Assembly (NCBI RefSeq): GCF_013385985.1
Contig: NZ_JACAOY010000014.1
Location: 62,001 to 126,000 of the forward strand
Length of the DNA stretch: 64,000 bases
Origin: Pseudomonas sp. B6002
Lineage (GTDB): Bacteria > Pseudomonadota > Gammaproteobacteria > Pseudomonadales > Pseudomonadaceae
Reading direction: 5' to 3'
Below are positions 1 to 64,000 of the stretch, one piece after another. The position numbers and the translations under genes are program-made. Below the pieces are notes generated by a model. It was not told the origin of the DNA. It searched no databases and worked only from the letters and a program-made list of their open reading frames with translations. Within the stretch, counting starts at the first letter, position 1; the number at the start of each line of letters is the position of its first letter.

Positions 1-3000
1 CCAGGGTTTGCCCCCACTCCAAAAAGCGTTGCTCCATGGGCGGTGGGCTTCTGTCGGGAGCGGGAGGCCGTACCGAGCGACTTGGACCGGGAACCGGTTC
101 TACGGGGCTGGGCGTCAGTGAGCTCGACAGGCGTTGCCCTCTGATCAACGCGTCGAACTGCTGAGGTGTCGATAGGAGGTATTGATGAAATGCTGGCGGC
201 AAGGCCAGCGAGGTTCTCAAGTGGTGTACCAGTGACGTCTCCAATTCCCGTGCACGCTCCAGGGGAAATACGAACAAATCGAACACCCGTTGAGCCTGCT
301 GTTGATCAAGGTACGGGAACAGGTCCATCAACGCTCTTTCGGTCGCGGTGGGTGTGGGAGCCCCGCCCATTAAGCCCAGGCCTTCGCCCCTTGAGCCTGG
401 CGAGCGAATTTCCCATTTGCCCTGGCTATTGCGAAAGAGGGGATCGCCTTTGTAGGCCTGGTTAGGGCGCCGGGGGTCTTTGAGTCGCCATACCAAGGTA
501 TCGCTGTCGCGGCGTATGGAATACCAGCGGTTTTTTTCCAGAAGAAAGTGCTGGGGCGCTTGCAACGTGTCTTTTTGTGCAGCGACATGGCGCACGTAGA
601 GGTTATGCGTTTCCCACCCCTCAAGGGGCGTTATGCCTTCTGGCTTTTTCGCCAGCGACAGCTTCGGGTCAAGCCCTGTGCTCGCCAGGCGCTGTGCGCC
701 TTTCCAACTCGAGCTGCCGGCCCCGACGGCCCCGTCGATCACGGCGCCCAGCAGTTCGGCGAATGCGCGCACGATAGAGCGAGCAGCTGTGGCGCGATCA
801 CCCACCTGGGCTGCGTCCACGGCATCGATCACCGACAGAATGCTTCTGCTCAATCCAATCGGCAGCATGATTTTGATCGGCAGGAACATCGAGACGAGAT
901 CCAGCGCGACCGTCACGATGGTGAGAGAGGCATCGAGGTTGGACTCCTGGGTACTCGTTGATTGCGCGTTCGCTTCGTTGATGGCTGCTGAGGCTTCGAT
1001 CAGATAAGCCTCTTCAAGGAAGTTGTCGGCGATTCTGCTCAGGGCGATGACCGCCGGCCCGGCACCTGTCGCGAGGACGCTACGGATTCTGGGGCGTGCA
1101 CTCACTTCGACGCGTGCGATCAGGTATTCACGCCAGGCACTGTGGTTGATGAAGTCGCGGTGCATGCTTGGTGCGTCGACGTATTCGTGGAGCACGCGAC
1201 CACCGCTCGCTTGCGGTGTATACACCACCTGCGAGCCAACACTTTGTGAACCCGTGGAAAATACCAGCACGCCACGGACCCGCTCGCCACGCAGCTTCAA
1301 GCTGCTGACAATGATCCGGTGTTCTTCGACCTTGGGGCGCTTGTCGTCATCGAGAGGCCCGGCGAGCACGCTCATGACCCAGTTGAAACCGCGGTTCAGC
1401 CTGTCTGGTAGGAAGTCACCGGCAATTTTTGCCTCAATTGCATCGACGCGCAGTTGCAGGGCCATAATCTGCGTGTAGTGGGACTGTTCGATTTTTGCCG
1501 CGTCGCCGGTTACAAGACGCTCCTTCAAAAATTGCTCGTAGCTGTCGCCAATGTTGATCTTGCGAACCAGCTCTTTGACCTGCGTGACGGACAGCGCTGT
1601 GTACGGCGCCTGCTTCGCGTCGGTCAGCCTGGAGAAGTTGATGAAGTTGAGGTCCAGCCATTCCACGTTATCCAGGGCTAGCTCAGTCAAGGTTCGCTGC
1701 CGAGCATCGAATACCCTGGCACCCGGTTCGGAGGGGTGAGGTTTGCCCCCTGTCACGTAGGCGCCTGCTTGCCGTGTCACGTAGGTTTTGGTGTGGACAA
1801 TGATTTCATCCGGGTTGGCGATCAAGCCGTACTCAGCTTCCAGTACCCTGCTCAGTTGTTCATTGCTATAGGCCAGCAATGTACTTTTGTCGCTGTACTG
1901 TGCCAGCGATGGCAGCCCGTCTGGCGCTGAAAACTCAAGCAGTTTATCGCTGTAATCGCGCACGGCGGCCTCCCACTCCTGCTTTTCGCTGGGGGAGGCG
2001 CCCTTGAGAAATTGCAGGAGCTTGAGTTGGGTCCGTTTTCGTTGCCGGGCGACAAGCAGGTGACTGGCGTCGAACACGCGTGAAAGGTCGGTGACCCGGT
2101 CAAGGCTGGCAGGCATTTGAGCGCTGTCCAGTTGCTCGCTGTTTTTTTGGTAGTGAGCCACCATCCAGGCGAAGTGTGCATGAACCTGCTGGTACAGCGC
2201 ATCAACGCAATGGTTGAAAACCGACTCCAGTCGCTCGGTATACCTGAACTGCCCATTGGCTATTTGCTGCTGATGAAAGGCGAGCACTGCGGCTCGGTCC
2301 TTTTCTTCTACCAACTCCAGAAGGTCAGCGAACTCGGATTTGCTGTTCAGTCGTCTATGTAACTCCAGGTCAAGGCTGGTCAAGGCATCGAACACTTCAA
2401 AACCGCTTGCAGGTAAATAAAGCAAAACGCTGCCAACCGCGGTGTCTGGGCTCATGTCGCGTGCTTGGGGGAGAGGGTGGTCATCTTCCGGCTGAAGCAG
2501 GGCGTCGCCCTGATCACGGGAAGTGAGCACGAACGCGCCATACAAAGGCACATCTGTCGACAATTTATCCTTGATGGCCAACCCGTATACGCCGGGCCGG
2601 TGGCCCGTCAATGCACCGCGCGACCGTGCATCCGGAGTGCGAGTGACCGTTAGAAACAGCCACTCACTCGACGTATCCAGCACACCATCGGTTTTAAGCA
2701 GTTCAACCTCGGTCTTCATGATGTCGAGACGTTTTTCGGCGACCCATTCTTTGCAGGTACGTACATCCGTCTCGCTGATCGGGCCGTTCCAGTAGCGGTC
2801 AACGTGCTCTTTGAACTGGGTGACCACGTCGTTCGCCAGCCTATTGAGAAACTGTTCGAATGCGTGTGCAGTGATGCCCCCGACAAGGTCAGCTTCTTGC
2901 GCTGTTTGGAGGGAGCGATGAAAGCTGACGGTGCGACCAACGTAGGAGGTGGGTTGATTGCTCGCAATCCTTGCCGCCGCAGACTCCATCAGCGTAGGCA

Positions 3001-3307
3001 GCAGCGGTTTGAGCGCTCCCTCATGAGATAGCTGTGCGTTGTTCACGGGCAGGGTTTCGGCGGTCGATGTGGAGGTTGGGCCAACGCTGATGAAAACGCT
3101 GTTCACATCGACGGGGGCAGGCAGTGATGTAAATGCCAGGTTGAACGCCTGTTGTACGAATTGAGAGAAGGTGGGTTGCTGTTTTAACCGGTCGAGAACC
3201 TCGTTGTTCAGTGCTGTGATTTTTTCGGTCAGCCTGGATTTAAAGAGTGAGTCCTTGGCGTTTAGCGTGTCCAGCAGCACGGACGGTGTAGCGGAGGTGT
3301 ATTGCAT
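1..3307 (-). CDS. DUF6543 (dermonecrotic-toxin-like) large protein, 3' part outside window
   Basis: An uninterrupted reading frame runs leftward from an ATG at 3307 to the window edge without a stop, giving 1102 codons of a longer protein. I translated several stretches by hand and found natural protein sequence with no stops. The N-terminal part (helical, Glu/Gln-rich) and central region resemble the large Pseudomonas proteins annotated as dermonecrotic toxin domain (DUF6543). A hydrophobic stretch around residues 790-825 (VALDLVSMFLPIKIMLPIGL) could insert in a membrane, as in other translocated toxins. Near the edge is a Pro/Ser-rich linker (SRSVRPPAPDRSPPPMEQ). In this family such linkers often precede leucine-rich repeats or a C-terminal effector domain, which cannot be seen here. 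Activity and secretion route are unknown. No immunity gene lies upstream. Confidence 0.82.
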   Translation of the reverse strand, partial: MQYTSATPSVLLDTLNAKDSLFKSRLTEKITALNNEVLDRLKQQPTFSQFVQQAFNLAFTSLPAPVDVNSVFISVGPTSTSTAETLPVNNAQLSHEGALKPLLPTLMESAAARIASNQPTSYVGRTVSFHRSLQTAQEADLVGGITAHAFEQFLNRLANDVVTQFKEHVDRYWNGPISETDVRTCKEWVAEKRLDIMKTEVELLKTDGVLDTSSEWLFLTVTRTPDARSRGALTGHRPGVYGLAIKDKLSTDVPLYGAFVLTSRDQGDALLQPEDDHPLPQARDMSPDTAVGSVLLYLPASGFEVFDALTSLDLELHRRLNSKSEFADLLELVEEKDRAAVLAFHQQQIANGQFRYTERLESVFNHCVDALYQQVHAHFAWMVAHYQKNSEQLDSAQMPASLDRVTDLSRVFDASHLLVARQRKRTQLKLLQFLKGASPSEKQEWEAAVRDYSDKLLEFSAPDGLPSLAQYSDKSTLLAYSNEQLSRVLEAEYGLIANPDEIIVHTKTYVTRQAGAYVTGGKPHPSEPGARVFDARQRTLTELALDNVEWLDLNFINFSRLTDAKQAPYTALSVTQVKELVRKINIGDSYEQFLKERLVTGDAAKIEQSHYTQIMALQLRVDAIEAKIAGDFLPDRLNRGFNWVMSVLAGPLDDDKRPKVEEHRIIVSSLKLRGERVRGVLVFSTGSQSVGSQVVYTPQASGGRVLHEYVDAPSMHRDFINHSAWREYLIARVEVSARPRIRSVLATGAGPAVIALSRIADNFLEEAYLIEASAAINEANAQSTSTQESNLDASLTIVTVALDLVSMFLPIKIMLPIGLSRSILSVIDAVDAAQVGDRATAARSIVRAFAELLGAVIDGAVGAGSSSWKGAQRLASTGLDPKLSLAKKPEGITPLEGWETHNLYVRHVAAQKDTLQAPQHFLLEKNRWYSIRRDSDTLVWRLKDPRRPNQAYKGDPLFRNSQGKWEIRSPGSRGEGLGLMGGAPTPTATERALMDLFPYLDQQQAQRVFDLFVFPLERARELETSLVHHLRTSLALPPAFHQYLLSTPQQFDALIRGQRLSSSLTPSPVEPVPGPSRSVRPPAPDRSPPPMEQRFLEWGQTL

Positions 3308-3479
3308 AAGAAGTGCCTGATTAAGGAATGCAACGGCGATGTTGTCCGATGCTCTGACCTTGCGTGGGCTACCCGGATAGCCCCGTGAGCAAGCTCTGTC
3401 CGACTCCTGTTTTTTCTGTGAGGTTACGTTATGGTGGCAGCCCACAAAGGCCGTGTTGCCGTCCCGGAAAGAGAGCAGG

Positions 3480-4673
3480 ATGCTTGCCACAATAAGAAAC
3501 TACCCGCGTACCGTGAACCTGTTGCTGTCCGCCACGTTGCTGTTGACGCTGGCCAAGGCGATCACGTTTCCCTACCTCGTCATCTACCTCTCCAGCCACT
3601 TTGCCCTGGACATCACCGAGGTCGGCCTGGTGATCGGCAGCTCGCTGATCGTCGGTTCGCTGCTCAGTGTGTACGGCGGTTTTCTGGTCGATCGCATCAA
3701 CAGCTATCGCTTGTTGCTGGCCTTGAGTGTGCTGTTCGTATTGGGCTTTATCGGCACGGTGCTCGCGCAGAATATCTGGGCGTTCTACAGCTGCCTGATC
3801 CTGATCAACCTGGCTTACGCGGTGATCGATATCGCAGTGAAGGCCGGTTTTGCCGTGCTGCTCCCCGAGGATGCACGCAGCGAAGTGTTTTCCATCAAGT
3901 ACACCCTGACCAATATCGGCTACGCCGTAGGCCCGGCGTTCGGCGCGATGGTGGCCAAGCTGGATATCAGCGTGCCGTTTATCCTGTCGGCGCTGTTGGG
4001 CGTGGGGTTTTTCCTGCTGTATTGGCGCTGGGGCGACCGCACCCTGGCGACCGTCGATGCCACGCAAAAGCCGGTGCCTTTCCTCGCCGTTGGCCGCGTA
4101 CTGTTAAGGGATCATCGCCTGGTGTGCTTCACCCTCGGCGGCGTGCTCAGCGCGGTGGTGTTCGGCCAGTTCACGGCATGGCTGTCGCAATACCTGGTGA
4201 CCACCACCACGGCCGAATACACCTACACCGTGGTCAGCGCCGTGCTGACCACCAACGCAGTGTTGGTGATTGCCCTGCAATACGTGATCGGGCGGCGGAT
4301 TTCCCATCGCTACCTGGGCCAGTGGCTGGTCGCCGGGCTGGGCATGTTCATGCTGGGCTTGATCGGCTTTGCGCTGTCCACCAGCGTGTTGTGGTGGGTG
4401 CTGGCGATGGCGGTGTTCACGGTGGGGGAGATCATCGTGTTCCCGGCCGAATACATGTTCATCGACCGCATCGCGCCGGAACACCTGCGCGGCATGTATT
4501 ACGGGGCGCAGAACCTGTCCAACCTGGGCGCCGCCCTGGGGCCGGTGCTGTGTGGGCTGGTGTTGGCCAACCTGCCGGCCCACACCATGTTCTACATGCT
4601 GGGGGCGTTTATCGTCGGGGGCGGGGTGTTCTATTTCATTGGGGCGTCGTTGAAGGCAAATCATCCAGCGTGA
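3480..4673 (+). CDS. MFS transporter
   Basis: A 397-residue inner-membrane protein with about 12 hydrophobic segments, beginning LLLSATLLLTLAKAITFPYL. The loop GGFLVDRINSYR between helices 2 and 3 matches the conserved MFS motif A position. The likely role is proton-driven efflux; the substrate cannot be inferred. I prefer the ATG at 3480, which has purine-rich AGAGAGCAGG directly upstream, over an in-frame GTG at 3453. A 424-codon frame overlapping it from 3431 has Arg/Gly/Pro-rich composition and is a shadow. The 3' end overlaps the convergent DUF1652 gene by 38 bp. Confidence 0.85.
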   Translation: MLATIRNYPRTVNLLLSATLLLTLAKAITFPYLVIYLSSHFALDITEVGLVIGSSLIVGSLLSVYGGFLVDRINSYRLLLALSVLFVLGFIGTVLAQNIWAFYSCLILINLAYAVIDIAVKAGFAVLLPEDARSEVFSIKYTLTNIGYAVGPAFGAMVAKLDISVPFILSALLGVGFFLLYWRWGDRTLATVDATQKPVPFLAVGRVLLRDHRLVCFTLGGVLSAVVFGQFTAWLSQYLVTTTTAEYTYTVVSAVLTTNAVLVIALQYVIGRRISHRYLGQWLVAGLGMFMLGLIGFALSTSVLWWVLAMAVFTVGEIIVFPAEYMFIDRIAPEHLRGMYYGAQNLSNLGAALGPVLCGLVLANLPAHTMFYMLGAFIVGGGVFYFIGASLKANHPA

Positions 4674-4908
4674 GCTTGCCCATGGTGTTGCTTTGCAGCT
4701 CGTAACGCAGCTCTTCCACCATCTTTTCCACTTCTTGCGGGGTCTGCAGCCGGTTGGTGCTGATCCCGGTGACCACCAGGTCTACCCGGCCAGTGTCCAG
4801 GTCGTAGACCTTGAGGGTCAGGGACGCGTCACGGCACAGGGTGAACTCACACGTCAGTGGCGACAGGCCTTCTTCAATGCAGTTGCGCAGTTGGGCGAGG
4901 GTAAACAT
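4636..4908 (-). CDS. DUF1652 domain protein
   Basis: A 90-residue soluble protein. The segment LTLKVYDLDTGRVDLVVTGI and the following region rich in Glu and Leu (VEKMVEELRYEL) match the small DUF1652 proteins common in Pseudomonas, whose function is unknown. AAGGAACCCGC before the ATG gives a good ribosome binding site. It lies downstream of the PAS-LuxR gene on the same strand, separated by 109 bp that contain a palindrome, so it may have its own regulated promoter. Confidence 0.85.
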   Translation of the reverse strand: MFTLAQLRNCIEEGLSPLTCEFTLCRDASLTLKVYDLDTGRVDLVVTGISTNRLQTPQEVEKMVEELRYELQSNTMGKLTLDDLPSTTPQ

Positions 4909-4990
4909 GCGGGTTCCTTCAAAACATCATTTCGATGCCTTGAAGGGTATGACGTGCCTCCCGCCGCTATAAGGCGAATTCGCACTAGCG

Positions 4991-5009
4991 GCACTAGTGC
5001 ATTTGCACT
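4991..5009. promoter_or_regulatory. Overlapping palindromes upstream of the DUF1652 gene
   Basis: GCACTAGTGC (4991-5000) is a perfect palindrome and is overlapped by the inverted repeat AGTGC-ATTT-GCACT (4996-5009). It lies about 85 bp upstream of the DUF1652 start and directly after the PAS-LuxR stop. There is no T-run, so an operator is more likely than a terminator. The binding protein is unknown; the adjacent LuxR regulator is a candidate. Confidence 0.35.
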
Positions 5010-5017
5010 TTAAGCGT

Positions 5018-6508
5018 CTACTTTTTGAGGCGCAGTTCCCCGGCAAACAGCCCGCGTTCACGGGCCCAGACGATCGCCGCGCTACGGCTGTGAACACCGA
5101 GTTTCGAATACACCGTGGCCACATGGTTGCGCACGGTGTTGGGCGCCAGTTTCAGGCGTGAAGCGATCTCCTTGTCGGCCAAACCTTCGCAGATCAGGCC
5201 CAGTACATCACGCTCGCGGGCGGTGAGGTCGGTGAACGCCACGTTCGGCAGGTTGGGGCTGTTGACGCTCTTGGCGTTGGCCAGTTTCTCGATCAAGGTC
5301 TGGCTGAACCAGGACGCGTCCTGCATCACTTCCTCGATGGCCGCCACCAGCTCCAGTTCGGAACGCTTGCGCTCGGTGATGTTCATCAGCACCAGCAGGT
5401 AGCACGGCACGTCCTGGATGATCACGGTGTCGGCGGACACCACGCAGTCGATCACCTCGCTGCCTTTCTTGCGCACCTTGAGGTCCTGGCCTTCGAGGTT
5501 GCCGGCTTTTTCCAGGGTGGCGAACAACTGAGTGCCGGCCTGGGGGCTGTCGATGAAGTCGATATCTTCGATGGACTTGCCGATCAATTCTTCGCTGGTG
5601 TACCCGGTAATGCTCATGAACGCTTCGTTGATATCCACCACCTGCCGGTTGGCAGCGCTGCACACCAGCGTGGGCACCGGCGTCAGTCGAAACGACTTGG
5701 CAAAGCGCTCCTCGCTCTGGCGCAGGGCGATTTCCGCCTTGCGCCGGGGTTCCAGGTCCATGAATGAAAACAGCATGCAGTCCTCTTCGTTCATGTCCAG
5801 CGGCTGACCGGCAACGATCACCAGCTTGCTGCCGCCTTCGGGCAGCCGCAGTTCGGCCTGCATTTGCGGGATGGTCGCGCCTTCCCCCAGGCGCTGGATG
5901 GCCAAGTCCTTGCGCTCGCCCTGTTCCAGTACATCCAGCTCATACACGGATTTGCCGATGACCTGGTCGCGGTTGTAGCCGGTCATTTCCAGGAAGCCCT
6001 GGTTGACCTTGATGTAGCGCAGGTCGCTGAGGCGGCAAATCACGGCGGGGGCCGGGTTGGCGTTGAAGGTCTTCTCGAAACGCTGCTCGGCGCTGGCCCA
6101 TTCGGTGGCATCGCTGAGGATCAGCACCAGCAGTTCCGGCTCGCCGTGGGAGTCGGTGATCACCAGGCTGCGCAGGCGGTGCACCCAGGTCCGTTCTTCG
6201 TCACCCACGGGGGTGACTTCCACCACCACGTCGGTGAACTCCTCGCCGGTGGCCGCGCGCGCCAGGGGGTAGTTTTCCAGCAGCACCGGGTGGTTATTGC
6301 GATAGCGCAGGGCAAAACGTTCGGCGTATTCCTGGGTATTGGCGCCCAGGGCCATGACGGCTTCGACACCGTGCATGTTCAGTGCGGCTTCATTGGCCCA
6401 GAGGATGGTCTGGTCGACTTCGGCAAGAATGATCCCGTCGGACAGCCCGGAAATGATCTGCTGCAGTTGGCGGCGGTTGGTTTCTTTGGCAAGAACGGCC
6501 TGGGTCAT
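5018..6508 (-). CDS. PAS-domain LuxR-family transcriptional regulator
   Basis: A 496-residue cytoplasmic regulator. Three PAS-like segments run from about residues 10-125, 145-260 and 275-390; the second and third carry the typical MTGYNRDQVIGKS and ITGYTSEELIGKS cores and end in an NITERKR-type linker. The C-terminal 65 residues are a LuxR/FixJ helix-turn-helix (LTARERDVLGLICEGLADKE ... NTVRNHVATVYSKLGVHSRS). There is no receiver or kinase domain, so it probably senses a ligand or redox cue directly and binds DNA. The ATG at 6508 has GGAG at ideal spacing; an in-frame start at 6532 lacks this. It is divergent from the membrane-protein gene at 6684, and a 10-bp inverted repeat lies between them. 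Confidence 0.88.
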   Translation of the reverse strand: MTQAVLAKETNRRQLQQIISGLSDGIILAEVDQTILWANEAALNMHGVEAVMALGANTQEYAERFALRYRNNHPVLLENYPLARAATGEEFTDVVVEVTPVGDEERTWVHRLRSLVITDSHGEPELLVLILSDATEWASAEQRFEKTFNANPAPAVICRLSDLRYIKVNQGFLEMTGYNRDQVIGKSVYELDVLEQGERKDLAIQRLGEGATIPQMQAELRLPEGGSKLVIVAGQPLDMNEEDCMLFSFMDLEPRRKAEIALRQSEERFAKSFRLTPVPTLVCSAANRQVVDINEAFMSITGYTSEELIGKSIEDIDFIDSPQAGTQLFATLEKAGNLEGQDLKVRKKGSEVIDCVVSADTVIIQDVPCYLLVLMNITERKRSELELVAAIEEVMQDASWFSQTLIEKLANAKSVNSPNLPNVAFTDLTARERDVLGLICEGLADKEIASRLKLAPNTVRNHVATVYSKLGVHSRSAAIVWARERGLFAGELRLKK

Positions 6509-6591
6509 AGGATCTCCGGGGTGTGTGCGCATGAAAAGTACGACACCCGGGCTTCAGGATAGTGCAGAGCAGTTGCCCGCGGCGGGGTGCG

Positions 6592-6616
6592 AATGCACCA
6601 GATGGCCTGGTGCATT
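6592..6616. promoter_or_regulatory. Perfect inverted repeat between divergent genes (candidate operator)
   Basis: AATGCACCAG (6592-6601) and CTGGTGCATT (6607-6616) are perfect inverted copies separated by ATGGC. The site lies 84 bp upstream of the PAS-LuxR start and 68 bp upstream of the gene at 6684. Arm length and spacing suit a dimeric LuxR-type regulator, so autoregulation is the simplest inference. Confidence 0.45.
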
Positions 6617-6683
6617 TGAGCGGGGACGAGGAGGGCGGGCGCTCGCCAGACTGAAACGGTCAAAAACTCTCAAAGGATCGAAC

Positions 6684-7652
6684 ATGACCACTGTCTATGA
6701 AACTAACCGTTCGCTGTTTCGCGTGTCCTGGAGTTCGGTATTGGCCGGAAGTGCCATTGCCCTGGTGACGTACCTGGTGCTCAGTGTGCTGGGCACTGCC
6801 ATCGGTGCGAGTGCCGTCAACCCGCTGGAAGCGGGTAACCCGTTGCGCGGCTTTGGCACGGGGGCCGGGATCTGGCTGTTTGTCTCGACCCTGCTGGCGA
6901 TTGCTGCCGGTGCGTTTGTTGCCGGGCGCACCGCGCCGGACCGTGGTGGCCTGCACGGCGTGCTGACCTGGACCCTCACCACCTTGCTCACCACCTGGTT
7001 GCTGGCAGGGCTGGCGGCCAGTGTGGTCGGCACGGCCGGCAATGTGGTCGGCAAAGGCTTGTCGGTGGCCGGTAGCGGCATCGCGGCTGCAGCGCCGGGT
7101 ATCGGCGACAGCGTCAAGCAGCAGCTCAATGAGCAGGGCATCCAGCTGGACTGGAACAGCCTGCAAGGCCAGCTCGACACCTTGCTCAAGCAAAGCGGCA
7201 AGCCTGAGCTGGACCCGGCCAAGGTCGAGCAGAAAACCGACCAGGCTGCCGCTGACGGCAAGCAAGTCGCCACCGATGCTGCCACTAACCCGGCTCAAGC
7301 GGGCGATCAGTTGAAGCAGTGGTTCGAGCGTGTCAAAGCCTCCGGCGAGCCGGCCTTGAACGCTGCGGATAAAGACGCGCTGATCAACATCGTTGCCGCG
7401 CGCACCGGCAAGAGCAAAGAAGAAGCCACGCAGATCGTCGACAACTATGCCCAGGCGTATCAGCAAGCCATGCAGAAGGTGGATGAGCTGAAACAGCAGG
7501 CCGAACAGAAAGCCCGTGAAGCCGCTGACGTGGCCGCCAAACAGCTCTCCCGCGCGGCCTGGAGCACCCTGGCGATGCTGTTGCTGGGCGCGGCGTTGAG
7601 TTTCTTCGTGGGGCGCGTGGCGCTGACAACCCGTCGGGTGCCGCTGGCTTAA
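6684..7652 (+). CDS. Conserved membrane protein with N- and C-terminal TM segments
   Basis: 322 residues. Three hydrophobic segments occupy the first ~130 residues (SVLAGSAIALVTYLVLSVL; LFVSTLLAIAAGAFVAG; TLLTTWLLAGLAASVVG). A hydrophilic, Gln/Lys/Ala-rich helical region follows (DELKQQAEQKAREAADVAAK), and one last TM helix lies near the C-terminus (TLAMLLLGAALSFFVGRVAL). Homologues are common in Pseudomonas and carry vague or misleading names; I assign no function. The ATG at 6684 is preceded by AAAGGA. A short stem-loop with T-run follows the stop. Confidence 0.8.
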   Translation: MTTVYETNRSLFRVSWSSVLAGSAIALVTYLVLSVLGTAIGASAVNPLEAGNPLRGFGTGAGIWLFVSTLLAIAAGAFVAGRTAPDRGGLHGVLTWTLTTLLTTWLLAGLAASVVGTAGNVVGKGLSVAGSGIAAAAPGIGDSVKQQLNEQGIQLDWNSLQGQLDTLLKQSGKPELDPAKVEQKTDQAAADGKQVATDAATNPAQAGDQLKQWFERVKASGEPALNAADKDALINIVAARTGKSKEEATQIVDNYAQAYQQAMQKVDELKQQAEQKAREAADVAAKQLSRAAWSTLAMLLLGAALSFFVGRVALTTRRVPLA

Positions 7653-7660
7653 CCGGGTTT

Positions 7661-7680
7661 GCAGCAAGGATGCTGCTTTT
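7661..7680 (+). terminator. Intrinsic terminator after the membrane-protein gene
   Basis: GCAGCA-AGGA-TGCTGC followed by TTTT starts 8 bp after the stop codon at 7652. The stem is short (6 bp), so termination may be partial. Confidence 0.5.
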
Positions 7681-7737
7681 CACTGGCACCAAACATGCTA
7701 GTGTCAGGGTTCACACCCCCACCGGCAGTCCCTGGCG

Positions 7738-8541
7738 ATGCGTGATATCTACAGCGTCTTCAATTCCAATGGTGCCTATGAAACCGCGGCCCATGCCCAT
7801 GACGAGTTCATGTTGATGGTGCCCGAGCACGGCTTGCTGCGCTTCAAGGACGAAGACAGCGGGCGCAGCACCTCGGTGGTCGACCGCCAGTTCGTGCTGG
7901 TGCCGCCGCAGTGCAGCCATTCCTCCTCATCACTCACCGCCAGCCAGGGTCACCTGGCGTTCTACGTCGACCCCGACTACATGCACTACGCGCTGCGCGA
8001 CCTGTCCGGGGACGCCAACCGGCTGTTGCGCGTGCCCACCCTGGGCATCTGGCAAACCTCCGCGCCGCTGCACCATTTGCTGCTGGCGAAAAAAGCCTTC
8101 AGCCAGCCCGACCCGTATGTGGACCGTCGCCGCCAACTGGCCCAGGCCGATCATTTGCTGCTGCTCGAATGCCTGGCGATTTCCCTCAGCCAGCCGAGCC
8201 TGCAACGCTCCTCCACCGAGCGTCACGGCGCCATGCTGGTGCGCGATGTGAAGGCCTATGTGGAGGGCAACCTTGAACATGCGCCGGGGCTGGATGAAAT
8301 CGCGGCGGTGTTCCATATGTCGCGCCGCCACCTGACCCGCTTGTTTGCCCTGCACACGGGCGAGACGGTGTTGGCCTATGTCCAGCGCCTGCGCCTGGAA
8401 CGTGCGCAAACCCTGCTGCGGCACACGCGCATGTCGGTGCTGGAGGTGGCCAACAGCGTCGGCTATGAATCGCCCTCGCACCTGGCCCATGTGTTTCGCC
8501 GGGTGCTGGGCATCTCCCCGGATGAATGGCGCCGCGCCTGA
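7738..8541 (+). CDS. AraC/XylS-family transcriptional regulator
   Basis: 267 residues. The N-terminal half is a cupin-like sensor domain (HAHDEFMLMVPEHGLLRF). The C-terminal ~100 residues contain the two helix-turn-helix motifs of AraC proteins: LDEIAAVFHMSRRHLTRLF, and the second in VLEVANSVGYESPSHLAHVF with the conserved RVLGISPDEWRR tail. It is the only regulator beside the ABC/PhzF/RidA operon, 260 bp upstream of it on the same strand, so it probably activates that operon. The inducer is unknown. Confidence 0.88.
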   Translation: MRDIYSVFNSNGAYETAAHAHDEFMLMVPEHGLLRFKDEDSGRSTSVVDRQFVLVPPQCSHSSSSLTASQGHLAFYVDPDYMHYALRDLSGDANRLLRVPTLGIWQTSAPLHHLLLAKKAFSQPDPYVDRRRQLAQADHLLLLECLAISLSQPSLQRSSTERHGAMLVRDVKAYVEGNLEHAPGLDEIAAVFHMSRRHLTRLFALHTGETVLAYVQRLRLERAQTLLRHTRMSVLEVANSVGYESPSHLAHVFRRVLGISPDEWRRA

Positions 8542-8576
8542 CCCGTCCTCAATAATCCCCTTAACGGCACTGGACC

Positions 8577-8650
8577 CTGTGGGAGCTGGCTTGCCTGCGA
8601 TAGCGGTATGTCATTCACCACCGCTATCGCAGGCAAGCCAGCTCCCACAG
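8577..8650. repeat. REP-type palindromic element (pair of inverted REPs)
   Basis: The 31-nt arm 8577-8607 (beginning CTGTGGGAGCTGGCTTGCC) is perfectly complementary to 8620-8650, with a 12-nt loop. This is the GGGAGCTGGCTTGCCTGCGATAGCG family found extragenically in fluorescent pseudomonads. The same arm recurs at 46059-46153. Confidence 0.9.
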
Positions 8651-8688
8651 TTGATTCGGTTCCAGCCGTTGGATTTCCAGCAATCGAT

Positions 8689-8726
8689 GGCCCGATCCCG
8701 CGCGTGATCCGGCCCGATCCCGTGCG
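8689..8726. promoter_or_regulatory. Direct repeats, candidate AraC-regulator binding site
   Basis: GGCCCGATCCCGCGCG (8689-8704) and GGCCCGATCCCGTGCG (8711-8726) are direct repeats differing at one base with a 22-bp period, about two helical turns. Direct repeats with this phase, upstream of the regulated promoter, are the usual operator form for AraC-family activators. They sit between the AraC gene and the ABC operon start at 8801. Confidence 0.45.
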
Positions 8727-8800
8727 CCACAAATCTGTCATCCGTTCATCCTCTGTTCACCAACAACGAACAAGTCCGGCGTACCGGACGAGGAGGGGCG

Positions 8801-9619
8801 GTGAGCGCAACACCCTTTATTCAATTCTCTGGCGTGCAAAAAAGCTTCAAGGTCGAGGGCCGCCATTTTGTGGCCGTACGCAATGTGTCCCTGCAGGTGC
8901 AGCGCGGTGAAATCATCACCCTGGTCGGCCCGTCGGGCTGTGGCAAATCCACCTTGCTCAACATGACCGCCGGGCTGTTTGGGCCCACCGAAGGCCAGGT
9001 GCATTACGACGGCGCCGAGGTCAAAGGCGTGAACACGCGGGTGGGCTACATGACCCAGGCCGACCACCTGCTGCCCTGGCGCACCGTGGCCGGCAACATC
9101 GCGGTGCCGTTGCAGATTCGCCGCGTGCCCAAGGCGCAGATCGAAGCGCGGGTTGAAGAGTTGATGGCCTTGGTGGGCCTCACCGGTTTTGGCGAAAGCT
9201 ACCCCAACCAGCTTTCCGGTGGCATGCGCAAACGCGCGGCCATGGCGCGCTTGATGGCCAGCGACCCGGAAACCCTGCTGATGGACGAACCCTTCGGTGC
9301 CCTCGATGCGCAGATGCGCCTGACCCTGCAAACCGAACTGTTGCGTCTGTGCCGCAAGCTGAACAAGACCGTGCTGTTCGTGACCCACGACGTCGACGAA
9401 GCCATCGCCCTGGCTGACCGCTGCGTGGTGTTCGCCGGGCGCCCGGGCACCATCGACCATGTGCTCGACATCCCCCTGACGGGCGAGCGCAACCTCGTGC
9501 AACTGCGCTCCGACCCACGCTACGTGGCGCTCTGCGCCGAACTGTGGAAACGCCTCGCGCCAGACGTCGCCGGCGCGGCCGATCCCACTTCATTGGCTCA
9601 CTCTCTGGAGGTCGTATGA
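8801..9619 (+). CDS. ABC transporter ATP-binding protein (nitrate/sulfonate/taurine type)
   Basis: 272 residues, cytoplasmic ATPase of an importer. It has Walker A GPSGCGKST at residues 43-51, the LSGGMRKRAAMAR signature, Walker B LLMDEPFGALDAQ and the H-loop VTHDVDEA, in the order and spacing of SsuB/TauB proteins. The start is GTG at 8801, preceded by GAGGAGGGGCG. The stop overlaps the permease start (ATGA at 9616-9619), so the two are translationally coupled. The substrate is not evident from the sequence. Confidence 0.9.
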   Translation: MSATPFIQFSGVQKSFKVEGRHFVAVRNVSLQVQRGEIITLVGPSGCGKSTLLNMTAGLFGPTEGQVHYDGAEVKGVNTRVGYMTQADHLLPWRTVAGNIAVPLQIRRVPKAQIEARVEELMALVGLTGFGESYPNQLSGGMRKRAAMARLMASDPETLLMDEPFGALDAQMRLTLQTELLRLCRKLNKTVLFVTHDVDEAIALADRCVVFAGRPGTIDHVLDIPLTGERNLVQLRSDPRYVALCAELWKRLAPDVAGAADPTSLAHSLEVV

Positions 9620-10380
9620 TCCAGGTTTATCGCGTGTTGTTCCTGGTGTTTTTGCTGCTGTTGTGGGAAGGCGTGTCGCGTTGGTTTGGCGTGGAGTTCT
9701 TCATCAGCCGTCCTTCGGCAGTGGCGCAAAGCCTGTGGAAAATCCTGTTGAACGGGGTGTTTTTCTACCACGCCGGCATCACCACACTCGAAGCCGTACT
9801 GGGCTTTTTCTTCGGTTCCCTCGCGGGCTTGATCGCAGGCCTGGTGCTGGGCCGGGCGAGAGTGCTGGCGGATATCCTCGACCCGTTTCTCACCGCGTTC
9901 TACAGCCTGCCCAAAGTAGCGTTGGCGCCGTTGTTCATCCTGTGGTTCGGCATCGGCTTGCCGATGAAAGTGATCCTGACCGCCGCCGTGGTGTTCTTCC
10001 TGGTGTTTCTCAACACCTACAGCGGGGTGCGCAACGTGTCCCGCGAGCAATTGACCATCCTGCGCCTGATGGGGGCCAAGGAGCGCGACCTGCTGACCAT
10101 GGTGGTGATCCCGTCGGCGTTCACCTGGGTGTTTACCGGCCTGCGCTTGTCGGTGCCCTACGCACTGATCGGTGCCCTGGTGGGCGAGATCATCGCCGCC
10201 AACCGTGGCCTGGGTTACTTGCTGTCGGATGCCGCCTCGCAGTTCGACACCGCCGGTGTGTTCGCCGCGCTGGTGGGCATCATCGCCCTGGCCCTGATCC
10301 TCAACACGGCGGTGAAGCTGGCCGAGCGCAAGCTCATGCCCTGGAAAGCCAATGAAGCGGAACGTGAAGTTGCGGTTTAA
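9616..10380 (+). CDS. ABC transporter permease (nitrate/sulfonate/taurine type)
   Basis: 254 residues, inner-membrane permease of the BPD_transp_1 family with about six TM helices. The cytoplasmic EAA loop (LRLMGAKERDLLTMVVIPSA) contacts the ATPase. The ATG at 9616 overlaps the ATPase stop and follows CTGGAGGTCGT; an upstream in-frame extension from 9544 is Arg-rich and lies wholly inside the ATPase gene, so I reject it. Confidence 0.9.
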   Translation: MIQVYRVLFLVFLLLLWEGVSRWFGVEFFISRPSAVAQSLWKILLNGVFFYHAGITTLEAVLGFFFGSLAGLIAGLVLGRARVLADILDPFLTAFYSLPKVALAPLFILWFGIGLPMKVILTAAVVFFLVFLNTYSGVRNVSREQLTILRLMGAKERDLLTMVVIPSAFTWVFTGLRLSVPYALIGALVGEIIAANRGLGYLLSDAASQFDTAGVFAALVGIIALALILNTAVKLAERKLMPWKANEAEREVAV

Positions 10381-10406
10381 CCCCCCTTTAGTCGTGGAGC
10401 TTGATC

Positions 10407-11447
10407 ATGCTTAAGCGTTTCGTGTTTGCCAGCCTGTTGTGCGCCGCTTTCCTACCCGCTGCCCAGGCCCAGGACCTCACCAAAGTCACCCTCGCGTTCC
10501 CCAGCGAAGGCTTCCTGTATGTGCCGATCTACGTCGCGCAGAAGCAGGGCTACTTCGCCGAAGAAGGCCTGAATGTGGAGGTGATCGTGTTTCAAAAAGG
10601 CGGCTCGGCCGCGCTGACCGCCGTGCTCGGCCGCGACGCCGATGCCTATGTCGGCCTGCCCGCCGTGGCGGTGCGCGCTCGTAGCAAGGGCCAGAATGTG
10701 CAGGCCTTCGCCGCCGTGCAGACCCAGTTCGGCAGTACCGTGGTGATCGACGGTGAGTCGGCACACAAGGCCGGGGTGTCAGCCACCTCGCCGGTGTCGG
10801 CCCGCGCCCAGGCGCTCAAAGGCTTGAAGATCGGCGTGACCGGCCCCGGCAGCACCACCGATATGCTGGTGCGCTACCTGGCCAAGGACGCCGGTTTGAA
10901 CCCCGACAAAGACTTCACCATTATGCCCATCGGCGGCGCGCCGAACATGCTGGCGGCGTTTTCCCAGGGCAGCATCAATGGCTTTTCGCTGTCGCCACCG
11001 ACCATCACCACTGCCGCGCAGCAAGGCGGCTTTGTGCTGATGGACCTGGCCAAGGGTGAATACAAGCCATTGGACGGTTTCCTGTTCACCGCGATGATTG
11101 CCCGTGAAGACTGGCTGAGCGCCAACAAGGCCACCGCTGAAAAACTGGTGCGCGCCCTGTGGAAGGCCGAGCACCTGATCGCCACCGAGCCGGCCAAGGC
11201 CCGTGAGTCGGTGCGCCCGTACTTCGCCCATACCGACGCGGCAATCTTCGATGCCGCCTGGACCGCCTCGTTGCCGTCCTACCCGGCGACGCCACGCATC
11301 GAAAAAGACGGTGTCGAGAAAAACATCAGCTTCATGAATGCGGTTGAAAACGAGCCTGTGTCACTCGACGCGCAACAGGTCTACACCAATTCCATCGTCG
11401 ACGCTGTGGCGCCGACTGTTTCCACCCTCAAGGGAGAGGCGAAATGA
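10407..11447 (+). CDS. ABC transporter substrate-binding protein (NMT1/SsuA-like)
   Basis: 346 residues with a classical signal peptide (MLKRFVFASLLCAAFLPAAQ, cleavage near AQAQ), hence periplasmic. The mature protein begins with the pattern KVTLAFPSEGFLYVPIYVAQ followed by KQGYFAEEGLNVE, typical of NMT1/SsuA/TauA receptors, and contains a LKGLKIGVTGPGS turn that lines the ligand pocket in the family. It follows the permease by 26 bp and its stop overlaps the PhzF gene by 4 bp. I infer an organic nitrogen or sulfur ligand from the company it keeps, not from a specific motif. Confidence 0.88.
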   Translation: MLKRFVFASLLCAAFLPAAQAQDLTKVTLAFPSEGFLYVPIYVAQKQGYFAEEGLNVEVIVFQKGGSAALTAVLGRDADAYVGLPAVAVRARSKGQNVQAFAAVQTQFGSTVVIDGESAHKAGVSATSPVSARAQALKGLKIGVTGPGSTTDMLVRYLAKDAGLNPDKDFTIMPIGGAPNMLAAFSQGSINGFSLSPPTITTAAQQGGFVLMDLAKGEYKPLDGFLFTAMIAREDWLSANKATAEKLVRALWKAEHLIATEPAKARESVRPYFAHTDAAIFDAAWTASLPSYPATPRIEKDGVEKNISFMNAVENEPVSLDAQQVYTNSIVDAVAPTVSTLKGEAK

Positions 11448-12328
11448 CGCCCGAGGTTCACCTGGTCAATGTATTTCCCGCCACCCCCCGTGGCGGCAAC
11501 CCGGCCCCCACCGTGGCCGTGGCCGATGGCATGAGCGACGCCGATATGCAGCAGGTCGCCCGTGATTACGGGCATGAGTGCGGCTTTGTGTTTGCCGCGC
11601 CGGTGGGCAGTGATTTTGATTTTGCCCTGCGCTTCTGGGTGCCCAACCATGAGATGGAAATGTGCGGCCATGCCACCGTCGGCGCAGTGTGGTTGCTGGA
11701 TCAACTGGGCATGTTGCACAAGGACCGCCTGGCACTCTGGACCCAGAGCGGGCGCGTCGACGCGCGGGTAACCGATGCGGGGACGCCGCAGATCCAGGTG
11801 GAGATCAGCCAGCCCAAGGGCCAGGTCGAAGCCTTGAGTGACCCGCTGGTGGAGGCCGAAATCCTCTCGGTGCTGGGCATCACTTCCAACGAGCTGGCGC
11901 CGTTGCCGATCCAGAATGCTTGCACCAGCCGCGTGAAAACCCTGGTGGCCTTGAAAAGCGTGGCGGTGCTGGACAGCCTCAAGCCGGACTTTCGCCGCAT
12001 GGAGCAACTGTGTGAACGCATCGGCTCCACCGGTTTGTACCCGTATGCGCCGTCGGACCTGGAAGGTCGCCAGTTCGATGCGCGGCAATTCCCCAAATCC
12101 TCGGGCTACCCGGAAGACGCCGCCACCGGCATCGCCGCCGCAGCCTTGTCTTTTGGCTTACTGGAGAACGGCCTGGTGACCGCCGATGACCGCCCGGTGC
12201 ATATCCGCCAAGGGCGGGCGATGGGCCGGCCGTCGCAGATTTCCCTGCGCTTTCGCCGCGATGAGACGGGGCAGGTGCAGGGCTGCTGGCTGGGTGGGCA
12301 CGTGGAATTCGCCGAGGCGCCGGCATGA
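11444..12328 (+). CDS. PhzF-family isomerase/epimerase
   Basis: 294 residues. It shows the PhzF/diaminopimelate-epimerase fold pattern: HLVNVFPATPRGGNPAPTVA at the N-terminus, the catalytic Glu in GHECGFVF (Glu45), NHEMEMCGHATVGA in the middle, and a C-terminal PEDAATGIAAAALS glycine-rich loop. PhzF proteins catalyse proton-transfer isomerisations of small amino-acid-like substrates, so this may process the imported compound. Four-base overlaps with the genes on both sides indicate coupled translation. Confidence 0.88.
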   Translation: MTPEVHLVNVFPATPRGGNPAPTVAVADGMSDADMQQVARDYGHECGFVFAAPVGSDFDFALRFWVPNHEMEMCGHATVGAVWLLDQLGMLHKDRLALWTQSGRVDARVTDAGTPQIQVEISQPKGQVEALSDPLVEAEILSVLGITSNELAPLPIQNACTSRVKTLVALKSVAVLDSLKPDFRRMEQLCERIGSTGLYPYAPSDLEGRQFDARQFPKSSGYPEDAATGIAAAALSFGLLENGLVTADDRPVHIRQGRAMGRPSQISLRFRRDETGQVQGCWLGGHVEFAEAPA

Positions 12329-12786
12329 GCCTGCGCGAGCGAATCACCGCCTTGGGCATGGCGCTGCCCGAGACGCCCAGCCCCAAGGGCGACTACGTAC
12401 CCGTGACGATCCACGCCGGCGTGGCCTATGTCAGCGGCCAGGTTTGCCGGGTGGGCGAGGGCGTGATCAGTGGGCCAGTGACTGACCAGACGCCGCCGCA
12501 AACCGTGCTGTACGCCGGGCAAACCTGCGCACTGCGCGCCCTGAGCGTGTTGGATCAGGCCGTTGGCCTGGAGAACATCGAGCGCATTTTATTCGTGCGT
12601 GGCTTTGTGTACGGCGGGGAGGGTTTCCAGAACTTCTCCAAGGTCGTCGACGGTGCATCGCAGGTGTTGATCGACGTGTTTGGCGAGCACGGCCGTCACG
12701 CACGCTCGGCGGTGGGCGTGGCGGGCCTGCCCAGCGGCGGCCTGCTGGAACTGGAGGTTGTCGCCGCGGTGAAACCCAACCCCTAA
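12325..12786 (+). CDS. RidA/YjgF-family protein
   Basis: 153 residues. The pattern AGVAYVSGQVCRVGEG and the C-terminal GRHARSAVGVAGLPSGGLLE match RidA-family proteins, which hydrolyse reactive enamine/imine intermediates. The Arg in the RSAVGVAGLP motif corresponds to the catalytic Arg of active RidA. It is the last gene of the AraC-linked operon, and together with PhzF it suggests degradation of an amine or amino-acid-like nutrient. A REP element follows directly after the stop. Confidence 0.85.
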   Translation: MSLRERITALGMALPETPSPKGDYVPVTIHAGVAYVSGQVCRVGEGVISGPVTDQTPPQTVLYAGQTCALRALSVLDQAVGLENIERILFVRGFVYGGEGFQNFSKVVDGASQVLIDVFGEHGRHARSAVGVAGLPSGGLLELEVVAAVKPNP

Positions 12787-12788
12787 CC

Positions 12789-12875
12789 GTAGGAGCCGGC
12801 TTGCCGGCGATAGCGATCAAACAGGCACCGACGTGCTGACTGAAACACCGCCATCGCCGGCAAGCCGGCTCCTAC
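12789..12875. repeat. REP-type palindromic element
   Basis: GTAGGAGCCGGCTTGCCGGC starts the left arm and GCCGGCAAGCCGGCTCCTAC ends the right arm; a 30-nt loop of unrelated sequence lies between. It belongs to the GGAGCCGGCTTGCCGGCGA subtype also found at 14591 and 41788. Confidence 0.88.
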
Positions 12876-12927
12876 AAGTCCTGTGGCAGAATGCTGGCCT
12901 TTTACGCGTATCTCGCAAAGGTGCCCC

Positions 12928-13548
12928 TTGAGCGCAGGCAAAGCCGTCGGACTGTTACTACTCACCTCGATGTTGGCGGCGTGCGGCACCTCGCCGCCAC
13001 GCACACCCAACGACCTCTGCGGCATCTTCCGTGAAAAGGACGACTGGTACGACGCCGCCAAAGTCACGCAAAAGCGCTGGGGTGTGCCGATCCAGGTGCC
13101 GTTCGCGATCATGTATCAGGAGTCGGGCTTCCGTCAGGACGCCAAGACCCCGCGCAAATACCTGCTGTGGATCATCCCCTGGGGCCGCGTCTCCACCGCG
13201 TCCGGCTACGCCCAGGCCAAGGATGAAGTGTGGAACGACTACCGCAAGAGCACCGGCCGCACCGGCGCCAGCCGCCAGGACTTCGACGATGCCATCGACT
13301 TCGTCGGCTGGTACATGGACAAGACCTACAGCATCAACGGCGTCTACAAGTACGACGCCTACGGCCAATACCTGAACTACCACGAAGGCTGGGGCGGCTA
13401 CCGCCAGCGCACCTACGCCAGCAAAGCCTGGCTGCCGCCGGTGGCAAGCAAGGTGCAGGCGCGCTCGCAGATGTACGCGGCCCAATATGCGGGGTGCAAG
13501 GATGATTTGGGGCGGGGGTTCTGGAGTCGGTTTTGGCGGTGGTTGTGA
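12928..13548 (+). CDS. Lipoprotein, SLT-type transglycosylase-like
   Basis: 206 residues. Signal peptide SAGKAVGLLLLTSMLAACG ends in a lipobox (LAAC), so the mature protein is a lipid-anchored periplasmic protein. The region VPFAIMYQESGFRQDAKTPR has the ES-G catalytic motif of lytic transglycosylases (Glu in QESGF). Aromatic-rich segments (YLNYHEGWGGYRQRTY) follow, as in small SLT-like lipoproteins of Pseudomonas. The start is probably TTG at 12928, with AAAGGTG upstream; an upstream in-frame ATG at 12883 would put 15 polar residues before the signal peptide and lies at the REP edge. Confidence 0.75.
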   Translation: MSAGKAVGLLLLTSMLAACGTSPPRTPNDLCGIFREKDDWYDAAKVTQKRWGVPIQVPFAIMYQESGFRQDAKTPRKYLLWIIPWGRVSTASGYAQAKDEVWNDYRKSTGRTGASRQDFDDAIDFVGWYMDKTYSINGVYKYDAYGQYLNYHEGWGGYRQRTYASKAWLPPVASKVQARSQMYAAQYAGCKDDLGRGFWSRFWRWL

Positions 13549-13629
13549 GGCTGTGGCCTGGCCCCGGGACTTGCCAAACCCACCCAGTTCTGGGAAAACC
13601 CCACCCTTTGCACTTCCAGCGAGCACCTC

Positions 13630-13974
13630 ATGAGCACCGACGAACTCCAAATCACCGACATCCGCCCCGGCACCGGCAAAGCTGTGGTCAAGGGCGCGCT
13701 GATTACCACGCAATACACCGGCACCCTGGAAGATGGCACGGTGTTCGATTCGTCCTGGGAGCGCGGTAAGCCGTTCCAGTGTGTGATCGGCACCGGGCGG
13801 GTGATCAAGGGCTGGGACCAGGGTTTGATGGGCATGCAGGTCGGCGGTGTGCGCACCTTGTTTGTGCCGGCGCACTTGGCCTACGGCGAGCGTTCGATGG
13901 GCGCGCATATCAAGCCCAACAGCAATCTGCGTTTTGAGATCGAATTGCTGGAAGTGCTGACACGGGACGATTGA
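13630..13974 (+). CDS. FKBP-type peptidyl-prolyl cis-trans isomerase
   Basis: 114 residues, one FKBP domain without a signal peptide, so cytoplasmic. Characteristic elements are YTGTLEDGTVFDSSWERGKP, GTGRVIKGWDQGLMGMQVGG and PAHLAYGERSMG, covering the proline-pocket residues. The family catalyses prolyl isomerisation in folding proteins. The GNAT gene begins 12 bp downstream and is probably co-transcribed. Confidence 0.92.
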   Translation: MSTDELQITDIRPGTGKAVVKGALITTQYTGTLEDGTVFDSSWERGKPFQCVIGTGRVIKGWDQGLMGMQVGGVRTLFVPAHLAYGERSMGAHIKPNSNLRFEIELLEVLTRDD

Positions 13975-13986
13975 GGACGAGCAAAC

Positions 13987-14595
13987 ATGGACGTTGATTC
14001 ACAGGTATTGCCGGGATGTTCCGTTGCGGGCATCCGGGTGGTTGAGTTGGGCGGTAGTGATGTAGCCGAGCTGCAGCAATTTTTCGAGCGTGCGCCGGAT
14101 TACTTCATCGCCGTCAACGGTGAGCCGGCCACCCCGACAGAGGCGCATGAAGAGTTGCAGGGGCAATTGCCCGCTGGGTGGTCATGCAGCCGGATGTACT
14201 GGTTGGGTTATCGCGATGCACAGGATCAACTGGTTGCGGTGGTTAACATTGCAGCGGATTTGTTGGCGATGGGCGTCTGGCATATTGGCCTGTTGCTGGT
14301 GGATACACCCTTGCATGGCACCGGGCTTGCGCAGCGGTTGCATGCAGACCTTGAGGCGTGGGCTGCCCGAAAGGGGGCCCAATGGCTGCGGTTGACGGTG
14401 GTCATCGGCAACACCAGGGCCGAACGCTTCTGGCCCAAGCTGGGGTATGTGCAGGTGCGCACGCGGGAAGGCATCACCATGGGGCGTCAGGTGAATACGG
14501 TGTCCATTCAGGTCAAGGCGTTGGCCGGTGGCCAGGCTGATGATTACCTGGCGCGAGTCGAGCGCGATCGACCGGGTTATACACCGCCCTTGTAG
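13987..14595 (+). CDS. GNAT-family N-acetyltransferase
   Basis: 202 residues. The acetyl-CoA binding region is LLLVDTPLHGTGLAQRLHAD, followed by WLRLTVVIGNTRAERFWPKL and GYVQVR, the usual GNAT strand 4 / motif A / motif B sequence. The R/Q-x-x-G-x-G/A loop reads HGTGLA. The substrate is unknown. The stop codon abuts the REP element at 14591. Confidence 0.85.
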   Translation: MDVDSQVLPGCSVAGIRVVELGGSDVAELQQFFERAPDYFIAVNGEPATPTEAHEELQGQLPAGWSCSRMYWLGYRDAQDQLVAVVNIAADLLAMGVWHIGLLLVDTPLHGTGLAQRLHADLEAWAARKGAQWLRLTVVIGNTRAERFWPKLGYVQVRTREGITMGRQVNTVSIQVKALAGGQADDYLARVERDRPGYTPPL

Positions 14596-14679
14596 GAGCC
14601 GGCTTGCCGGCGATTACGGAGTGTCTGCCATGAAATGATTGGCTGATACGCCGCAATCGCTGGCAAGCCAGCTCCTACA
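14591..14679. repeat. REP-type palindromic element
   Basis: TGTAGGAGCCGGCTTGCCGG on the left pairs imperfectly with GCTGGCAAGCCAGCTCCTACA on the right. The left arm overlaps the last codons of the GNAT gene. Confidence 0.85.
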
Positions 14680-14708
14680 GGGATTGGGTCAGATAATTTT
14701 CCTGAACC

Positions 14709-14731
14709 AGCCCTGAAGAATGGGCTTTATT
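14709..14731 (+). terminator. Weak intrinsic terminator
   Basis: AGCCC-TGAAGAAT-GGGCT followed by TTATT lies about 115 bp after the GNAT stop and just before the mgtC leader. The 5-bp stem is weak. Confidence 0.35.
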
Positions 14732-14739
14732 CAGTGGCG

Positions 14740-15180
14740 GTACATTTTCCTACGGTTTACTCACCCATCTTCGGAGCGTAAGCTGCGGGCGTTTTTATCA
14801 ATAGCGGAGACCCTCAGTGGGTACTTGTTCGAGTGACAGTCGTCGGCCGGTTTCGGTAACCGGCACCAACTTGGCAAGGTAACGCGCATTCTTCCGATGC
14901 CGTTGTCTCGCCTGAAACAGCGAGATGCGGCATCCCGGCAGTGGTCAGTCCTGGCTCCTGCTCAGATCCCTCTCAATTGACGCTGACCCGCACCTGATGC
15001 CAATCGGGATGCGACGGACACGCCTGCCTTTTACGGTGGGCGGGCCGAGCTGACCTTGCCTGTTTATCGGGCATGGTGCGGCCGGTCGTACCTGGCTGGA
15101 TGGATTTTCACAATGGCCAGTCAGACTGGCAGGCAAGGACCGTGTTCATAAGGACAGTCCGTCGTCAGGAGCAACATTCC
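14740..15180 (+). ncRNA. Structured 5' leader of the MgtC-family gene (candidate cis-regulatory RNA)
   Basis: No convincing gene fills the ~500 bp between the REP and the ATG at 15181, but strong hairpins do. They are GCCGGTT-TCGGT-AACCGGC (14846-14864), a long stem built on GATGCCG/CGGCATC and TCTCGC/GCGAGA (14896-14934), and GCCAGT-CAG-ACTGGC (15116-15130) near the ribosome binding site. GCATCCCG (14930-14937) is perfectly complementary both in part to the upstream arm and to CGGGATGC (15005-15012), so two exclusive folds are possible. A 27-codon ORF (14897-14980, containing three Pro codons) lies inside it but lacks a good ribosome binding site. The leader boundaries are my estimate. Confidence 0.45.
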
Positions 15181-15897
15181 ATGCAAGCAATCAACAACAT
15201 CAACCTCAATTCCCTGGTCGATACCCTGGTGAGCCTCACCGCGGCGTTTATCCTCGGTGGCTTGATCGGTTTCGAACGTCAGTATCGCCAGCGCACGGCG
15301 GGGTTGCGTACCAACGTGCTGGTAGCGGTGGGCGCGGCGATTTTTGTCGACATGGCCAACCGGCTCGGTGGTGCGGAAGGTGCGGTACGCGTCGTGGCGT
15401 ATGTGGTGTCGGGCATCGGTTTTCTCGGTGCCGGCGTGATCATGCGCGAAGAGGGCAATGTGCGCGGGCTCAATACGGCCGCAACCCTCTGGGCGTCGGC
15501 GGCAGTGGGGGCGTGCGCGGGGGCCGACCTGATTCTCGAAGCACTGCTGGGCACATTGTTCGTGTTGGCAGCCAATACGCTGCTGCGTCCGATCGTCAAT
15601 AACATCAACCGTCAGCCGTTGGATGTGGTGTCGGCAGAGGTCACCAACATTCTTTATGTCATTGCGCGACGCACTCAGCAGAAGGCTGTCCTGGCGTTGC
15701 TGGAGGCTGAGTTGGCGCGGTGCAACTACCCGGCCAGTGATGTCGACGTTCGCCCGTTTGGCACTGAAGAAGTGGAGATCGAGGCAACCTTGGCGGTTAC
15801 GTCCGTGGACGGTGATGAACTGGATGCGCTGGTGGCACGAATCTCCACCTCGACCCTGGTGGTGCAGGCCTTCTGGAGCCCGAGTACCACCGACTAG
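15181..15897 (+). CDS. MgtC/SapB-family inner-membrane protein
   Basis: 238 residues. The N-terminal ~150 residues have about five TM helices with the family hallmarks FILGGLIGFERQYRQRTAGL, RTNVLVAVGAA and GIGFLGAGVIMREEGNVRGL. The C-terminal ~80 residues form a soluble ACT-like domain. MgtC proteins act in adaptation to low Mg2+ and in virulence, partly by modulating F-ATPase or P-type transporters. The start at 15181 has AGGAG 9 bp upstream; an in-frame GTG at 15073 would translate leader sequence and is unlikely. The long structured leader suggests RNA-level control, as for mgtC in enterobacteria. Confidence 0.9.
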   Translation: MQAINNINLNSLVDTLVSLTAAFILGGLIGFERQYRQRTAGLRTNVLVAVGAAIFVDMANRLGGAEGAVRVVAYVVSGIGFLGAGVIMREEGNVRGLNTAATLWASAAVGACAGADLILEALLGTLFVLAANTLLRPIVNNINRQPLDVVSAEVTNILYVIARRTQQKAVLALLEAELARCNYPASDVDVRPFGTEEVEIEATLAVTSVDGDELDALVARISTSTLVVQAFWSPSTTD

Positions 15898-16197
15898 TCC
15901 CCTGGCGCCAGTTTTACCTGGCGCAATGTTGCCTATGCTTATGCGAGGAAAAGTCCTACATGCATTCGAGACTATCCCTTCATTCAAGGGGACGCGGCGT
16001 TGTTAAGGTTGCGCGCTTGTTCCTACCCAGGAATCAAGGTGCGGCTTTACGTGGTTGTCGTGTTTTTCAATTAGAGGGGCCCCGTTGCCGGAGTTGCCGC
16101 GCAGGGTAATCAGTGCCGTTGGTCGGAACTGTTACTTTTCACAGGTAGATGGGGCCCGCTTGAAATGTAAGTGTTCCGATCCTCCCAGGGGAGCCCT
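15898..16197 (+). promoter_or_regulatory. 300-bp gap upstream of the BvgA-like regulator
   Basis: It begins with a stem GCGCCAG-TTTTAC-CTGGCGC (15905-15924), possibly the end of the mgtC transcript, but without a clean T-run. It then contains TCCTACA (15954-15960) and the inverted repeat TTCCT-ACCC-AGGAA (around 16020-16033). Both resemble half-sites of EvgA-type regulators. No gene is seen. Confidence 0.35.
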
Positions 16198-16824
16198 ATG
16201 AACAAAGCGTTAATTGTGGATGATCATCCGTTTATCCGTGCCACCGTCCGCTATCTGCTCAAGCAAGAAGGCTTCGATACCCTCTATGAAGCGGGAAATG
16301 GCGCCGATGCCATGCAGATCGCTCGTGAGGAGCGTCCGGCCCTGATTATCCTGGACCTGGCCATGCCCAAGCTGGGCGGTCTGGAAGTAATCAGCCGCAT
16401 CAGGGCCCTGGGCCTCCCTTGTAAAATCCTGGTGCTGACGTCCTATCTGGCGGTGTTCTTTTCGACCCGTTGCATGCGCGCGGGCGCCATGGGGTTTGTC
16501 GCCAAGACCGGTGAACTGGATGAGCTGCAAAAAGCCATTAGAGCCGTGATGTCCGGTTATAGCTGTTTCCCCAGCCTGCCGACCAGCTCGGTCCACCGCG
16601 ACGATTTGCAGTCCACCGAGCAGCAATTAGTGGACGCACTGTCGGATCGCGAATTGACCGTGTTGCAGAAGTTGGCACTGGGCCTTGGCAACAAAGAAAT
16701 TGCCGAGGATATGTTGCTGAGTCACAAGACCATCAGCACCTATAAGACTCGGCTCAAGGAAAAGCTGCGCATGTCCTCGATCGTTCACTTGTCCAAGTTT
16801 GCTCAGCGCAATCATCTGATCTGA
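16198..16824 (+). CDS. Response regulator, BvgA/EvgA (NarL/FixJ) type
   Basis: 208 residues. The receiver domain carries the acidic pair DD (residues 8-9), phospho-acceptor Asp53 in IILDLAMPKLGG, Thr/Ser in LVLTSY and Lys in FVAKTGEL. The C-terminal LuxR-type helix-turn-helix reads LSDRELTVLQKLALGLGNKE and HKTISTYKTRLKEKL. The order regulator-then-sensor, and the sensor's architecture, match BvgAS/EvgAS. The ATG at 16198 follows GGGGAGCCCT. The kinase gene starts 6 nt after the stop, so they form an operon. Confidence 0.9.
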   Translation: MNKALIVDDHPFIRATVRYLLKQEGFDTLYEAGNGADAMQIAREERPALIILDLAMPKLGGLEVISRIRALGLPCKILVLTSYLAVFFSTRCMRAGAMGFVAKTGELDELQKAIRAVMSGYSCFPSLPTSSVHRDDLQSTEQQLVDALSDRELTVLQKLALGLGNKEIAEDMLLSHKTISTYKTRLKEKLRMSSIVHLSKFAQRNHLI

Positions 16825-16830
16825 CCTGAA

Positions 16831-19800
16831 ATGACTATCCACTGGCTGCTCAGGGGGGCGGTGATCCTGTGGGCGGGATTACTGCCCGTGGCGGCGACCG
16901 CACTGGACGAGCCGCGACACCTGCACTTGCTGGGGCACTCGGATTTTGACGGCATTTCCGTGCCGCTGGACGAAGCCGATGGGCGCTGGCTGCGGCAGCG
17001 GCGGACCTTGTTGATGGGGGTTTCCGCGCCCGATTACGCGCCCTTTGACCTGACCAATAACAATGACGAACTCGAGGGTATCACCGCCGACTACGCGGCG
17101 CTGATCGGCCAGGCATTGAACGTCACGATCGAAGTTCGTCGCTACGACACCCGCGACGAAGTGATCGAAGCGCTCAAGGTAGGGGCCGTGGACTTTCTCG
17201 GCTCAGCCAATGGGTACGAAGCAGCCGACCCGCAGTTGGTGCTGTCTCGCACCTATGCCAATGATCAACCGACGTTGACCACCCGCTCCAGTGCCAGCCA
17301 GGCGTTGAGTGCCGACCTCGCCGGCAAACGCGTGGCGATGCTGTATCACTACATGCAGCCCGATGCCGTCCAGGCGTTTTACCCCAAGGCTCATCTGCAG
17401 TTGTTTGCATCGACCTTCGAAGCGATCGGCGCCGTGGCGTTCGGCCAGGCTGACGTGTACCTGGGCGATGCCATCAGCAGCCGTTATCTGATCAACAAAA
17501 ATCACCTCAACAACGTACGCATGGCGGACTTCTCCGCCCTGGAGGTCAACCCCTTCGGGTTTGCCTTCGCCAAGGACAATACGCGGCTGCTGAATATCAT
17601 CAACACCGCATTGGCGGCGGTTCCCGTCAACCAGCAAATGGAAATCCTGCGACGCTGGAGTGCCGGAGGCGGTTATCTGGAGGCCGATCGGCTGCGCTTG
17701 AGTGTCAGTGAGCAGCGCTGGCTGGAAAAATACCCGAGGATCAAAGTGGCGGTTCTCGACCCATTCGTCCCGCTGTCTTTTTTCAACGAACAAGGGCAAT
17801 TTGAAGGGCTGAGCGCCGAGGTGTTGTCGCGGATCAGTTTGCGTACTGGCTTGAAGTTCGACGTGGTGCCGGGCAGTTCACTGCCGCAGCAGATCGAGGA
17901 CGTCAACGCGGGGCGTGCAGATATGCTCGCGGTCGTCACCCCCAGCGTCGAACGGTCTGAAAAGGTCCGCTTCACGCGACCCTATGTCTCCAACCCCTAC
18001 GTCCTGGTGGTGCGCAACGACGACAAGCGCACGGTTACGCTGGAGGACATGTCGGGAAAGCGCCTGGCGTTCATCGGCGGCAACAGCCTGGGGGCGCAAA
18101 TAGCCCGGGACTATCCCACCATCACGTTTCTCGACACACAGAGCCCGGAGCAGGCCATGGCGCTGGTCGCCAATGGGGAAGCCGACGCAACGGTGTTGTT
18201 GCTGATCAGCGCGCGCTACATGATTGCGCGCAACTACCGTGATCGCCTGCGTATCACCAGTACCGTTGGCCCAGAGCCAGGTCGCGTCACATTTGGCGTC
18301 AACCGAAGCCAGTTGGAACTGTATTCGATCCTCGACAAGGCGCTGTTGAGTATCCCTCCAGAGGAACTGGATGAACTGACCAACCAGTGGCGCACCGAAG
18401 TCATCGTCGAAGAGAGTTACTGGCTGCGCCATCGTGACGTGATCCTGCAAGGTTTTGGCCTGGCCACGTTGTTGCTGTTGCTGACCCTGGGTTGGGCGAT
18501 TTACCTGCGCACGCTGATCCGCAAGCGTGTGCAGGCCGAGCGCGCCTTGAGCGATCAGATGCGCTTCATGAGCGTCTTGATCGATGGCACGCCCCATCCG
18601 ATTTACGTGCGAGACCGCCAGGGACGGTTAATGGCGTGCAATAACGCCTATCTCGATGTGTTTGGTTTCAAGCTTGAACACGTGATCGGCAAGACCGTGG
18701 TGGAAACCGACACTGGCAACCCGCCGCAGGCCCGGTCGTTCCATGAGGACTACTTGCGGCTGATGGCGATGGGCGAACCGCAGATCCACGACCGGATACT
18801 CAAGTTGCCCAATGGTGAGGCACTGACCATCTATCAATGGATGCTGCCGTACCGTGATGGCGACGATAACGTGGTCGGCATGATTGCTGGCTGGGTGGAT
18901 GTGAGTGAACGCCAGCGACTGTTGCGTCAGGTCCAGGAGGCCAAGGAAGATGCCGATGCGGCCAACCGCGCCAAGACCACCTTTCTGGCGACCATGAGCC
19001 ACGAGATACGCACGCCGATGAACGCGGTGATCGGCATGATCGAGCTTGCCCTGAAAAACGCCGAGCAAGGTCGGGCAGACCGGGATGCACTGGAGGTGGC
19101 TTCGGTGGCCTCGCGCGGCATGCTGGAGTTGATCGGCGATATTCTCGATATTGCACGGATTGAGTCCGATCATCTTTCCCTGACCCTCGAACCCACCAAT
19201 CTCCACGAGCGGCTCGCCTCGGTGGCGCGGGTGTTCGAGGGCCTCGCACGGGCCAAGGGCCTGGTATTGCAAGTGGACCTGGACCCGCTGATTGAGCGTG
19301 CAGTGCTGGTCGATCCGCTGCGATTCCAGCAGGTCGTATCCAACTTGCTGAGCAATGCCATCAAGTTCACCGCCAACGGCCAGGTGGTACTGGGGGCCCA
19401 CGGGACACTGCAGGGAGAGCAGTTGATGCTCCGGCTGTGGGTGCAGGACACGGGCATTGGCATCAGCGCGCAAGATCAACTGCGGTTGTTCAACCCGTTT
19501 AGCCAGGGCAGCAACAACGAACAGTCAGTTCGCAGCGGTTCAGGCCTCGGGTTGGTGATCAGCCGCAGCTTGTGCGAAATGATGGGGGGGCAGCTGCACC
19601 TGAGCAGTGTGCTGGGGCAGGGCACACGCATTGATGTGACGTTGACACTGGCCCTCACGACGACCTCGCCCGCGCCGCTGGCAGGGCCCATGCCGCACCT
19701 TGCGCCTGCGCGTGTATTGAGCATTCTGGTGGTGGATGACTATCCGGCCAATCGGTTGCTGCTGACACGGCAATTGAGTTTCCTGGGGCATCGTATTACG

Positions 19801-20442
19801 TCGGCAGAAGAGGGCGTCCAAGGGCTGGCACTCTGGCAGGCGGGCCACTTTGACTGCGTGATCACCGATTGCAATATGCCCCTCAAGAACGGTTACCAAC
19901 TTGCCCAGGAGATTCGCGCCCAGGAGCGTGACAAGAGGCGGGTGCCATGCCTGTTGCTGGGGTTCACTGCCAATGCGCAGCCTGAAGAAGCTGAACGCTG
20001 TCGCCAGGCGGGTATGGACGGATGCCTGTTCAAACCCACAGGACTGGATGATTTGCGCTCGGCATTGGCTGCAACCACGGCCGGGGATGTGGTCGAGCCT
20101 GGAGCAAAGTTTGATTTGAGTGCATTGATCGCGCTGACCAACGACGCCCCTGGCGCCCTCAACGAGTTACTCCAACCACTGCTCGACAGCCTCAAAGCTG
20201 ACCGCACGTTGCTCGCCTCCCTGCGACATGAGCCCGAGTTTGTAAAACTGCACGACCTTGCCCACCGTATCAAGGGCGGCGCGCGGATGGTCAAGGCCCA
20301 GGCATTGATTGCCTGTTGTGAAGCCTTGGAGGCCGTGTGCGAACAGCGGGATCGGCAAACCCTGGGCCCGGTCGTCGAGGCGGGGATGGAGGTTCTCGAC
20401 GATTTGCACCATGGCCTGAGCCGTTATTGCAATCAGGCATGA
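16831..20442 (+). CDS. Unorthodox hybrid sensor histidine kinase, BvgS/EvgS type
   Basis: 1203 residues. A signal peptide (WLLRGAVILWAGLLPVAATA) is followed by two periplasmic family-3 solute-binding (Venus flytrap) domains, about residues 45-270 and 285-530. One TM helix (GLATLLLLLTLGWAIYL, ~545-565) and a PAS domain (~590-700) come next. The HisKA dimerisation helix has phospho-acceptor His724 (FLATMSHEIRTPMNAV), followed by the ATPase domain with GIGISAQDQLRLFNPF and GSGLGLVIS. A receiver domain with Asp1013 (VITDCNMPLKNG) and a C-terminal Hpt domain with His1145 (LAHRIKGGARM) complete the phosphorelay. All phosphotransfer residues are present. It should signal to the regulator just upstream; the periplasmic ligand is unknown. 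Confidence 0.93.
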   Translation: MTIHWLLRGAVILWAGLLPVAATALDEPRHLHLLGHSDFDGISVPLDEADGRWLRQRRTLLMGVSAPDYAPFDLTNNNDELEGITADYAALIGQALNVTIEVRRYDTRDEVIEALKVGAVDFLGSANGYEAADPQLVLSRTYANDQPTLTTRSSASQALSADLAGKRVAMLYHYMQPDAVQAFYPKAHLQLFASTFEAIGAVAFGQADVYLGDAISSRYLINKNHLNNVRMADFSALEVNPFGFAFAKDNTRLLNIINTALAAVPVNQQMEILRRWSAGGGYLEADRLRLSVSEQRWLEKYPRIKVAVLDPFVPLSFFNEQGQFEGLSAEVLSRISLRTGLKFDVVPGSSLPQQIEDVNAGRADMLAVVTPSVERSEKVRFTRPYVSNPYVLVVRNDDKRTVTLEDMSGKRLAFIGGNSLGAQIARDYPTITFLDTQSPEQAMALVANGEADATVLLLISARYMIARNYRDRLRITSTVGPEPGRVTFGVNRSQLELYSILDKALLSIPPEELDELTNQWRTEVIVEESYWLRHRDVILQGFGLATLLLLLTLGWAIYLRTLIRKRVQAERALSDQMRFMSVLIDGTPHPIYVRDRQGRLMACNNAYLDVFGFKLEHVIGKTVVETDTGNPPQARSFHEDYLRLMAMGEPQIHDRILKLPNGEALTIYQWMLPYRDGDDNVVGMIAGWVDVSERQRLLRQVQEAKEDADAANRAKTTFLATMSHEIRTPMNAVIGMIELALKNAEQGRADRDALEVASVASRGMLELIGDILDIARIESDHLSLTLEPTNLHERLASVARVFEGLARAKGLVLQVDLDPLIERAVLVDPLRFQQVVSNLLSNAIKFTANGQVVLGAHGTLQGEQLMLRLWVQDTGIGISAQDQLRLFNPFSQGSNNEQSVRSGSGLGLVISRSLCEMMGGQLHLSSVLGQGTRIDVTLTLALTTTSPAPLAGPMPHLAPARVLSILVVDDYPANRLLLTRQLSFLGHRITSAEEGVQGLALWQAGHFDCVITDCNMPLKNGYQLAQEIRAQERDKRRVPCLLLGFTANAQPEEAERCRQAGMDGCLFKPTGLDDLRSALAATTAGDVVEPGAKFDLSALIALTNDAPGALNELLQPLLDSLKADRTLLASLRHEPEFVKLHDLAHRIKGGARMVKAQALIACCEALEAVCEQRDRQTLGPVVEAGMEVLDDLHHGLSRYCNQA

Positions 20443-20576
20443 CTACAGTTGACGGCCATTCGGAGGGTTTGGGAGAACTCCTACATGAAGGAGGAACAAG
20501 CCTGATTTTGTCTGCGGAATATGTCTGGAAAATGGGCCCCGCTCACTGACGAGCACTGCCTGCCCAGGGGTTTGCC

Positions 20577-20999
20577 ATGCCGAACAAAGCACTGACCATC
20601 CTGATTGCCGATGAACAGCATCTGCAACGGTTGTACATCGAGAAAATGCTCAACCAGTTGGGGTATCACCGGATCGTCCCGGTGCAAACGTTCGAGGAAG
20701 TCCAGATTCTGACTGCCATCCCTGCCGAGCCCTTTGATGTGCTCATCATCAACGCGGGGCTCGCCGCCCACACGTGCGGGCCGCAACCCCAGGTCCGCCA
20801 TGTGCTGGTCTACGATCACCTCGACCTGGCGGCACCGGCCGGCGCAACGCCGGCTGTACTCGTGCGGCTGCCCGGCGTGCCGGACAACGTCAACCTCGAA
20901 CATTTCATGGATATCATCGACCCGCCGCAGGCCAATACCGGCCTGCGGGTATTGCCGTGGCTGCGGGAGTTATCCCGTCAGCCGGTGGCCAGGGCCTAG
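20577..20999 (+). CDS. Degenerate (pseudo-)receiver domain protein
   Basis: 140 residues, single domain. The N-terminus [20 protein letters not shown] and the following [14 protein letters not shown] match strand 1, helix 1 and strand 2 of a receiver. At the position of the phospho-acceptor Asp the sequence reads [11 protein letters not shown], with Asn59 instead of Asp; the usual MP after it is missing too. It therefore probably cannot be phosphorylated in the normal way, and may titrate or bind partners of the BvgAS-like system directly upstream (135 bp). Start ATG 20577 follows AGGGG. The stop codon overlaps that of the convergent dkgB gene. Confidence 0.7.
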
Positions 21000-21814
21000 T
21001 CCCACTTTGGCGCGATGCCCTTGGGGCTGGTCAAGCGGTGGCCACGTTCCAGGCTGGCGATCTGCGCCATGTCGGCAGCGCTCAAGGTCAGTTGCAAGGC
21101 CTTGAGGTTGCTCTCCAGGTTGGCCCGTTTGGTCGACGACGGGATCACCGCATAACCCAACTGCATCGCCCAGGCCAGGGTAACCTGCGCCGGGGTGGCT
21201 TGATGGCGTTCGGCGATCTGTTGGATCACCGGGTCTTTCAGCACTTCGCCATAGGCCAGGGTCATGTACGAGGTGATCTGGATGCCGTTGGCGGTCGCGA
21301 AGTCCACCACTTTCCGGTTTTGCAGGTAGGGGTGCAGTTCCACCTGGTTGGTGGCGATGTTCTCGGCACCCACGGCGGCGATGGCCTGCTTCATCAGGTC
21401 GATGGTGAAGTTGGAAATGCCGATTTCACGGGTGAGGCCCAGGCGCTTGGCTTCCAGCAATTGCCCCATGAACTCGGCCACGGGCACCTGGTCTTCCGGC
21501 GATGGCCAGTGGATGAGGGTCAGGTCCAGGTAATCGGTCTGCAGTTTGCGCAGGCTTTCCTTGAGGCTCGGGATCAACTGGCCTTCGGCGAAGTTGGCGA
21601 TCCAGATCTTGCTGGTGATGAACAGCTCGCTGCGTGGGATGCCACTGTTGGCAATGGCCTGGCCGACGTCGGCTTCGTTTTCATAGATCTGTGCGGTGTC
21701 GATGACGCGGTAGCCCAGTTCCAGGCCGGTGCTCACCGAATCGATGACCACCTGGCCTTGCAGGCGAAAGGTACCAAGGCCAAAGGCGGGAACAGCGTGC
21801 TTAGGGGTAGACAT
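20996..21814 (-). CDS. dkgB: 2,5-diketo-D-gluconate reductase B (aldo/keto reductase)
   Basis: 272 residues, close in length and sequence to E. coli DkgB (267). Shared blocks include [61 protein letters not shown] and [19 protein letters not shown]. The catalytic tetrad is represented by Asp and Tyr in the DTAQIY segment, the Lys in ITSKIW and the His in LIHWPSP. The enzyme is NADPH-dependent and reduces 2,5-diketogluconate and other small aldehydes such as methylglyoxal. The ATG at 21814 follows AGGAGTTACCG; the longer frame to 21916 has no such site. Confidence 0.93.
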
Positions 21815-22050
21815 CGGTAACTCCTGAAGGGGGTGTGAACAATGGAGTCGAGTATCCGCCCGTCGTTCCTTCGGAAAAACCACCGAACCCGAAAAGGACT
21901 CTTTACCGCAAATCACGAATGGTCAGTGCTATCTCTGAACATCCACATGACCGCTCATCCACTTTGTCATCCGGGATTTGCCGGCTTCACTTGCCAGCCA
22001 CTGCTGCTGCGCGGTATTCCAGAACGCTCTCCCTTCACCCTGGATATGCC

Positions 22051-22446
22051 ATGACCCAACACCTCACCGAATACGCCGATGCCAGCCCCGAAGTGCGCGC
22101 GGTCTACGACGACATCATGCAGACGCGCAAGGTCGAGCAGGTGAACAACTTCTGGAAATGCCTGGCCGCGCACCCGCCGACCCTGCGCCGCACCTGGGAA
22201 AGCCTCAAGGAGATCATGGCGCCGGGCGCACTCGATCCGCTGACCAAGGAGCTGCTCTACGTGGCCGTGAGTGTGACCAACAACTGCCCGTACTGCATTG
22301 CGTCCCACACGGCTGCTGCGCGTAAGGCCGGCATGACGGATGAGATGTTTGGCGAGTTGCAGGCAGTGGTTGGCATGGCCAACGAAACCAACCGTCTGGC
22401 CACCGGCTACCGCGTGCCGGTGGACGATGCGTTCAAGTTGCCGTGA
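22051..22446 (+). CDS. Carboxymuconolactone decarboxylase-family (AhpD-like) protein
   Basis: 131 residues, all-helical CMD fold. The motif NNCPYCIASHTAAARKAGM contains the CxxC redox pair and downstream His of AhpD-like proteins, which act as alkylhydroperoxidase partners or gamma-carboxymuconolactone decarboxylases. The CPYC pair favours a redox role. The 237 bp upstream, shared with the divergent dkgB gene, hold only their promoters as far as I can see. Confidence 0.85.
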   Translation: MTQHLTEYADASPEVRAVYDDIMQTRKVEQVNNFWKCLAAHPPTLRRTWESLKEIMAPGALDPLTKELLYVAVSVTNNCPYCIASHTAAARKAGMTDEMFGELQAVVGMANETNRLATGYRVPVDDAFKLP

Positions 22447-22452
22447 GGCAAC

Positions 22453-23268
22453 TCATCGGTCGAACCACGCCAGCAATACCGTGACGTTATCGCGCCCGGC
22501 GTACTCGCGGGTGAGGTTGACCAGACGTTGGCACGCCGTTTCTAGCGTGTCGCGTTGGGCGACCGCGAGTACCTGGAGCATTTCCTGGTGTGGCACGCAG
22601 CCGTGCAGGCCGTCACTGCACAGCATCAACAGGTCGCCGGGCTGAATCGGGTGAACACGTACCTGCGGTTCGACCCGGGGGCCGGGGCCGATGGCTTGCA
22701 GCAACAAGTTGCGTGCAGGCAGCCGGTCGACCTTGCCGGCTTCGAGGGCTTGCTGGTACCAGGTCTGGTCGCGAGTCAGCAGGCTCAGTTCGCCCTCGCG
22801 GTAGCGGTACAGGCGGCTGTCGCCCACATGGAACACCAGTAACGGCCCGTTTGATTGCGGGCGCCACACGCCAGTAAGGGTGGTGCCCATGCCGCTGCCT
22901 TCGCTCATGTGGCGGGCCACGTTCTGCTGGTACACGCACTGGTTCACCTGGTCGATGGCGTTGTGCAACAGGCTGGCGGCTTGCATCTGCGGGTCGGACC
23001 AGGTGGCGTCGGGGTCGAGGCCGTCGTGGGTCGGGTCGACGCTGTGAACCTTGAGGGCCTCGCGCAGGCTGACCAAGGCTTCGGCGCTGGCCAGGGCGCC
23101 GGCCTCATGGCCACCCATGCCATCGGCCACGGCGAGCAGGCCCAGGGCCGGCTCCACCAGGAAATTGTCTTCGTTACTCTGGCGCACCGAACCGACATCA
23201 CTGACCCCATAGGCAACCGCAGCGGCCAGTTGATGGGGCCCGCAGGCGCTGAGTGGGGAATCGGTCAT
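22453..23268 (-). CDS. PP2C-type Ser/Thr protein phosphatase
   Basis: 271 residues, soluble. The PP2C metal-binding motifs are in order: SVRQSNEDNFL (Asp), LLAVADGMGGHEAG (Asp-Gly), GMGTTLTG, FHVGDSRLYRY, LLMLCSDGLHG and GRDNVTVLL. This is the Stp/PppA type that reverses Hanks-kinase phosphorylation. Its ATG overlaps the kinase stop by 4 bp (23265-23268), so kinase and phosphatase are translationally coupled. Confidence 0.92.
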   Translation of the reverse strand: MTDSPLSACGPHQLAAAVAYGVSDVGSVRQSNEDNFLVEPALGLLAVADGMGGHEAGALASAEALVSLREALKVHSVDPTHDGLDPDATWSDPQMQAASLLHNAIDQVNQCVYQQNVARHMSEGSGMGTTLTGVWRPQSNGPLLVFHVGDSRLYRYREGELSLLTRDQTWYQQALEAGKVDRLPARNLLLQAIGPGPRVEPQVRVHPIQPGDLLMLCSDGLHGCVPHQEMLQVLAVAQRDTLETACQRLVNLTREYAGRDNVTVLLAWFDR

Positions 23269-24704
23269 GGGAGAGACTCGAAGCTGGTGAGGAATGCCAG
23301 GCGCTGGGCCTCGCTCTCGATGTGCTCGGCCAACAGCAGCAGGAACGGTTGGCGCAAGGAGGTGGCCCGTGCCGCCCGGCTGACCACAATGCGCGCGATG
23401 GGGCCGATCAACACAGCCAGGCGCTTTTCGGCCATCTGCGAAAAGGCCGGGTCAATGGGCGTGGGCAGTGTTTCGGTGGTGCGGGTGACCTCGGTGGGCG
23501 GCTCGATCGCCGTGGGCTCACGGGGCGGCTCCACCGGCGCGGTCGGCGGGTTCAGGCGCAGGAACAGCGACTGGCTGGCACTGGCGAACTGTTCCCGGCC
23601 ACGCTCGGAAGGGATGTGGGGCAGGAGTGCCGCGCAGATGGCATCGAAGTCATCTGCACCGTTGAGGCTCTTGCGCACCAGAAAACGTGCCAGCGGCCCG
23701 ATCTGATGGGACAGCAGCGATTCCAGTTCCGGCATCACCGCAAGCTTCCAGGGCGTCAGGGTTTCCACCGCTTCGGTGAGCGCCGCCGTGCCGGTTGGCA
23801 GCGGCGTTACCCCACTGCTCAAGGGCTGGTTGGGGCGGATCAAGACGGTGCGGTCATCGTCGATTTCGGCGTTGATCCAGGTGCCGGTCGCCGTGCCCAA
23901 CAGGGCTTCCAGATCGTCGAGAAACGCCTGGGCCGAGGGGTAGCGCTCGGCCGGGCGTTTGGCCAGGGCGCGCACGATGACGGCATCCAGCGCCGGGTCC
24001 AGCGCCAGGTTGAGGCTCGACGGTGCCACGGGCGTCTGGTTGAGGATCTGCTGCATGACCATGGTGGCGGAGCCCGAGAACGGCCGCTCGCCCGTGAGCA
24101 ATTGGTACAGCACGATGCCGGCGGAAAACACATCGGAGCGGCCGTCGATCAACTCGCCGCAGAACTGCTCCGGCGACATGTAGCTGGGCGTGCCGATCAT
24201 CGAACCGGTTTGGGTAAGGGTCGAAGAGTCCAGGCGAGCGACGCCGAAGTCGGTGACCTTGACCTTGCCGTCGGCGGTGATCAGCAGGTTGGCCGGCTTG
24301 ATGTCGCGGTGCACCACACCTTTGGAGTGGGCATATTCCAGGGCCGACAACAGTTGGCGCATCCAGCCGAGGCTGTGGCTCAGGTCGCGGGGCGTCTGTG
24401 CGGCGAGCAAGGTGTTGAGGGGCGTGCCCTCGACAAACTCCATGGCGATGTACGCCGAGCCTTCATCCTCACCGTAGTCGTACACGCCGACGATATTGGG
24501 GTGCATCAGGCGGCCGGCCGCCTGGGCTTCATTCTTGAAGCGGCTGACCAGCTCGGCGTGCTGGCTGTCGCCGAACAGCTCCTTGCGGATGGTCTTGAGG
24601 GCCACGGTGCGTGCGATGTTCGGGTCGAACGCTTTGTACACCGTGCCCATGGCGCCTTTGCCGAGCACGCTGTCGATGCGGTATTTGCCCAGTTGTTCAA
24701 GCAT
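23265..24704 (-). CDS. Hanks-type Ser/Thr protein kinase
   Basis: 479 residues. The kinase domain spans about residues 8-265: glycine loop LGKGAMGTVYKAF, ATP-binding Lys in TVALKTIRKEL, catalytic loop VVHRDIKPANLLI, DFG in VKVTDFGVARL and APE-equivalent YMSPEQF. A C-terminal ~200-residue region has no clear TM helix and ends with a basic/helical stretch that I do not recognise. ATG 24704 is preferred over an in-frame TTG at 24725. It lies between the haem-motif sensor gene (overlap region 24715) and the phosphatase, within one operon. Confidence 0.92.
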   Translation of the reverse strand: MLEQLGKYRIDSVLGKGAMGTVYKAFDPNIARTVALKTIRKELFGDSQHAELVSRFKNEAQAAGRLMHPNIVGVYDYGEDEGSAYIAMEFVEGTPLNTLLAAQTPRDLSHSLGWMRQLLSALEYAHSKGVVHRDIKPANLLITADGKVKVTDFGVARLDSSTLTQTGSMIGTPSYMSPEQFCGELIDGRSDVFSAGIVLYQLLTGERPFSGSATMVMQQILNQTPVAPSSLNLALDPALDAVIVRALAKRPAERYPSAQAFLDDLEALLGTATGTWINAEIDDDRTVLIRPNQPLSSGVTPLPTGTAALTEAVETLTPWKLAVMPELESLLSHQIGPLARFLVRKSLNGADDFDAICAALLPHIPSERGREQFASASQSLFLRLNPPTAPVEPPREPTAIEPPTEVTRTTETLPTPIDPAFSQMAEKRLAVLIGPIARIVVSRAARATSLRQPFLLLLAEHIESEAQRLAFLTSFESLP

Positions 24705-24714
24705 GATCGCGGAC

Positions 24715-25593
24715 CTATTCCTCAAGCATCTTCATGGCGCTGACCAGGCTGGTGCGCATGCGGCCGAAGGATTGGCCCAGGCGCGCCAACTCGTCCTTGC
24801 CGCTGACGTCCATTTCGGGCACGTCGGTTTCACCCAGGCTGACCCGGTCGGCCAGTGCCGACATCTGCCGCAGGCGCCGCGTGACGAACAGGTGCACGGC
24901 GACGTTCAAGGCCACGAACAGCACCGCAAATATTCCCAGCATCGACAGCATGTAGCTGTGCAGCATGCTCCTGGCGCGTTGCAGCGGCAGGTCGAGTGGC
25001 ACGGTGACCAGTTGCGCGCCGATGGTGTCGTTGAGCTTCCAGCCGAAACCGTTCACCGCACCATAAATGTCGACCATGGTTTTCGGCGCCGCGTCCGGGG
25101 TGCTGTGGCAGGCCAGGCAGGCGCCGTCCTTGATCTGGATGGGGCGTGCGATGTACAGCGCTGCACCTTTGTCGTCATTGCGTTCACCGACCATTTCATC
25201 GGTTTGCGGCTGGCTGCGCAGGTTGTTGATCAGGGATTTTTCCCAGTCGTTGGCCAGGTCACGTGGGTTCGTCGGGTTGAGCGTGGCCTCTTTGTAGGCG
25301 TAGTCCGGGTAGGACTTGAGCAGTTCCTGCAGGTGCGAAATGGCGGCGAAGTCCGGCACCGACTGCGGCAGGAACTGGAATTTCAGGCGGTTTTCCAGCA
25401 ACGGCACGATCTGTTCGGCAGTGTAGGTGCTGGCGGCGGAGGCCGAGCGCATCAGCATGCGCGCGGTTTCCAGGGTTTCCCGGCGCGCACTCTGTTGCAG
25501 CATGTAATTGGTGGAAAGGCTGGTGGCGATAAACCCGACGGTGAAGACCGCCAGGAACACCACGTTGAATTTGACCGCGAGCGACAGTTTCAT
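24715..25593 (-). CDS. Membrane sensor with Tll0287-like (DUF3365) domain and HAMP
   Basis: 292 residues. TM helix 1 (FNVVFLAVFTVGFIATSLS, ~9-27) precedes a periplasmic domain of ~170 residues. That domain contains a CxxCH haem c-type motif, Cys159/Cys162/His163 (DGACLACHSTPDAAP). TM helix 2 (SMLGIFAVLFVALNVAVHLF) leads to a cytoplasmic HAMP domain (~230-285, MSALADRVSLGETDVPEMDV). There is no kinase or methyl-accepting module after the HAMP, so output is likely through a partner, plausibly the Ser/Thr kinase encoded immediately downstream. A redox- or gas-sensing role is inferred. Confidence 0.85.
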   Translation of the reverse strand: MKLSLAVKFNVVFLAVFTVGFIATSLSTNYMLQQSARRETLETARMLMRSASAASTYTAEQIVPLLENRLKFQFLPQSVPDFAAISHLQELLKSYPDYAYKEATLNPTNPRDLANDWEKSLINNLRSQPQTDEMVGERNDDKGAALYIARPIQIKDGACLACHSTPDAAPKTMVDIYGAVNGFGWKLNDTIGAQLVTVPLDLPLQRARSMLHSYMLSMLGIFAVLFVALNVAVHLFVTRRLRQMSALADRVSLGETDVPEMDVSGKDELARLGQSFGRMRTSLVSAMKMLEE

Positions 25594-25623
25594 AAGGACC
25601 TTCAGGTACAGGCGTGGTGAGGA

Positions 25624-26472
25624 TCAGTGCGCATTCTTGCGGCGCTCCAGGCGCAGCAGTTCCAGCTCCCACTCCAGCACGCCGCCGCGGTTGACCTTGA
25701 CCGCCTGGCGGAACGCCGGGTCGTTGAGTCGCGGAGCAAAACGGCTGGCGAGCATCTGCTGGCTGAGGTTCAGCGGGCTGACCACCCAGGGCGCGATGTC
25801 GTCGTAGGTGACGTCGCGCTCTTTCTTCGGCTCCGCCGCCTTGGGGGCCTTTTTGCCAAGGGGCACCAACGGGTCGAGGAACTGGGGCGGCAAGGCGTCG
25901 ATAAACGCCTGTTCGGGACGCGGCACACTTTTGAGCGGCCCGTCGCCGTCGCGCTGGGCAAAGTCTTCATGGCCCAGGGTGACGCTGCGGTCAGCCTTGC
26001 CACGGTTGTCGAGCTGGCTGACCACTTGGCTGCCGTCCTCGACGAACATCTCGGTCTGGCGCTTGCCCACATGGATCACGCTGGCGCTGCCGGTGAGGTT
26101 GAACGCCAGCCCTCCCGTGGTGACCGCCAGGTTCCCATGGCTGTTGCCCGCGACGGGTTGCAGCTTCAACCAGCCATTGAGCAGGTTGATCTGTGCGGCA
26201 TTGCTGTTGGTCGCAATGAGGATGCGCGTATCCGGCCCCAGTGCCAGGGTCGCTGCGGCGAGCCCTTCGATCTGTATGCCAGCGGCGCCGGTTTGCAGGA
26301 TGTCGCCACCTTGCAGGCGGGTGCCGGGGCCGACGGTATACAGCGCAGTGGCGCGGATCAGCTTCAGCGGTTTTTCCGCATAGGCGATCACGGCGATGCT
26401 GGGCGCCGCCGCGTGTGCCAGCGCAAGGGGCAGCAGGCTGGCGAGGAGTAGGGCAATCGAAAGTTTCTTCAC
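25624..26472 (-). CDS. FecR-like periplasmic protein
   Basis: 282 residues from a GTG at 26472, giving the signal peptide VKKLSIALLLASLLPLALAH cut after AHAAA. The domain that follows (VGPGTRLQGGDILQTGAAGI; LTGSASVIHVGKRQTEMFVE; DGSQVV) resembles the FecR sensory domain. The C-terminal ~90 residues are Pro/Lys-rich and unlike known domains. A GTG at 26508 would add 12 polar residues before the signal peptide. It is the first gene of the operon FecR-like / haem-HAMP sensor / kinase / phosphatase. No sigma factor is nearby, so it is not a standard FecIR pair. Confidence 0.75.
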   Translation of the reverse strand: MKKLSIALLLASLLPLALAHAAAPSIAVIAYAEKPLKLIRATALYTVGPGTRLQGGDILQTGAAGIQIEGLAAATLALGPDTRILIATNSNAAQINLLNGWLKLQPVAGNSHGNLAVTTGGLAFNLTGSASVIHVGKRQTEMFVEDGSQVVSQLDNRGKADRSVTLGHEDFAQRDGDGPLKSVPRPEQAFIDALPPQFLDPLVPLGKKAPKAAEPKKERDVTYDDIAPWVVSPLNLSQQMLASRFAPRLNDPAFRQAVKVNRGGVLEWELELLRLERRKNAH

Positions 26473-26617
26473 GTTGGCGCCATCTATCGAGCACTTGGGG
26501 TCAGGCACCGATGCTGTGGGTACAGCCGGTGTTCATGCGTGCGCAAGGCATCGCAGGGCCGAAGGCTACCGGCTGCAAGGGCGAAGGAAGAAGACAATTA
26601 TCTGCATGGAAATCGCT

Positions 26618-26637
26618 GATTTCGATTAAGCGAAATC
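26618..26637. promoter_or_regulatory. Inverted repeat upstream of the CNF-like gene
   Basis: GATTTCG-ATTAAG-CGAAATC is a perfect 7-bp inverted repeat in the divergent intergenic region between the FecR-like gene and the gene at 26746. A third related half-site, GAAATCGC, sits just upstream (26609-26616). It could be an operator for either side. Confidence 0.35.
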
Positions 26638-26745
26638 ATGGAATAAAGCATCGGGGGAGGGTGTTCTTCTCATGGTTTCCCGTGATCCGAACGGTGTTTG
26701 AGGATCGGCAACACGTCTACGCTTTCCTACTGCCCGGAGCCCCTT

Positions 26746-27444
26746 ATGTCCACCCAATGCATGAACGCGTTTTCATCCACCAAGACCTTTCTGCAACAGA
26801 ATTTCATGACGGCCAAGCGTATTCCTTCCGGGCTGGTTGCCGGCCTGAATGTGTTTGACGTCAATGATCACAAAGCCGGTGGCTTTCGCCTGGCGACCCT
26901 GGATAAGCCGGGGGAGTACGGCAAGGTCGAGCGGCCACTGATGGGGCATTGGGTGCCCCAGGGCAGCTTCTGTGACATTCCTGCCAACCCCGGTGCGACT
27001 GGCTATGTGTTCACGCCGGATTTCAGTGGTTGTTCGATCCTGATCGACCACATCGACGACACCACCTACCGGGTGTTCCATGTGCAGGGCGGCAGCGATT
27101 ATCTGAACAAGGAGTACCTGAGCCGGTTTGATGGGCATGGCCTGGGATTCGCCACGGCCATGACGTTCGATGACTATGGCGAGGATGCGTACCCACGAGG
27201 CTTTGCCTTCATGAAGTTCGAGGAGGGCCGCTGGTGGATTTACTTCCAGCGCCAGAACGGCGTGGGGCTGAACTTTGCGTACGGCAAGTTCCAGATGAAT
27301 GGGGCGCAAACCGTGCGCGGCGGGGGGCGTATCCCGGTGCCGAACCTCAAGCGTGAGTCGCCGCGACACGGCGTGGTGCACAGCGGCAAGGCGCTGCCGA
27401 TGCCCGCCAGTCAACGCGCGGAGTTGAAGGTGGAGGTCTGGTAG
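26746..27444 (+). CDS. Protein with CNF/BLF1-like Cys-His signature, possible deamidase
   Basis: 232 residues, no signal peptide or TM helix. The core reads TPDFSGCSILIDHIDDTTYR followed by VFHVQGGSD: an SGC motif (Cys96) at the end of a strand and a His (His112) 16 residues later on a strand. Cytotoxic necrotizing factor (LSGC, His 15 residues later) and Burkholderia lethal factor 1 (LSGC, His 12 later) place their catalytic Cys and His in this arrangement. Those enzymes deamidate Gln in host proteins. The rest does not match a family I know, so activity is inferred from this signature alone. ATG 26746 follows CGGAGCCCCTT. It stands alone, with no obvious immunity gene. Confidence 0.5.
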   Translation: MSTQCMNAFSSTKTFLQQNFMTAKRIPSGLVAGLNVFDVNDHKAGGFRLATLDKPGEYGKVERPLMGHWVPQGSFCDIPANPGATGYVFTPDFSGCSILIDHIDDTTYRVFHVQGGSDYLNKEYLSRFDGHGLGFATAMTFDDYGEDAYPRGFAFMKFEEGRWWIYFQRQNGVGLNFAYGKFQMNGAQTVRGGGRIPVPNLKRESPRHGVVHSGKALPMPASQRAELKVEVW

Positions 27445-27601
27445 GTGGGGCGTTTTCGCCGGGTCTGGAAAAAAGTCGGGAATAAATACTTCGGGTCGGT
27501 TGTTCATCCTGCAGACGCTGATAACCAGCCGTGATCGACTACCGATGGATCCCAAAATGATTGACCAGACCCTTCTCGACCCTTCTTCTGGCAGGCGAAC
27601 A

Positions 27602-28153
27602 ATGAGCAACACCGACCCCGACGTTGTAGCGCGCCGCAATCGTCTGGCGCTGATGGTATTGCAGGTGATCGGCCTGGTGGTGCTGGTGCTCTGTGCAATC
27701 GACGCACAGCGTGCCCAGGCCCAGGACCTGCCGGAACCGGCCGCGGGAGCTGCGAAACATGTGCTGATGACGGTGCAGGCCACGGGCGTGCAGATCTACA
27801 CCTGCGCCAAGGACAGCAACGGCCAGTTGGGCTGGCAGTTTCGCGAGCCGCTGGCCACGTTGATGATCAACGGCAAGACGGTCGGTCGGCATTTCGCCGG
27901 GCCGACCTGGCAGCTGGATGACCGCAGTGCGGTGGTGGGCAAAGTGCTCGCCCAGGCCCCAGGGGCCGGCCCCAAGGACATCTCGCTGTTGCGCCTGGGG
28001 GTGATCGACCATCAGGGCGAGGGTGGGCTGGCGCAGGTGGTTGCCGTGGAGCGCTTGCATACGTTGGGCGGTGTGTTCAGTGGCAGCTGCGAGCAAGCCG
28101 GTGAACTGCACGTGGAACCCTACAGCGCCGACTACCGCTTCCTCGGCCAATAG
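27602..28153 (+). CDS. DUF3455 family protein
   Basis: 183 residues. An N-terminal signal or anchor helix (LALMVLQVIGLVVLVLCAID) ends near AQAQDL, so it is exported or membrane-anchored. The body has the DUF3455 pattern: VLMTVQATGVQIYTCAKDSN, WQFREPLATL, GRHFAGPTWQLDDRSAVVGK and a C-terminal Cys in VFSGSCEQAGEL. The function is unknown. ATG 27602 is chosen; an upstream frame to 27500 precedes the helix with unrelated sequence. Confidence 0.8.
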   Translation: MSNTDPDVVARRNRLALMVLQVIGLVVLVLCAIDAQRAQAQDLPEPAAGAAKHVLMTVQATGVQIYTCAKDSNGQLGWQFREPLATLMINGKTVGRHFAGPTWQLDDRSAVVGKVLAQAPGAGPKDISLLRLGVIDHQGEGGLAQVVAVERLHTLGGVFSGSCEQAGELHVEPYSADYRFLGQ

Positions 28154-28279
28154 CCTTACCCCGAACCGTTCGGTTCGGTGCTGACACCCCCTTATCTGAA
28201 TTCACGCTTCGCGCCGATCCCATTCGGCGTGCGGCAACGCTGTGCCTGTCAATCAACCAAAAAAACCAGGAGCTTCTAC

Positions 28280-29032
28280 ATGATCACTCGTTTACTCGGC
28301 GTTACTGCGCTCACCGTGGTGGCTTGCGCCTCCGTCCAGGCTGCCGAAGGCCCTACCGACTGGACCGGTTTCTACGGTGGCCTGAGTGCCGGCTACGGCT
28401 TTGGTGGCGACGGTGACGTCAACACCAAGGGCCAGGCTGCACCGAACATTGCCAACATCAACGGCGGCGCCCGCCCGGGTCGGGTTGACCTGGACCGCAA
28501 TGGCCTGCTGGGCGGTGCGCAGATCGGCTACAACTACCAGTTCGGCCAATGGGTTGCCGGCATCGAGGCCGATATCTCCCACACCGACCTGCAAGACAGC
28601 CGCACTATCGGCACCTCGCAACTCAACACCCACCTGGCGTTGAACAATAAATTCGAGTCGAAGATCAAGTACCTCGGCACCCTGCGTGGTCGCTTCGGTT
28701 ATGCCTTTGACCACACCTTGATCTACGGCACGGCCGGCTTGGCCTACGGCGAAACAAGCCAGAGCGTCGACATGTTCGGTCCTACTGGAAACACGCAGTT
28801 CAGCGGCGATCAAAGCCATTTCAAGATGGGTTACACCGTGGGCGCCGGTATCGAGCAGGCGATTACCCAGAACCTGTCGTTCAAGACCGAATACCTGTAC
28901 TACGACCTGGGCGAGGACAAGCTGAACGTGGCGGTGATTCCGGGCAGTGGCGGGGCGGGCACCGGGTACGATTCCAAGTTCAAGAACGATGGGCAGATGC
29001 TGCGCGTGGGGTTGAACTGGAAGTTTGATTGA
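28280..29032 (+). CDS. Outer-membrane beta-barrel protein (Omp25/31-like)
   Basis: 250 residues with a signal peptide (MITRLLGVTALTVVACASVQ, cleavage AQAAE region). It contains WTGFYGGLSAGYGFGGDGDV, a GGAQIGYNYQFGQWVAGIEA strand pair, LRGRFGYAFDHTLIYGTAGL, and a final barrel strand ending LRVGLNWKFD with a terminal aromatic residue. This is the small eight-stranded porin-like/OMP_b-brl family. The exact role is unknown. AGGAG precedes the start. Confidence 0.85.
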   Translation: MITRLLGVTALTVVACASVQAAEGPTDWTGFYGGLSAGYGFGGDGDVNTKGQAAPNIANINGGARPGRVDLDRNGLLGGAQIGYNYQFGQWVAGIEADISHTDLQDSRTIGTSQLNTHLALNNKFESKIKYLGTLRGRFGYAFDHTLIYGTAGLAYGETSQSVDMFGPTGNTQFSGDQSHFKMGYTVGAGIEQAITQNLSFKTEYLYYDLGEDKLNVAVIPGSGGAGTGYDSKFKNDGQMLRVGLNWKFD

Positions 29033-29048
29033 CGTGCTGTGCTGGGCC

Positions 29049-29876
29049 TCAGGCGCAGGCGCTTGAGGCTTTCAACGGGCGCGCCGGTCGGTGTTGGTAG
29101 AACTGGCCCTGGCGCGCCTTGCGGTGTTTGCGGGACTGGAAGCTGTTCCAGGTGGCGAAATCGAAGCGCGTGGCCGAGACGACGTTTTCCTGGATAAGCA
29201 TGATGGGGGCCGGTGTGATCACGTTTGCGTAGTGGGTGTTGAGCGTGACTTCGAGTGTGTCTTTGTCGCGGTAGCCGCTGAGCAGAGGGATCAAGTTGAA
29301 AGCGTGGTCTATACCCTCGGATTCCGTCGGCGCGCCAACGAATGTCACAAACCCTACATAGACCTTGCGGTCGCTCAAACTGAACATGCAAGGCACCTGC
29401 TGTTCGAAGGACTCTCTGAGCAAGATCCTCAACGGCGTACCCTGCAGAATTCCCAACAGCAACATCGCCTGAAAATGGGCTTCGGTGTCCAGTTTCTGGG
29501 CTTTTCTTTGCACATGTACAAAGAACCTTGCCCAGAAAACGGGAATGGCCAAGGACGTCATGCCGACCTGAAGCAAGAACACCCAGAGGGTGGCATTCCT
29601 CTCATTGGCAATGTCGAGCTCGACCAACAGGTTTCCCAGATAGTTACTGTAGTCCGTGGCGATCTCATGGCCGATGAGGAGAATCTTCTGCTTCGACAGC
29701 ACCAATATGAAAGCGCTCAAGATTGCAGCCGCAACCAGGCAGCTCATTCCCAACCTTGCGACTTGCAGGTAGAGCAGTTGCCCTTCAAATCGATGCAGCC
29801 GGTAAAAGTAAAAAGGATGCAGGATGCAAACCAGATAGCCGCTGACCAGCAATGGCACGATGATCAGCAGCCCCAT
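29049..29876 (-). CDS. Uncharacterised membrane protein
   Basis: 275 residues. Hydrophobic segments are IIVPLLVSGYLVCILHPFYF near the N-terminus, GMSCLVAAAILSAFILVL (~43-60) and TLWVFLLQVGMTSLAIPVFW (~97-116). A ~150-residue soluble part follows, ending in a basic tail (RKHRKARQGQFYQHRPARP). I do not recognise the family. The ATG at 29876 overlaps the stop region of the small gene at 29864 by 13 nt, so they form a coupled two-gene unit. Base composition is lower in GC than the neighbours. Confidence 0.7.
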   Translation of the reverse strand: MGLLIIVPLLVSGYLVCILHPFYFYRLHRFEGQLLYLQVARLGMSCLVAAAILSAFILVLSKQKILLIGHEIATDYSNYLGNLLVELDIANERNATLWVFLLQVGMTSLAIPVFWARFFVHVQRKAQKLDTEAHFQAMLLLGILQGTPLRILLRESFEQQVPCMFSLSDRKVYVGFVTFVGAPTESEGIDHAFNLIPLLSGYRDKDTLEVTLNTHYANVITPAPIMLIQENVVSATRFDFATWNSFQSRKHRKARQGQFYQHRPARPLKASSACA

Positions 29877-30067
29877 GATTCATCGGCCTCCATTTTGCGG
29901 ATCTGGCGGATCGCTTCCTTGTAGTTTTGAGACGCCATGACTTCGCTGGTGTCAATGGCGACGAAGTGCTCGCCAACGACTCTTATTGTCTTGAGTGACT
30001 TGACCGCTTTCGCCCGATCCCAATCGTCCTGAGTCGGTTTACCAAAAAACAAATGCAATAACGACAT
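29864..30067 (-). CDS. Small uncharacterised protein co-encoded with the membrane protein
   Basis: 67 residues: MSLLHLFFGK start, then charged helical sequence (DDWDRAKAVKSLKTIRVVGE) and an acidic C-terminus. The ATG at 30067 has GAGG 8 nt upstream. The overlap with the next gene indicates coupled translation. No recognisable domain; homologues would probably be found only beside the same partner. Confidence 0.65.
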   Translation of the reverse strand: MSLLHLFFGKPTQDDWDRAKAVKSLKTIRVVGEHFVAIDTSEVMASQNYKEAIRQIRKMEADESWGC

Positions 30068-30189
30068 GGCCACAACCTCGAAAAGAAGTAGCCAGTTTTA
30101 TAGCAAGCGCTCCCAGGCCTTCACCACTGATGGCCGCCACGCCACTGTCGCCAGTTCCCGTAGGAAAGGTCTCCATTGCCACCAGCGGC

Positions 30190-30768
30190 TTAAAATGTCG
30201 GCGGTGTTATCACCCAGATCACCACGGTTTCCACCTTGCCCGGGTTGCCATAGCGATGGGGCTCGTTGCTGGCAAAGCTGAAACTGTCACCCTCATCCAG
30301 CAAAAAGCGCCGCTCACCCACCCACAACTCAAACTGCCCACTCAGTACGTACCCGGCTTCCTCACCCTCATGGCTGTAGCTCTCTTGGCTGTAGGTGCCC
30401 GGAGGAAAGCACGAGTGCAGCATTTCCAACTGGTGATTGGGCAACGGCGTCAGCAGTTGATCGACAATGCCGTCTTCGTAGCGAATGCTCTGGCGGTTGC
30501 CCCTGCGCACCACATAACCTTCGTCCTCCGCTGCCGGCACGGTTTCGCTGGCGAAGAACCACTGGATGGTCACCCCCAGGCTGCGGGCGATATTGAACAG
30601 CGCCGGGATCGACGGATAAGCCAGGTTGCGCTCCAACTGGCTCAGGTAGCCGGCGGTCAATTCACTCATCTGCGCCAGGTCCGTCAGCGTCAGGCCGCGA
30701 GCCTTGCGCAGGCCGCGAATGCGGGTACCCAAAAACAATTGCGCTGATTCGTCGTTCAAAGCGTCCAC
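30190..30768 (-). CDS. XRE-family regulator with C-terminal cupin domain
   Basis: 192 residues. Helix-turn-helix of the Cro/XRE type at ~15-70 (IRGLRKARGLTLTDLAQMSE, GYLSQLERNLAYPSIPALFN). A cupin sensor occupies ~115-190 (SHEGEEAGYVLSGQFELWVG, FASNEPHRYGNPG). Such SutR/PuuR-like regulators usually control adjacent catabolic genes in response to a small metabolite. Its start overlaps the end of the old-yellow-enzyme gene by 13 nt, so it is co-transcribed with that gene. Confidence 0.88.
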   Translation of the reverse strand: MDALNDESAQLFLGTRIRGLRKARGLTLTDLAQMSELTAGYLSQLERNLAYPSIPALFNIARSLGVTIQWFFASETVPAAEDEGYVVRRGNRQSIRYEDGIVDQLLTPLPNHQLEMLHSCFPPGTYSQESYSHEGEEAGYVLSGQFELWVGERRFLLDEGDSFSFASNEPHRYGNPGKVETVVIWVITPPTF

Positions 30769-32711
30769 GCTACCTTCAGTCCTTCATAGATCGCCTCTTC
30801 GGCGGTGCGCGGTGCCAGGCAATCGCCAATTCGATCGAAGGGCACCACCCCTTGCAGCTGTGCACCCAGAGTGTCTACCGGCTGATGGCCCTGGCACAAC
30901 ACCAGGGTGTCGACCGATTCGAGCAACATCGGCTCGCCGCTGGCGGTGTGTTGCAGGTACACGGTGCTGTCATCACAGCCGTAGAGGCGGGCGTAGGGAA
31001 TGATCGGGATGCCCAGGCGATGCAACTCGCCGGCCAGTTGGTCGCGCACATACAGCGGCAGGTTTTCCCCGCAATGTGTGCCGTTGACCGCCAGTTGTAC
31101 GGCGTGGCCGGCGCGCACCAGGCGTTCGGCAATGCCGGGGCCGATCCAGTCGCAGCGCCAGTCGACCACCACCACCGAACGACCCGGTTCAACCTCGCCG
31201 CGCAGCACCTGCCAGGCGTCGACCACTTGCAGCTCGCCGCCTTGTTCGAAGGCCGGCCAATAGGGTTCGGCGCCGGTGGCGATGATCACGTGGTCGGGTT
31301 GCTCCCGTTCCACCAGGGCGCGATCAACCCGGGTGTTGCGCACCACACGTACGCCCGCCAACTCCATCTCCCGTTGCAGGTTGGTGCTGGTGCCGCCGAA
31401 CTCACTGCGCCGTGGCAGCAACTGCGCCAGCAGCACCTGGCCACCCAATTGCCCACTGGCTTCATAGAGTGTCACCGCGTGCCCCCGCTGTGCCGCCACG
31501 GCCGCCGCCTTCATCCCAGCCGGGCCGCCGCCGACCACCATCACACGCTTGCGCGTCATCGCCGGGCGCAGGTCGCCGAATTGCAACTCGCGGCCGGTCT
31601 CCGGATGCTGGATGCAGGAGATCGGCAGCCCCTTGTGAAAGTGACCGATGCACGCCTGGTTGCACGCGATGCACGCGCGCACATCTTCGGCATGACCGTT
31701 TAGGGTTTTGGCGGGCATCAACGGGTCGCAGATCAGCGCGCGCGTCATGCCGCACACATCGGCCTGGCCTCGCGCCAGGATCAACTCGGCCTCCTGGGGC
31801 TGGTTGATACGCCCGGTGACGAATAGCGGAATCGACAGGCTGGCCTTGAACGTGGCCGCCTCATCCGCCAGGTACGCGGCGGCAATCGCCATGGGCGGCA
31901 CGATATGGATCGCACCTCCCAGCGACGCCGATGTACCTGCGACGATATGCACGTAATCCAGCTGCGTTTGCAGGCTTTGCACCGCTTCCAGGGATTCACT
32001 TTCGGTGAGCCCTTCGGCATCGCGCTCGTCCGCCGAAATACGCAGGCCGATGATGAAATGTTCGTTGGTGGCCTGCCGCACGGCGGCGATGATTTCTCGC
32101 AGGAACCTCAACCGTTGCTCAAGCGAACCGTTGTACCCGTCGGTGCGCCGGTTGACCCGAGGATTGAGAAACTGCGCCGGCAAGTAGCCATGGCTCGCAA
32201 CCACTTCCACGCCGTCGATCCCCGCTTGATACAACCGCGAGGCTGCCGCCGCGTAGCCCGCGACGATCTCGTCGATCATCGGCTGCTCCAGCGCCCGAGG
32301 CATCACCCGGAACCGTTCGTTTGGCACCCCTGACGCGGAGTACGCCACTGCCAGCAGGCCATCGGCCGATTCCATGATTTCGCGGCCCGGGTGAAAGATC
32401 TGCGACAGCACCACCGTGCCGTGGGCATGGCAAGTCTCGGCCAATTCGCGGTAGCCCTCGATGCAGGCATCGTCCGTGGCCATCAGCACATGGGAGGTGT
32501 ACCGCGCGCTGTCGTGCACCCCGGCCACCTGCAACACAATCAGCCCCACGCCACCTTCTGCACGGGCCCGGTGGTAGGCAATCAACTGCGGGTTGACCCG
32601 GTTGTCGGTGGGCATCGAGGTGTCGTGCCCGCTGGACATGATGCGGTTCTTCAGGCGTTTTCCCCGCAGTTGCAGGGGCTCGAACAGGTGGGGAAAGGCA
32701 GCGTGCGACAT
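30756..32711 (-). CDS. NADH:flavin oxidoreductase, TMADH/2,4-dienoyl-CoA reductase type
   Basis: 651 residues, three-part architecture. An N-terminal FMN TIM barrel (~1-345, starting FPHLFEPLQLRGKRLKNRIM; active-site strand ASHGYLPAQFLNPRVNRRTD) comes first. A 4Fe-4S cluster site with four Cys (CIACNQACIGHFHKGLPISC) follows. The C-terminal FAD/NAD(P) domain contains RVMVVGGGPAGMKAAAVAAQ. Relatives oxidatively demethylate amines (trimethylamine, N-methylproline) or reduce dienoyl-CoA. The neighbours (acyl-CoA genes, ThDP decarboxylase, peptide-type importer) allow either role. It is divergent from the class II aldolase gene across a strong inverted repeat. Confidence 0.88.
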   Translation of the reverse strand: MSHAAFPHLFEPLQLRGKRLKNRIMSSGHDTSMPTDNRVNPQLIAYHRARAEGGVGLIVLQVAGVHDSARYTSHVLMATDDACIEGYRELAETCHAHGTVVLSQIFHPGREIMESADGLLAVAYSASGVPNERFRVMPRALEQPMIDEIVAGYAAAASRLYQAGIDGVEVVASHGYLPAQFLNPRVNRRTDGYNGSLEQRLRFLREIIAAVRQATNEHFIIGLRISADERDAEGLTESESLEAVQSLQTQLDYVHIVAGTSASLGGAIHIVPPMAIAAAYLADEAATFKASLSIPLFVTGRINQPQEAELILARGQADVCGMTRALICDPLMPAKTLNGHAEDVRACIACNQACIGHFHKGLPISCIQHPETGRELQFGDLRPAMTRKRVMVVGGGPAGMKAAAVAAQRGHAVTLYEASGQLGGQVLLAQLLPRRSEFGGTSTNLQREMELAGVRVVRNTRVDRALVEREQPDHVIIATGAEPYWPAFEQGGELQVVDAWQVLRGEVEPGRSVVVVDWRCDWIGPGIAERLVRAGHAVQLAVNGTHCGENLPLYVRDQLAGELHRLGIPIIPYARLYGCDDSTVYLQHTASGEPMLLESVDTLVLCQGHQPVDTLGAQLQGVVPFDRIGDCLAPRTAEEAIYEGLKVAWTL

Positions 32712-32759
32712 GGTGCGGATACTCCAGGCGCGATTGTTGTTATTTTTCTATAGGAGGTG

Positions 32760-32828
32760 AGCGCCAGTAAAAAATCAACCTGTTTTTTTACTGGCGCTTG
32801 TTTGTCATGGGTGCTTGTTTTTCTACTG
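32760..32828. promoter_or_regulatory. Inverted repeat plus third copy, candidate operator of the catabolic island
   Basis: AGCGCCAGTAAAAAA (32760-32774) and TTTTTTACTGGCGCT (32784-32798) are perfect 15-bp inverted copies. A further partial copy, GTTTTTCTACTG, lies at 32817-32828. The site sits between the divergent promoters of the old-yellow-enzyme/XRE unit and the class II aldolase. As a stem with T-run it could also terminate transcription, but there is no gene reading into it, so an operator is more likely. Confidence 0.5.
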
Positions 32829-32875
32829 AAGAGTGGATTAGCGTCGCCATCACCCACCCCGCCCGGAGCATAAAA

Positions 32876-33634
32876 ATGACTCACTCCACCGAACAGCAAC
32901 TGCGTGAAGAGCTTGCCGCGTGCTACCGCTTGATCGCGCACTACCGCATGAGCGACCTGATCTTTACCCACATTTCGGTGCGTATTCCCGGGCCGGAGCA
33001 TCACTTCCTGATCAACCCCTACGGGCTGATGTTCGATGAGATCACCGCCTCCAGCCTGGTGAAGATCGGCCTCGATGGCCGCGCGGTGGAGCCCTCGGCG
33101 TATGCGGTCAACCCGGCCGGTTTTGTCATCCACAGTGCGATCCATGGTGCGCGAGAAGACGCCCAGTGCGTGCTGCACACCCACACCCGTGCGGGCTGTG
33201 CGGTGGCTGCGCTGGAGTGCGGGCTGTTGCCGGTCAACCAGATCTCCATGGAGTTCTACGGCAAGGTCGCTTACCACGATTACGAAGGTGTCGCCCTGGA
33301 CATGGACGAGCAGCGGCGGCTGGTGGCCGACCTGGGTGATAAGCCGGTGCTGATGCTGCGCAACCATGGCTTGCTCACGGTGGGCGAGACGGTCAGCCAG
33401 GCATTCCTGCGCATGTACTACCTGGAGAAAGCCTGCGATATCCAGATCGCCGCCCAGGCCTGCGGCACGCTGATCCTGCCGTCTGCCGAGGTGTGTACCT
33501 ACACCGAACAGCAATTCAACAACCCGGACAGGCCGCTGGCCGAAGGCGAGCTGGTTGACCTGGACGCCATGCAACTGGCCTGGGCGGCGTTGCTGCGCAT
33601 GCTGGATCGGGTGTCGCCGGGTTACCGGGAGTGA
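32876..33634 (+). CDS. Class II aldolase/adducin-family protein
   Basis: 252 residues. The zinc-site signature is intact: HTHTRAGCAV provides two His and LMLRNHGLLTVGETV the third. The AraD-like N-terminal FTHISVRIPGPEHHFLINPY binds the phosphate or carboxylate in relatives. Members cleave or decarboxylate hydroxy-acid substrates. ATG 32876 follows CGGAGCATAAAA; an upstream extension to 32798 runs into the operator. The TetR gene follows after 41 bp. Confidence 0.87.
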   Translation: MTHSTEQQLREELAACYRLIAHYRMSDLIFTHISVRIPGPEHHFLINPYGLMFDEITASSLVKIGLDGRAVEPSAYAVNPAGFVIHSAIHGAREDAQCVLHTHTRAGCAVAALECGLLPVNQISMEFYGKVAYHDYEGVALDMDEQRRLVADLGDKPVLMLRNHGLLTVGETVSQAFLRMYYLEKACDIQIAAQACGTLILPSAEVCTYTEQQFNNPDRPLAEGELVDLDAMQLAWAALLRMLDRVSPGYRE

Positions 33635-33675
33635 TGTAGAGTCTGGCTGCCGACTCAACTGCAGGAAACCGCCGC

Positions 33676-34314
33676 ATGACCCAGGAATCCCGTTTTTCCC
33701 GGATGGACCCGGAAGTGCGCAAGGCCAATCTGGTCCAGGCCACGCTGACATGCCTCAAGCGCGACGGCTTCCAAGGCGCGTCGATTCGCAAGATCAGTGC
33801 CGAGGCCGGGGTGTCGGTGGGGCTGATCAGCCATCACTATTCGGGCAAGGATGAGCTGGTCGCCGAGGCCTACCGCACCATCACCGGCCAGGTCATGAGC
33901 CTGTTGCGCGAGACCATGGCCAAGGCACCGCCGGACCCTCGGGAGCGGCTGTCGGCGCTGTTCCGTGGCTCGTTTTCCCCGGAGCTGCTCGACCCGCACC
34001 TGCTGGATGCCTGGCTGGTGTTCTGGGGCGCGGTCAAGACCGCGCCCGCCATCAACCTGGCCCACGAACACTCCTATGGCGAGTACCGCACCATCATGCG
34101 TTCGGCGCTGACCGACATGGCAGGGGAGGAGGGCTGGGAATACTTCGATGCCGACCTTGCCGCCATCGGCTTGAGCGCCTTGCTCGACGGGCTGTGGCTG
34201 GAGTCGGGGCTTAACCCCGGCACCTTTACCCCGGAGCAGGGCATTCAGATCTGCGAAGCCTGGGTCGACGGCCTGCAGGGCGCCGGGCGCCAGCGTTACC
34301 AGCTCAAACCCTGA
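33676..34314 (+). CDS. TetR-family regulator, BetI-like
   Basis: 212 residues. The N-terminal helix-turn-helix reads GFQGASIRKISAEAGVSVGL followed by ISHHYSGKDELVAEAYR, and LLDAWLVFWGAVKTAP resembles the BetI C-terminal domain. BetI represses choline/betaine genes by binding choline, so this relative may sense a related small cation or a pathway intermediate. It is flanked by catabolic genes on both sides; a TetR-like inverted repeat lies 80 bp after its stop, before the enoyl-CoA hydratase gene. Confidence 0.88.
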   Translation: MTQESRFSRMDPEVRKANLVQATLTCLKRDGFQGASIRKISAEAGVSVGLISHHYSGKDELVAEAYRTITGQVMSLLRETMAKAPPDPRERLSALFRGSFSPELLDPHLLDAWLVFWGAVKTAPAINLAHEHSYGEYRTIMRSALTDMAGEEGWEYFDADLAAIGLSALLDGLWLESGLNPGTFTPEQGIQICEAWVDGLQGAGRQRYQLKP

Positions 34315-34394
34315 GCCTTTCTCGCCGCCTGGGCGCACTGTCCGGGCCGGCATTTCTCCTCTGAAAATATTTGCAGTTTGCCGATTGCCACCTT

Positions 34395-34412
34395 ACTGAA
34401 CACTCGTTTAGT
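34395..34412. promoter_or_regulatory. TetR-type operator upstream of the acyl-CoA operon
   Basis: ACTGAAC-ACTC-GTTTAGT: 7-bp arms with one mismatch and a 4-bp centre, 50 bp upstream of the gene at 34463. Size and sequence style suit the TetR protein encoded just upstream. Confidence 0.5.
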
Positions 34413-34462
34413 ATCTCGCCATGTCGCACCCCTCAAGCCAATTAAAATAATTCGAGGAAGCC

Positions 34463-35254
34463 ATGACGATCGATTCGCCCGTGCTCACCGCAGTGCAAGC
34501 AGGCGTTGCCTGGATCACCCTCAACCGTGGGCCCCAGCGCAATGCGCTCGATATCCCCACCCTCAAGCACCTGCATGCCTTGCTCGACGGCTTCAACGCC
34601 GACGCCAGCGTGCGGGTGGTGGTGTTGACCGGCAGTGGCCGCAGCTTCTGCGCCGGTGCCGACCTGGCGGAATGGGCCGATGCCGAAGCCCGTGGCGCCC
34701 TGGAAACCTACGGCTGGACCGAAACCGCCCACGCCCTGATGACCCGCTTGCACACCCTCGACAAACCCACGATTGCTGCCATCAACGGCACCGCCGTCGG
34801 CGCCGGCATGGACCTGACCCTGTGCTGCGACCTGCGCGTCGCCGCCCAATCGGCACGCTTCAAGGCCGGCTATACCAGCATGGCCTACTCGCCGGACGCC
34901 GGTGCCAGCTGGCACTTGCCGCGCCTGATCGGCAGCGAGCACGCCAAGCGCCTGCTCTTCCTGGATGAGCTGTGGAGCGCCGACCGCGCGCTGGCCGCCG
35001 GGCTTGTGGGTGAAGTGGTCGCCGATGACCAACTGCAAGCCCACACCCTTGAACTGGCGGCACGCCTGGCCAACGGCCCGACCTTCGCCTTCGCCCAGAC
35101 CAAGACCCTGATCCGCGAAGGCGCCGACCGCAGCCTGCCCGAGCAATTGCAGGCGGAACTGGCCGCCGGCCTGTTGTGCGGGCGCAGTGCTGATGGTGCC
35201 GAAGCCTTGCGCGCCTCGATGGAAAAACGCCTCCCGATTTTCAGCGGCAAATAA
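34463..35254 (+). CDS. Enoyl-CoA hydratase/isomerase
   Basis: 263 residues, crotonase fold. Hallmarks are WITLNRGPQRNALDIPTLKH, the CoA oxyanion hole segment GSGRSFCAGADLAEWAD, and INGTAVGAGMDLTLCCDLRV. The expected Glu of typical hydratases in the second active-site loop is not clear (YTSMAYSPDAGASWHLPRLI), so isomerase or another crotonase reaction is possible. It is first in the run hydratase / acyl-CoA dehydrogenase / acyl-CoA synthetase / ThDP decarboxylase. Confidence 0.88.
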   Translation: MTIDSPVLTAVQAGVAWITLNRGPQRNALDIPTLKHLHALLDGFNADASVRVVVLTGSGRSFCAGADLAEWADAEARGALETYGWTETAHALMTRLHTLDKPTIAAINGTAVGAGMDLTLCCDLRVAAQSARFKAGYTSMAYSPDAGASWHLPRLIGSEHAKRLLFLDELWSADRALAAGLVGEVVADDQLQAHTLELAARLANGPTFAFAQTKTLIREGADRSLPEQLQAELAAGLLCGRSADGAEALRASMEKRLPIFSGK

Positions 35255-35281
35255 CAACAACACCTCCGAACAGGTAGCGCC

Positions 35282-36442
35282 ATGAATTTCCAACTCAGCC
35301 AAGAACAAGACATGTTGGTGGACGCGGTACGCAGTTTTGTCGCCAAGGAACTGCTGCCCCATGAGGAGGCCGTGGACCGTGCCGACGAGGTCTCGCCAGC
35401 GCTGGCCGCACAGATCCGCGACAAGGCGATTGCTGCCGGTTTCTATGCCTTCAACATGCCGGAAGAGGTGGGTGGCGGGGGCCTCGACTACCTGTCCCAG
35501 ACCTTGATCGAACGCGAGTTGTCGAAGGTGTCGTGGGCGCTGCATGTGTTCGTTGCGCGCCCCTCCAAGATCCTCATGGCCTGCACCGGCGCGCAGATCG
35601 AGGACTACTTGTTGCCGTGCATTCGGGGCGAGAAAATCGACTGCTTTGCCCTCACCGAACCGGGGGCCGGCTCTGACGCCAACGCCATCAAGACCCGTGC
35701 GGTGCGCAGTGGTGATGACTTTGTGATCAACGGCAGCAAGCACTTTATCAGCCATGCCGGGCACGCCGATTTCGCTATCGTGTTCGCGGTCACCGACACC
35801 TACGAGCACAACGGCCGGCAGCGCAATGCCGTGACTTCGTTCCTGGTGGATCGCGGCACGCCGGGCATGACCATCCGCCGTGGCCCCAAGTGCGTGAGCA
35901 ACCGTGGCTACCACACCTATGAAATGTTCTTCGACGACTGCCGCGTACCCGCGTCAAAGGTGCTGGGCGAAGTGGGCAAGGGCTGGGACGTGGCCAATGC
36001 CTGGCTCACGGCCGGCCGTGTGATGGTCGCCGCCAACTGTGTCGGCCAGGCCCAGCGGGCGCTGGATGTGTCGCTGCAATGGGCGGCTGATCGCAAGCAA
36101 TTCGGCCAGCCGATCGGCACCTATCAGGGTGTGAGTTTCAAGCTGGCCGACATGGCCACGCAAATCCGCGCCGCCGAGCTGTTGACCCTGCACACCGCCT
36201 GGAAAATGGACCAGGGCAACATGACCGACGGCGAAGCCGGCATGGCCAAGCTGTTTGCCAGTGAAACCCTGGGCAAGGTCGCCGATGAAGCCGTGCAGAT
36301 TTTTGGCGGTATGGGCTTGATGGACGAAGGGCCGGTGGAGCGCATTTGGCGCAACGCGCGGATCGAACGGATCTGGGAAGGCACTTCGGAAATCCAGCGC
36401 CATATCATCGCCCGCGAACTGTTGCGACCAATGTTGCGCTGA
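35282..36442 (+). CDS. Acyl-CoA dehydrogenase
   Basis: 386 residues, FAD enzyme. Domains in order are a helical N-terminus (QLSQEQDMLVDAVRSFVAKE), the FAD/substrate motif CFALTEPGAGSDANAIKTRA, and the C-terminal ERIWRNARIERIWEGTSEIQ with the flavin-adenine contact and RHIIAREL tail. It introduces the alpha-beta double bond of an acyl-CoA. It follows the hydratase by 27 bp and precedes the synthetase by 18 bp. Confidence 0.92.
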   Translation: MNFQLSQEQDMLVDAVRSFVAKELLPHEEAVDRADEVSPALAAQIRDKAIAAGFYAFNMPEEVGGGGLDYLSQTLIERELSKVSWALHVFVARPSKILMACTGAQIEDYLLPCIRGEKIDCFALTEPGAGSDANAIKTRAVRSGDDFVINGSKHFISHAGHADFAIVFAVTDTYEHNGRQRNAVTSFLVDRGTPGMTIRRGPKCVSNRGYHTYEMFFDDCRVPASKVLGEVGKGWDVANAWLTAGRVMVAANCVGQAQRALDVSLQWAADRKQFGQPIGTYQGVSFKLADMATQIRAAELLTLHTAWKMDQGNMTDGEAGMAKLFASETLGKVADEAVQIFGGMGLMDEGPVERIWRNARIERIWEGTSEIQRHIIARELLRPMLR

Positions 36443-36460
36443 TCGGCGCGGAGAACGCTT

Positions 36461-38566
36461 ATGTCCCAGGCTATTCGCGACAACCTCAAGCGCCTGCTGG
36501 CGCCCCGGCACCTGGCGTTCGTCGGTGGGCGCAGCATGGCCCGCGCACTCAAGCGCTGCGCCGACGGTGGTTTTGACGGGCCGATGTGGCTGGTCAACCC
36601 GCAGCACGACAGCCTTGACGGCATCCCCTGTGTGCGCCGGGTTGCCGATTTGCCTTGCGGCCCGGATGCGGTGTTTATCGCTACCAACCGTGAACTGACA
36701 CTGACCTGCGTCGCCGAGCTGGCCGCCATCGGCACCGGCGGCGCCATCTGCTACGCCTCCGGGTTTGCCGAAACGGGGGCCAGCGGCGCGGCCCTGCAGC
36801 AACAGCTGTTAGCCGCTGCGGGCGACATGGCCTTGCTCGGCCCCAACTGCTACGGCCTGCTCGACTACCTGCACAGCTCGGCGCTGTGGCCGGTGGCCCA
36901 CGGCGGCAAGGCGGTGGAGAAGGGCGTGGCGGTGCTGACCCAGAGCGGCAACTTCGCCTATAACCTGTCCATGAGCGACCGCTCGTTGCCAGTTGCCTAC
37001 ATGGCGTCGGTGGGCAACCAGGCGCAGCTGGGTGTTGCCGAATTGATGGACGTGTTGCTCGATGAGCCGCGTGTCACTGCCATCGGCCTGCATCTGGAAG
37101 GCTTGAAAAATGTGCCGGGCTTTGCCCGTGCGGCGCACAAGGCGCTGGAAAAAGGTATCCCGATCATCGCGTTGAAAACCGGCGTGTCGCAGATTGGTGC
37201 CGAGCTGGCTTTGAGTCATACCAGTTCGTTGTCCGGCTCCGATGCGCTGTATGACAGCCTGTTTGCGCGGCTGGGGGTGATTCGCGTGAGCGGGCCGGTG
37301 AGTTTTGTCGAGACCCTCAAGGCCGCCGCGTGCGGCAACCTGCCTGCGGGTCATAGCCTGATCGCACTGGCCTGCTCCGGTGGCGATGCCGGGCTGATTG
37401 CCGACTACGCCGAGCGCAACCAGCTTACCCTGCCAAAACTCGACGAAGACCAGCGCGGCGAACTGGCTCAGGTGCTGCCCAGCTACGCCAACCTTGTCAA
37501 CCCGCTGGACTTCACCACCGCCATCTGGGGCGACCGTGAAGCCCTCAACGCCATGCTCGACACAGCGCTGCGCACCGACGCCGACGCGGCCATGCTGGTG
37601 CTGGATTACCCAGCTGAATTCACCGGCGAGCGCAAGGAATGCGACCTGTTGCTGGATCTGTTTTGCGACGCCCTGGGCCGCCATGGCAAGACCGGGTTTG
37701 TCACCTCGGCGTTTCCTGAACTGTTGCCGCCCCATGCCCGCCAGCGCTTGCATGCCGAGGGCATTGCGGCACTGCAAGGGGTCGAGGATGCACTCGCGGC
37801 CTGGGGGCGGATTGCGGCATATCAAACCACCCGCCGTACCTTGCTGGCGCGCGGCGAATCGATCCTTGAGCCGCTCTGCCCGCAAGCACTGGATGGCCAC
37901 GGACTGGCGCTGGATGAGTGGGCGTCCAAGCAAGCCCTGCGCGCCTTTGGCCTGGCCACGCCAGCCGGGGTATTGAGCACACCGGGGCGGGCCGTGGGCG
38001 ATGCCGAGTTGCTGGGTTACCCGCTGGTGCTCAAGGCGGTCAGTGCAGATTTGCCGCATAAGACCGAAGCGGGCGCCGTGGCGCTCAACCTCAAGGACGG
38101 CGTCGCGCTGACCACGGCGCTGTCGCTGATGCGTGAGCACATCGCCGCGTATGCACCGACGGTGGTGTTTGACCAGTTGCTGCTGGAGTCCATGGCCACA
38201 CCACCGTTGGCCGAGCTGATCGTGGGCATCAAGCGTGAAAACGATTTCGGCCTGGCCCTGGTTATCGGCGCGGGCGGCATCCTTGTGGAACTGCTCAAGG
38301 ACAGTCGCAGCCTGTTGCTGCCCACCACCGATGATGCAATCCGCAACGCCGTGCTCAGCCTGCGCAGTGCGACCCTGCTGCAAGGCTTTCGCGGGCGAGA
38401 CAGGGCGGACATGGAAAGCGTGGTCGCAGCGATCCGTGCGGTGGCCGATTACGCCTGTGCCAACGCCGGGCGCTTGCTGGAGCTGGATGTGAACCCACTG
38501 CTGGTCAGCGCCCACGGCGCCACGGCGGTCGATGCGTTGATCCGCCTGGGAGGTGAACATGTTTGA
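36461..38566 (+). CDS. ADP-forming acyl-CoA synthetase (acetate-CoA ligase family)
   Basis: 701 residues. An N-terminal CoA-binding Rossmann domain (~10-135, RHLAFVGGRSMARALKRCAD) is followed by two succinyl-CoA-ligase-like domains with VAVLTQSGNFAYNLSMSDRS. The C-terminal ATP-grasp domain (~480-700) contains LGYPLVLKAVSADLPHKTEA and ELIVGIKRENDFGLALVIGA. It should activate an organic acid to its CoA thioester for the adjacent dehydrogenase and hydratase. The stop overlaps the next gene by 8 bp. Confidence 0.9.
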   Translation: MSQAIRDNLKRLLAPRHLAFVGGRSMARALKRCADGGFDGPMWLVNPQHDSLDGIPCVRRVADLPCGPDAVFIATNRELTLTCVAELAAIGTGGAICYASGFAETGASGAALQQQLLAAAGDMALLGPNCYGLLDYLHSSALWPVAHGGKAVEKGVAVLTQSGNFAYNLSMSDRSLPVAYMASVGNQAQLGVAELMDVLLDEPRVTAIGLHLEGLKNVPGFARAAHKALEKGIPIIALKTGVSQIGAELALSHTSSLSGSDALYDSLFARLGVIRVSGPVSFVETLKAAACGNLPAGHSLIALACSGGDAGLIADYAERNQLTLPKLDEDQRGELAQVLPSYANLVNPLDFTTAIWGDREALNAMLDTALRTDADAAMLVLDYPAEFTGERKECDLLLDLFCDALGRHGKTGFVTSAFPELLPPHARQRLHAEGIAALQGVEDALAAWGRIAAYQTTRRTLLARGESILEPLCPQALDGHGLALDEWASKQALRAFGLATPAGVLSTPGRAVGDAELLGYPLVLKAVSADLPHKTEAGAVALNLKDGVALTTALSLMREHIAAYAPTVVFDQLLLESMATPPLAELIVGIKRENDFGLALVIGAGGILVELLKDSRSLLLPTTDDAIRNAVLSLRSATLLQGFRGRDRADMESVVAAIRAVADYACANAGRLLELDVNPLLVSAHGATAVDALIRLGGEHV

Positions 38567-40166
38567 TAAGACGATGACGGGCGGCCAGGCCTTGGTACGG
38601 TTGCTGGCCAACTACGGCGTCGACACGGTCTTCGGCATTCCCGGAGTTCACACCCTGGAGCTGTACCGGGGCCTGCCTGGCAGTGGCATTCGCCATGTGC
38701 TCACGCGCCACGAACAAGGCGCCGGCTTCATGGCCGACGGCTATGCGCGGGTCAGCGGCAAGCCGGGGGTGTGCTTCGTGATCACCGGCCCCGGCGTGAC
38801 CAATGCGGCCACGGCCATCGGCCAGGCCTATGCCGATTCGATTCCGATGCTGGTGATCTCCAGCGTCAACAGCACCGCCAGCCTCGGCAAGGGGTGGGGC
38901 ATTCTGCATGAAACCCAGGACCAGCGGGCGATCACGGCACCGATCACCGCATTTTCGGCGGTGGCGTTGAGCGCCGAAGATTTACCTGAACTGGTCGCCC
39001 GGGCCTATGCGGTGTTCGACAGCGAACGGCCGCGCCCGGTGCACATCTCGGTGCCGCTGGATGTGTTGGCAGCGCCGATCAAGCGCGACTGGAGCAGCGA
39101 GGTGGTCCGTCGCCCGGGGCGTGGTTTGCCGTCGGTTGACGCGCTGGAGTTGGCAGTGGCCAAGCTCGCGGCGGCCAAGCGGCCGATGATCATAGCCGGT
39201 GGCGGCGCGCTGGCCGCCGGTGAAGCCTTGCAGCGTTTGAGCACACAATTGGCCGCGCCGTTTTTCACCAGCGTGGCGGGCAAGGGCCTGTTGCCGATCA
39301 ATGACCCGCTGAATGCCGGTTCGACCCTCTGCGTGGAACCCGGCTGGCAACTGATCAGCGAGGCAGATGTGGTGCTGGCGGTCGGCACGGAAATGGCCGA
39401 CACCGATTACTGGCGCGAGCGCTTACCGCTCACCGGCGAGCTGTTGCGGGTGGATATCGACCCGCGCAAGTTCAATGATTTCTATCCCTGCGCGGTGGCG
39501 TTGCGCGGCGATGCCCAGCAAACGGTGCAGGCGTTGCTGGAGCATTTGCCGACGGCATTGCGTGACCCCGCCGAGGCGGTTGAAAAAGTCGCGGCACTGC
39601 TCCAGGCCGTCGAGCTTGGGCATGGCCCGTTGCAGTCGATTCACCAGGCCATCCTCGACCGCATCGCGGCCGAACTGCCGGCCAACGCCTTCATCAGCAG
39701 CGACATGACCCAACTGGCCTACACCGGCAACTACGCCTACCAGAGCCGTGCGCCACGCAGCTGGTTGCACCCCACGGGCTACGGCACCCTCGGCTATGGT
39801 TTGCCGGCCGGCATCGGCGCCAAGTTCGGCGCGCCGCAGCGGCCGGGCCTGGTGCTGGTGGGCGATGGTGGTTTTCTCTACACCGCCCAGGAATTGGCCA
39901 CCGCCGTCGAAGAACTGGACAGCCCGCTGGTGGTGCTGCTGTGGAACAACGACGCCTTGGGCCAGATTCGCGATGACATGCTGAACCTCGACATCGAACC
40001 CATCGGCGTGTTGCCGCGTAACCCGGATTTTGCGCTGTTCGCCCAGGCGTTCGGCTGCACCGTGAACCAGCCACACAACCTGGATGAATTGCAGACGGAT
40101 TTGCGCAATGGTTTCAAACGCAATGGCGTGACCTTGATCGAGCTGAAACATGCCTATGCCTGTTGA
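38559..40166 (+). CDS. ThDP-dependent 2-oxoacid decarboxylase, AruI-like
   Basis: 535 residues with the three domains of ThDP enzymes. The N-terminal pyrimidine-binding domain has the activating Glu in VLTRHEQGAGFMADGYARVS. A central domain and the C-terminal ThDP/Mg2+ motif (VGDGGFLYTAQELATAVEEL ... NNDALGQI) follow. Start FGIPGVHTLELYRGLPG is close to 5-guanidino-2-oxopentanoate decarboxylases (AruI) of the arginine transaminase route; acetolactate synthase-like enzymes are the alternative. ATG 38559 has GGGAGGTG upstream. Its product, an aldehyde, would need oxidation before CoA activation; no aldehyde dehydrogenase is in the island. Confidence 0.85.
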   Translation: MFDKTMTGGQALVRLLANYGVDTVFGIPGVHTLELYRGLPGSGIRHVLTRHEQGAGFMADGYARVSGKPGVCFVITGPGVTNAATAIGQAYADSIPMLVISSVNSTASLGKGWGILHETQDQRAITAPITAFSAVALSAEDLPELVARAYAVFDSERPRPVHISVPLDVLAAPIKRDWSSEVVRRPGRGLPSVDALELAVAKLAAAKRPMIIAGGGALAAGEALQRLSTQLAAPFFTSVAGKGLLPINDPLNAGSTLCVEPGWQLISEADVVLAVGTEMADTDYWRERLPLTGELLRVDIDPRKFNDFYPCAVALRGDAQQTVQALLEHLPTALRDPAEAVEKVAALLQAVELGHGPLQSIHQAILDRIAAELPANAFISSDMTQLAYTGNYAYQSRAPRSWLHPTGYGTLGYGLPAGIGAKFGAPQRPGLVLVGDGGFLYTAQELATAVEELDSPLVVLLWNNDALGQIRDDMLNLDIEPIGVLPRNPDFALFAQAFGCTVNQPHNLDELQTDLRNGFKRNGVTLIELKHAYAC

Positions 40167-40185
40167 CCTTTAGAGGAACAAGACC

Positions 40186-41772
40186 ATGAGCGAAAACAAC
40201 AACAAAATGACTCAAGCGATGCACCGACGGGATTTCCTCAAGCACAGCGCCGTGGCCGGTGCAGTGGCTGCTGCGTTCTCCATGGGCTTGCCGTTGCCGG
40301 CTTTTGCCGCTGATGCCACCCCCAAGCCCGGTGGCGTGCTGCGCCTGGGCCTGGCCGGGGGCAGCACCACCGACTCTCGCGACCCCGGCTCCTGGGTCGA
40401 TACCTTCACCTTCGTCGGCTTCTCGGCGGTGTACAACACGCTGACTGAAATTGCCGTCGACGGCACCGCCATCCCTGAGCTGGCCGAGCGGTTCGAGTCC
40501 ACCCCGGATGCGCGGGTGTGGACCTTCACCCTGCGCCAGGGCGTGACGTTCCATAACGGCAAAAGCCTGACCGCCGAAGACGTGGTGGTGTCGATCAATC
40601 ACCACCTGAGCAAAGACTCCACCTCGGCGGCCAAGACCGTGCTCGGCGATGTCGCCAGCGTCAGCGCCAAGGGCAACGACACGGTGGTGTTCGAGCTGCA
40701 TTCGGGCAACGCCGACTTTGCCTATGTGGTCGCCGATTACCACCTGGTGATCATGCCCGCCAAGGACGGCGTGGCCGACTGGCAAGCCGGTATGGGCACC
40801 AGCGGGTATCGCCTGAAGAGCTTCGAGCCCGGCGTGCGCATGGACCTGGAGCGCAACCCCGACTACTGGAAACCGGACCGCGCACACTTCGCCAGCGCCG
40901 AGCTGTTGGCCATTGCCGACGGCGCGGCACGGGTCAACGCGTTGGTCACCGGGCAAGTGGACGTGATCAACAAGGTCGACCTGAAGACCGTGGCGCTGCT
41001 CAAGCGCAACCCCAATCTGGTGATCGAGGAAACCAAAGGCGCCCAGCACTACACCTTCCCGATGTTGTGCGACAGCAACGAGTTCAAGAACAACGATATC
41101 CGCATGGCGATGAAGCATGCGATCAACCGCGAAAGCTTGCTGGCGTCGGTGCTGTACGGCTATGGCCTGGTGGGCAACGATCACCCGATCCAGCCCGGCA
41201 GCCGCTTCATTAATGCGGCGTTGGAGCAGCGCACCTACGACCCGGACAAGTCGCGCTTCTACCTGCGCAAGGCCGGCGTGGAATCGCTCAAGGTGCGCCT
41301 GCAAGCGTCCGATGCGGCCTACACCGGCGCGGTAGATGCCTCGGTGTTGTTCAAGGAGCAGGCGCGTCAGGCCGGTATTGATATCGACGTGGTGCGCGAG
41401 CCGGCCGATGGGTTCTTCTCCAATGTGTGGATGAAGCAACCGTTCACCACCTCGTTCTGGTACAGCAGCCTGACCGCCGACCGTATGTTCAGCATCGGCT
41501 ACGCCAAGGGCGCGGCGTGGAATGAAACCCATTGGGACAACCCGCGCTTCAACCAATTGCTCACCGCTGCGCGTGGTGAGATGAACGCCCCGCTGCGCCA
41601 GGAGATGTACAACGAAATGCAGACCCTGTGCCGGGACGACGGCGGCGCGATTGTGCCGTTGTTTGCCAGCTCCGTGGCGGCACGTTCGAACCGCGTGGCC
41701 CATGGCGCGCAGACCGCGCCGTATGGTGAGTTGGATGGGCTGCGCCTGATTGAGCGGTGGTGGCAGGCCTGA
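40186..41772 (+). CDS. Peptide-type ABC transporter substrate-binding protein
   Basis: 528 residues, SBP_bac_5 (DppA/OppA) family. The N-terminus carries a twin-arginine signal (MHRRDFLKHSAVAGAVAAAF, cleavage after AFAA), so export is probably by Tat. The mature protein has KPGGVLRLGLAGG, FTLRQGVTFHNGKSLTAEDV, and RMAMKHAINRESLLASVLYG. Ligands of this family include peptides, opines and glycosides. It follows the decarboxylase by 19 bp, which ties import to the catabolic genes. Confidence 0.9.
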   Translation: MSENNNKMTQAMHRRDFLKHSAVAGAVAAAFSMGLPLPAFAADATPKPGGVLRLGLAGGSTTDSRDPGSWVDTFTFVGFSAVYNTLTEIAVDGTAIPELAERFESTPDARVWTFTLRQGVTFHNGKSLTAEDVVVSINHHLSKDSTSAAKTVLGDVASVSAKGNDTVVFELHSGNADFAYVVADYHLVIMPAKDGVADWQAGMGTSGYRLKSFEPGVRMDLERNPDYWKPDRAHFASAELLAIADGAARVNALVTGQVDVINKVDLKTVALLKRNPNLVIEETKGAQHYTFPMLCDSNEFKNNDIRMAMKHAINRESLLASVLYGYGLVGNDHPIQPGSRFINAALEQRTYDPDKSRFYLRKAGVESLKVRLQASDAAYTGAVDASVLFKEQARQAGIDIDVVREPADGFFSNVWMKQPFTTSFWYSSLTADRMFSIGYAKGAAWNETHWDNPRFNQLLTAARGEMNAPLRQEMYNEMQTLCRDDGGAIVPLFASSVAARSNRVAHGAQTAPYGELDGLRLIERWWQA

Positions 41773-41787
41773 GTTCAACGACGAACA

Positions 41788-41875
41788 CCTGTAGGAGCCG
41801 GCTTGCCGGCGATGGCTGCCTTGAGAGTGCCAGAGATGCCACTGGCCCTATCGCTGGCAAGCCAGCTCCTACAGG
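41788..41875. repeat. REP-type palindromic element inside the transporter operon
   Basis: CCTGTAGGAGCCGGCTTGCC on the left and GGCAAGCCAGCTCCTACAGG on the right, with a loop of about 45 nt. It separates the binding-protein gene from the permease genes, where such elements commonly stabilise or attenuate the upstream message so that binding protein is made in excess. Confidence 0.87.
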
Positions 41876-41920
41876 TAGCGGTGGTGTTTTTGAACGTGTG
41901 CCCAGTCAAGGAATCGCACG

Positions 41921-42880
41921 ATGAATAGCTTGTTGAAACTGGTCCTCCAACGCCTGGCCCTCGGCCTGCTCTCATTGTTCGCCGTCTCGGTGATCATCTT
42001 TCTCGCCGTGGGCATGCTGCCCGGTGACATCGCCCAGGCCATGCTCGGCCAGTCCGCCACGCCGGAAACCGTGGCGGCGTTTCGGGCGCAGTTGGGCCTG
42101 GACCTGCCGCCACTCACGCGTTTTGCGCAATGGCTGCTGCGTCTGTTGCACGGCGACCTGGGTGCTTCGCTGGCCAATCAGCGACCCATCGCCGATTTGA
42201 TCGGCGCGCGCCTGGGCAACACCTTGAGCCTGGCCGCGCTGGCGGCGTTGGTCTCGGTGCCCACCGCGCTGGTGCTGGGCATGCTGGCGGCGCTGTACCG
42301 CAACAGCTGGTTCGACCGCCTGCTCAATACCTCGGCGCTCAGCGCGGTGTCGTTCCCGGAGTTCTTTGTCGCCTACCTGCTGATCCTGGTGTTCTCGGTG
42401 AAACTCGGCTGGTTCCCCAGCCTGTCCAACCTGGCGCCGGACGCCACCCTGGGCACGATCCTGGAACGCTCGGTGTTGCCGGTTGCCACCCTGAGCCTGG
42501 TGGTGATCGCGCAGATGATGCGCATGACCCGTGCTTCGCTGATCAACCTGCTGGCCAGCCCGTACATCGAGATGGCGCGCCTGAAGGGCATCAGCCAGTC
42601 GCGGATTATCTGGAAGCACGCCTTGCCCAACGCGCTGGCGCCCATCGTCAACGTGATCGCGCTGAACCTGGCGTACCTGGTGGTGGGGGTGGTGGTGGTC
42701 GAAGTGGTGTTCGTCTACCCGGGCCTGGGCCAGTTGCTGGTGGACTCGGTGTCCAAGCGCGACATCCCGGTGGTACAGGCGTGCAGCCTGATCTTTGCCG
42801 CGACTTACATCCTGCTCAATACCGGGGCGGACGTGTTGTCCATCGCCAGCAACCCACGCCTGATGCATCCGAAGGGGTAG
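41921..42880 (+). CDS. Peptide-type ABC transporter permease (DppB-like)
   Basis: 319 residues with about six TM helices. The N-terminal LVLQRLALGLLSLFAVSVII and the EAA loop MARLKGISQSRIIWKHALPN are typical of DppB/OppB. A good ribosome site (AAGGAATCGCACG) precedes the ATG. The DppC-like gene follows after 3 bp. Confidence 0.92.
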   Translation: MNSLLKLVLQRLALGLLSLFAVSVIIFLAVGMLPGDIAQAMLGQSATPETVAAFRAQLGLDLPPLTRFAQWLLRLLHGDLGASLANQRPIADLIGARLGNTLSLAALAALVSVPTALVLGMLAALYRNSWFDRLLNTSALSAVSFPEFFVAYLLILVFSVKLGWFPSLSNLAPDATLGTILERSVLPVATLSLVVIAQMMRMTRASLINLLASPYIEMARLKGISQSRIIWKHALPNALAPIVNVIALNLAYLVVGVVVVEVVFVYPGLGQLLVDSVSKRDIPVVQACSLIFAATYILLNTGADVLSIASNPRLMHPKG

Positions 42881-42883
42881 ACC

Positions 42884-43711
42884 ATGAGTCTGTTGAGCCA
42901 AGTGGCACGGGCGCCATTGAGCGCCAAGTTCGGCCTGCTGATCATTGTGATGTACATCGTGGTGGCGGTGTTTGCGCCATTGCTCGCGCCCTATGGTGAA
43001 ACCCAGGTGGTGGGTGAGGGCTTCGCGCCCTGGAGCGGCCAGTTCCTGCTGGGCACCGATAACCTGGGGCGCGACATGTTCAGCCGCCTGGTTTACGGCG
43101 CGCGCAACACCTTGGGCATCGCTTTTCTGACCACCACCCTCGCGTTTTTGCTGGGGGGCTTGAGTGGCCTGGTAGCGGCCATCAAAGGTGGCTGGATCGA
43201 CCAGGGCCTGTCGCGGGTGGTGGACGTGCTGATGGCGATCCCGCAGCTGATTTTCGCGCTGTTGATCCTCAGCGTGGTCGGCACCAACGCCACCTCGTTA
43301 GTGCTGGTGATTGCCTTGCTGGATTCGACGCGGGTGTTTCGCCTGTCCCGTGCCGTGGCGATGACCGTGGTGGTGCAGGACTTCGTCGAGGCCGCCCGCC
43401 TGCGCGGCGAGGGCCTGTGGTGGCTGGTCACCCGCGAGGTGTTGCCCAATGCGGCCGCGCCGTTGATTGCCGAATTCGGCCTGCGCTTCTGCTTTGTCTT
43501 TCTGTTTATCAGTGCGCTGTCATTCCTCGGCCTGGGCATTCAACCGCCGACCGCCGACTGGGGCAGCATGGTACGTGACAACGCGGTGCTGATTACCTTC
43601 GGCGACATCAGCCCGTTGCTCCCGGCGCTGGCCGTGGCATTGATCACGGTGAGTGTGAATTTCGTCGTCGACTGGATGCTGCATAAATCCAGCGGCCTGA
43701 AGGAGTGTTGA
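42884..43711 (+). CDS. Peptide-type ABC transporter permease (DppC-like)
   Basis: 275 residues. Opening LSAKFGLLIIVMYIVVAVFA, then the conserved FLLGTDNLGRDMFSRLVYGA, and the EAA loop AARLRGEGLWWLVTREVLPN. It pairs with the DppB-like permease in one channel. Confidence 0.92.
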   Translation: MSLLSQVARAPLSAKFGLLIIVMYIVVAVFAPLLAPYGETQVVGEGFAPWSGQFLLGTDNLGRDMFSRLVYGARNTLGIAFLTTTLAFLLGGLSGLVAAIKGGWIDQGLSRVVDVLMAIPQLIFALLILSVVGTNATSLVLVIALLDSTRVFRLSRAVAMTVVVQDFVEAARLRGEGLWWLVTREVLPNAAAPLIAEFGLRFCFVFLFISALSFLGLGIQPPTADWGSMVRDNAVLITFGDISPLLPALAVALITVSVNFVVDWMLHKSSGLKEC

Positions 43712-43713
43712 GG

Positions 43714-45333
43714 ATGGACACGCCATTGCTGGAAATCCGCAACCTGCAGGTCGAAGGGCATTACGAAGACGCATGGCACCCGCTGATCAAGGGCATCGAC
43801 CTGACCTTGCAGCGTGGTGAGGTGTTGGGGTTGATCGGTGAGTCGGGGGCGGGCAAGTCCACCCTTGGCCTAGCCGCGATGGGCTATGCGCGGGATGGCT
43901 GCCGCATCACCGGTGGCTCGGTGTGTTTTGATGGCATCGAGCTGCTGCAGGCCAAGCCTGAAACCCTGCGCAAGCTGCGCGGCCTGCGCATCGCCTATGT
44001 GGCGCAGAGCGCGGCGGCGTCGTTCAACCCGGCCCATCGGCTGATCGACCAGCATGTGGAAACCGCGGTGATCAATGGCGGCATCAGCCGTGCCCAGGCT
44101 GAACGCGAGGCGGTGGAATTGTATCGCGTGCTGCGCCTGCCCAACCCGGAAACCATTGGCCAGCGTTACCCCCATCAAGTCTCGGGCGGGCAGTTGCAAC
44201 GGGTGATGACGGCGATGGCCATGGCCTGTCACCCGGACCTGATCATCTTCGACGAACCCACCACGGCCCTCGATGTCACCACCCAGATCGAAGTGTTGGC
44301 GGCGATCCGCGATGCGGTGAAAACTTTCGGCAGCGCCGCGCTGTACATCAGCCATGACCTGGCGGTGGTGGCGCAGATGGCCGACCGCATCATGGTGTTG
44401 CGCCACGGCAAGCTGGTGGAGGAAGCCGACACCCGTAGCATGCTCAGCCAGCCGCAAGAGGATTACACCAAGTCGCTGTGGGCGGTGCGCAGTTTCCGCA
44501 CTGAGCCCAAGGCCTGCCCGACGCAGCAGGTGCCGTTGCTGGAGGTGCGCCAGGCGTGCGCCAGTTATGGGCATCAGCCGGTGCTGCATGAGGTGTCGAT
44601 GAAGCTGTATCGCGGCCAGACCCTGGCGGTGATCGGCGAGTCCGGCAGCGGCAAAAGCTCCACGGCGCGGTTGATCACCGGTTTGTTGCCGGCCACGGCG
44701 GGGCAGGTGGTGTACGACGGCGAGGCGCTGCCGGTGGATTTTCGGCGGCGTAGCAAGGAGCAGCTGCGGCGCATCCAGATGATCTACCAGATCCCGGATA
44801 CCGCGCTGAACCCGCGCCAGCGCATCGTCGACATCATCGGCCGCCCGCTCACGTTTTACCTGGGGCTCAAGGGCAAGGCCATGCGTGCTCGTGTAGCCGA
44901 GCTGCTGGAGATGATCGAGCTGGACCCGGCGGTGTTCATGGAGCGTCAGCCACGGGAGTTGTCCGGTGGGCAGAAGCAACGCATCTGCATCGCCCGCGCC
45001 CTGGCGGCTGACCCGCAACTGATCATCTGCGACGAAGTCACCTCGGCCCTTGATCAGTTGGTAGCCGAAGGCGTGTTGAAGCTGCTTAACCGGATCCAGC
45101 AGCAACTCGGCGTGGCCTACCTGTTTATCACCCATGACGTCGCCACCGTGCGCGCCATCGCCGACGAGGTGGTGGTGATGCAGCGGGGCAGGGTGGTGGA
45201 CCACGGCAGCCGCAGTGCGATTTTCACCCCGCCGTACCAGGACTACACCGGCCTGCTGTTCTCATCGGAGCCGGAAATGGACCCCGACTGGCTCGACCAC
45301 CTGCTGGCCCAACGGGCGGCCCACACTGTTTGA
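43714..45333 (+). CDS. Fused double ATPase of a peptide-type ABC transporter (DppD-DppF fusion)
   Basis: 539 residues with two complete ABC domains. The first has Walker A GESGAGKST, signature VSGGQLQRVMTAMAM and Walker B LIIFDEPTTALDV. The second has Walker A GESGSGKSS, signature LSGGQKQRICIARAL and LIICDEVTSALDQ. In most Dpp/Opp systems these are two genes; the fusion is common in GsiA/YejF-type transporters. ATG 43714 follows GGAGTGTTGAGG, 2 bp after the DppC-like stop. Confidence 0.92.
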   Translation: MDTPLLEIRNLQVEGHYEDAWHPLIKGIDLTLQRGEVLGLIGESGAGKSTLGLAAMGYARDGCRITGGSVCFDGIELLQAKPETLRKLRGLRIAYVAQSAAASFNPAHRLIDQHVETAVINGGISRAQAEREAVELYRVLRLPNPETIGQRYPHQVSGGQLQRVMTAMAMACHPDLIIFDEPTTALDVTTQIEVLAAIRDAVKTFGSAALYISHDLAVVAQMADRIMVLRHGKLVEEADTRSMLSQPQEDYTKSLWAVRSFRTEPKACPTQQVPLLEVRQACASYGHQPVLHEVSMKLYRGQTLAVIGESGSGKSSTARLITGLLPATAGQVVYDGEALPVDFRRRSKEQLRRIQMIYQIPDTALNPRQRIVDIIGRPLTFYLGLKGKAMRARVAELLEMIELDPAVFMERQPRELSGGQKQRICIARALAADPQLIICDEVTSALDQLVAEGVLKLLNRIQQQLGVAYLFITHDVATVRAIADEVVVMQRGRVVDHGSRSAIFTPPYQDYTGLLFSSEPEMDPDWLDHLLAQRAAHTV

Positions 45334-45342
45334 GGAACTCCC

Positions 45343-46044
45343 ATGAAGGTTTTGATTGTTCACGCTCACCCTGAACCGCAGTCATTCACTGCCGCTCTGC
45401 GCGATAAGGCCATTGCCACGCTGCAAGGCCAGGGGCATGAGGTGCAGGTCAGCGACTTGTATACCATGCACTGGAACCCGGTGGCGTCGGCGGCGGACTT
45501 TTCGTCGCGGGAAAACCCTGACTACCTGGTGTACGCGCTGGAGCAGCGGCTGGGGGTGAAAAAGCAGTCGATTGCGGCGGATATTCAGGCCGAGCTGGAC
45601 AAGCTGTTATGGGCGGACCTGCTGATCCTCAACTTCCCGATCTTCTGGTTCTCGGCGCCGGCGATGCTCAAGGGCTGGATTGACCGGGTGCTGGTGTCTG
45701 GGGTGTGTTATGGCGGCAAGCGCTTTTACGATCAGGGCGGGTTGGCGGGCAAGCGGGCGCTGGTCACGGTGACCCTGGGCGGGCGTGAGCATATGTTCGG
45801 GGACGGTGCGATACATGGGCCGCTGGAAGACATGCTGCGCCCGATACTGCGGGGGACGCTGGCGTATGTGGGCTATGACGTGCTGGCGCCGTTTGTGGCC
45901 TGGCATGTGCCGTACATCAGTGATGAGGCGCGGCGGGACTTTCTGGTGACGTATGAACAGCGGCTGCAAGGGCTGGCGGATGAGCAGCCCTTGGTGTTTC
46001 CGAAGTTGGCGCAGTTTGATGAGGCGTTGTATCCCCGGCCTTGA
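45343..46044 (+). CDS. NAD(P)H dehydrogenase (quinone)-like flavoprotein
   Basis: 233 residues, flavodoxin-like fold of the NQO1/MdaB/YwrO group. Motifs: MKVLIVHAHPEPQSFTAALR (flavin phosphate site), ADLLILNFPIFWFSAPAMLK followed by GWIDRV, and GKRALVTVTLGG. It reduces quinones or other electrophiles with two electrons. It starts 9 bp after the fused ATPase, making it the last gene of the island, perhaps protective or catalytic in the pathway. Confidence 0.88.
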   Translation: MKVLIVHAHPEPQSFTAALRDKAIATLQGQGHEVQVSDLYTMHWNPVASAADFSSRENPDYLVYALEQRLGVKKQSIAADIQAELDKLLWADLLILNFPIFWFSAPAMLKGWIDRVLVSGVCYGGKRFYDQGGLAGKRALVTVTLGGREHMFGDGAIHGPLEDMLRPILRGTLAYVGYDVLAPFVAWHVPYISDEARRDFLVTYEQRLQGLADEQPLVFPKLAQFDEALYPRP

Positions 46045-46058
46045 GTTCACTGTGGGTC

Positions 46059-46153
46059 AAATGTGGGAGCTGGCTTGCCTGCGATGGCGACCTGTCAGGC
46101 TACGCATCTGTAGCTGATGTACCGCTATCGCAGGCAAGCCAGCTCCCACATTT
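46059..46153. repeat. REP-type palindromic element between convergent genes
   Basis: AAATGTGGGAGCTGGCTTGCC pairs with GGCAAGCCAGCTCCCACATTT; the loop is about 45 nt. Same subtype as 8577-8650. The TTTTT after the right arm lets it act as a terminator for the flavoprotein transcript. Confidence 0.88.
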
Positions 46154-46160
46154 TTGATCT

Positions 46161-47249
46161 TCACATGTCAGAGGTTTCGGTGCTGTGTGCGCGAAGACGC
46201 TCCGCCGCACTGCGCAACAGCTGCTCAGTCCCCGCCCAACCCAGGCAACCATCGGTCACCGACACACCGTATTTCATCGACGCGCTCAACGGCTGGCAGC
46301 CTTCGAACAGGTGGCTTTCAATCATCATGCCGATGAGCGAAGTGTCGCCTTGCAGGCGTTGCTCCAGTACGTCATTGAAAACCGCCGGCTGACGCAGCGG
46401 GTCCTTGCCACTGTTGGCATGGCTGCAGTCGACCATGATCCGTGCCGCCACCTTGGACTTGGCCAGGTCCTGTTTCACTTGGGCCACGCTCTGGGCGTCG
46501 TAGTTCGGCCCACGGTGACCGCCGCGTAGCACCAGGTGGGTGTCGGGGTTGCCCGGGGTCTGGATGATCGCCGGGTGGCCCTGGCTGTCGACGCCGAAAT
46601 GGCGGTGCGGGTGGGATGCCGAGCGCATCGCGTCACAGGCAATCGCGACGCCGCCATCGGTGCCGTTCTTGAAGCCCACGGGCATGCCCAGGCCGCTGGC
46701 CATTTCACGGTGGATCTGGGACTCGGTGGTGCGTGCACCAATCGCCACCCAACTGAGCAGGTCGTCGAAGTAGCCGGCGGCCATGGGTTGCAGCAGTTCG
46801 GTGGCCACCGGCAGGCCCAGGCGCAGCATTTCGCGCATCAGTTCGCGCGACAGCGTGAGGCCGGCGGCCATGTCGTCGCTGCCGTCCAGGTGCGGGTCGT
46901 AGGCCAGGCCTTTCCAGCCGACGGTGGTGCGCGGTTTTTCGACGTAGGCGCGGATCACCAGCAGCATCTGGTCGCTGACGTCGAGTGCGAGTTTCTTCAG
47001 GTTGCGCGCGTATTCCATGGCCGACTCGGGGTCGTGGATCGAGCACGGGCCGACAATCACCAGCAAACGTGAATCTTCGCCATTGAGGATGGCGCGCACG
47101 GCTTGGCGATGGGCGTGGACTTGTTCATTGAGGAACGGGCTGAGGGGCAGCTGGTGCTTGAGCTCGAGGGAGCTGGGCAGGCGTTGGGTCAGCGCTTCGT
47201 TGGCGCTGGACAGGTTGGCAACAGGCAGAGCGGCGGTGGCAGAGTTCAT
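46161..47249 (-). CDS. 3-deoxy-7-phosphoheptulonate (DAHP) synthase, class I AroG/F/H type
   Basis: 362 residues. It condenses phosphoenolpyruvate and erythrose-4-phosphate, the first step of aromatic amino acid synthesis. Diagnostic segments are LLVIVGPCSIHDPESAMEYA, VEKPRTTVGWKGL, MPVGFKNGTDGG, LRGGHRGPNYDA, MVDCSHANSGKDP and the C-terminal GVSVTDGCLGW, which supply the metal (Cys, His, Glu, Asp) and PEP ligands. The N-terminal extension with the allosteric region is present. ATG 47249 follows AGGAAG; a TTG at 47255 is less likely. Upstream is an attenuator-like leader with aromatic codons (47298-47717), so expression should follow charged aromatic tRNA levels. Confidence 0.93.
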   Translation of the reverse strand: MNSATAALPVANLSSANEALTQRLPSSLELKHQLPLSPFLNEQVHAHRQAVRAILNGEDSRLLVIVGPCSIHDPESAMEYARNLKKLALDVSDQMLLVIRAYVEKPRTTVGWKGLAYDPHLDGSDDMAAGLTLSRELMREMLRLGLPVATELLQPMAAGYFDDLLSWVAIGARTTESQIHREMASGLGMPVGFKNGTDGGVAIACDAMRSASHPHRHFGVDSQGHPAIIQTPGNPDTHLVLRGGHRGPNYDAQSVAQVKQDLAKSKVAARIMVDCSHANSGKDPLRQPAVFNDVLEQRLQGDTSLIGMMIESHLFEGCQPLSASMKYGVSVTDGCLGWAGTEQLLRSAAERLRAHSTETSDM

Positions 47250-47297
47250 ATTCAAGGCTTCCTGGGCAAGCGGCGGGCTGTTCCCGCACGCTCGGCC

Positions 47298-47450
47298 CTA
47301 CTGGGGTGTTCGACAATTGGCCGTATCGGCGACGTGTGTTGGTTTGCCACCAATAGGTGACCGATCGGAGGCGGCAGGCTGTCCCGAACGGAGCTTGCTA
47401 AATCGCCATGCAGTGCTGGTGTCGTAGCGGTAATAGGTGGCGTAGTTCAT
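47298..47450 (-). CDS. Second aromatic-rich short ORF in the DAHP synthase leader
   Basis: 50 codons with a good ribosome site (AAAGGA before ATCACGAC-ATG). The first 17 residues are MNYATYYRYDTSTAWRF, with four Tyr, one Trp and one Phe. It lies between the intrinsic terminator (47494-47532) and the DAHP synthase start, 48 nt upstream of it. It may be a second leader peptide acting on read-through transcripts, for example on translation; the remaining C-terminal part has ordinary composition. No terminator follows it. Confidence 0.5.
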   Translation of the reverse strand: MNYATYYRYDTSTAWRFSKLRSGQPAASDRSPIGGKPTHVADTANCRTPQ

Positions 47451-47493
47451 GTCGTGATTCCTTTAAATGTTCTTCAAAAAAGTTAAGGGCCTG

Positions 47494-47532
47494 AAAAAAC
47501 AAAACCCCCGGTCGGGGAGCCGACCGGGGGTT
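47494..47532 (-). terminator. Intrinsic terminator/attenuator in the DAHP synthase leader
   Basis: Read on the minus strand: AACCCCCGGTCGG-CTCC-CCGACCGGGGGTT, a perfect 13-bp GC-rich stem, followed by TTGTTTTTT. It lies about 50 nt after the first leader ORF and 245 nt before the DAHP synthase start, the position expected for an attenuator. Confidence 0.85.
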
Positions 47533-47582
47533 AGATTTCTCTGGCAGGCGACCCCTTGAGTAGTGGCCGCCGATTTCAGGTA

Positions 47583-47717
47583 TCAGGCGCGCCAGTGGCT
47601 AAACCAATACCCAAAATAAAAGCTTACAGCTGCGCTCGAACCGTTCACGCGGGTAGCCGATACCGAACGCGGGGCGCTGGCAGCAGGGCAAACCTGAGTG
47701 TGGGTGAGTTGCAACAT
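47583..47717 (-). CDS. Aromatic leader peptide of the DAHP synthase attenuator
   Basis: 44 codons, ATG at 47717 with GGAGACATAAC upstream. Residues 33-42 are FYFGYWFSHW: three Phe, two Tyr and two Trp within ten codons, followed after two residues by the stop. A perfect intrinsic terminator begins about 50 nt further on. This is the classic arrangement for ribosome-mediated attenuation: scarcity of Phe-, Tyr- or Trp-tRNA stalls the ribosome at the run and favours an antiterminator. Confidence 0.7.
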   Translation of the reverse strand: MLQLTHTQVCPAASAPRSVSATRVNGSSAAVSFYFGYWFSHWRA

Positions 47718-47745
47718 GTTATGTCTCCAAATGATGGGGGTGAGC

Positions 47746-47772
47746 TTACTAGAGGCACGCAGGAGGATTCAA
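47746..47772 (-). promoter_or_regulatory. Possible promoter of the DAHP synthase leader
   Basis: On the minus strand TTGAAT (47772-47767) and TAGTAA (47751-47746) with a 15-bp spacer lie 29 bp before the leader ATG. The spacer is short, so this is tentative. Confidence 0.3.
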
Positions 47773-47859
47773 TCGGTAATTTCTATCGCGCAGGGGTACT
47801 GACGGCTATCGGTCGGGATATGCTGATAACACTTTGATACCGATTGCTTGGACGCGACC

Positions 47860-48609
47860 ATGACTGCCTTGACCCTTGCTGCTGCTCAATCTGCCTCCAT
47901 CGCCGGCGACGTGCCCGCCAATATCCAGCGGCATCTGCGATTGATGCACGCCGCCGCCGAGTATGGCGTGCAGGTATTGGTGTTCCCGGAATTGTCGCTG
48001 ACCGGGTATGAGCCGTCGCTGGCGGCCGACCTGGCGGTTGCCCCGGATGACGCGGTGCTGGCGCCGCTGCGGGAAATGGCGCGGGAGTTGCGAATGACGG
48101 CGGTGGTGGGGATGCCGATCCGCCTGGCACCTGAGGGCGGCGTGTTGATTGGCGCATTGGTGTTGGGGGCGGACGGCTCCCTGGCGGTCTACACCAAGCA
48201 GCACCTGCATCCGGGTGAGGAAGTGGCGTTTATTCCGGGGCAAGGCGGTGAAGCGCTCGAACGGGGCAGTGACCGTATTGCGCTGGCGGTATGTGCAGAC
48301 TTTTCCCACGTCAGCCATCCACACCAGGCGGCTGAATCGGGGGCCACGGTGTATGCCGCAGGTGTACTGATCAGCGAAGGCGGTTATGCCAATGACAGCG
48401 CGCTGCTTCAGGGATACGCCGCCGAGCATGGCTTGGTGGTGTTGATGGCCAACCATGGTGGCCCCTCGGGTGGCTACGTGTGTGCCGGTCGCAGTGCCAT
48501 CTGGTCGGTTGATGGCAGTTTGCTCGCATCCGCCCCCGGCGTTGGCGACGCCTTGGTGATCGCCCGCCGTGAGGACGTGCAGTGGGCTGGCCAAGTGGTC
48601 GTCCTCTAG
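47860..48609 (+). CDS. Carbon-nitrogen hydrolase (nitrilase superfamily)
   Basis: 249 residues. The catalytic triad is visible: Glu in LVFPELSLTGYEP, Lys in AVYTKQHLHPGEE and Cys in LAVCADFSH. The family hydrolyses amides, nitriles or N-carbamoyl compounds. The ATG at 47860 is preferred to an in-frame TTG 12 bp upstream. The GNAT gene starts 2 bp after the stop, so they are probably an operon. Confidence 0.87.
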   Translation: MTALTLAAAQSASIAGDVPANIQRHLRLMHAAAEYGVQVLVFPELSLTGYEPSLAADLAVAPDDAVLAPLREMARELRMTAVVGMPIRLAPEGGVLIGALVLGADGSLAVYTKQHLHPGEEVAFIPGQGGEALERGSDRIALAVCADFSHVSHPHQAAESGATVYAAGVLISEGGYANDSALLQGYAAEHGLVVLMANHGGPSGGYVCAGRSAIWSVDGSLLASAPGVGDALVIARREDVQWAGQVVVL

Positions 48610-48611
48610 CC

Positions 48612-49052
48612 ATGGCGTTTCACCTTCGAGCAGCGACAGATGAGGATCGTGTGTTTGCGCGAAAGCTCACCCGCGAAGCCATGAGCCGCTACTACCTTCA
48701 ATATGGGTTGTTGTGGTCTGACGATGGTTTCGACGTCGCTTGGGCGGGGCGCGAGAACTGGCTGATTTGCAACGATGACACGGTGATGGGCTTTATCAGC
48801 CTGAGTCGTGACAGCCGGGCGCTGTATATTCGCGAGCTGCATATGCTGGAGAGCTGTCGCAAACACGGCGCGGGCAGTTGGGTGCTCGAACAGATGGCGC
48901 TCAAGGCCCAGGCGCAGGGGCTTTTGCGCTTGACGGTGTTCAAGACCAATCCAGCGAGAAGACTGTACCAGCGGCTGGGTTTGAGCATCGTTGGAGAGGA
49001 AGATTGTTTCTGGCGCATGGAGCGCGAATGTCCTCGTGTTCCGGAGGCGTAG
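48612..49052 (+). CDS. GNAT-family N-acetyltransferase
   Basis: 146 residues. Acetyl-CoA binding segment LYIRELHMLESCRKHGAGSW, then LLRLTVFKTNPARRLYQRLG and a C-terminal strand (SIVGEEDCFWRMER). The usual R/Q-x-x-G-x-G loop reads CRKHGAGS. Substrate unknown; co-transcribed with the preceding hydrolase. Confidence 0.85.
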   Translation: MAFHLRAATDEDRVFARKLTREAMSRYYLQYGLLWSDDGFDVAWAGRENWLICNDDTVMGFISLSRDSRALYIRELHMLESCRKHGAGSWVLEQMALKAQAQGLLRLTVFKTNPARRLYQRLGLSIVGEEDCFWRMERECPRVPEA

Positions 49053-49228
49053 CGCATTGGCGCCAGGGTAAAGTTGACCTTTTGCTCAGCATAAGAGGCC
49101 GGCTGCGAGTCGGCGATGGCCGAAATCGCACGCAAACTCTATATATATGACGCTTGCAGCTAGGTCTGTACCTTGGTTTTTTGCTAAGGTGTTCAGCAAC
49201 CTATAAGACCATATCGCGAGGTGTCTGC

Positions 49229-49870
49229 TTGATTAGGGTGCTAGTAGTCGATGACCATGATCTCGTTCGTACAGGCATTACACGAATGCTGGCTGACATC
49301 GATGGCCTGCAAGTAGTCGGCCAGGCTGAGTCGGGGGAGGAGTCCCTGATCAAGGCCCGGGAGTTGAAACCCGATGTGGTTTTGATGGACGTCAAGATGC
49401 CTGGGATCGGCGGTCTTGGTGCCACTACCAAATTGTTGCGCAGCCATCCGGACATCAAAGTCGTGGTGGTGACCGTGTGCGAGGAAGACCCGTTTCCTAC
49501 ACGCCTTCTACAGGCAGGTGCGGCGGGTTACCTGACCAAGGGCGCAGGCCTGGCAGAGATGGTGCAAGCCATTCGCCTGGTATTTGCCGGCCAACGGTAC
49601 ATCAGCCCGCAGATTGCCCAGCAATTGGCCATTAAATCGTTCCAGCCCACCAGTGACTCGCCGTTTGATGCGCTGTCGGAGCGGGAAATCCAGATCGCCC
49701 TGATGATCGTCGGTTGCCAGAAGGTGCAGACGATCTCCGACAAGCTGTGCCTGTCGCCCAAAACCGTCAACACCTACCGCTATCGTATTTTCGAGAAGCT
49801 CGCCATCAGCAGTGATGTTGAATTGACCCTGCTCGCGGTACGCCACGGCATGGTGGACGCCAGCGCCTGA
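49229..49870 (+). CDS. gacA: Response regulator GacA
   Basis: 213 residues, the length of pseudomonad GacA, and the known TTG start with GCGAGGTG upstream. The receiver begins [20 protein letters not shown] with phospho-acceptor Asp54 ([14 protein letters not shown]). The LuxR-type helix-turn-helix is [20 protein letters not shown] with [17 protein letters not shown]. With sensor kinase GacS it activates rsmX/Y/Z small RNAs, which relieve RsmA/E repression of exoproduct and secondary-metabolite genes. uvrC starts 2 bp downstream, the conserved Pseudomonas arrangement. Confidence 0.98.
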
Positions 49871-49871
49871 C

Positions 49872-51695
49872 ATGACCACACCGTTTGATCCGAGTGCCTT
49901 CCTCTCAACCTGCAGTGGCCGCCCTGGCGTGTACCGCATGTTCGACAGCGAGGCACGCCTGCTTTATGTCGGCAAAGCCAAGAACCTGAAGAACCGCCTG
50001 GCGAGCTACTTTCGCAAGACCGGTCTTGCGCCGAAGACCGCCGCCTTGGTGGCGCGTATCGCGCAGGTCGAGACCACCATCACCGCCAATGAAACCGAGG
50101 CGCTGCTGCTTGAGCAGACGCTGATCAAGGAATGGCGGCCGCCCTATAACATCCTGCTGCGCGACGACAAATCCTACCCTTACGTGTATTTGTCCGACGG
50201 CAACTTCCCGCGCTTGAGCATTCACCGGGGCGCCAAGAAGCTCAAGGGCAAGTATTTCGGCCCGTACCCCAGCGCCGGAGCGATCCGCGAAAGCCTGAGC
50301 CTGCTGCAAAAGACTTTTTTTGTGCGCCAGTGCGAAGACAGCTTCTACAAGAACCGCACCCGGCCTTGCCTGCAATACCAGATCAAGCGCTGCAAGGCGC
50401 CGTGCGTAGGCCTGGTTGAGCCGGCGGAGTACGCCGAGGATGTGCGCCATTCGGTGATGTTTCTCGAAGGTCGCAGCAATGCGCTCACCGATGAGCTGTC
50501 GGGGGCCATGGAGCAGGCGGCCAGTACGCTGGATTTCGAGCGGGCAGCAGAACTGCGCGACCAGATCTCCTTGCTGCGCCGAGTCCAGGACCAGCAGAGC
50601 ATGGAAGGCGGCACCGGAGACGTCGACGTGATCGCAGCCTTCGTGAACCCGGGCGGCGCCTGTGTGCACCTGATCAGCGTGCGCGGCGGGCGAGTGCTGG
50701 GCAGCAAGAACTTCTTCCCGCAGACCGGTATCGACGAAGACGTGGCCGAAGTCATGGCTGCGTTCCTCGGCCAGTACTACGTCAGCAGCCCCGAGCGCGA
50801 CCTGCCGTCGGAGCTGATCGTCAACGTGGTGCATGAAGACTTCCCCACCTTGATCGAGGCGATCCACGAACTGCGTGGCCGCGAACTGGACATCAGCCAC
50901 CGCGTGCGCGGCACCCGCGCCCGCTGGCAGCAACTGGCGGTGACCAACGCCGAACAGGCCCTGGGCGCGCGGCTGGCCAACCGGCAGCACGTCGCCGCGC
51001 GCTTCGACGCCCTGGCCGAAGTGCTCAACCTGGACGAACCACCGCAGCGCCTGGAGTGCTACGACATCAGCCACTCCAGCGGCGAGGCCACGGTGGCCTC
51101 CTGCGTGGTGTTCGGGCCGGAAGGGCCGATCAAGGCCGACTACCGGCGCTACAACATTGAAGGTGTGACGGCGGGCGATGACTACGCCGCCATGCACCAG
51201 GCGCTGACTCGGCGCTTCAGCAAGCTGAAGGACGGGGAGGGCAAGCTCCCCGACATCCTGCTGGTGGACGGTGGCAAGGGCCAGTTGTCCATGGCCCGTG
51301 ACGTGCTCAACGAACTGGCCGTGCCCGACCTGATCCTGCTCGGCGTGGCCAAGGGCGCCACGCGCAAGGCCGGTTTCGAAACGTTGTACTTGAATGATGC
51401 CGCCCATGAGTTCACTTTGAAGGGCGACTCACCGGCGCTGCATTTGATCCAGCAGATCCGCGACGAAGCCCACCGCTTCGCCATTACCGGCCACCGCGCC
51501 CGACGTGGCAAAACCCGGCGAACCTCAACCCTGGAAGGGGTGGCGGGGGTAGGGCCGACACGGCGGCGTGACTTGCTTAAACATTTTGGTGGCTTGCAGG
51601 AGCTATCCCGTGCCAGCATTGACGAAATAGCCAAAGCACCCGGTATCAGTAAAAAGCTCGCTGAGTTGATTTATGCCAATCTGCACAGCGAATAG
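49872..51695 (+). CDS. uvrC: Excinuclease ABC subunit C
   Basis: 607 residues. Domains: GIY-YIG nuclease (~8-90, [20 protein letters not shown]), a Cys-rich linker ([15 protein letters not shown]), the UvrB-binding UVR motif (~200-235), and an RNase H-like nuclease ([35 protein letters not shown]). Tandem helix-hairpin-helix motifs end the protein ([19 protein letters not shown]). It makes both incisions in nucleotide excision repair. It is co-transcribed with gacA. Confidence 0.98.
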
Positions 51696-51727
51696 AATGC
51701 CTTTCCACCTCGTAGCCAGTTGTGCCG

Positions 51728-52288
51728 ATGAATATCCCTAATCTGATCACCGTTCTACGCGTCCTGCTTATTCCGATTTTCATTTTGCTGTTCTATTTGC
51801 CTTACGAATGGAGCTATGCCGCCTCCAGTTCGGTCTTTGCATTTGCCGCGGCGACCGATTGGCTCGACGGCTACCTGGCACGCCGCCTGGAGCAGAGCAC
51901 GCCGTTCGGTGCGTTCCTGGACCCGGTGGCCGACAAACTCATGGTCGCTGTCGCCCTGGTGTTGCTGGTGCAGGAACACGGCAACCTGTGGTTGACCCTG
52001 CCGGCTGCCGTGATCATCGGCCGCGAGATCGTCGTCTCGGCCCTGCGCGAATGGATGGCCGAAATCGGCGCCCGCGCCCACGTGGCCGTGTCCAACCTGG
52101 GCAAGTGGAAAACCGCTGCGCAAATGCTGGCACTGGTGATCCTGCTGGCCAACCCGTCGGACTTCTCCTTCTGGGTCCTGATTGGCTACGCGCTGCTGCT
52201 GATCGCGGCCGGCCTGACACTGTGGTCCATGCTCCAATATCTGCGCGCTGCCTGGCCTCACCTGCGCACCACCGTTGAAAAGAAATAA
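51728..52288 (+). CDS. pgsA: CDP-diacylglycerol-glycerol-3-phosphate 3-phosphatidyltransferase
   Basis: 186 residues, integral membrane enzyme that makes phosphatidylglycerophosphate. The CDP-alcohol phosphotransferase motif DG-x2-AR-x8-G-x3-D-x3-D is present ([20 protein letters not shown] then LDPVADKLM). The start [20 protein letters not shown] resembles E. coli PgsA; ATG 51728 is chosen over GTG at 51722. tRNA-Gly follows, as in other pseudomonads. Confidence 0.96.
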
Positions 52289-52308
52289 AACTTTTTTGAA
52301 TCAAGCGG

Positions 52309-52336
52309 TTGACGAGTTCTGAGATTTCTATAGAAT
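52309..52336 (+). promoter_or_regulatory. Promoter of tRNA-Gly
   Basis: TTGACG (52309-52314) and TAGAAT (52331-52336) are separated by 16 bp, 13 bp before the tRNA. This matches a sigma-70 promoter. Confidence 0.65.
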
Positions 52337-52348
52337 GCGCATCACCAA

Positions 52349-52424
<76 letters not shown>

Positions 52425-52439
52425 AGCATTACGAAAAAA

Positions 52440-52465
52440 GCCACTCTAACGAGTGGCTTTTTTTT
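52440..52465 (+). terminator. Intrinsic terminator of tRNA-Gly
   Basis: GCCACTC-TAAC-GAGTGGC followed by eight T, 15 bp after the tRNA; an A-run on the left makes it bidirectional. Confidence 0.9.
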
Positions 52466-52545
52466 GCCTGCGATTTATGGAAGGAGACGCTTTGGCGTCT
52501 TTTTTTGTTTTCGTGGAAATCTCTGACACACAGCGCGCATCGGCC

Positions 52546-53286
52546 TCAAGCGTTCACGCCACCATCGACCAGCAAACCTGCACCGGTGATCTGCCGGGCG
52601 CCAGGGCCGGCAAGGAAGGTGACCGCCGCCGCAACGTCTTCGCTGGTGCCGTAGTGGCCCAGCGCGATGCCGGCCTTGCTCGCAGCCGCTTTCTCGCTGT
52701 CGGCGGGGTTCATGTCGGTGTCGGTGGGGCCTGGGTGAACAATATTGACCGTAATGCCGCGCGGCCCTAGGTCGCGGGCCAGGCCTTGGGTGAAGGCGAT
52801 CAGTGCGGATTTGCTCATGGAGTAAATGCTCAGGCCGGCTGCGGGAACCTGCTCGGCCAGGCAACTGCCCAGGTTGATGATACGACCGCCGTCCGGCAGG
52901 TGCGCCAAGGCAGCCTGGCTGGCGAGGATGACGGACTTGATGTTGACGTCGATCACCGCATCAAGCGTGGCCAAGTTCAGGGTTTCCAGCGTGCCGTACT
53001 GAAAAATGCCGGCGTTGTTGACCAGTATGTCCAACCCGCCGAGCGCCTCTGCAGCCTGGTCTACCGAGTTCTTCACCGCTTGCGCGTCGGCGCTGTCGGC
53101 CTGCAAGGCGAAGGCCTTGCGCCCGGCCGCCTTGATTTGTGCCACAACGGCTTCAGCCTTTTCCCGCGAGCGTTCGTAAGTAATCACCACGTCGGCCCCT
53201 TCTGCTGCCAGTGCCAGTGCAATCGCCTTGCCGATACCACGGCTTGCGCCCGTTACCAGGGCGCGTTTTCCGTTGAGAGTGGTCAT
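52546..53286 (-). CDS. SDR-family oxidoreductase
   Basis: 246 residues, classical short-chain dehydrogenase. NAD(P) motif ALVTGASRGIGKAIALAL, NNAG in DILVNNAGIFQY, catalytic Ser in IINLGSCLAEQ and YxxxK in SIYSMSKSALIAF. The Arg/Glu context after strand 2 (TYERSREKAEAV) does not settle the cofactor. ATG 53286 is chosen. It is divergent from the TetR gene at 53389, which probably represses it. Confidence 0.92.
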   Translation of the reverse strand: MTTLNGKRALVTGASRGIGKAIALALAAEGADVVITYERSREKAEAVVAQIKAAGRKAFALQADSADAQAVKNSVDQAAEALGGLDILVNNAGIFQYGTLETLNLATLDAVIDVNIKSVILASQAALAHLPDGGRIINLGSCLAEQVPAAGLSIYSMSKSALIAFTQGLARDLGPRGITVNIVHPGPTDTDMNPADSEKAAASKAGIALGHYGTSEDVAAAVTFLAGPGARQITGAGLLVDGGVNA

Positions 53287-53388
53287 GTGAACTGCCTTTC
53301 TGTGTTGATCGTTATATAAATATGCTGAGGTTGTTCCAGGGCTGTCAATCAATTACTGTGGTGATCGATACAGAAATAGGAGTTATCC

Positions 53389-53991
53389 ATGTCTACCCGA
53401 GGTCGTCCACGCAATTTCGACCGTGATCAAGCGCTTGATGCCGCGATGACGCTGTTCTGGGAAAAAGGCTACAGCGCAACGTCGATTTCAGAGCTGTGCA
53501 GCGCGATGGACATCGGCTCCCCAAGCCTGTACGCCGCGTTCACCAGCAAGGAGGCGCTGTACGTCGAGGCGGTGACGCGCTATCGGGAGGTCGTCACCCC
53601 GTCGATCTGGAAACCGGTGTATGAGGTTTCGCCTGTGCGTGAGGCGGTTGAGCAGTTCCTGATGGAGTCCGCTGACGTGCTCACATTGAAAGGCCGGCCG
53701 GGTGGCTGCATGGTGACCCTGTCAAATGTCGGCAGTGAAGGGCCGCAATCCCTTGGCTGCTGGGTACAGGATCTGCGTCAAACAGGCGTGATGAAACTTG
53801 AAGAGCGAATCGCCGAGGCTGTTACCGAGGGAGAGTTGCCCGCCGACACCGATGTTCAGACCTTCGCCAGGTTCATCATTGGCGTACAGCAGGGCATGTC
53901 GGTGCAGGCTCGGGATGGGGCCTCTCGCGAAAGTTTGCAGCACGTGGTGCGGTTGGCGATGACGGTCTGGCCAGTGTGTATTGAAGGCTGA
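53389..53991 (+). CDS. TetR-family transcriptional regulator
   Basis: 200 residues. The N-terminal segment GRPRNFDRDQALDAAMTLFW with EKGYSATSISELCSAMDIGS and SLYAAFTSKEAL is a typical TetR helix-turn-helix. The C-terminal ligand domain has Cys in RPGGCMVTLSN. In the 102-bp divergent region, TGATCGTTA (about 53306) and TGATCGATA (about 53362) are similar candidate half-sites. Confidence 0.9.
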   Translation: MSTRGRPRNFDRDQALDAAMTLFWEKGYSATSISELCSAMDIGSPSLYAAFTSKEALYVEAVTRYREVVTPSIWKPVYEVSPVREAVEQFLMESADVLTLKGRPGGCMVTLSNVGSEGPQSLGCWVQDLRQTGVMKLEERIAEAVTEGELPADTDVQTFARFIIGVQQGMSVQARDGASRESLQHVVRLAMTVWPVCIEG

Positions 53992-54073
53992 GCTAAGGTA
54001 CAGGGCGCCGGCAATTTTTTTTAACAGGCAGGCTCTTCACGACTGAGTTGTATGAACCGGGAGCGTTTCAGCC

Positions 54074-54376
54074 ATGGACAAAAAAATGAATGATTTAGAC
54101 ATTGCAGAAATCCCTTATGAGAGTGGAGTGATTCATTTCAGATACTCCCGCTACCTGGCAAACGATGGTAGCCGCTGGGTTCGCCACGGACTGTTCAGGG
54201 CCTTCCATGAAAATGGCAGCCTGGCTTCAGAGGGGACTTATGTAGACGGCGTCGAACAGGGAAATTGGATTGACTATCACGAAAACGGTGCAGTCGCCGC
54301 GAAAGGAGCTTATGACAAGGGACTGGAAGTAGGAGAGTGGGCGTTCTGGGGCGCTGATGGGATGCGGCAGTGTTGA
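54074..54376 (+). CDS. YwqK-family (MORN-2 repeat) antitoxin-like protein
   Basis: 100 residues. Two MORN-2-like repeats are visible: GLFRAFHENGSLASEGTYVD and NWIDYHENGAVAAKGAYDKG, with a third partial repeat (GEWAFWGADGMRQC). NCBI groups such proteins as toxin-antitoxin YwqK-family antitoxins, often immunity proteins to polymorphic toxins. No toxin is next to it, so it may be an orphan. The local composition is AT-richer than the neighbourhood. Confidence 0.75.
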   Translation: MDKKMNDLDIAEIPYESGVIHFRYSRYLANDGSRWVRHGLFRAFHENGSLASEGTYVDGVEQGNWIDYHENGAVAAKGAYDKGLEVGEWAFWGADGMRQC

Positions 54377-54475
54377 CGGTGTGATTGCAGTACATACGGT
54401 CTGGTTAAGTTGATGTGATCAAAAGCAATCTGGCGTTAGCGTTGGTTTCCTGTGATTTTCTAAAGGGATTTGGAT

Positions 54476-54904
54476 ATGAGCACTCAACTTGATAGCGCCC
54501 TGCACGAGCAAATAAAACAGCATTCACGCGTGGGTGACGCGTTGGCTGAACAAGGAAGGTACGAGGCTGCAATCGCCGAATACAACACTGCGTGGCAGTG
54601 GGTGCCTGAGCCAAAAAACGACTGGGAAGCTTCAACCTGGATTCTGGCGGCAATAGCCGACGCCTGTTTTCTGTCGGGCTACAAGGGGTCTGCGCGTGAT
54701 GCGTTGCAGTATGCGATGACCTGTCCTGGTGCCATCGGTAACCCCTTTCTGCACCTGCGGCTTGGGCAGGTTTATCTCGATGAAGGGCAAGAGGACCGTG
54801 CGGCAGACGAGTTGATGCGGGCCTACATGGGCGCTGGAGCAGACATTTTTGCCAATGAAAGTCCGCACTACTTCAACTTTCTAAAAACACGCGCCACTTT
54901 GTAA
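54476..54904 (+). CDS. TPR-like protein, possible orphan immunity gene
   Basis: 142 residues, helical. It contains a TPR-like helix pair (VGDALAEQGRYEAAIAEYNT) and another (LHLRLGQVYLDEGQEDRAAD). The ATG at 54476 follows AAAGGGATT. It lies 100 bp after the MORN-repeat gene. Small TPR proteins next to YwqK-type genes are commonly found among polymorphic-toxin immunity loci; that link is inferred here. Confidence 0.65.
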   Translation: MSTQLDSALHEQIKQHSRVGDALAEQGRYEAAIAEYNTAWQWVPEPKNDWEASTWILAAIADACFLSGYKGSARDALQYAMTCPGAIGNPFLHLRLGQVYLDEGQEDRAADELMRAYMGAGADIFANESPHYFNFLKTRATL

Positions 54905-54927
54905 ACAAGTACACCCCGCCCCCATCC

Positions 54928-55018
54928 TGTAGTGAGCGGACTCGCCCCGCGCCGCGGTGTACCTGACGCCCAAGGTTCATCTGACACACCGCGGCGCGGG
55001 GCTAGCCCGCTCACTACA
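54928..55018. repeat. Long imperfect palindrome of a second repeat family
   Basis: TGTAGTGAGCGGACTCGCC on the left pairs with GGCTAGCCCGCTCACTACA on the right, and CCGCGCCGCGGTGT pairs with ACACCGCGGCGCGG. This is the TGTAGTGAGCGGG family of Pseudomonas extragenic repeats, unrelated to the other REPs here. It lies between convergent genes and includes the LysR stop codon. Confidence 0.85.
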
Positions 55019-55928
55019 AGCCTTCGGGGTTGGCATCCTGTTGCTGTAGCGCATCGGCCAGGAAGTCGAGGAACACCCGTACCCGTGGCGGCAGGTGGCG
55101 GCGGCTGGGGAACACGGCGTTGAGAAACAGGTAGTCGTTGGCGTAAGGCTCCAGCAGGGCGATCAGGCGACCGTCGCGCAGGTCGTCCTGAATATCCCAC
55201 AACGCCTTGAGCACTATGCCGCTGCCGCCCACCGCCCAATCATGGATCACCTCGGCGTTGTTGCTGAGCAGGGTGCCCTTGATCTGCACCTCCAGCCCAT
55301 GGCCGTTTTCCTGGAAGGTCCAGCGATCAAAGATACGCCGGCCACGCACCAGGCGCAGGCAGTCGTGGTGCAGCAGGTCCTGGGGCGTCTGCGGCGTGCC
55401 GTGCTGCGCCAGGTAGTCAGGTGACGCGCACACCACGCGGCGGCTGGACAGCAAGCGGCGGCTGACCATGCCGGTGTCGCTGGGGTTGTCGGTCAACAGG
55501 CCTACATCCAAGTCGTCACCCGCTACGTCGGCGGGTGAATCGGAGAGCAGCAGTTCTACGGTGATACGCGGGTAGCGCTTGGAAAACTCGGCAATCAGCG
55601 GTGCAATTCGCCGTCGGCCGATTTCCAGGGGCGCACCTACGCGGATATGCCCGTGGGGCGTCTCCAGCCGTGTGCCCACTTCGGCCACCGCCGCGTCCAG
55701 CTCGTCGAGAATGAACAGCCCGCGCTCGTGCAGCAGCGCACCTTCTTCCGTCAGGCTGAAATGCCGCGAACCCCGGTTGATCAGCCGCACGCCCAAGCGG
55801 CTTTCCAGACCCGACAGGCGCCGGCTCACGGCAGGCAGTGAACTGTGCAGGCGCCGTGCCGCCTCCGACAGGCTGCCCGCCGCCACGATGCGCACGAACA
55901 ACCGCAGGTCACTGATCTCGTTCGCCAT
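55014..55928 (-). CDS. LysR-family transcriptional regulator
   Basis: 304 residues. Winged HTH at ~4-62 (ISDLRLFVRIVAAGSLSEAA, HSSLPAVSRRLSGLESRLGV), then a periplasmic-binding-like effector domain (GHIRVGAPLEIGRRRIAPLI). ATG 55928 follows GGAAG. It is transcribed divergently from the EmrAB-NodT operon, the usual position for its regulator. The final codons lie within the adjacent repeat. Confidence 0.92.
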   Translation of the reverse strand: MANEISDLRLFVRIVAAGSLSEAARRLHSSLPAVSRRLSGLESRLGVRLINRGSRHFSLTEEGALLHERGLFILDELDAAVAEVGTRLETPHGHIRVGAPLEIGRRRIAPLIAEFSKRYPRITVELLLSDSPADVAGDDLDVGLLTDNPSDTGMVSRRLLSSRRVVCASPDYLAQHGTPQTPQDLLHHDCLRLVRGRRIFDRWTFQENGHGLEVQIKGTLLSNNAEVIHDWAVGGSGIVLKALWDIQDDLRDGRLIALLEPYANDYLFLNAVFPSRRHLPPRVRVFLDFLADALQQQDANPEGL

Positions 55929-56063
55929 ACTTCCTTCCTTTTTTTGCAAGGATGCCTTGATTTTTTAACGGCTACCCAGCCGCTCGCATCCTCATCAGAC
56001 TGCCACCAACCCCGCTCTTAGCCAAGCCTTGAGCCCGATTCTGTTCATCTAGCGAGCCTCACC

Positions 56064-57158
56064 GTGAGCCATCTCAATTCTCACTCCGAAGACACTTCTG
56101 TTTCCACTGGACGCAAACAATGGGCGCGCCTTGCGCTGTTTCTGGTCGCTCTCGTGATCATCGCCCTGGTGCTGCTTCAAGGGTTTTATTACTGGCGCGA
56201 TGGGCGCTTTATCGAAAGCACCGACGACGCCTACCTCAAGGCCGATTCCACCGTGATCGCGCCCAAGGTCGGCGGTTACATCAGCGCACTGCTGGTCAAC
56301 GACAACCAGCCGGTCAAGGCCGGCCAACTGTTGGCGACCATTGACGACCGCGACCTGCACAACGCCCTCGACGACGCCCGTGCCAACGTCGCGGCGGCAA
56401 CGGCGGCCGTTGCGCAACTGGACGCCCAGGTCATCGCGCAGGCTTCGCTGATTCGCCAGGCCGATGCTCGCGTGGCTGCCGCCTCGGCGACGTTGAGCCT
56501 GTCGCGGCGCAACGACACGCGGCGCCAGGCAATGGCGCGGGTCGGCTTTGGGTCCAACGAGCAGGCCGATAACGCCACCACCGACGCCAAGGCGCAGAGC
56601 GCCAATCTGGAGGGGTTGCAAGCTGCTGCGCTGAGCGCCCGCCAGCACGTGGATGTTCTTGCCCGTCAGCGAGAACGTGCAGTGGCGCGCCGAGACGCTG
56701 CCCAAGCCCAGCGTAACCAGGCCGAACTAAACCTGAGCTACACCCGCGTGGTGGCGCCGGTGGACGGCACCGTCGCGGCACGCAGCGTGCGCAGCGGGCA
56801 GTTGGTGCAACCGGGCACACAGTTGATGGCGCTGGTGCCGCTGGCACAGGTGTATGTGGTCGCCAACTTCAAGGAAACCCAACTGCTCAATGTGCACCCC
56901 GGTGAGTCGGTGCGGGTCAGCGTCGACACCTTTCCCGACCACGACCTGAGCGCCACCGTCGACACCCTGGCCCCGGCCAGCGGCGCGGAATTCAGCTTGC
57001 TGCCACCGGACAACGCCACGGGTAATTTCACCAAGATCGTGCAGCGCATCCCGGTGAAGATCGTTTTCAGCGACGCGGGTGAACTGGCCGGGCGCCTGCG
57101 CCCGGGCATGTCCGTGACCGCCGCCATCGATACCCGGGCGCCACGCCATGAACCATGA
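56064..57158 (+). CDS. HlyD/EmrA-family membrane fusion protein
   Basis: 364 residues. One N-terminal TM helix (ALFLVALVIIALVLLQGFYY) anchors a periplasmic adaptor. It shows the lipoyl half-motifs STDDAYLKADSTVIAPKVGG and TRVVAPVDGTVAARSVRSGQ, an alpha-hairpin rich in Ala/Arg/Gln between them, and the beta-barrel YVVANFKETQLLNVHPGESV. It links the EmrB-like pump to the outer-membrane channel. GTG start at 56064; the stop overlaps the next gene by 11 bp. Confidence 0.92.
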   Translation: MSHLNSHSEDTSVSTGRKQWARLALFLVALVIIALVLLQGFYYWRDGRFIESTDDAYLKADSTVIAPKVGGYISALLVNDNQPVKAGQLLATIDDRDLHNALDDARANVAAATAAVAQLDAQVIAQASLIRQADARVAAASATLSLSRRNDTRRQAMARVGFGSNEQADNATTDAKAQSANLEGLQAAALSARQHVDVLARQRERAVARRDAAQAQRNQAELNLSYTRVVAPVDGTVAARSVRSGQLVQPGTQLMALVPLAQVYVVANFKETQLLNVHPGESVRVSVDTFPDHDLSATVDTLAPASGAEFSLLPPDNATGNFTKIVQRIPVKIVFSDAGELAGRLRPGMSVTAAIDTRAPRHEP

Positions 57159-58701
57159 TCCTGTGAGCCTGCGCACCTGGGTGGCGGTGGTCGGCGCCGC
57201 GCTCGGCGCGTTCCTGGCGATCCTCAACATCCAGATCGTCAGCTCGTCCTTGAGCGATATCCAGGGCGCCATCGGTGCCGGCTCCGATGAAGGCGGCTGG
57301 ATCACCACCGCCTACCTGGTCGCGGAAATCATCGTGATCCCCATGAGCGGCTGGCTGGCGCGGGTCTTCTCGACGCGCACGTACTTGCTGACCAACACCG
57401 TGCTGTTTTTGATCCTCACGGTGGCCTGCGCCTTTGCCAAGAACCTGGGGCAGATGATCGTGGTGCGCGCCATGCAGGGCTTCGCCGGGGGCGTGCTGAT
57501 TCCCTTGGCGTTCTCCATCATCATGACGCGCCTGCCGCCGTCCAAGCATGCGATCGGCCTGTCGATCTATTCGGTCTCGGCGATCTTCGCCCCGTCCATC
57601 GGGCCGGTGATCGGCGGCTACTTCAACCAGACCTTCGGCTGGCAGTCGATCTTCTACGTCAACCTGCTGCCCGGCTCGATCATGCTCGGCCTGTTGTGGT
57701 TTGCCCTGGACGCCGAACCGCGCCAGCTACACCTGCTGCGCACGGGGGACTGGTGGGGCATTCTCAGCATTGCGATTGGCCTGGGTTGCCTTGAAACGGT
57801 GCTGGAAGAGGGCGAGAAGGATGACTGGTTCGGCTCGCCCTTCATCGTGCGCCTCAGCCTGATCGCGGCGGTGGCCCTGGGCGTGTTTGTGTGCGTGCAA
57901 CTGCGCCGGCGCAATCCGCTGCTGCAATTGCGCCTACTGGCGCGGCGCAACTTCGGCCTGGGTACCTTGGCCAACTTCTTCTTTGGCCTGTCGATGTACA
58001 CCTGGGTGTACATCATTCCCCTGTATTTGGCGCGTATCCATGGCTACAACTCCGAGCAGGTCGGCTATGTATTGATCTGGATCGGCATCCCGCAATTGCT
58101 CATGCTGCCGCTGGTGCCCGCGCTGATGCGGCGCTTCGACCCACGCAAGCTGGTGGCGGTGGGGTATTTGATCCTGATCGCGGGCAGCTTGCTGGCCACG
58201 AACCTGTCGATGAGTTTTGCCGGCCCGCAGTTCATTGCCTCCAGCTTGATCCGCGCCCTGGGCCAGGTGCTGGTGATGACGCCACTGTCGGCCATCGCCG
58301 TGGCGGGGATCGAGCGCGAACACGCAGGCTCCGCCGCCGCGCTGTTCAACATGACCCGCAACCTCGGTGGCGCCATCGGCATCGCAGTGTTGCAGACCTT
58401 CATGAGCAACAGCGGCAAATACCATTCCGACGTAATCACCCCGCAGGTGTCGTTGCTCAATGACGCTACCCGGCAACGGCTCGATGCGTTGACCCAGTGG
58501 TTTCTTGCGCGCGGCATCAGCGACCCGGAACTGGCCCGCCATCAGGCCATCGTCGACGTCGGCCGATTGATCCGCCGCGAGGCGTCGATCCTCGCGTTCA
58601 GCGACACCATCATTTTGCAGAGTGCATTGCTGGGGCTTGCCTTCCTCGCCGTGCTTTTGCTGAAAAAAACCAGAACCGGCAACACCGGTGAGGCGCACTG
58701 A
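57148..58701 (+). CDS. EmrB/QacA-type MFS drug transporter (DHA2, 14 TM)
   Basis: 517 residues. 14 hydrophobic segments, with LNIQIVSSSLSDIQGAIGAG and DEGGWITTAYLVAEIIVIPM (motif D1 region), and SIYSVSAIFAPSIGPVIGGY for motif C of antiporters. It exports drugs or aromatic compounds using the proton gradient. The outer-membrane channel gene starts 1 bp after the stop. Confidence 0.93.
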   Translation: MNHDPVSLRTWVAVVGAALGAFLAILNIQIVSSSLSDIQGAIGAGSDEGGWITTAYLVAEIIVIPMSGWLARVFSTRTYLLTNTVLFLILTVACAFAKNLGQMIVVRAMQGFAGGVLIPLAFSIIMTRLPPSKHAIGLSIYSVSAIFAPSIGPVIGGYFNQTFGWQSIFYVNLLPGSIMLGLLWFALDAEPRQLHLLRTGDWWGILSIAIGLGCLETVLEEGEKDDWFGSPFIVRLSLIAAVALGVFVCVQLRRRNPLLQLRLLARRNFGLGTLANFFFGLSMYTWVYIIPLYLARIHGYNSEQVGYVLIWIGIPQLLMLPLVPALMRRFDPRKLVAVGYLILIAGSLLATNLSMSFAGPQFIASSLIRALGQVLVMTPLSAIAVAGIEREHAGSAAALFNMTRNLGGAIGIAVLQTFMSNSGKYHSDVITPQVSLLNDATRQRLDALTQWFLARGISDPELARHQAIVDVGRLIRREASILAFSDTIILQSALLGLAFLAVLLLKKTRTGNTGEAH

Positions 58702-58702
58702 C

Positions 58703-60145
58703 ATGAATACTTCCTTCACACCCTTCACCCTGTTGCTGATAAGCCTGGCGCTGGCCGGCTGCACGGTCGGCCCGGATTACTCGGCGCCCCAGCCACCCGA
58801 AGAGCAACACTACCTCGCCAACTCGCGCCAGGAGGTGCAACTCAACAGCGGCCAGGTGCTGCGTGAAGACTGGTGGACCTTGCTGGGCTCCCCCGACCTC
58901 AACCGCACCGTCGACCGCGCCCTGGCGCAGAACGGCGCGCTGGTGATCGCCCGCGCCAACCTGGCCAAAGCCCGGGAAGGCGTGGCGATGGCCGACGGTG
59001 GGCGGTTACCGCAGGTCGATGTCGGCGCCAGCGCGGGTCGGACCAAGGTCGGCGCCACGGCGTTCGGGCCTCAGGCCGAGGACTTTCCGTTGTTCTCGGC
59101 CTATGGCGGCGGGCTGCGCGCCACCTATGACCTGGACCTGTTCGGCGGCGAGCGGCGCCAGGTTGAAATGGCCTCGGCCAATGTGCAGGTGGAGCAACAG
59201 GCACTGAATGCAGCGCGCCTGGAAGTCGCCGGCAACAGCGTGGGCGCCGTGCTGCGCATGGCCGTGCTGAACGGGCAGGTCCAGGCCGTCTCCTCGGTGA
59301 TCGAGGCCGATCAGCAGACCCTCGACCGCGTGCAACAGGCGGCCAAGGCCGGTGTGGCTTCAACCTTGGACGTGAGTTTGGCGCAAAGCCAGCTTGACCG
59401 AGACCGCGCACGCCTGCCGGTGCTGGCCCAGGCACTGGCGGTCAATCGCGGCGTGTTGACCACCCTGGTCGGCGCCACCGAAACGCGCTGGACCGCACCG
59501 GACTTCGATTTGGCCTCCCTCCAGCTGCCTGAACAGGTCCCCGTGGCGGTGCCCTCTGAGCTGATACGCCTGCGCCCGGATATCCGCGCTGCCGAGGCCC
59601 GTTTGCAGGCAGCCAACGCCTGGGTCGGAGTGACCACGGCAGACCTGTACCCGCACCTGACCCTGAGCGCCAGCCTGAGTGACGAAGCCTTGTTTTCCGG
59701 CCCCGCCAGCTCTGCCTGGAGCCTGCTCGGCGGGCTGGCCGGCCCGGTGTTCCATGGCGGCACGTTATCGGCGCGCCAACGGGCGGCCGAAGATGCCTAC
59801 CAGGGCGCATTCGCGGCCTATCAGCAGACGGTATTGCGCGCGTTTCAGCAGGTCGCTGTCAGCCTGCACGGCCTGCAAAACGCCGCGGATGAAGCGCGTG
59901 CCGAGCAACAGGCCCTCGACTCGGCCACTGCTGCGCTGCGCCTGACCCAACAGGCGTATCAAGTAGGCAGCGCTGGCCTGCTGCAAGTGGTGCAGGCCCA
60001 GCGCACCCAACAACTGGCGCAGGTGCAATGGGTGCAAGCCCGTGGCAAGCGGTACCAGGAGACCGTCAATCTGTTCCTGGCGATGGGCGGTGGGCAGGGA
60101 GCCACACCGTCACACACAACCCCCGCTGCGCCCCCTCATCGCTGA
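58703..60145 (+). CDS. NodT-family outer-membrane efflux lipoprotein
   Basis: 480 residues. Lipoprotein signal peptide with lipobox LAGC (LLLISLALAGCTVGPDYSAP). Two OEP (TolC-like) repeats follow: LVIARANLAKAREGVAMADG; LRPDIRAAEARLQAANAWVG; VLRAFQQVAVSLHGLQNAAD. It completes the tripartite EmrAB-NodT pump. ATG 58703. The 3' end overlaps the convergent sensor kinase gene by 80 bp. Confidence 0.92.
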   Translation: MNTSFTPFTLLLISLALAGCTVGPDYSAPQPPEEQHYLANSRQEVQLNSGQVLREDWWTLLGSPDLNRTVDRALAQNGALVIARANLAKAREGVAMADGGRLPQVDVGASAGRTKVGATAFGPQAEDFPLFSAYGGGLRATYDLDLFGGERRQVEMASANVQVEQQALNAARLEVAGNSVGAVLRMAVLNGQVQAVSSVIEADQQTLDRVQQAAKAGVASTLDVSLAQSQLDRDRARLPVLAQALAVNRGVLTTLVGATETRWTAPDFDLASLQLPEQVPVAVPSELIRLRPDIRAAEARLQAANAWVGVTTADLYPHLTLSASLSDEALFSGPASSAWSLLGGLAGPVFHGGTLSARQRAAEDAYQGAFAAYQQTVLRAFQQVAVSLHGLQNAADEARAEQQALDSATAALRLTQQAYQVGSAGLLQVVQAQRTQQLAQVQWVQARGKRYQETVNLFLAMGGGQGATPSHTTPAAPPHR

Positions 60146-61439
60146 ACGCCAACGCCACCCGTGCCCCCGTGCGGTCGGCGATGGCCTTGACGATCGACAG
60201 CCCCAACCCGGAACCCGCTTCGTCGGTGCCCAGGCTGCGGTAGAACGGGTCGAACACGCGCGCCTGTTCCTCCTCGGAAATGCCGGGCCCCGAGTCCTTG
60301 ACCAGCAGTTGCACGGCGCCCGAAACCTCGGCCACCGACAGGTCGATACAGCCGCCCGGCGGGGTGTAGCGAATGGCGTTATCCACCAGGTTCTTCACCA
60401 GCGTGAACAGGTCCATGGGGTTGAACAGCACCTGCACGTCTTGAAGGCTGACCACGCCAATGTCGATCTGCTTGCGCTCGGCCAACGGCAGCAGGTCTTC
60501 CAGCACCTGCCGATAGACCTCATGCACCGACAGGCTGGACTGGGGGCGCTGCGCCGCCGACTGAGCGGTGGCCAGGCTGAGCAATTGGTCGATCAATGCA
60601 CGGCTACGCTCAATGCCGCGGGACAGGGGTAAAAAGCGCTCGCGGGTGGCGGCAGACATGGCGGTGGCCGCCAACCGGTCGGCCTGCAGGGCCAGGGCGG
60701 TCATGGGTGAGCGCAGTTCGTGGGCGGCATCGGCGACAAAGCGGCGCTGGCTGTCCATGGACTGCTCGACGCGCGCCAGCAAGCGGTTGATCGCCACCAC
60801 AAACGGGCGGACTTCGGTGGGCAGGTGGTGCTCATCAATCGGGTGCAGCGCCTGTTCGGCACGTCCGTCGATTTCCGCCGCCAGCACGCCGATCGGGCGG
60901 AACAGCTTGCGCACCAGATCGCCGACCACCAGCAACAGCACCGGGAACAGGATCAGGAACGGCAACAAACTGCGCCACGCGCTTTCGCGGGCGTCCTTGT
61001 CTCGGGCGTCCTGCTCCTGGGCTACGGCAATCCGCTTGCCTTGCGTGGTGGTGTGCACCAACACGCGGAACGCTTCACCTGCGACGGTCACTGTGGACAG
61101 GCCATCGGCAAGCGTGGTCGGAAAGGGCAGGGGCAGCGCTTCATCGGTGGTGCCCGTGGCGTGTTGACCATCGCCCAGGTATTGAATGATCACCCGCGAC
61201 TCTTCGTCGTCGCCCTTGATGGCGGTGCCGGGGTGGGGGTATTGCAGGCTCATCTGCTGGCGGTCAAACAGCAGGGCCACTTGGCGCAAGGTGTCGTCCT
61301 GCTGTTCATGGGTTTCTTCAAAGGCCGAGACAAACGCAAACACACTGGCCAGCAACGCCACCAACAGAATCGCCAGGGACAGCGTCACCGACAGCCGTAG
61401 TTGTACCGATTCACTCAAGCGTTTTTTGAAACCATCCAT
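60066..61439 (-). CDS. Sensor histidine kinase
   Basis: 457 residues. TM helix 1 (~18-40), a periplasmic region of ~115 residues, TM helix 2 (PFLILFPVLLLVVGDLV, ~160-176), a HAMP-like linker, HisKA with His240 (FVADAAHELRSPM), and HATPase with LVKNLVDNAIRYTP, DSGPGISEEE and GSGLGLSIV. Typical of QseC/PmrB-like kinases paired with OmpR regulators. Its start overlaps the regulator's 3' end by 25 bp. Confidence 0.92.
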   Translation of the reverse strand: MDGFKKRLSESVQLRLSVTLSLAILLVALLASVFAFVSAFEETHEQQDDTLRQVALLFDRQQMSLQYPHPGTAIKGDDEESRVIIQYLGDGQHATGTTDEALPLPFPTTLADGLSTVTVAGEAFRVLVHTTTQGKRIAVAQEQDARDKDARESAWRSLLPFLILFPVLLLVVGDLVRKLFRPIGVLAAEIDGRAEQALHPIDEHHLPTEVRPFVVAINRLLARVEQSMDSQRRFVADAAHELRSPMTALALQADRLAATAMSAATRERFLPLSRGIERSRALIDQLLSLATAQSAAQRPQSSLSVHEVYRQVLEDLLPLAERKQIDIGVVSLQDVQVLFNPMDLFTLVKNLVDNAIRYTPPGGCIDLSVAEVSGAVQLLVKDSGPGISEEEQARVFDPFYRSLGTDEAGSGLGLSIVKAIADRTGARVALAFSDEGAQRGLCVTVWLPAHRPSPGTD

Positions 61440-62080
61440 CCCATGCCCCTGACGTTCTTGATCACATGGCTGCCCAACTTGCGCCGCAAGGCGTGAATCA
61501 GGAACTCGATTGCATTGCTTTCCACTTCGTTGCCCCAGCCATACAGACGGTCTTCCAGTTCACTGCGCGAGAGGATCGCGCCGGGGCGTATCAGCAAGGC
61601 CTGCAGCAGGGCAAATTCCCGGCTCGACAGCGCCACGCCGCGCTGCTCTTCGGTGCTCGCCTGTTTGGTCAGCAGGTCCAGGGACACCACGCCATTGCCC
61701 AGCAACGACAACGCGCTGCCGCCTTTGCGCCGCAGCACCGCACGGATGCGCGCGAGCAGTTCCGCGATGTCGAAGGGCTTGAGCAGGAAGTCATCGGCAC
61801 CGGCGTCGAGGCCGCGCAGGCGGTCATCGAGGCTGTCGCGGGCGGTGATGATCAGCAGCGGAACCGGGTTGTTGCGCGAGCGGATAGTGTCGAGTACTTC
61901 CAGGCCGTCCTTGCCGGGCAGGCCCAGGTCCAGCAGCACCAGGTCGTAGGGGTGGGTGTCGAGGGCGGCCAGGCCCGTGAGGCCGTTCTTGACCCAGTCG
62001 GCGGCGTAGCTCGCATCGCTGAGCGCGCGCTGGATCGCATCGCCAATCATCGGGTCGTCTTCGACCAGCAGTATCCGCAT
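61415..62080 (-). CDS. OmpR-family response regulator
   Basis: 221 residues. Receiver with MRILLVEDDPMIGDAIQRAL, phospho-acceptor Asp51 (LVLLDLGLPGKDG) and Lys in FLLKPFDIAEL. C-terminal winged helix (LSSREFALLQALLIRPGAIL, NAIEFLIHALRRKLG, IKNVRGMGWMV). ATG 62080 with GGAGTGCGAT upstream; the longer frame to 62152 lacks such a site. The signal is unknown; the upstream lipoprotein and COG4705 genes are likely partners or targets. Confidence 0.92.
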   Translation of the reverse strand: MRILLVEDDPMIGDAIQRALSDASYAADWVKNGLTGLAALDTHPYDLVLLDLGLPGKDGLEVLDTIRSRNNPVPLLIITARDSLDDRLRGLDAGADDFLLKPFDIAELLARIRAVLRRKGGSALSLLGNGVVSLDLLTKQASTEEQRGVALSSREFALLQALLIRPGAILSRSELEDRLYGWGNEVESNAIEFLIHALRRKLGSHVIKNVRGMGWMVSKNA

Positions 62081-62155
62081 ATCGCACTCCGCAGAAATTG
62101 CACACGCGGCGAGGTGATCGCCGCGTGTGTATTGAAGCACCTGTACCGGCAAGCG

Positions 62156-62578
62156 TCAGCCTTTCATCTGGTCGAAAGCCTTGAGCAAGTCATCCATTGC
62201 GGCCTTGCAGTCGGCCTGGATCGGGTTGCCGTCACGCAGCGCCGAGAGTGCGCGGTCGATGGCTTTGTCCAGCACATGCCAGTCGCTGGCGGCACGCGGC
62301 TTGATGCCGGCTTCGGCGGCGTCCCAGGTGGTTTCCAGGTCCTTGATACGGGTCTTGGCTCCTGCCAGGTCATTCCTGGCGACGAGGACCGAGACATCCA
62401 CGGCGATGTTGCGGAACGCCGACAGGTCGCCCAGTTGGGATGCCTGGCTTTGGCTGGTGGTCGGGTCGGTGCCGGCCTTCGGTTTGTCGGCGGGTTTGGA
62501 GCAGCCGGTGGCGATGCCCAGCATCAGAATGGCGGAGGCGATGGCAACGCGGCGAATCAGGTTGTGAAAAGGGCGCAT
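62156..62578 (-). CDS. Small lipoprotein of unknown function
   Basis: 140 residues. Signal peptide RRVAIASAILMLGIATGCSK with a lipobox-like ATGC, then a Lys/Pro/Ser/Gln-rich linker and a helical domain (VARNDLAGAKTRIKDLETTW; LDKAIDRALSALRDGNP). It resembles small histidine-kinase-associated periplasmic lipoproteins but I cannot name it. ATG 62578; the 396-codon frame extending to 63346 runs through the next gene in another frame and is an artefact. Confidence 0.8.
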   Translation of the reverse strand: MRPFHNLIRRVAIASAILMLGIATGCSKPADKPKAGTDPTTSQSQASQLGDLSAFRNIAVDVSVLVARNDLAGAKTRIKDLETTWDAAEAGIKPRAASDWHVLDKAIDRALSALRDGNPIQADCKAAMDDLLKAFDQMKG

Positions 62579-62601
62579 GAGAGTTTCCTTGGGGTGAGTA
62601 T

Positions 62602-63366
62602 TCAGTGGGAAAGGGTTTTGCGGTTGCCGACGCTGACCTGTGCGACGGCCACCAACAGCACGATGACGCAGAGGAACAGCGCGCTGGTCCAGTTGGCGCC
62701 CATGCCCAGGCCGCCGTAGGTCTTGGCTTGGGTGAGCAGGTCGCCGAGGGACGCGCCCAGGGGCCGGGTGAGGATGTAAGCCACCCAGAAGGTCAGCACG
62801 CTGTTGACGCCCAGGCGCCAAGCCACCAGCGTGGCGGCGATCAAACCGGCGAAAATCACCGCGCCGAGGGTGAAACCCAGGCCCAGTGCTTCGGTGGCCA
62901 GGTCTCCGGCGGCGGTGCCCAGGGCAAAGGTGCAGAGCACCGTCGTCCAATAGAACCACTCGCGGCGCGGCGTGACGATGTCGCGGATCGACAGGCTGCG
63001 TTCGGTGCGGTACCAGACGCTGAAGTTGAGTGCGAGCAACACCGAGAATATCGCCGTGCTGGCGTACAGGCTGACGTCGAGTTTGTCGGTGAGGATGTCG
63101 GTGATCTGCGTGCCGACGATGCTCACCAGCACCACGGTCAGCCAGTAGATCCACGGGGTGTAGGCCTTGGTGCGCAGTTGCCAGAACAACGCGATGGCGA
63201 GCAGCGCAGCCATGCCGAGGCTGGTGGGGCCGGCGCCGAAGCCGGCATCGACGGCGAGGTAATCCGCGCCGGTTTCGCCCACGGTGGTGGACAAAATCTT
63301 GATCACCCAGAAGGACAGCGTCACCTCGGGTACTTTGTTCAGCCAACGGGCTGCTGTGGCATTCAT
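62602..63366 (-). CDS. COG4705-type multipass membrane protein
   Basis: 254 residues with about seven TM helices. Features: VPEVTLSFWVIKILSTTVGE near the N-terminus, DYLAVDAGFG, a repeat-like FYWTTVLCTFALGTAAGDLA, and TFWVAYILTRPLGASLGDLL. The paired pattern TTxGE/A-A-D suggests an internal duplication. The family is uncharacterised and often lies beside two-component genes. AGGAGAGG precedes the ATG and falls in the arm of an inverted repeat. Confidence 0.85.
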   Translation of the reverse strand: MNATAARWLNKVPEVTLSFWVIKILSTTVGETGADYLAVDAGFGAGPTSLGMAALLAIALFWQLRTKAYTPWIYWLTVVLVSIVGTQITDILTDKLDVSLYASTAIFSVLLALNFSVWYRTERSLSIRDIVTPRREWFYWTTVLCTFALGTAAGDLATEALGLGFTLGAVIFAGLIAATLVAWRLGVNSVLTFWVAYILTRPLGASLGDLLTQAKTYGGLGMGANWTSALFLCVIVLLVAVAQVSVGNRKTLSH

Positions 63367-63374
63367 CGGGTTAC

Positions 63375-63409
63375 CTCTCCTGGACGGCGCGGCGGTCGGC
63401 GCAGGAGAG
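63375..63409 (-). promoter_or_regulatory. Inverted repeat that could mask the COG4705 ribosome site
   Basis: CTCTCCTG and CAGGAGAG (63375-63382 and 63402-63409) are perfect inverted copies; on the transcript the downstream arm contains the GGAGAGG Shine-Dalgarno sequence. Outer bases TTACC/GGTAA can extend the stem after a bulge. This would sequester the ribosome site. Confidence 0.4.
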
Positions 63410-63426
63410 AAGGTAAGCCCCGAAAC

Positions 63427-64000
63427 TTAGCTGGGACTGAGGGCCGGCGCTTTTTTCAACACATGGGCCATGCCCACGGTGGTGAGGTGCACCACGCTCC
63501 CCATGGGTGGCGCCTGCAGGCCGGAGCTGCGTACCAAAATCGCATGGTCATGCCCGTGCAGCTCGACGGTCAGCGTGCAGGTATTGCCGCCGAACTCACG
63601 TTCGGTCACCACGCCTCGGCAGCCAGCGCCATCGGTGGTGCTCAACAGCAGTTGTTCCGGGCGCAGCATGATCCGTGTGGTGGCGTGGTTGAGCTTGCTG
63701 TCCACGGCCACACGTCCCAGGTCGCAGTGAGCCCAGCCGTCTTCAACCCGGGCGGGCAGGATCACGGCGTCGCCAAGAAACAACGCGGTCTGCTCATCGA
63801 CCGGGTATTGGTACAGGTCCATCGGATGGCCAGACTGCACCAGCCGGCCCTGGCGCATCACCGCCAACTGGTCGGCAAATGACAGCGCTTCGCTTTGATC
63901 GTGGGTCACCAGAATCGTGGTGATGCCAGCCTCGCTCAGCAACCGCGCGACCATCTTGCGCATCGCCGAGCGCAGCCCGGTGTCCAGTGCGGAAAAGGGC
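63427..64000 (-). CDS. ABC transporter ATP-binding protein, C-terminal part (window edge)
   Basis: The frame continues to the right edge without a start; 191 codons are visible. It opens with PFSALDTGLRSAM, the end of Walker B and the D-loop, then the H-loop ILVTHDQSEALSFADQLAVM and a C-terminal TOBE-like regulatory domain (FLGDAVILPARVEDGWAHCD, IMLRPEQLLLS). The order fits FbpC/PotA-type importers (ferric iron, polyamine, thiamine). The internal ATG at 63963 lies inside the ATPase domain and is not the true start. Confidence 0.88.
   Translation of the reverse strand, partial: PFSALDTGLRSAMRKMVARLLSEAGITTILVTHDQSEALSFADQLAVMRQGRLVQSGHPMDLYQYPVDEQTALFLGDAVILPARVEDGWAHCDLGRVAVDSKLNHATTRIMLRPEQLLLSTTDGAGCRGVVTEREFGGNTCTLTVELHGHDHAILVRSSGLQAPPMGSVVHLTTVGMAHVLKKAPALSPS

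Follow-up and report, generated by a model that had tools for sequence, protein, structure and literature searches.

Two serial leader peptides, the second followed by a pseudoknot, as a proposed tandem control of the DAHP synthase gene in Pseudomonadaceae and Halomonadaceae

A DAHP synthase gene of Pseudomonas sp. B6002 is preceded on its own strand by two short leader reading frames, and we propose that, in Pseudomonadaceae and Halomonadaceae, these two serial leader peptides govern how much enters the aromatic pathway. In the window, by which we mean the whole 64-kb stretch of DNA that was analysed, the minus strand carries in order a promoter-like sequence, leader 1 (L1), a terminator, leader 2 (L2) and the gene of a type I DAHP synthase. 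We put the probability that the first tier is an attenuator and that L2 is a real regulatory leader at about 0.85, a figure that excludes the mechanism of the second tier. The fuller reading stands at roughly even odds: one starvation would be read twice, at two steps of expression, with L1 stopping transcription, with L2 acting on the read-through mRNA by way of an undescribed element in which a fixed TGG-CGA-TTT-A site abuts an H-type pseudoknot, and with Tyr weighted in the second leader.

The gene runs from an ATG at 47249 to a stop at 46161 (minus strand). Matches to PF00793 and NCBIfam aroFGH confirmed it as a DAHP synthase of the aroFGH family, on the strand that the sequence-only reading had given for both gene and leader. 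Its Shine-Dalgarno sequence AGGAAG lies at 47263-47258 (minus strand), and the interval between the L2 stop and this site holds a hairpin, GCGGG...CCCGC (47273..47287, minus strand), found in single-sequence folds and in the consensus folds of relatives. The divergent neighbour on the plus strand, at 47848, is a carbon-nitrogen hydrolase. On the 3' side of the gene we observed a long inverted repeat (window about 46076-46148, arms around GTGGGAGCTGGCTTGCCTGCGA and TCGCAGGCAAGCCAGCTCCCAC), which we take to resemble the repeated palindromes of pseudomonads. A protein search found a second type I DAHP synthase in the same genome (L003, contig C11:94417; 53% identical). The locus on C11 is without a comparable leader, as three weak ORFs reach 4 aromatics per 10 residues and none of them is on the strand of this second gene; the two isoenzymes may therefore differ in control. 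Among the ten matches listed in a plasmid search with the locus as a query, only the coding part matched.

L1 is an ORF of 44 codons (ATG 47717 to TGA 47583, minus strand) with its own ribosome site, GGAG before the ATG (ttGGAGacataacATG). Its residues 33-42 form the aromatic run FYFGYWFSHW (F33-W42), exactly as had been described from the letters. Across the 64-kb window, one small ORF (10-70 amino acids) reaches 7 aromatics per 10 residues; none did so in 30 second-order Markov copies of the window, where the mean number with at least 6 aromatics was 0.07. A 55-residue ORF with 6 aromatics per 10 residues, at 22880 on the plus strand, is probably due to chance. Neither leader peptide was matched by Pfam or NCBIfam.

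Conservation was assessed in two sets of loci. Set 1 comprised 80 named loci, the best 80 of 595, of which L080, starting inside the gene, was dropped; set 2 comprised 131 loci (L118-L248), shares species with set 1 and includes some identical peptides. All 79 named loci that include upstream DNA (best 80 of 595), from Pseudomonas to Halomonas, have L1 ahead of the DAHP synthase gene on the same strand. Alignment of the aromatic run in relatives had been suggested as a check, and the run is kept throughout: in each of the 79 named loci (best 80 of 595), the final 26 codons of L1 include Phe, Tyr and Trp. The ending types include FYFGYWFSHWRA and YFFYGYWFSQRRA, with GYGYWFRTGVPAG in Salinicola. 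By rule, L1 was found in 114 loci of set 2, a looser rule added 13 more, and neither rule found it in L236, L239, L243 and L246. The relative of this DAHP synthase in another family of the order also follows a strongly aromatic leader, of a different sequence (FFWWFGYGFYFSQ or FSWWFSYGFYFSQ), in 8 of the 9 loci counted (L256-L263 and L265, with L262 as the miss); the 11 other loci retrieved together with these nine had no leader of this kind.

The aromatic residues of L1 are spelled with rare codons. In 31 fluorescens-group sequences, L1 uses TTT 89 times and TTC once, and TAT 61 times and TAC twice, as compared to 6 TTT and 162 TTC, and 13 TAT and 170 TAC, within codons 1-350 of the gene. This spelling fits a slow, tRNA-sensitive stretch, while the pairing of segment 1 described below constrains it too.

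A promoter-like sequence, TTGAAT - 15 nt - TAGTAA (47746..47772, minus strand), lies before L1; the sigma-70 scan was silent on it, and its element AGTAAGCTC is conserved in the fluorescens and putida types. Within 80 nt of the L1 start, AGTAAGCTC was present in 36 of 39 sequences of the fluorescens and putida types (window included), 33 of which have a TTGA box. By type, it occurred in 28 of 31 fluorescens sequences (window included) and in 8 of 8 putida sequences; a TTGA box at a distance of 13-20 nt accompanies it in 25 of the former and 8 of the latter. It was found in 0 of 23 sequences of the aeruginosa, stutzeri and Halopseudomonas types (4 with a looser pattern) and in only 1 of the 16 remaining (Halomonadaceae) sequences. 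A start of transcription downstream of the terminator had been named as speaking against an attenuator. The sigma-70 scan of 46000-49000 gave no promoter between the terminator and the gene, its sole reported site falling inside the DAHP synthase gene, and the conserved promoter-like sequence is upstream of L1.

The intrinsic terminator expected about 50 nt after the leader stop is present at 47532-47503 (feature 47503..47532, tail to 47494, minus strand; segments 5 and 6 below). Its stem begins 50 nt past the L1 stop and has 13 pairs, a CTCC loop and the tail TTGTTTTTT. A rule-based search recovered the terminator, whose conservation had likewise been at issue, in 79 of 80 sequences (window included; loci are the best 80 of 595); it missed L081, where the stem is visible by eye. 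The same region matches the Rfam family P15 (RF00627) at 47505..47625 (minus strand) with 105.4 bits against a gathering score of 70. This full-length match, the only one in the genome, spans L1 from the aromatic run through the terminator. Over the cut-off, the Rfam scan of the 64-kb window gave only P15 and a tRNA, and no T-box or known amino-acid leader exceeded its gathering score. Among 399 genomes of the genus, 362 carry a P15 match, which exceeds the cut-off in 361; the 14 control genomes have none. Two matches were seen in some members of the genus, e.g., G016, G065, G094, G212 and G253. The consensus structure given by Rfam is the terminated fold. P15, filed as an sRNA, is probably the terminated leader of the DAHP synthase gene.

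Folding with the ribosome footprint masked pointed to six segments in this leader: GGGUAUUGG (1), GGCGCGCCUGAUACC (2), GGCGCCC (3; GGCGGCC in the window), GGGUCGCC (4), the terminator 5' arm with its loop (5) and the terminator 3' arm (6). In the window, all on the minus strand, segment 1 is GGGTATTGG (47604..47612, codons Gly-Tyr-Trp), which according to the P15 alignment pairs with segment 2 when the ribosome is absent; segment 2 is GGCGCGCCTGATACC (47579..47593) and spans the L1 stop codon; segment 3 lies at 47565..47571; and segment 4 is GGGGTCGCC (47547..47555), with either segment 3 or the terminator 5' arm as its partner. In our model, the pairings 1:2, 3:4 and 5:6 would lead to termination and the pairings 2:3 and 4:5 to read-through, the two sets being mutually exclusive. 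Six-segment layouts are those of the his, leu and thr attenuators, and the trp layout has four segments. The trp/phe-like attenuator layout that had been claimed is right as to the ORF and the terminator, and it departs from an exact match to trp in having six segments.

The two folds were compared across species in an alignment (A3) of 41 Halomonadaceae sequences, out of 70 left by an identity filter. In this alignment, which was picked by eye with harder-to-align types excluded, so that its percentages flatter the structure, the antiterminator (2:3 plus 4:5) has 97.9% of its cells paired and slid versions at most 50%, the pair columns having been taken from single sequences or folds, which favours true pairs over slid ones. 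The antiterminator shows 37 both-side changes against 13.2 in shuffles, with 0 of 500 shuffles reaching 37; the changes are confined to 3 of 16 pairs, a spread that shuffles also give (3.0, with 447 of 500 reaching it). They comprise exchanges between C-G and U-A in 17 sequences and between U-A and C-G in 11 in helix 2:3, and between U-A and C-G in 8 in helix 4:5. For the terminated fold (3:4 plus 5:6) in the same 41 sequences, 96.4% of cells pair, and 32 both-side cells fall in 7 of 20 pairs, against 5.0 cells and 3.2 pairs in shuffles. Among Pseudomonadaceae and near families (36 sequences), 95.3% of cells are paired in the terminated set and 80.1% or 87.3% in the antiterminator set, according to which of two 4:5 registers is used; the antiterminator has both-side changes in 2 pairs with one register and in 1 with the other, which does not exceed the shuffles. 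A competing antiterminator, which had been proposed as something to look for, exists, with its compensatory changes in 3 of 16 pairs of the 41 chosen Halomonadaceae sequences. This comparison supports the putative L1 switch in Halomonadaceae and is only consistent with it in the window's own family. In many species, masked folding left the terminator 5' arm similarly engaged with the ribosome stalled or on the stop codon, so that the switch does not emerge from the energy model by itself.

The sequence-only reading had described a single leader sensing Phe, Tyr and Trp together. The three amino acids are indeed all in L1 (79 of 79; best 80 of 595), but a second aromatic leader had been overlooked. 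L2, between the terminator and the gene, is an ORF of 50 codons (47298..47450, minus strand; MNYATYYRYDTSTAWRFS..., ribosome site AAAGGA) encoding MNYATYYRYD...AWRFS.... It was found in 75 of 79 named loci (best 80 of 595), the four without it being Salinicola. Across these 75 loci (best 80 of 595), a mean of 3.7 Tyr per 14 codons precedes the Trp, followed by WRF(S/T). The codons Trp-Arg-Phe plus A make up the 10-nt motif TGGCGATTTA (47399..47408, minus strand), identical in 74 of 75 L2 loci (best 80 of 595) with TGGCGCTTTA in L068 as the exception; CGA encodes the Arg in every locus except L068, and TTT for Phe and the A after it are kept in all. The set 1 search was made by peptide, as WRF then S or T in any codons (L054 was placed by a second rule), so that 74 of 75 is a fair count, and the identity under a scan indifferent to codon choice reflects selection both on the codons and on the nucleotides themselves. 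The scan of set 2 took only six WRF spellings, and its 93 sequences with the 10-mer are therefore no independent test of invariance. In this set the residue after WRF may be Asn, Ile or Lys, with the base A still kept; the hits in L148 and L241 are due to chance. The motif TGGCGATTTA also occurs in L258, within a Tyr-poor second ORF followed by an apparent strong hairpin.

We also asked whether the invariant 10 nt have one pairing partner. Their best complement is L1 segment 4 (47547-47555) in the fluorescens and aeruginosa groups, with mean z-scores of -4.9 and -4.3, respectively (22 sequences each), against permuted 10-mers. The complementarity was not seen in putida types (8 sequences) or in the Halomonadaceae group (22 sequences), so this candidate was rejected and does not explain the invariance of the motif.

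A few nucleotides past the motif, a pattern search detected an H-type pseudoknot in 48 of 75 named loci (best 80 of 595). In the window, on the minus strand, stem 1 is formed by CCGTTCGG (47384..47391) and CCGATCGG (47361..47368), with one mismatch, and stem 2 by GCCGCC (47370..47375) and GGTGGC (47346..47351). By type, the pseudoknot was found in 30 of 30 fluorescens, 5 of 8 putida (not L034, L037 or L057) and 13 of 14 remaining named loci (not L073), and in 0 of 23 of the aeruginosa, stutzeri and Halopseudomonas types (pattern search; all among the best 80 of 595). In non-Pseudomonas types, stem 1 has 6-9 contiguous pairs, stem 2 has 4-8, and the junction measures 0-2 nt. Most fluorescens and putida types have a stem 1 of only 5 contiguous pairs, or 8 with one mismatch, and its score was reached by 0-5 of 40 shuffles. 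In an alignment (A1) of 69 sequences, i.e., 68 loci and the window, 96.0% of 966 cells pair, against at most 48% in slid versions, with loci lacking the pseudoknot and loci at least 93% identical excluded by list and with TGGCG and TTT or TTC demanded by the filter. Here too the pair columns came from single sequences or folds, to the advantage of the true pairs over slid ones. Both sides changed in 10 of 14 pairs, in 70 cells against 18.9 in shuffles (0 of 500). RNAalifold, given no information on the pseudoknot, recovered 7 of the 8 stem 1 pairs. Cobetia L076 (CCTGCC:GGCAGG with GTCACC:GGTGAC) and L227 (CGGCAGCGG:CCGCTGCCG with GCGCCG:CGGCGC) have both stems changed and both kept.

A model of the element gave one strong site in the genome of the window. 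Across 274 genomes of the class, under strict filters, it gave two strong sites, one in this genome and one in a genome of the Halomonadaceae group, besides two marginal ones (E 0.005 and 0.007). An Rfam search of the L2 region to E 5 returned matches only around L1 and the terminator and one on the opposite strand inside the gene. A hairpin replacing the pseudoknot was rejected for the 31 sequences that lack it (the aeruginosa, stutzeri and Halopseudomonas types together with L126 and L127), in which the shuffle z was mostly near 0 and at lowest -1.7.

The position of L2 relative to the gene varies with lineage. In fluorescens and putida types, 44-50 nt separate its stop from the gene's ATG; the distance is 37-48 nt in aeruginosa, stutzeri and Halopseudomonas types, and in both cases a hairpin often lies between. 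Among the 12 named Halomonadaceae loci, with starts set by rule, 7 have the stop at most 8 nt from the ATG or overlapping it. Measured against shuffles, pairing between the L2 codon run and the region from the Shine-Dalgarno site to the start gave a z of the mean of 9.05 in 11 aeruginosa/stutzeri-type sequences, with GACTGGCG:CGCCAGTC in L041 and TATGACTGGCG:CGCCAGTCATG in L055, and of 6.38 in 6 putida-type sequences, with TGGCGATTT:AAATCGCCA in L035. This pairing was faint in the fluorescens group including the window (z 2.43), where CCTGG:CCAGG covers the Shine-Dalgarno site in many sequences and less so in the window; it was absent in Halopseudomonas types (z -0.01) and in the remaining group of 54 sequences (z 1.12), which are mostly Halomonadaceae and include two Pseudomonas loci (L050 and L073). 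Cognate duplexes of the codon run with the ribosome-binding region were only slightly more stable than swapped ones in the aeruginosa group (-13.67 vs -12.43 kcal/mol), with no difference elsewhere. Sequestration of the Shine-Dalgarno site by the pseudoknot region was considered and rejected, stalling having no consistent effect on accessibility among the rows listed. Where the codon run does pair in this way, the layout is that of the LEU element discussed below, and we therefore put translational control first among the mechanisms for L2. L2 would then act on translation through pairing of its control codons with the region of the gene where the ribosome binds; such translational control is our tentative choice, to which the analysis gives somewhat less than an even chance.

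Other explanations would detach the conserved sequences from leader translation. P15 could be a free, trans-acting small RNA, next to which the leader ORF and the attenuator-like folds would be incidental. Rfam files it as an sRNA gene, and the account in PMC2375449, as far as it is drawn on here, credits Livny et al. with its detection as an sRNA in P. aeruginosa. We regard this as very unlikely, given that L1 stands before DAHP synthase on the same strand in 79 of 79 named loci (best 80 of 595), that the aromatic residues are kept in each named locus, and that the alternative antiterminator fold is kept in Halomonadaceae. The same question arises for L2, where TGGCGATTTA and the pseudoknot could be an untranslated RNA element binding a ligand or protein within a frame that is open by chance. 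The WRF codons do not change at any position in the 31 fluorescens-group sequences, and Tyr before the Trp falls to one in L076 and to none in L258, as might be expected of such an element. Against this, the open frame and its Tyr codons are kept in 75 named loci (best 80 of 595), ribosome sites precede the listed starts, and TAT and TAC replace each other synonymously. An untranslated L2 is therefore doubtful in our view, if the strongest of these contenders.

If L2 is translated, as we prefer to read it, its signal could still be something other than charged tRNA. A programmed frameshift or ribosome arrest at TGG CGA TTT plus the pseudoknot would make a product or a pause the signal. The spacer from TGGCGATTTANN to the first stem is 3-9 nt, the geometry of pseudoknot-stimulated pausing, and the identity of the 10 nt exceeds what the peptide needs; yet a slippery heptamer was not found, the +1 and -1 frames run to stops at scattered positions, and loci without the pseudoknot still have the motif. 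With no second frame conserved downstream, frameshifting in L2 was rejected, and we hold the combined frameshift-or-arrest explanation to be rather improbable. L2 could also be a Rho-controlled attenuator whose translation hides or exposes a downstream Rho site. The end of L2 has more C than G, with a mean excess of 0.10 over 70 nt in 76 sequences, but equally C-biased stretches are common in the gene itself (fraction 0.31 for the sequence of the window), and a starvation halt on the L2 codons would expose a Rho site, which is the wrong direction. A Rho site in L2 was rejected, as the composition is not unusual, and Rho control appears quite unlikely.

Translational control by L2 behind attenuation at L1 would work as follows. 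Transcription would begin before L1, and the DAHP synthase gene would be under tandem control from its own leader. When Phe-, Tyr- or Trp-tRNA is short, a ribosome would halt on the aromatic codons and cover segment 1, leaving segment 2 free; segments 2 and 3 would pair, segment 4 would take the terminator 5' arm, and RNA polymerase would read through. With all three tRNAs charged, the ribosome at the L1 stop would cover segment 2, segments 3 and 4 would pair, and the terminator would form, so that a short RNA, P15, would be released; it may be a by-product. If L1 is not translated, 1:2, 3:4 and the terminator are expected to form. For this first tier, with its ORF, terminator and conserved pairing, we infer a response to tRNA charging from the sequences. 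The read-through RNA would then bear L2, with Tyr codons ending in TGG CGA TTT, which in most groups lies a few nucleotides ahead of the pseudoknot. A slowed L2 ribosome would keep the control codons off the gene's ribosome-binding region, and shortage might thus raise translation as well. Conservation and the pseudoknot characterize this second tier, and its mechanism is offered with less than even confidence.

Such an arrangement would propose a function for the catalogued small RNA family P15 and place control of the entry step of the shikimate pathway in a large group of bacteria. A covariation-supported pseudoknot within a leader ORF makes double checking of one mRNA for the same amino acids testable, and engineers raising aromatic flux in Pseudomonas would face both tiers.

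Like the his, leu and thr attenuators and the trp and phe leaders, L1 combines control codons, a terminator and two alternative sets of paired segments; unlike them, it would read three amino acids at the entry enzyme of a shared pathway. Whereas the Rfam entry treats P15 as an sRNA gene, here it appears as the terminated leader of the following gene, and its Halomonadaceae counterparts were found through the ORF and terminator and not through the P15 score. In the openly available full-text literature, as represented by titles and the beginnings of abstracts and with subscription journals mostly outside it, neither attenuation at a Pseudomonas DAHP synthase gene nor L2 came up; nor are they named in the portions consulted of PMC8297930 (3' ends in P. 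aeruginosa), PMC2965389, PMC8632094 and PMC2659441.

The closest likeness to L2 is the LEU element before actinobacterial leuA, in which, according to the parts of PMC1262725 used here, a run of Leu codons pairs with the Shine-Dalgarno box around a pseudoknot. L2 shares with it a leader ORF with control codons and a conserved pseudoknot, as well as the base stem between codon run and Shine-Dalgarno site, which is well supported in only two lineages here; one of these, the aeruginosa/stutzeri types, is without the pseudoknot, unlike LEU. LEU is further described there with Leu codons and no preceding terminator stage, while L2 uses Tyr, Trp and Phe behind a terminator, and we claim no homology. 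The same source states that mutations of the Leu codons in the leuA leader are at odds with classical attenuation and point instead to a regulatory protein, which calls for caution with L2 too. The tandem attenuators of Salmonella mgtCBR (PMC3641672) likewise have two short ORFs in one leader, as far as that account was drawn on, but they belong to another operon, and no pseudoknot is mentioned in that part. Taken with these systems, L1 is a further case of a known attenuator type and gives P15 a likely role; we claim no priority for its recognition. Two leader ORFs in one leader and a leader ORF with a pseudoknot are each known, and their combination at a DAHP synthase gene, with L2 and its pseudoknot behind a terminator, did not come up in the openly available literature.
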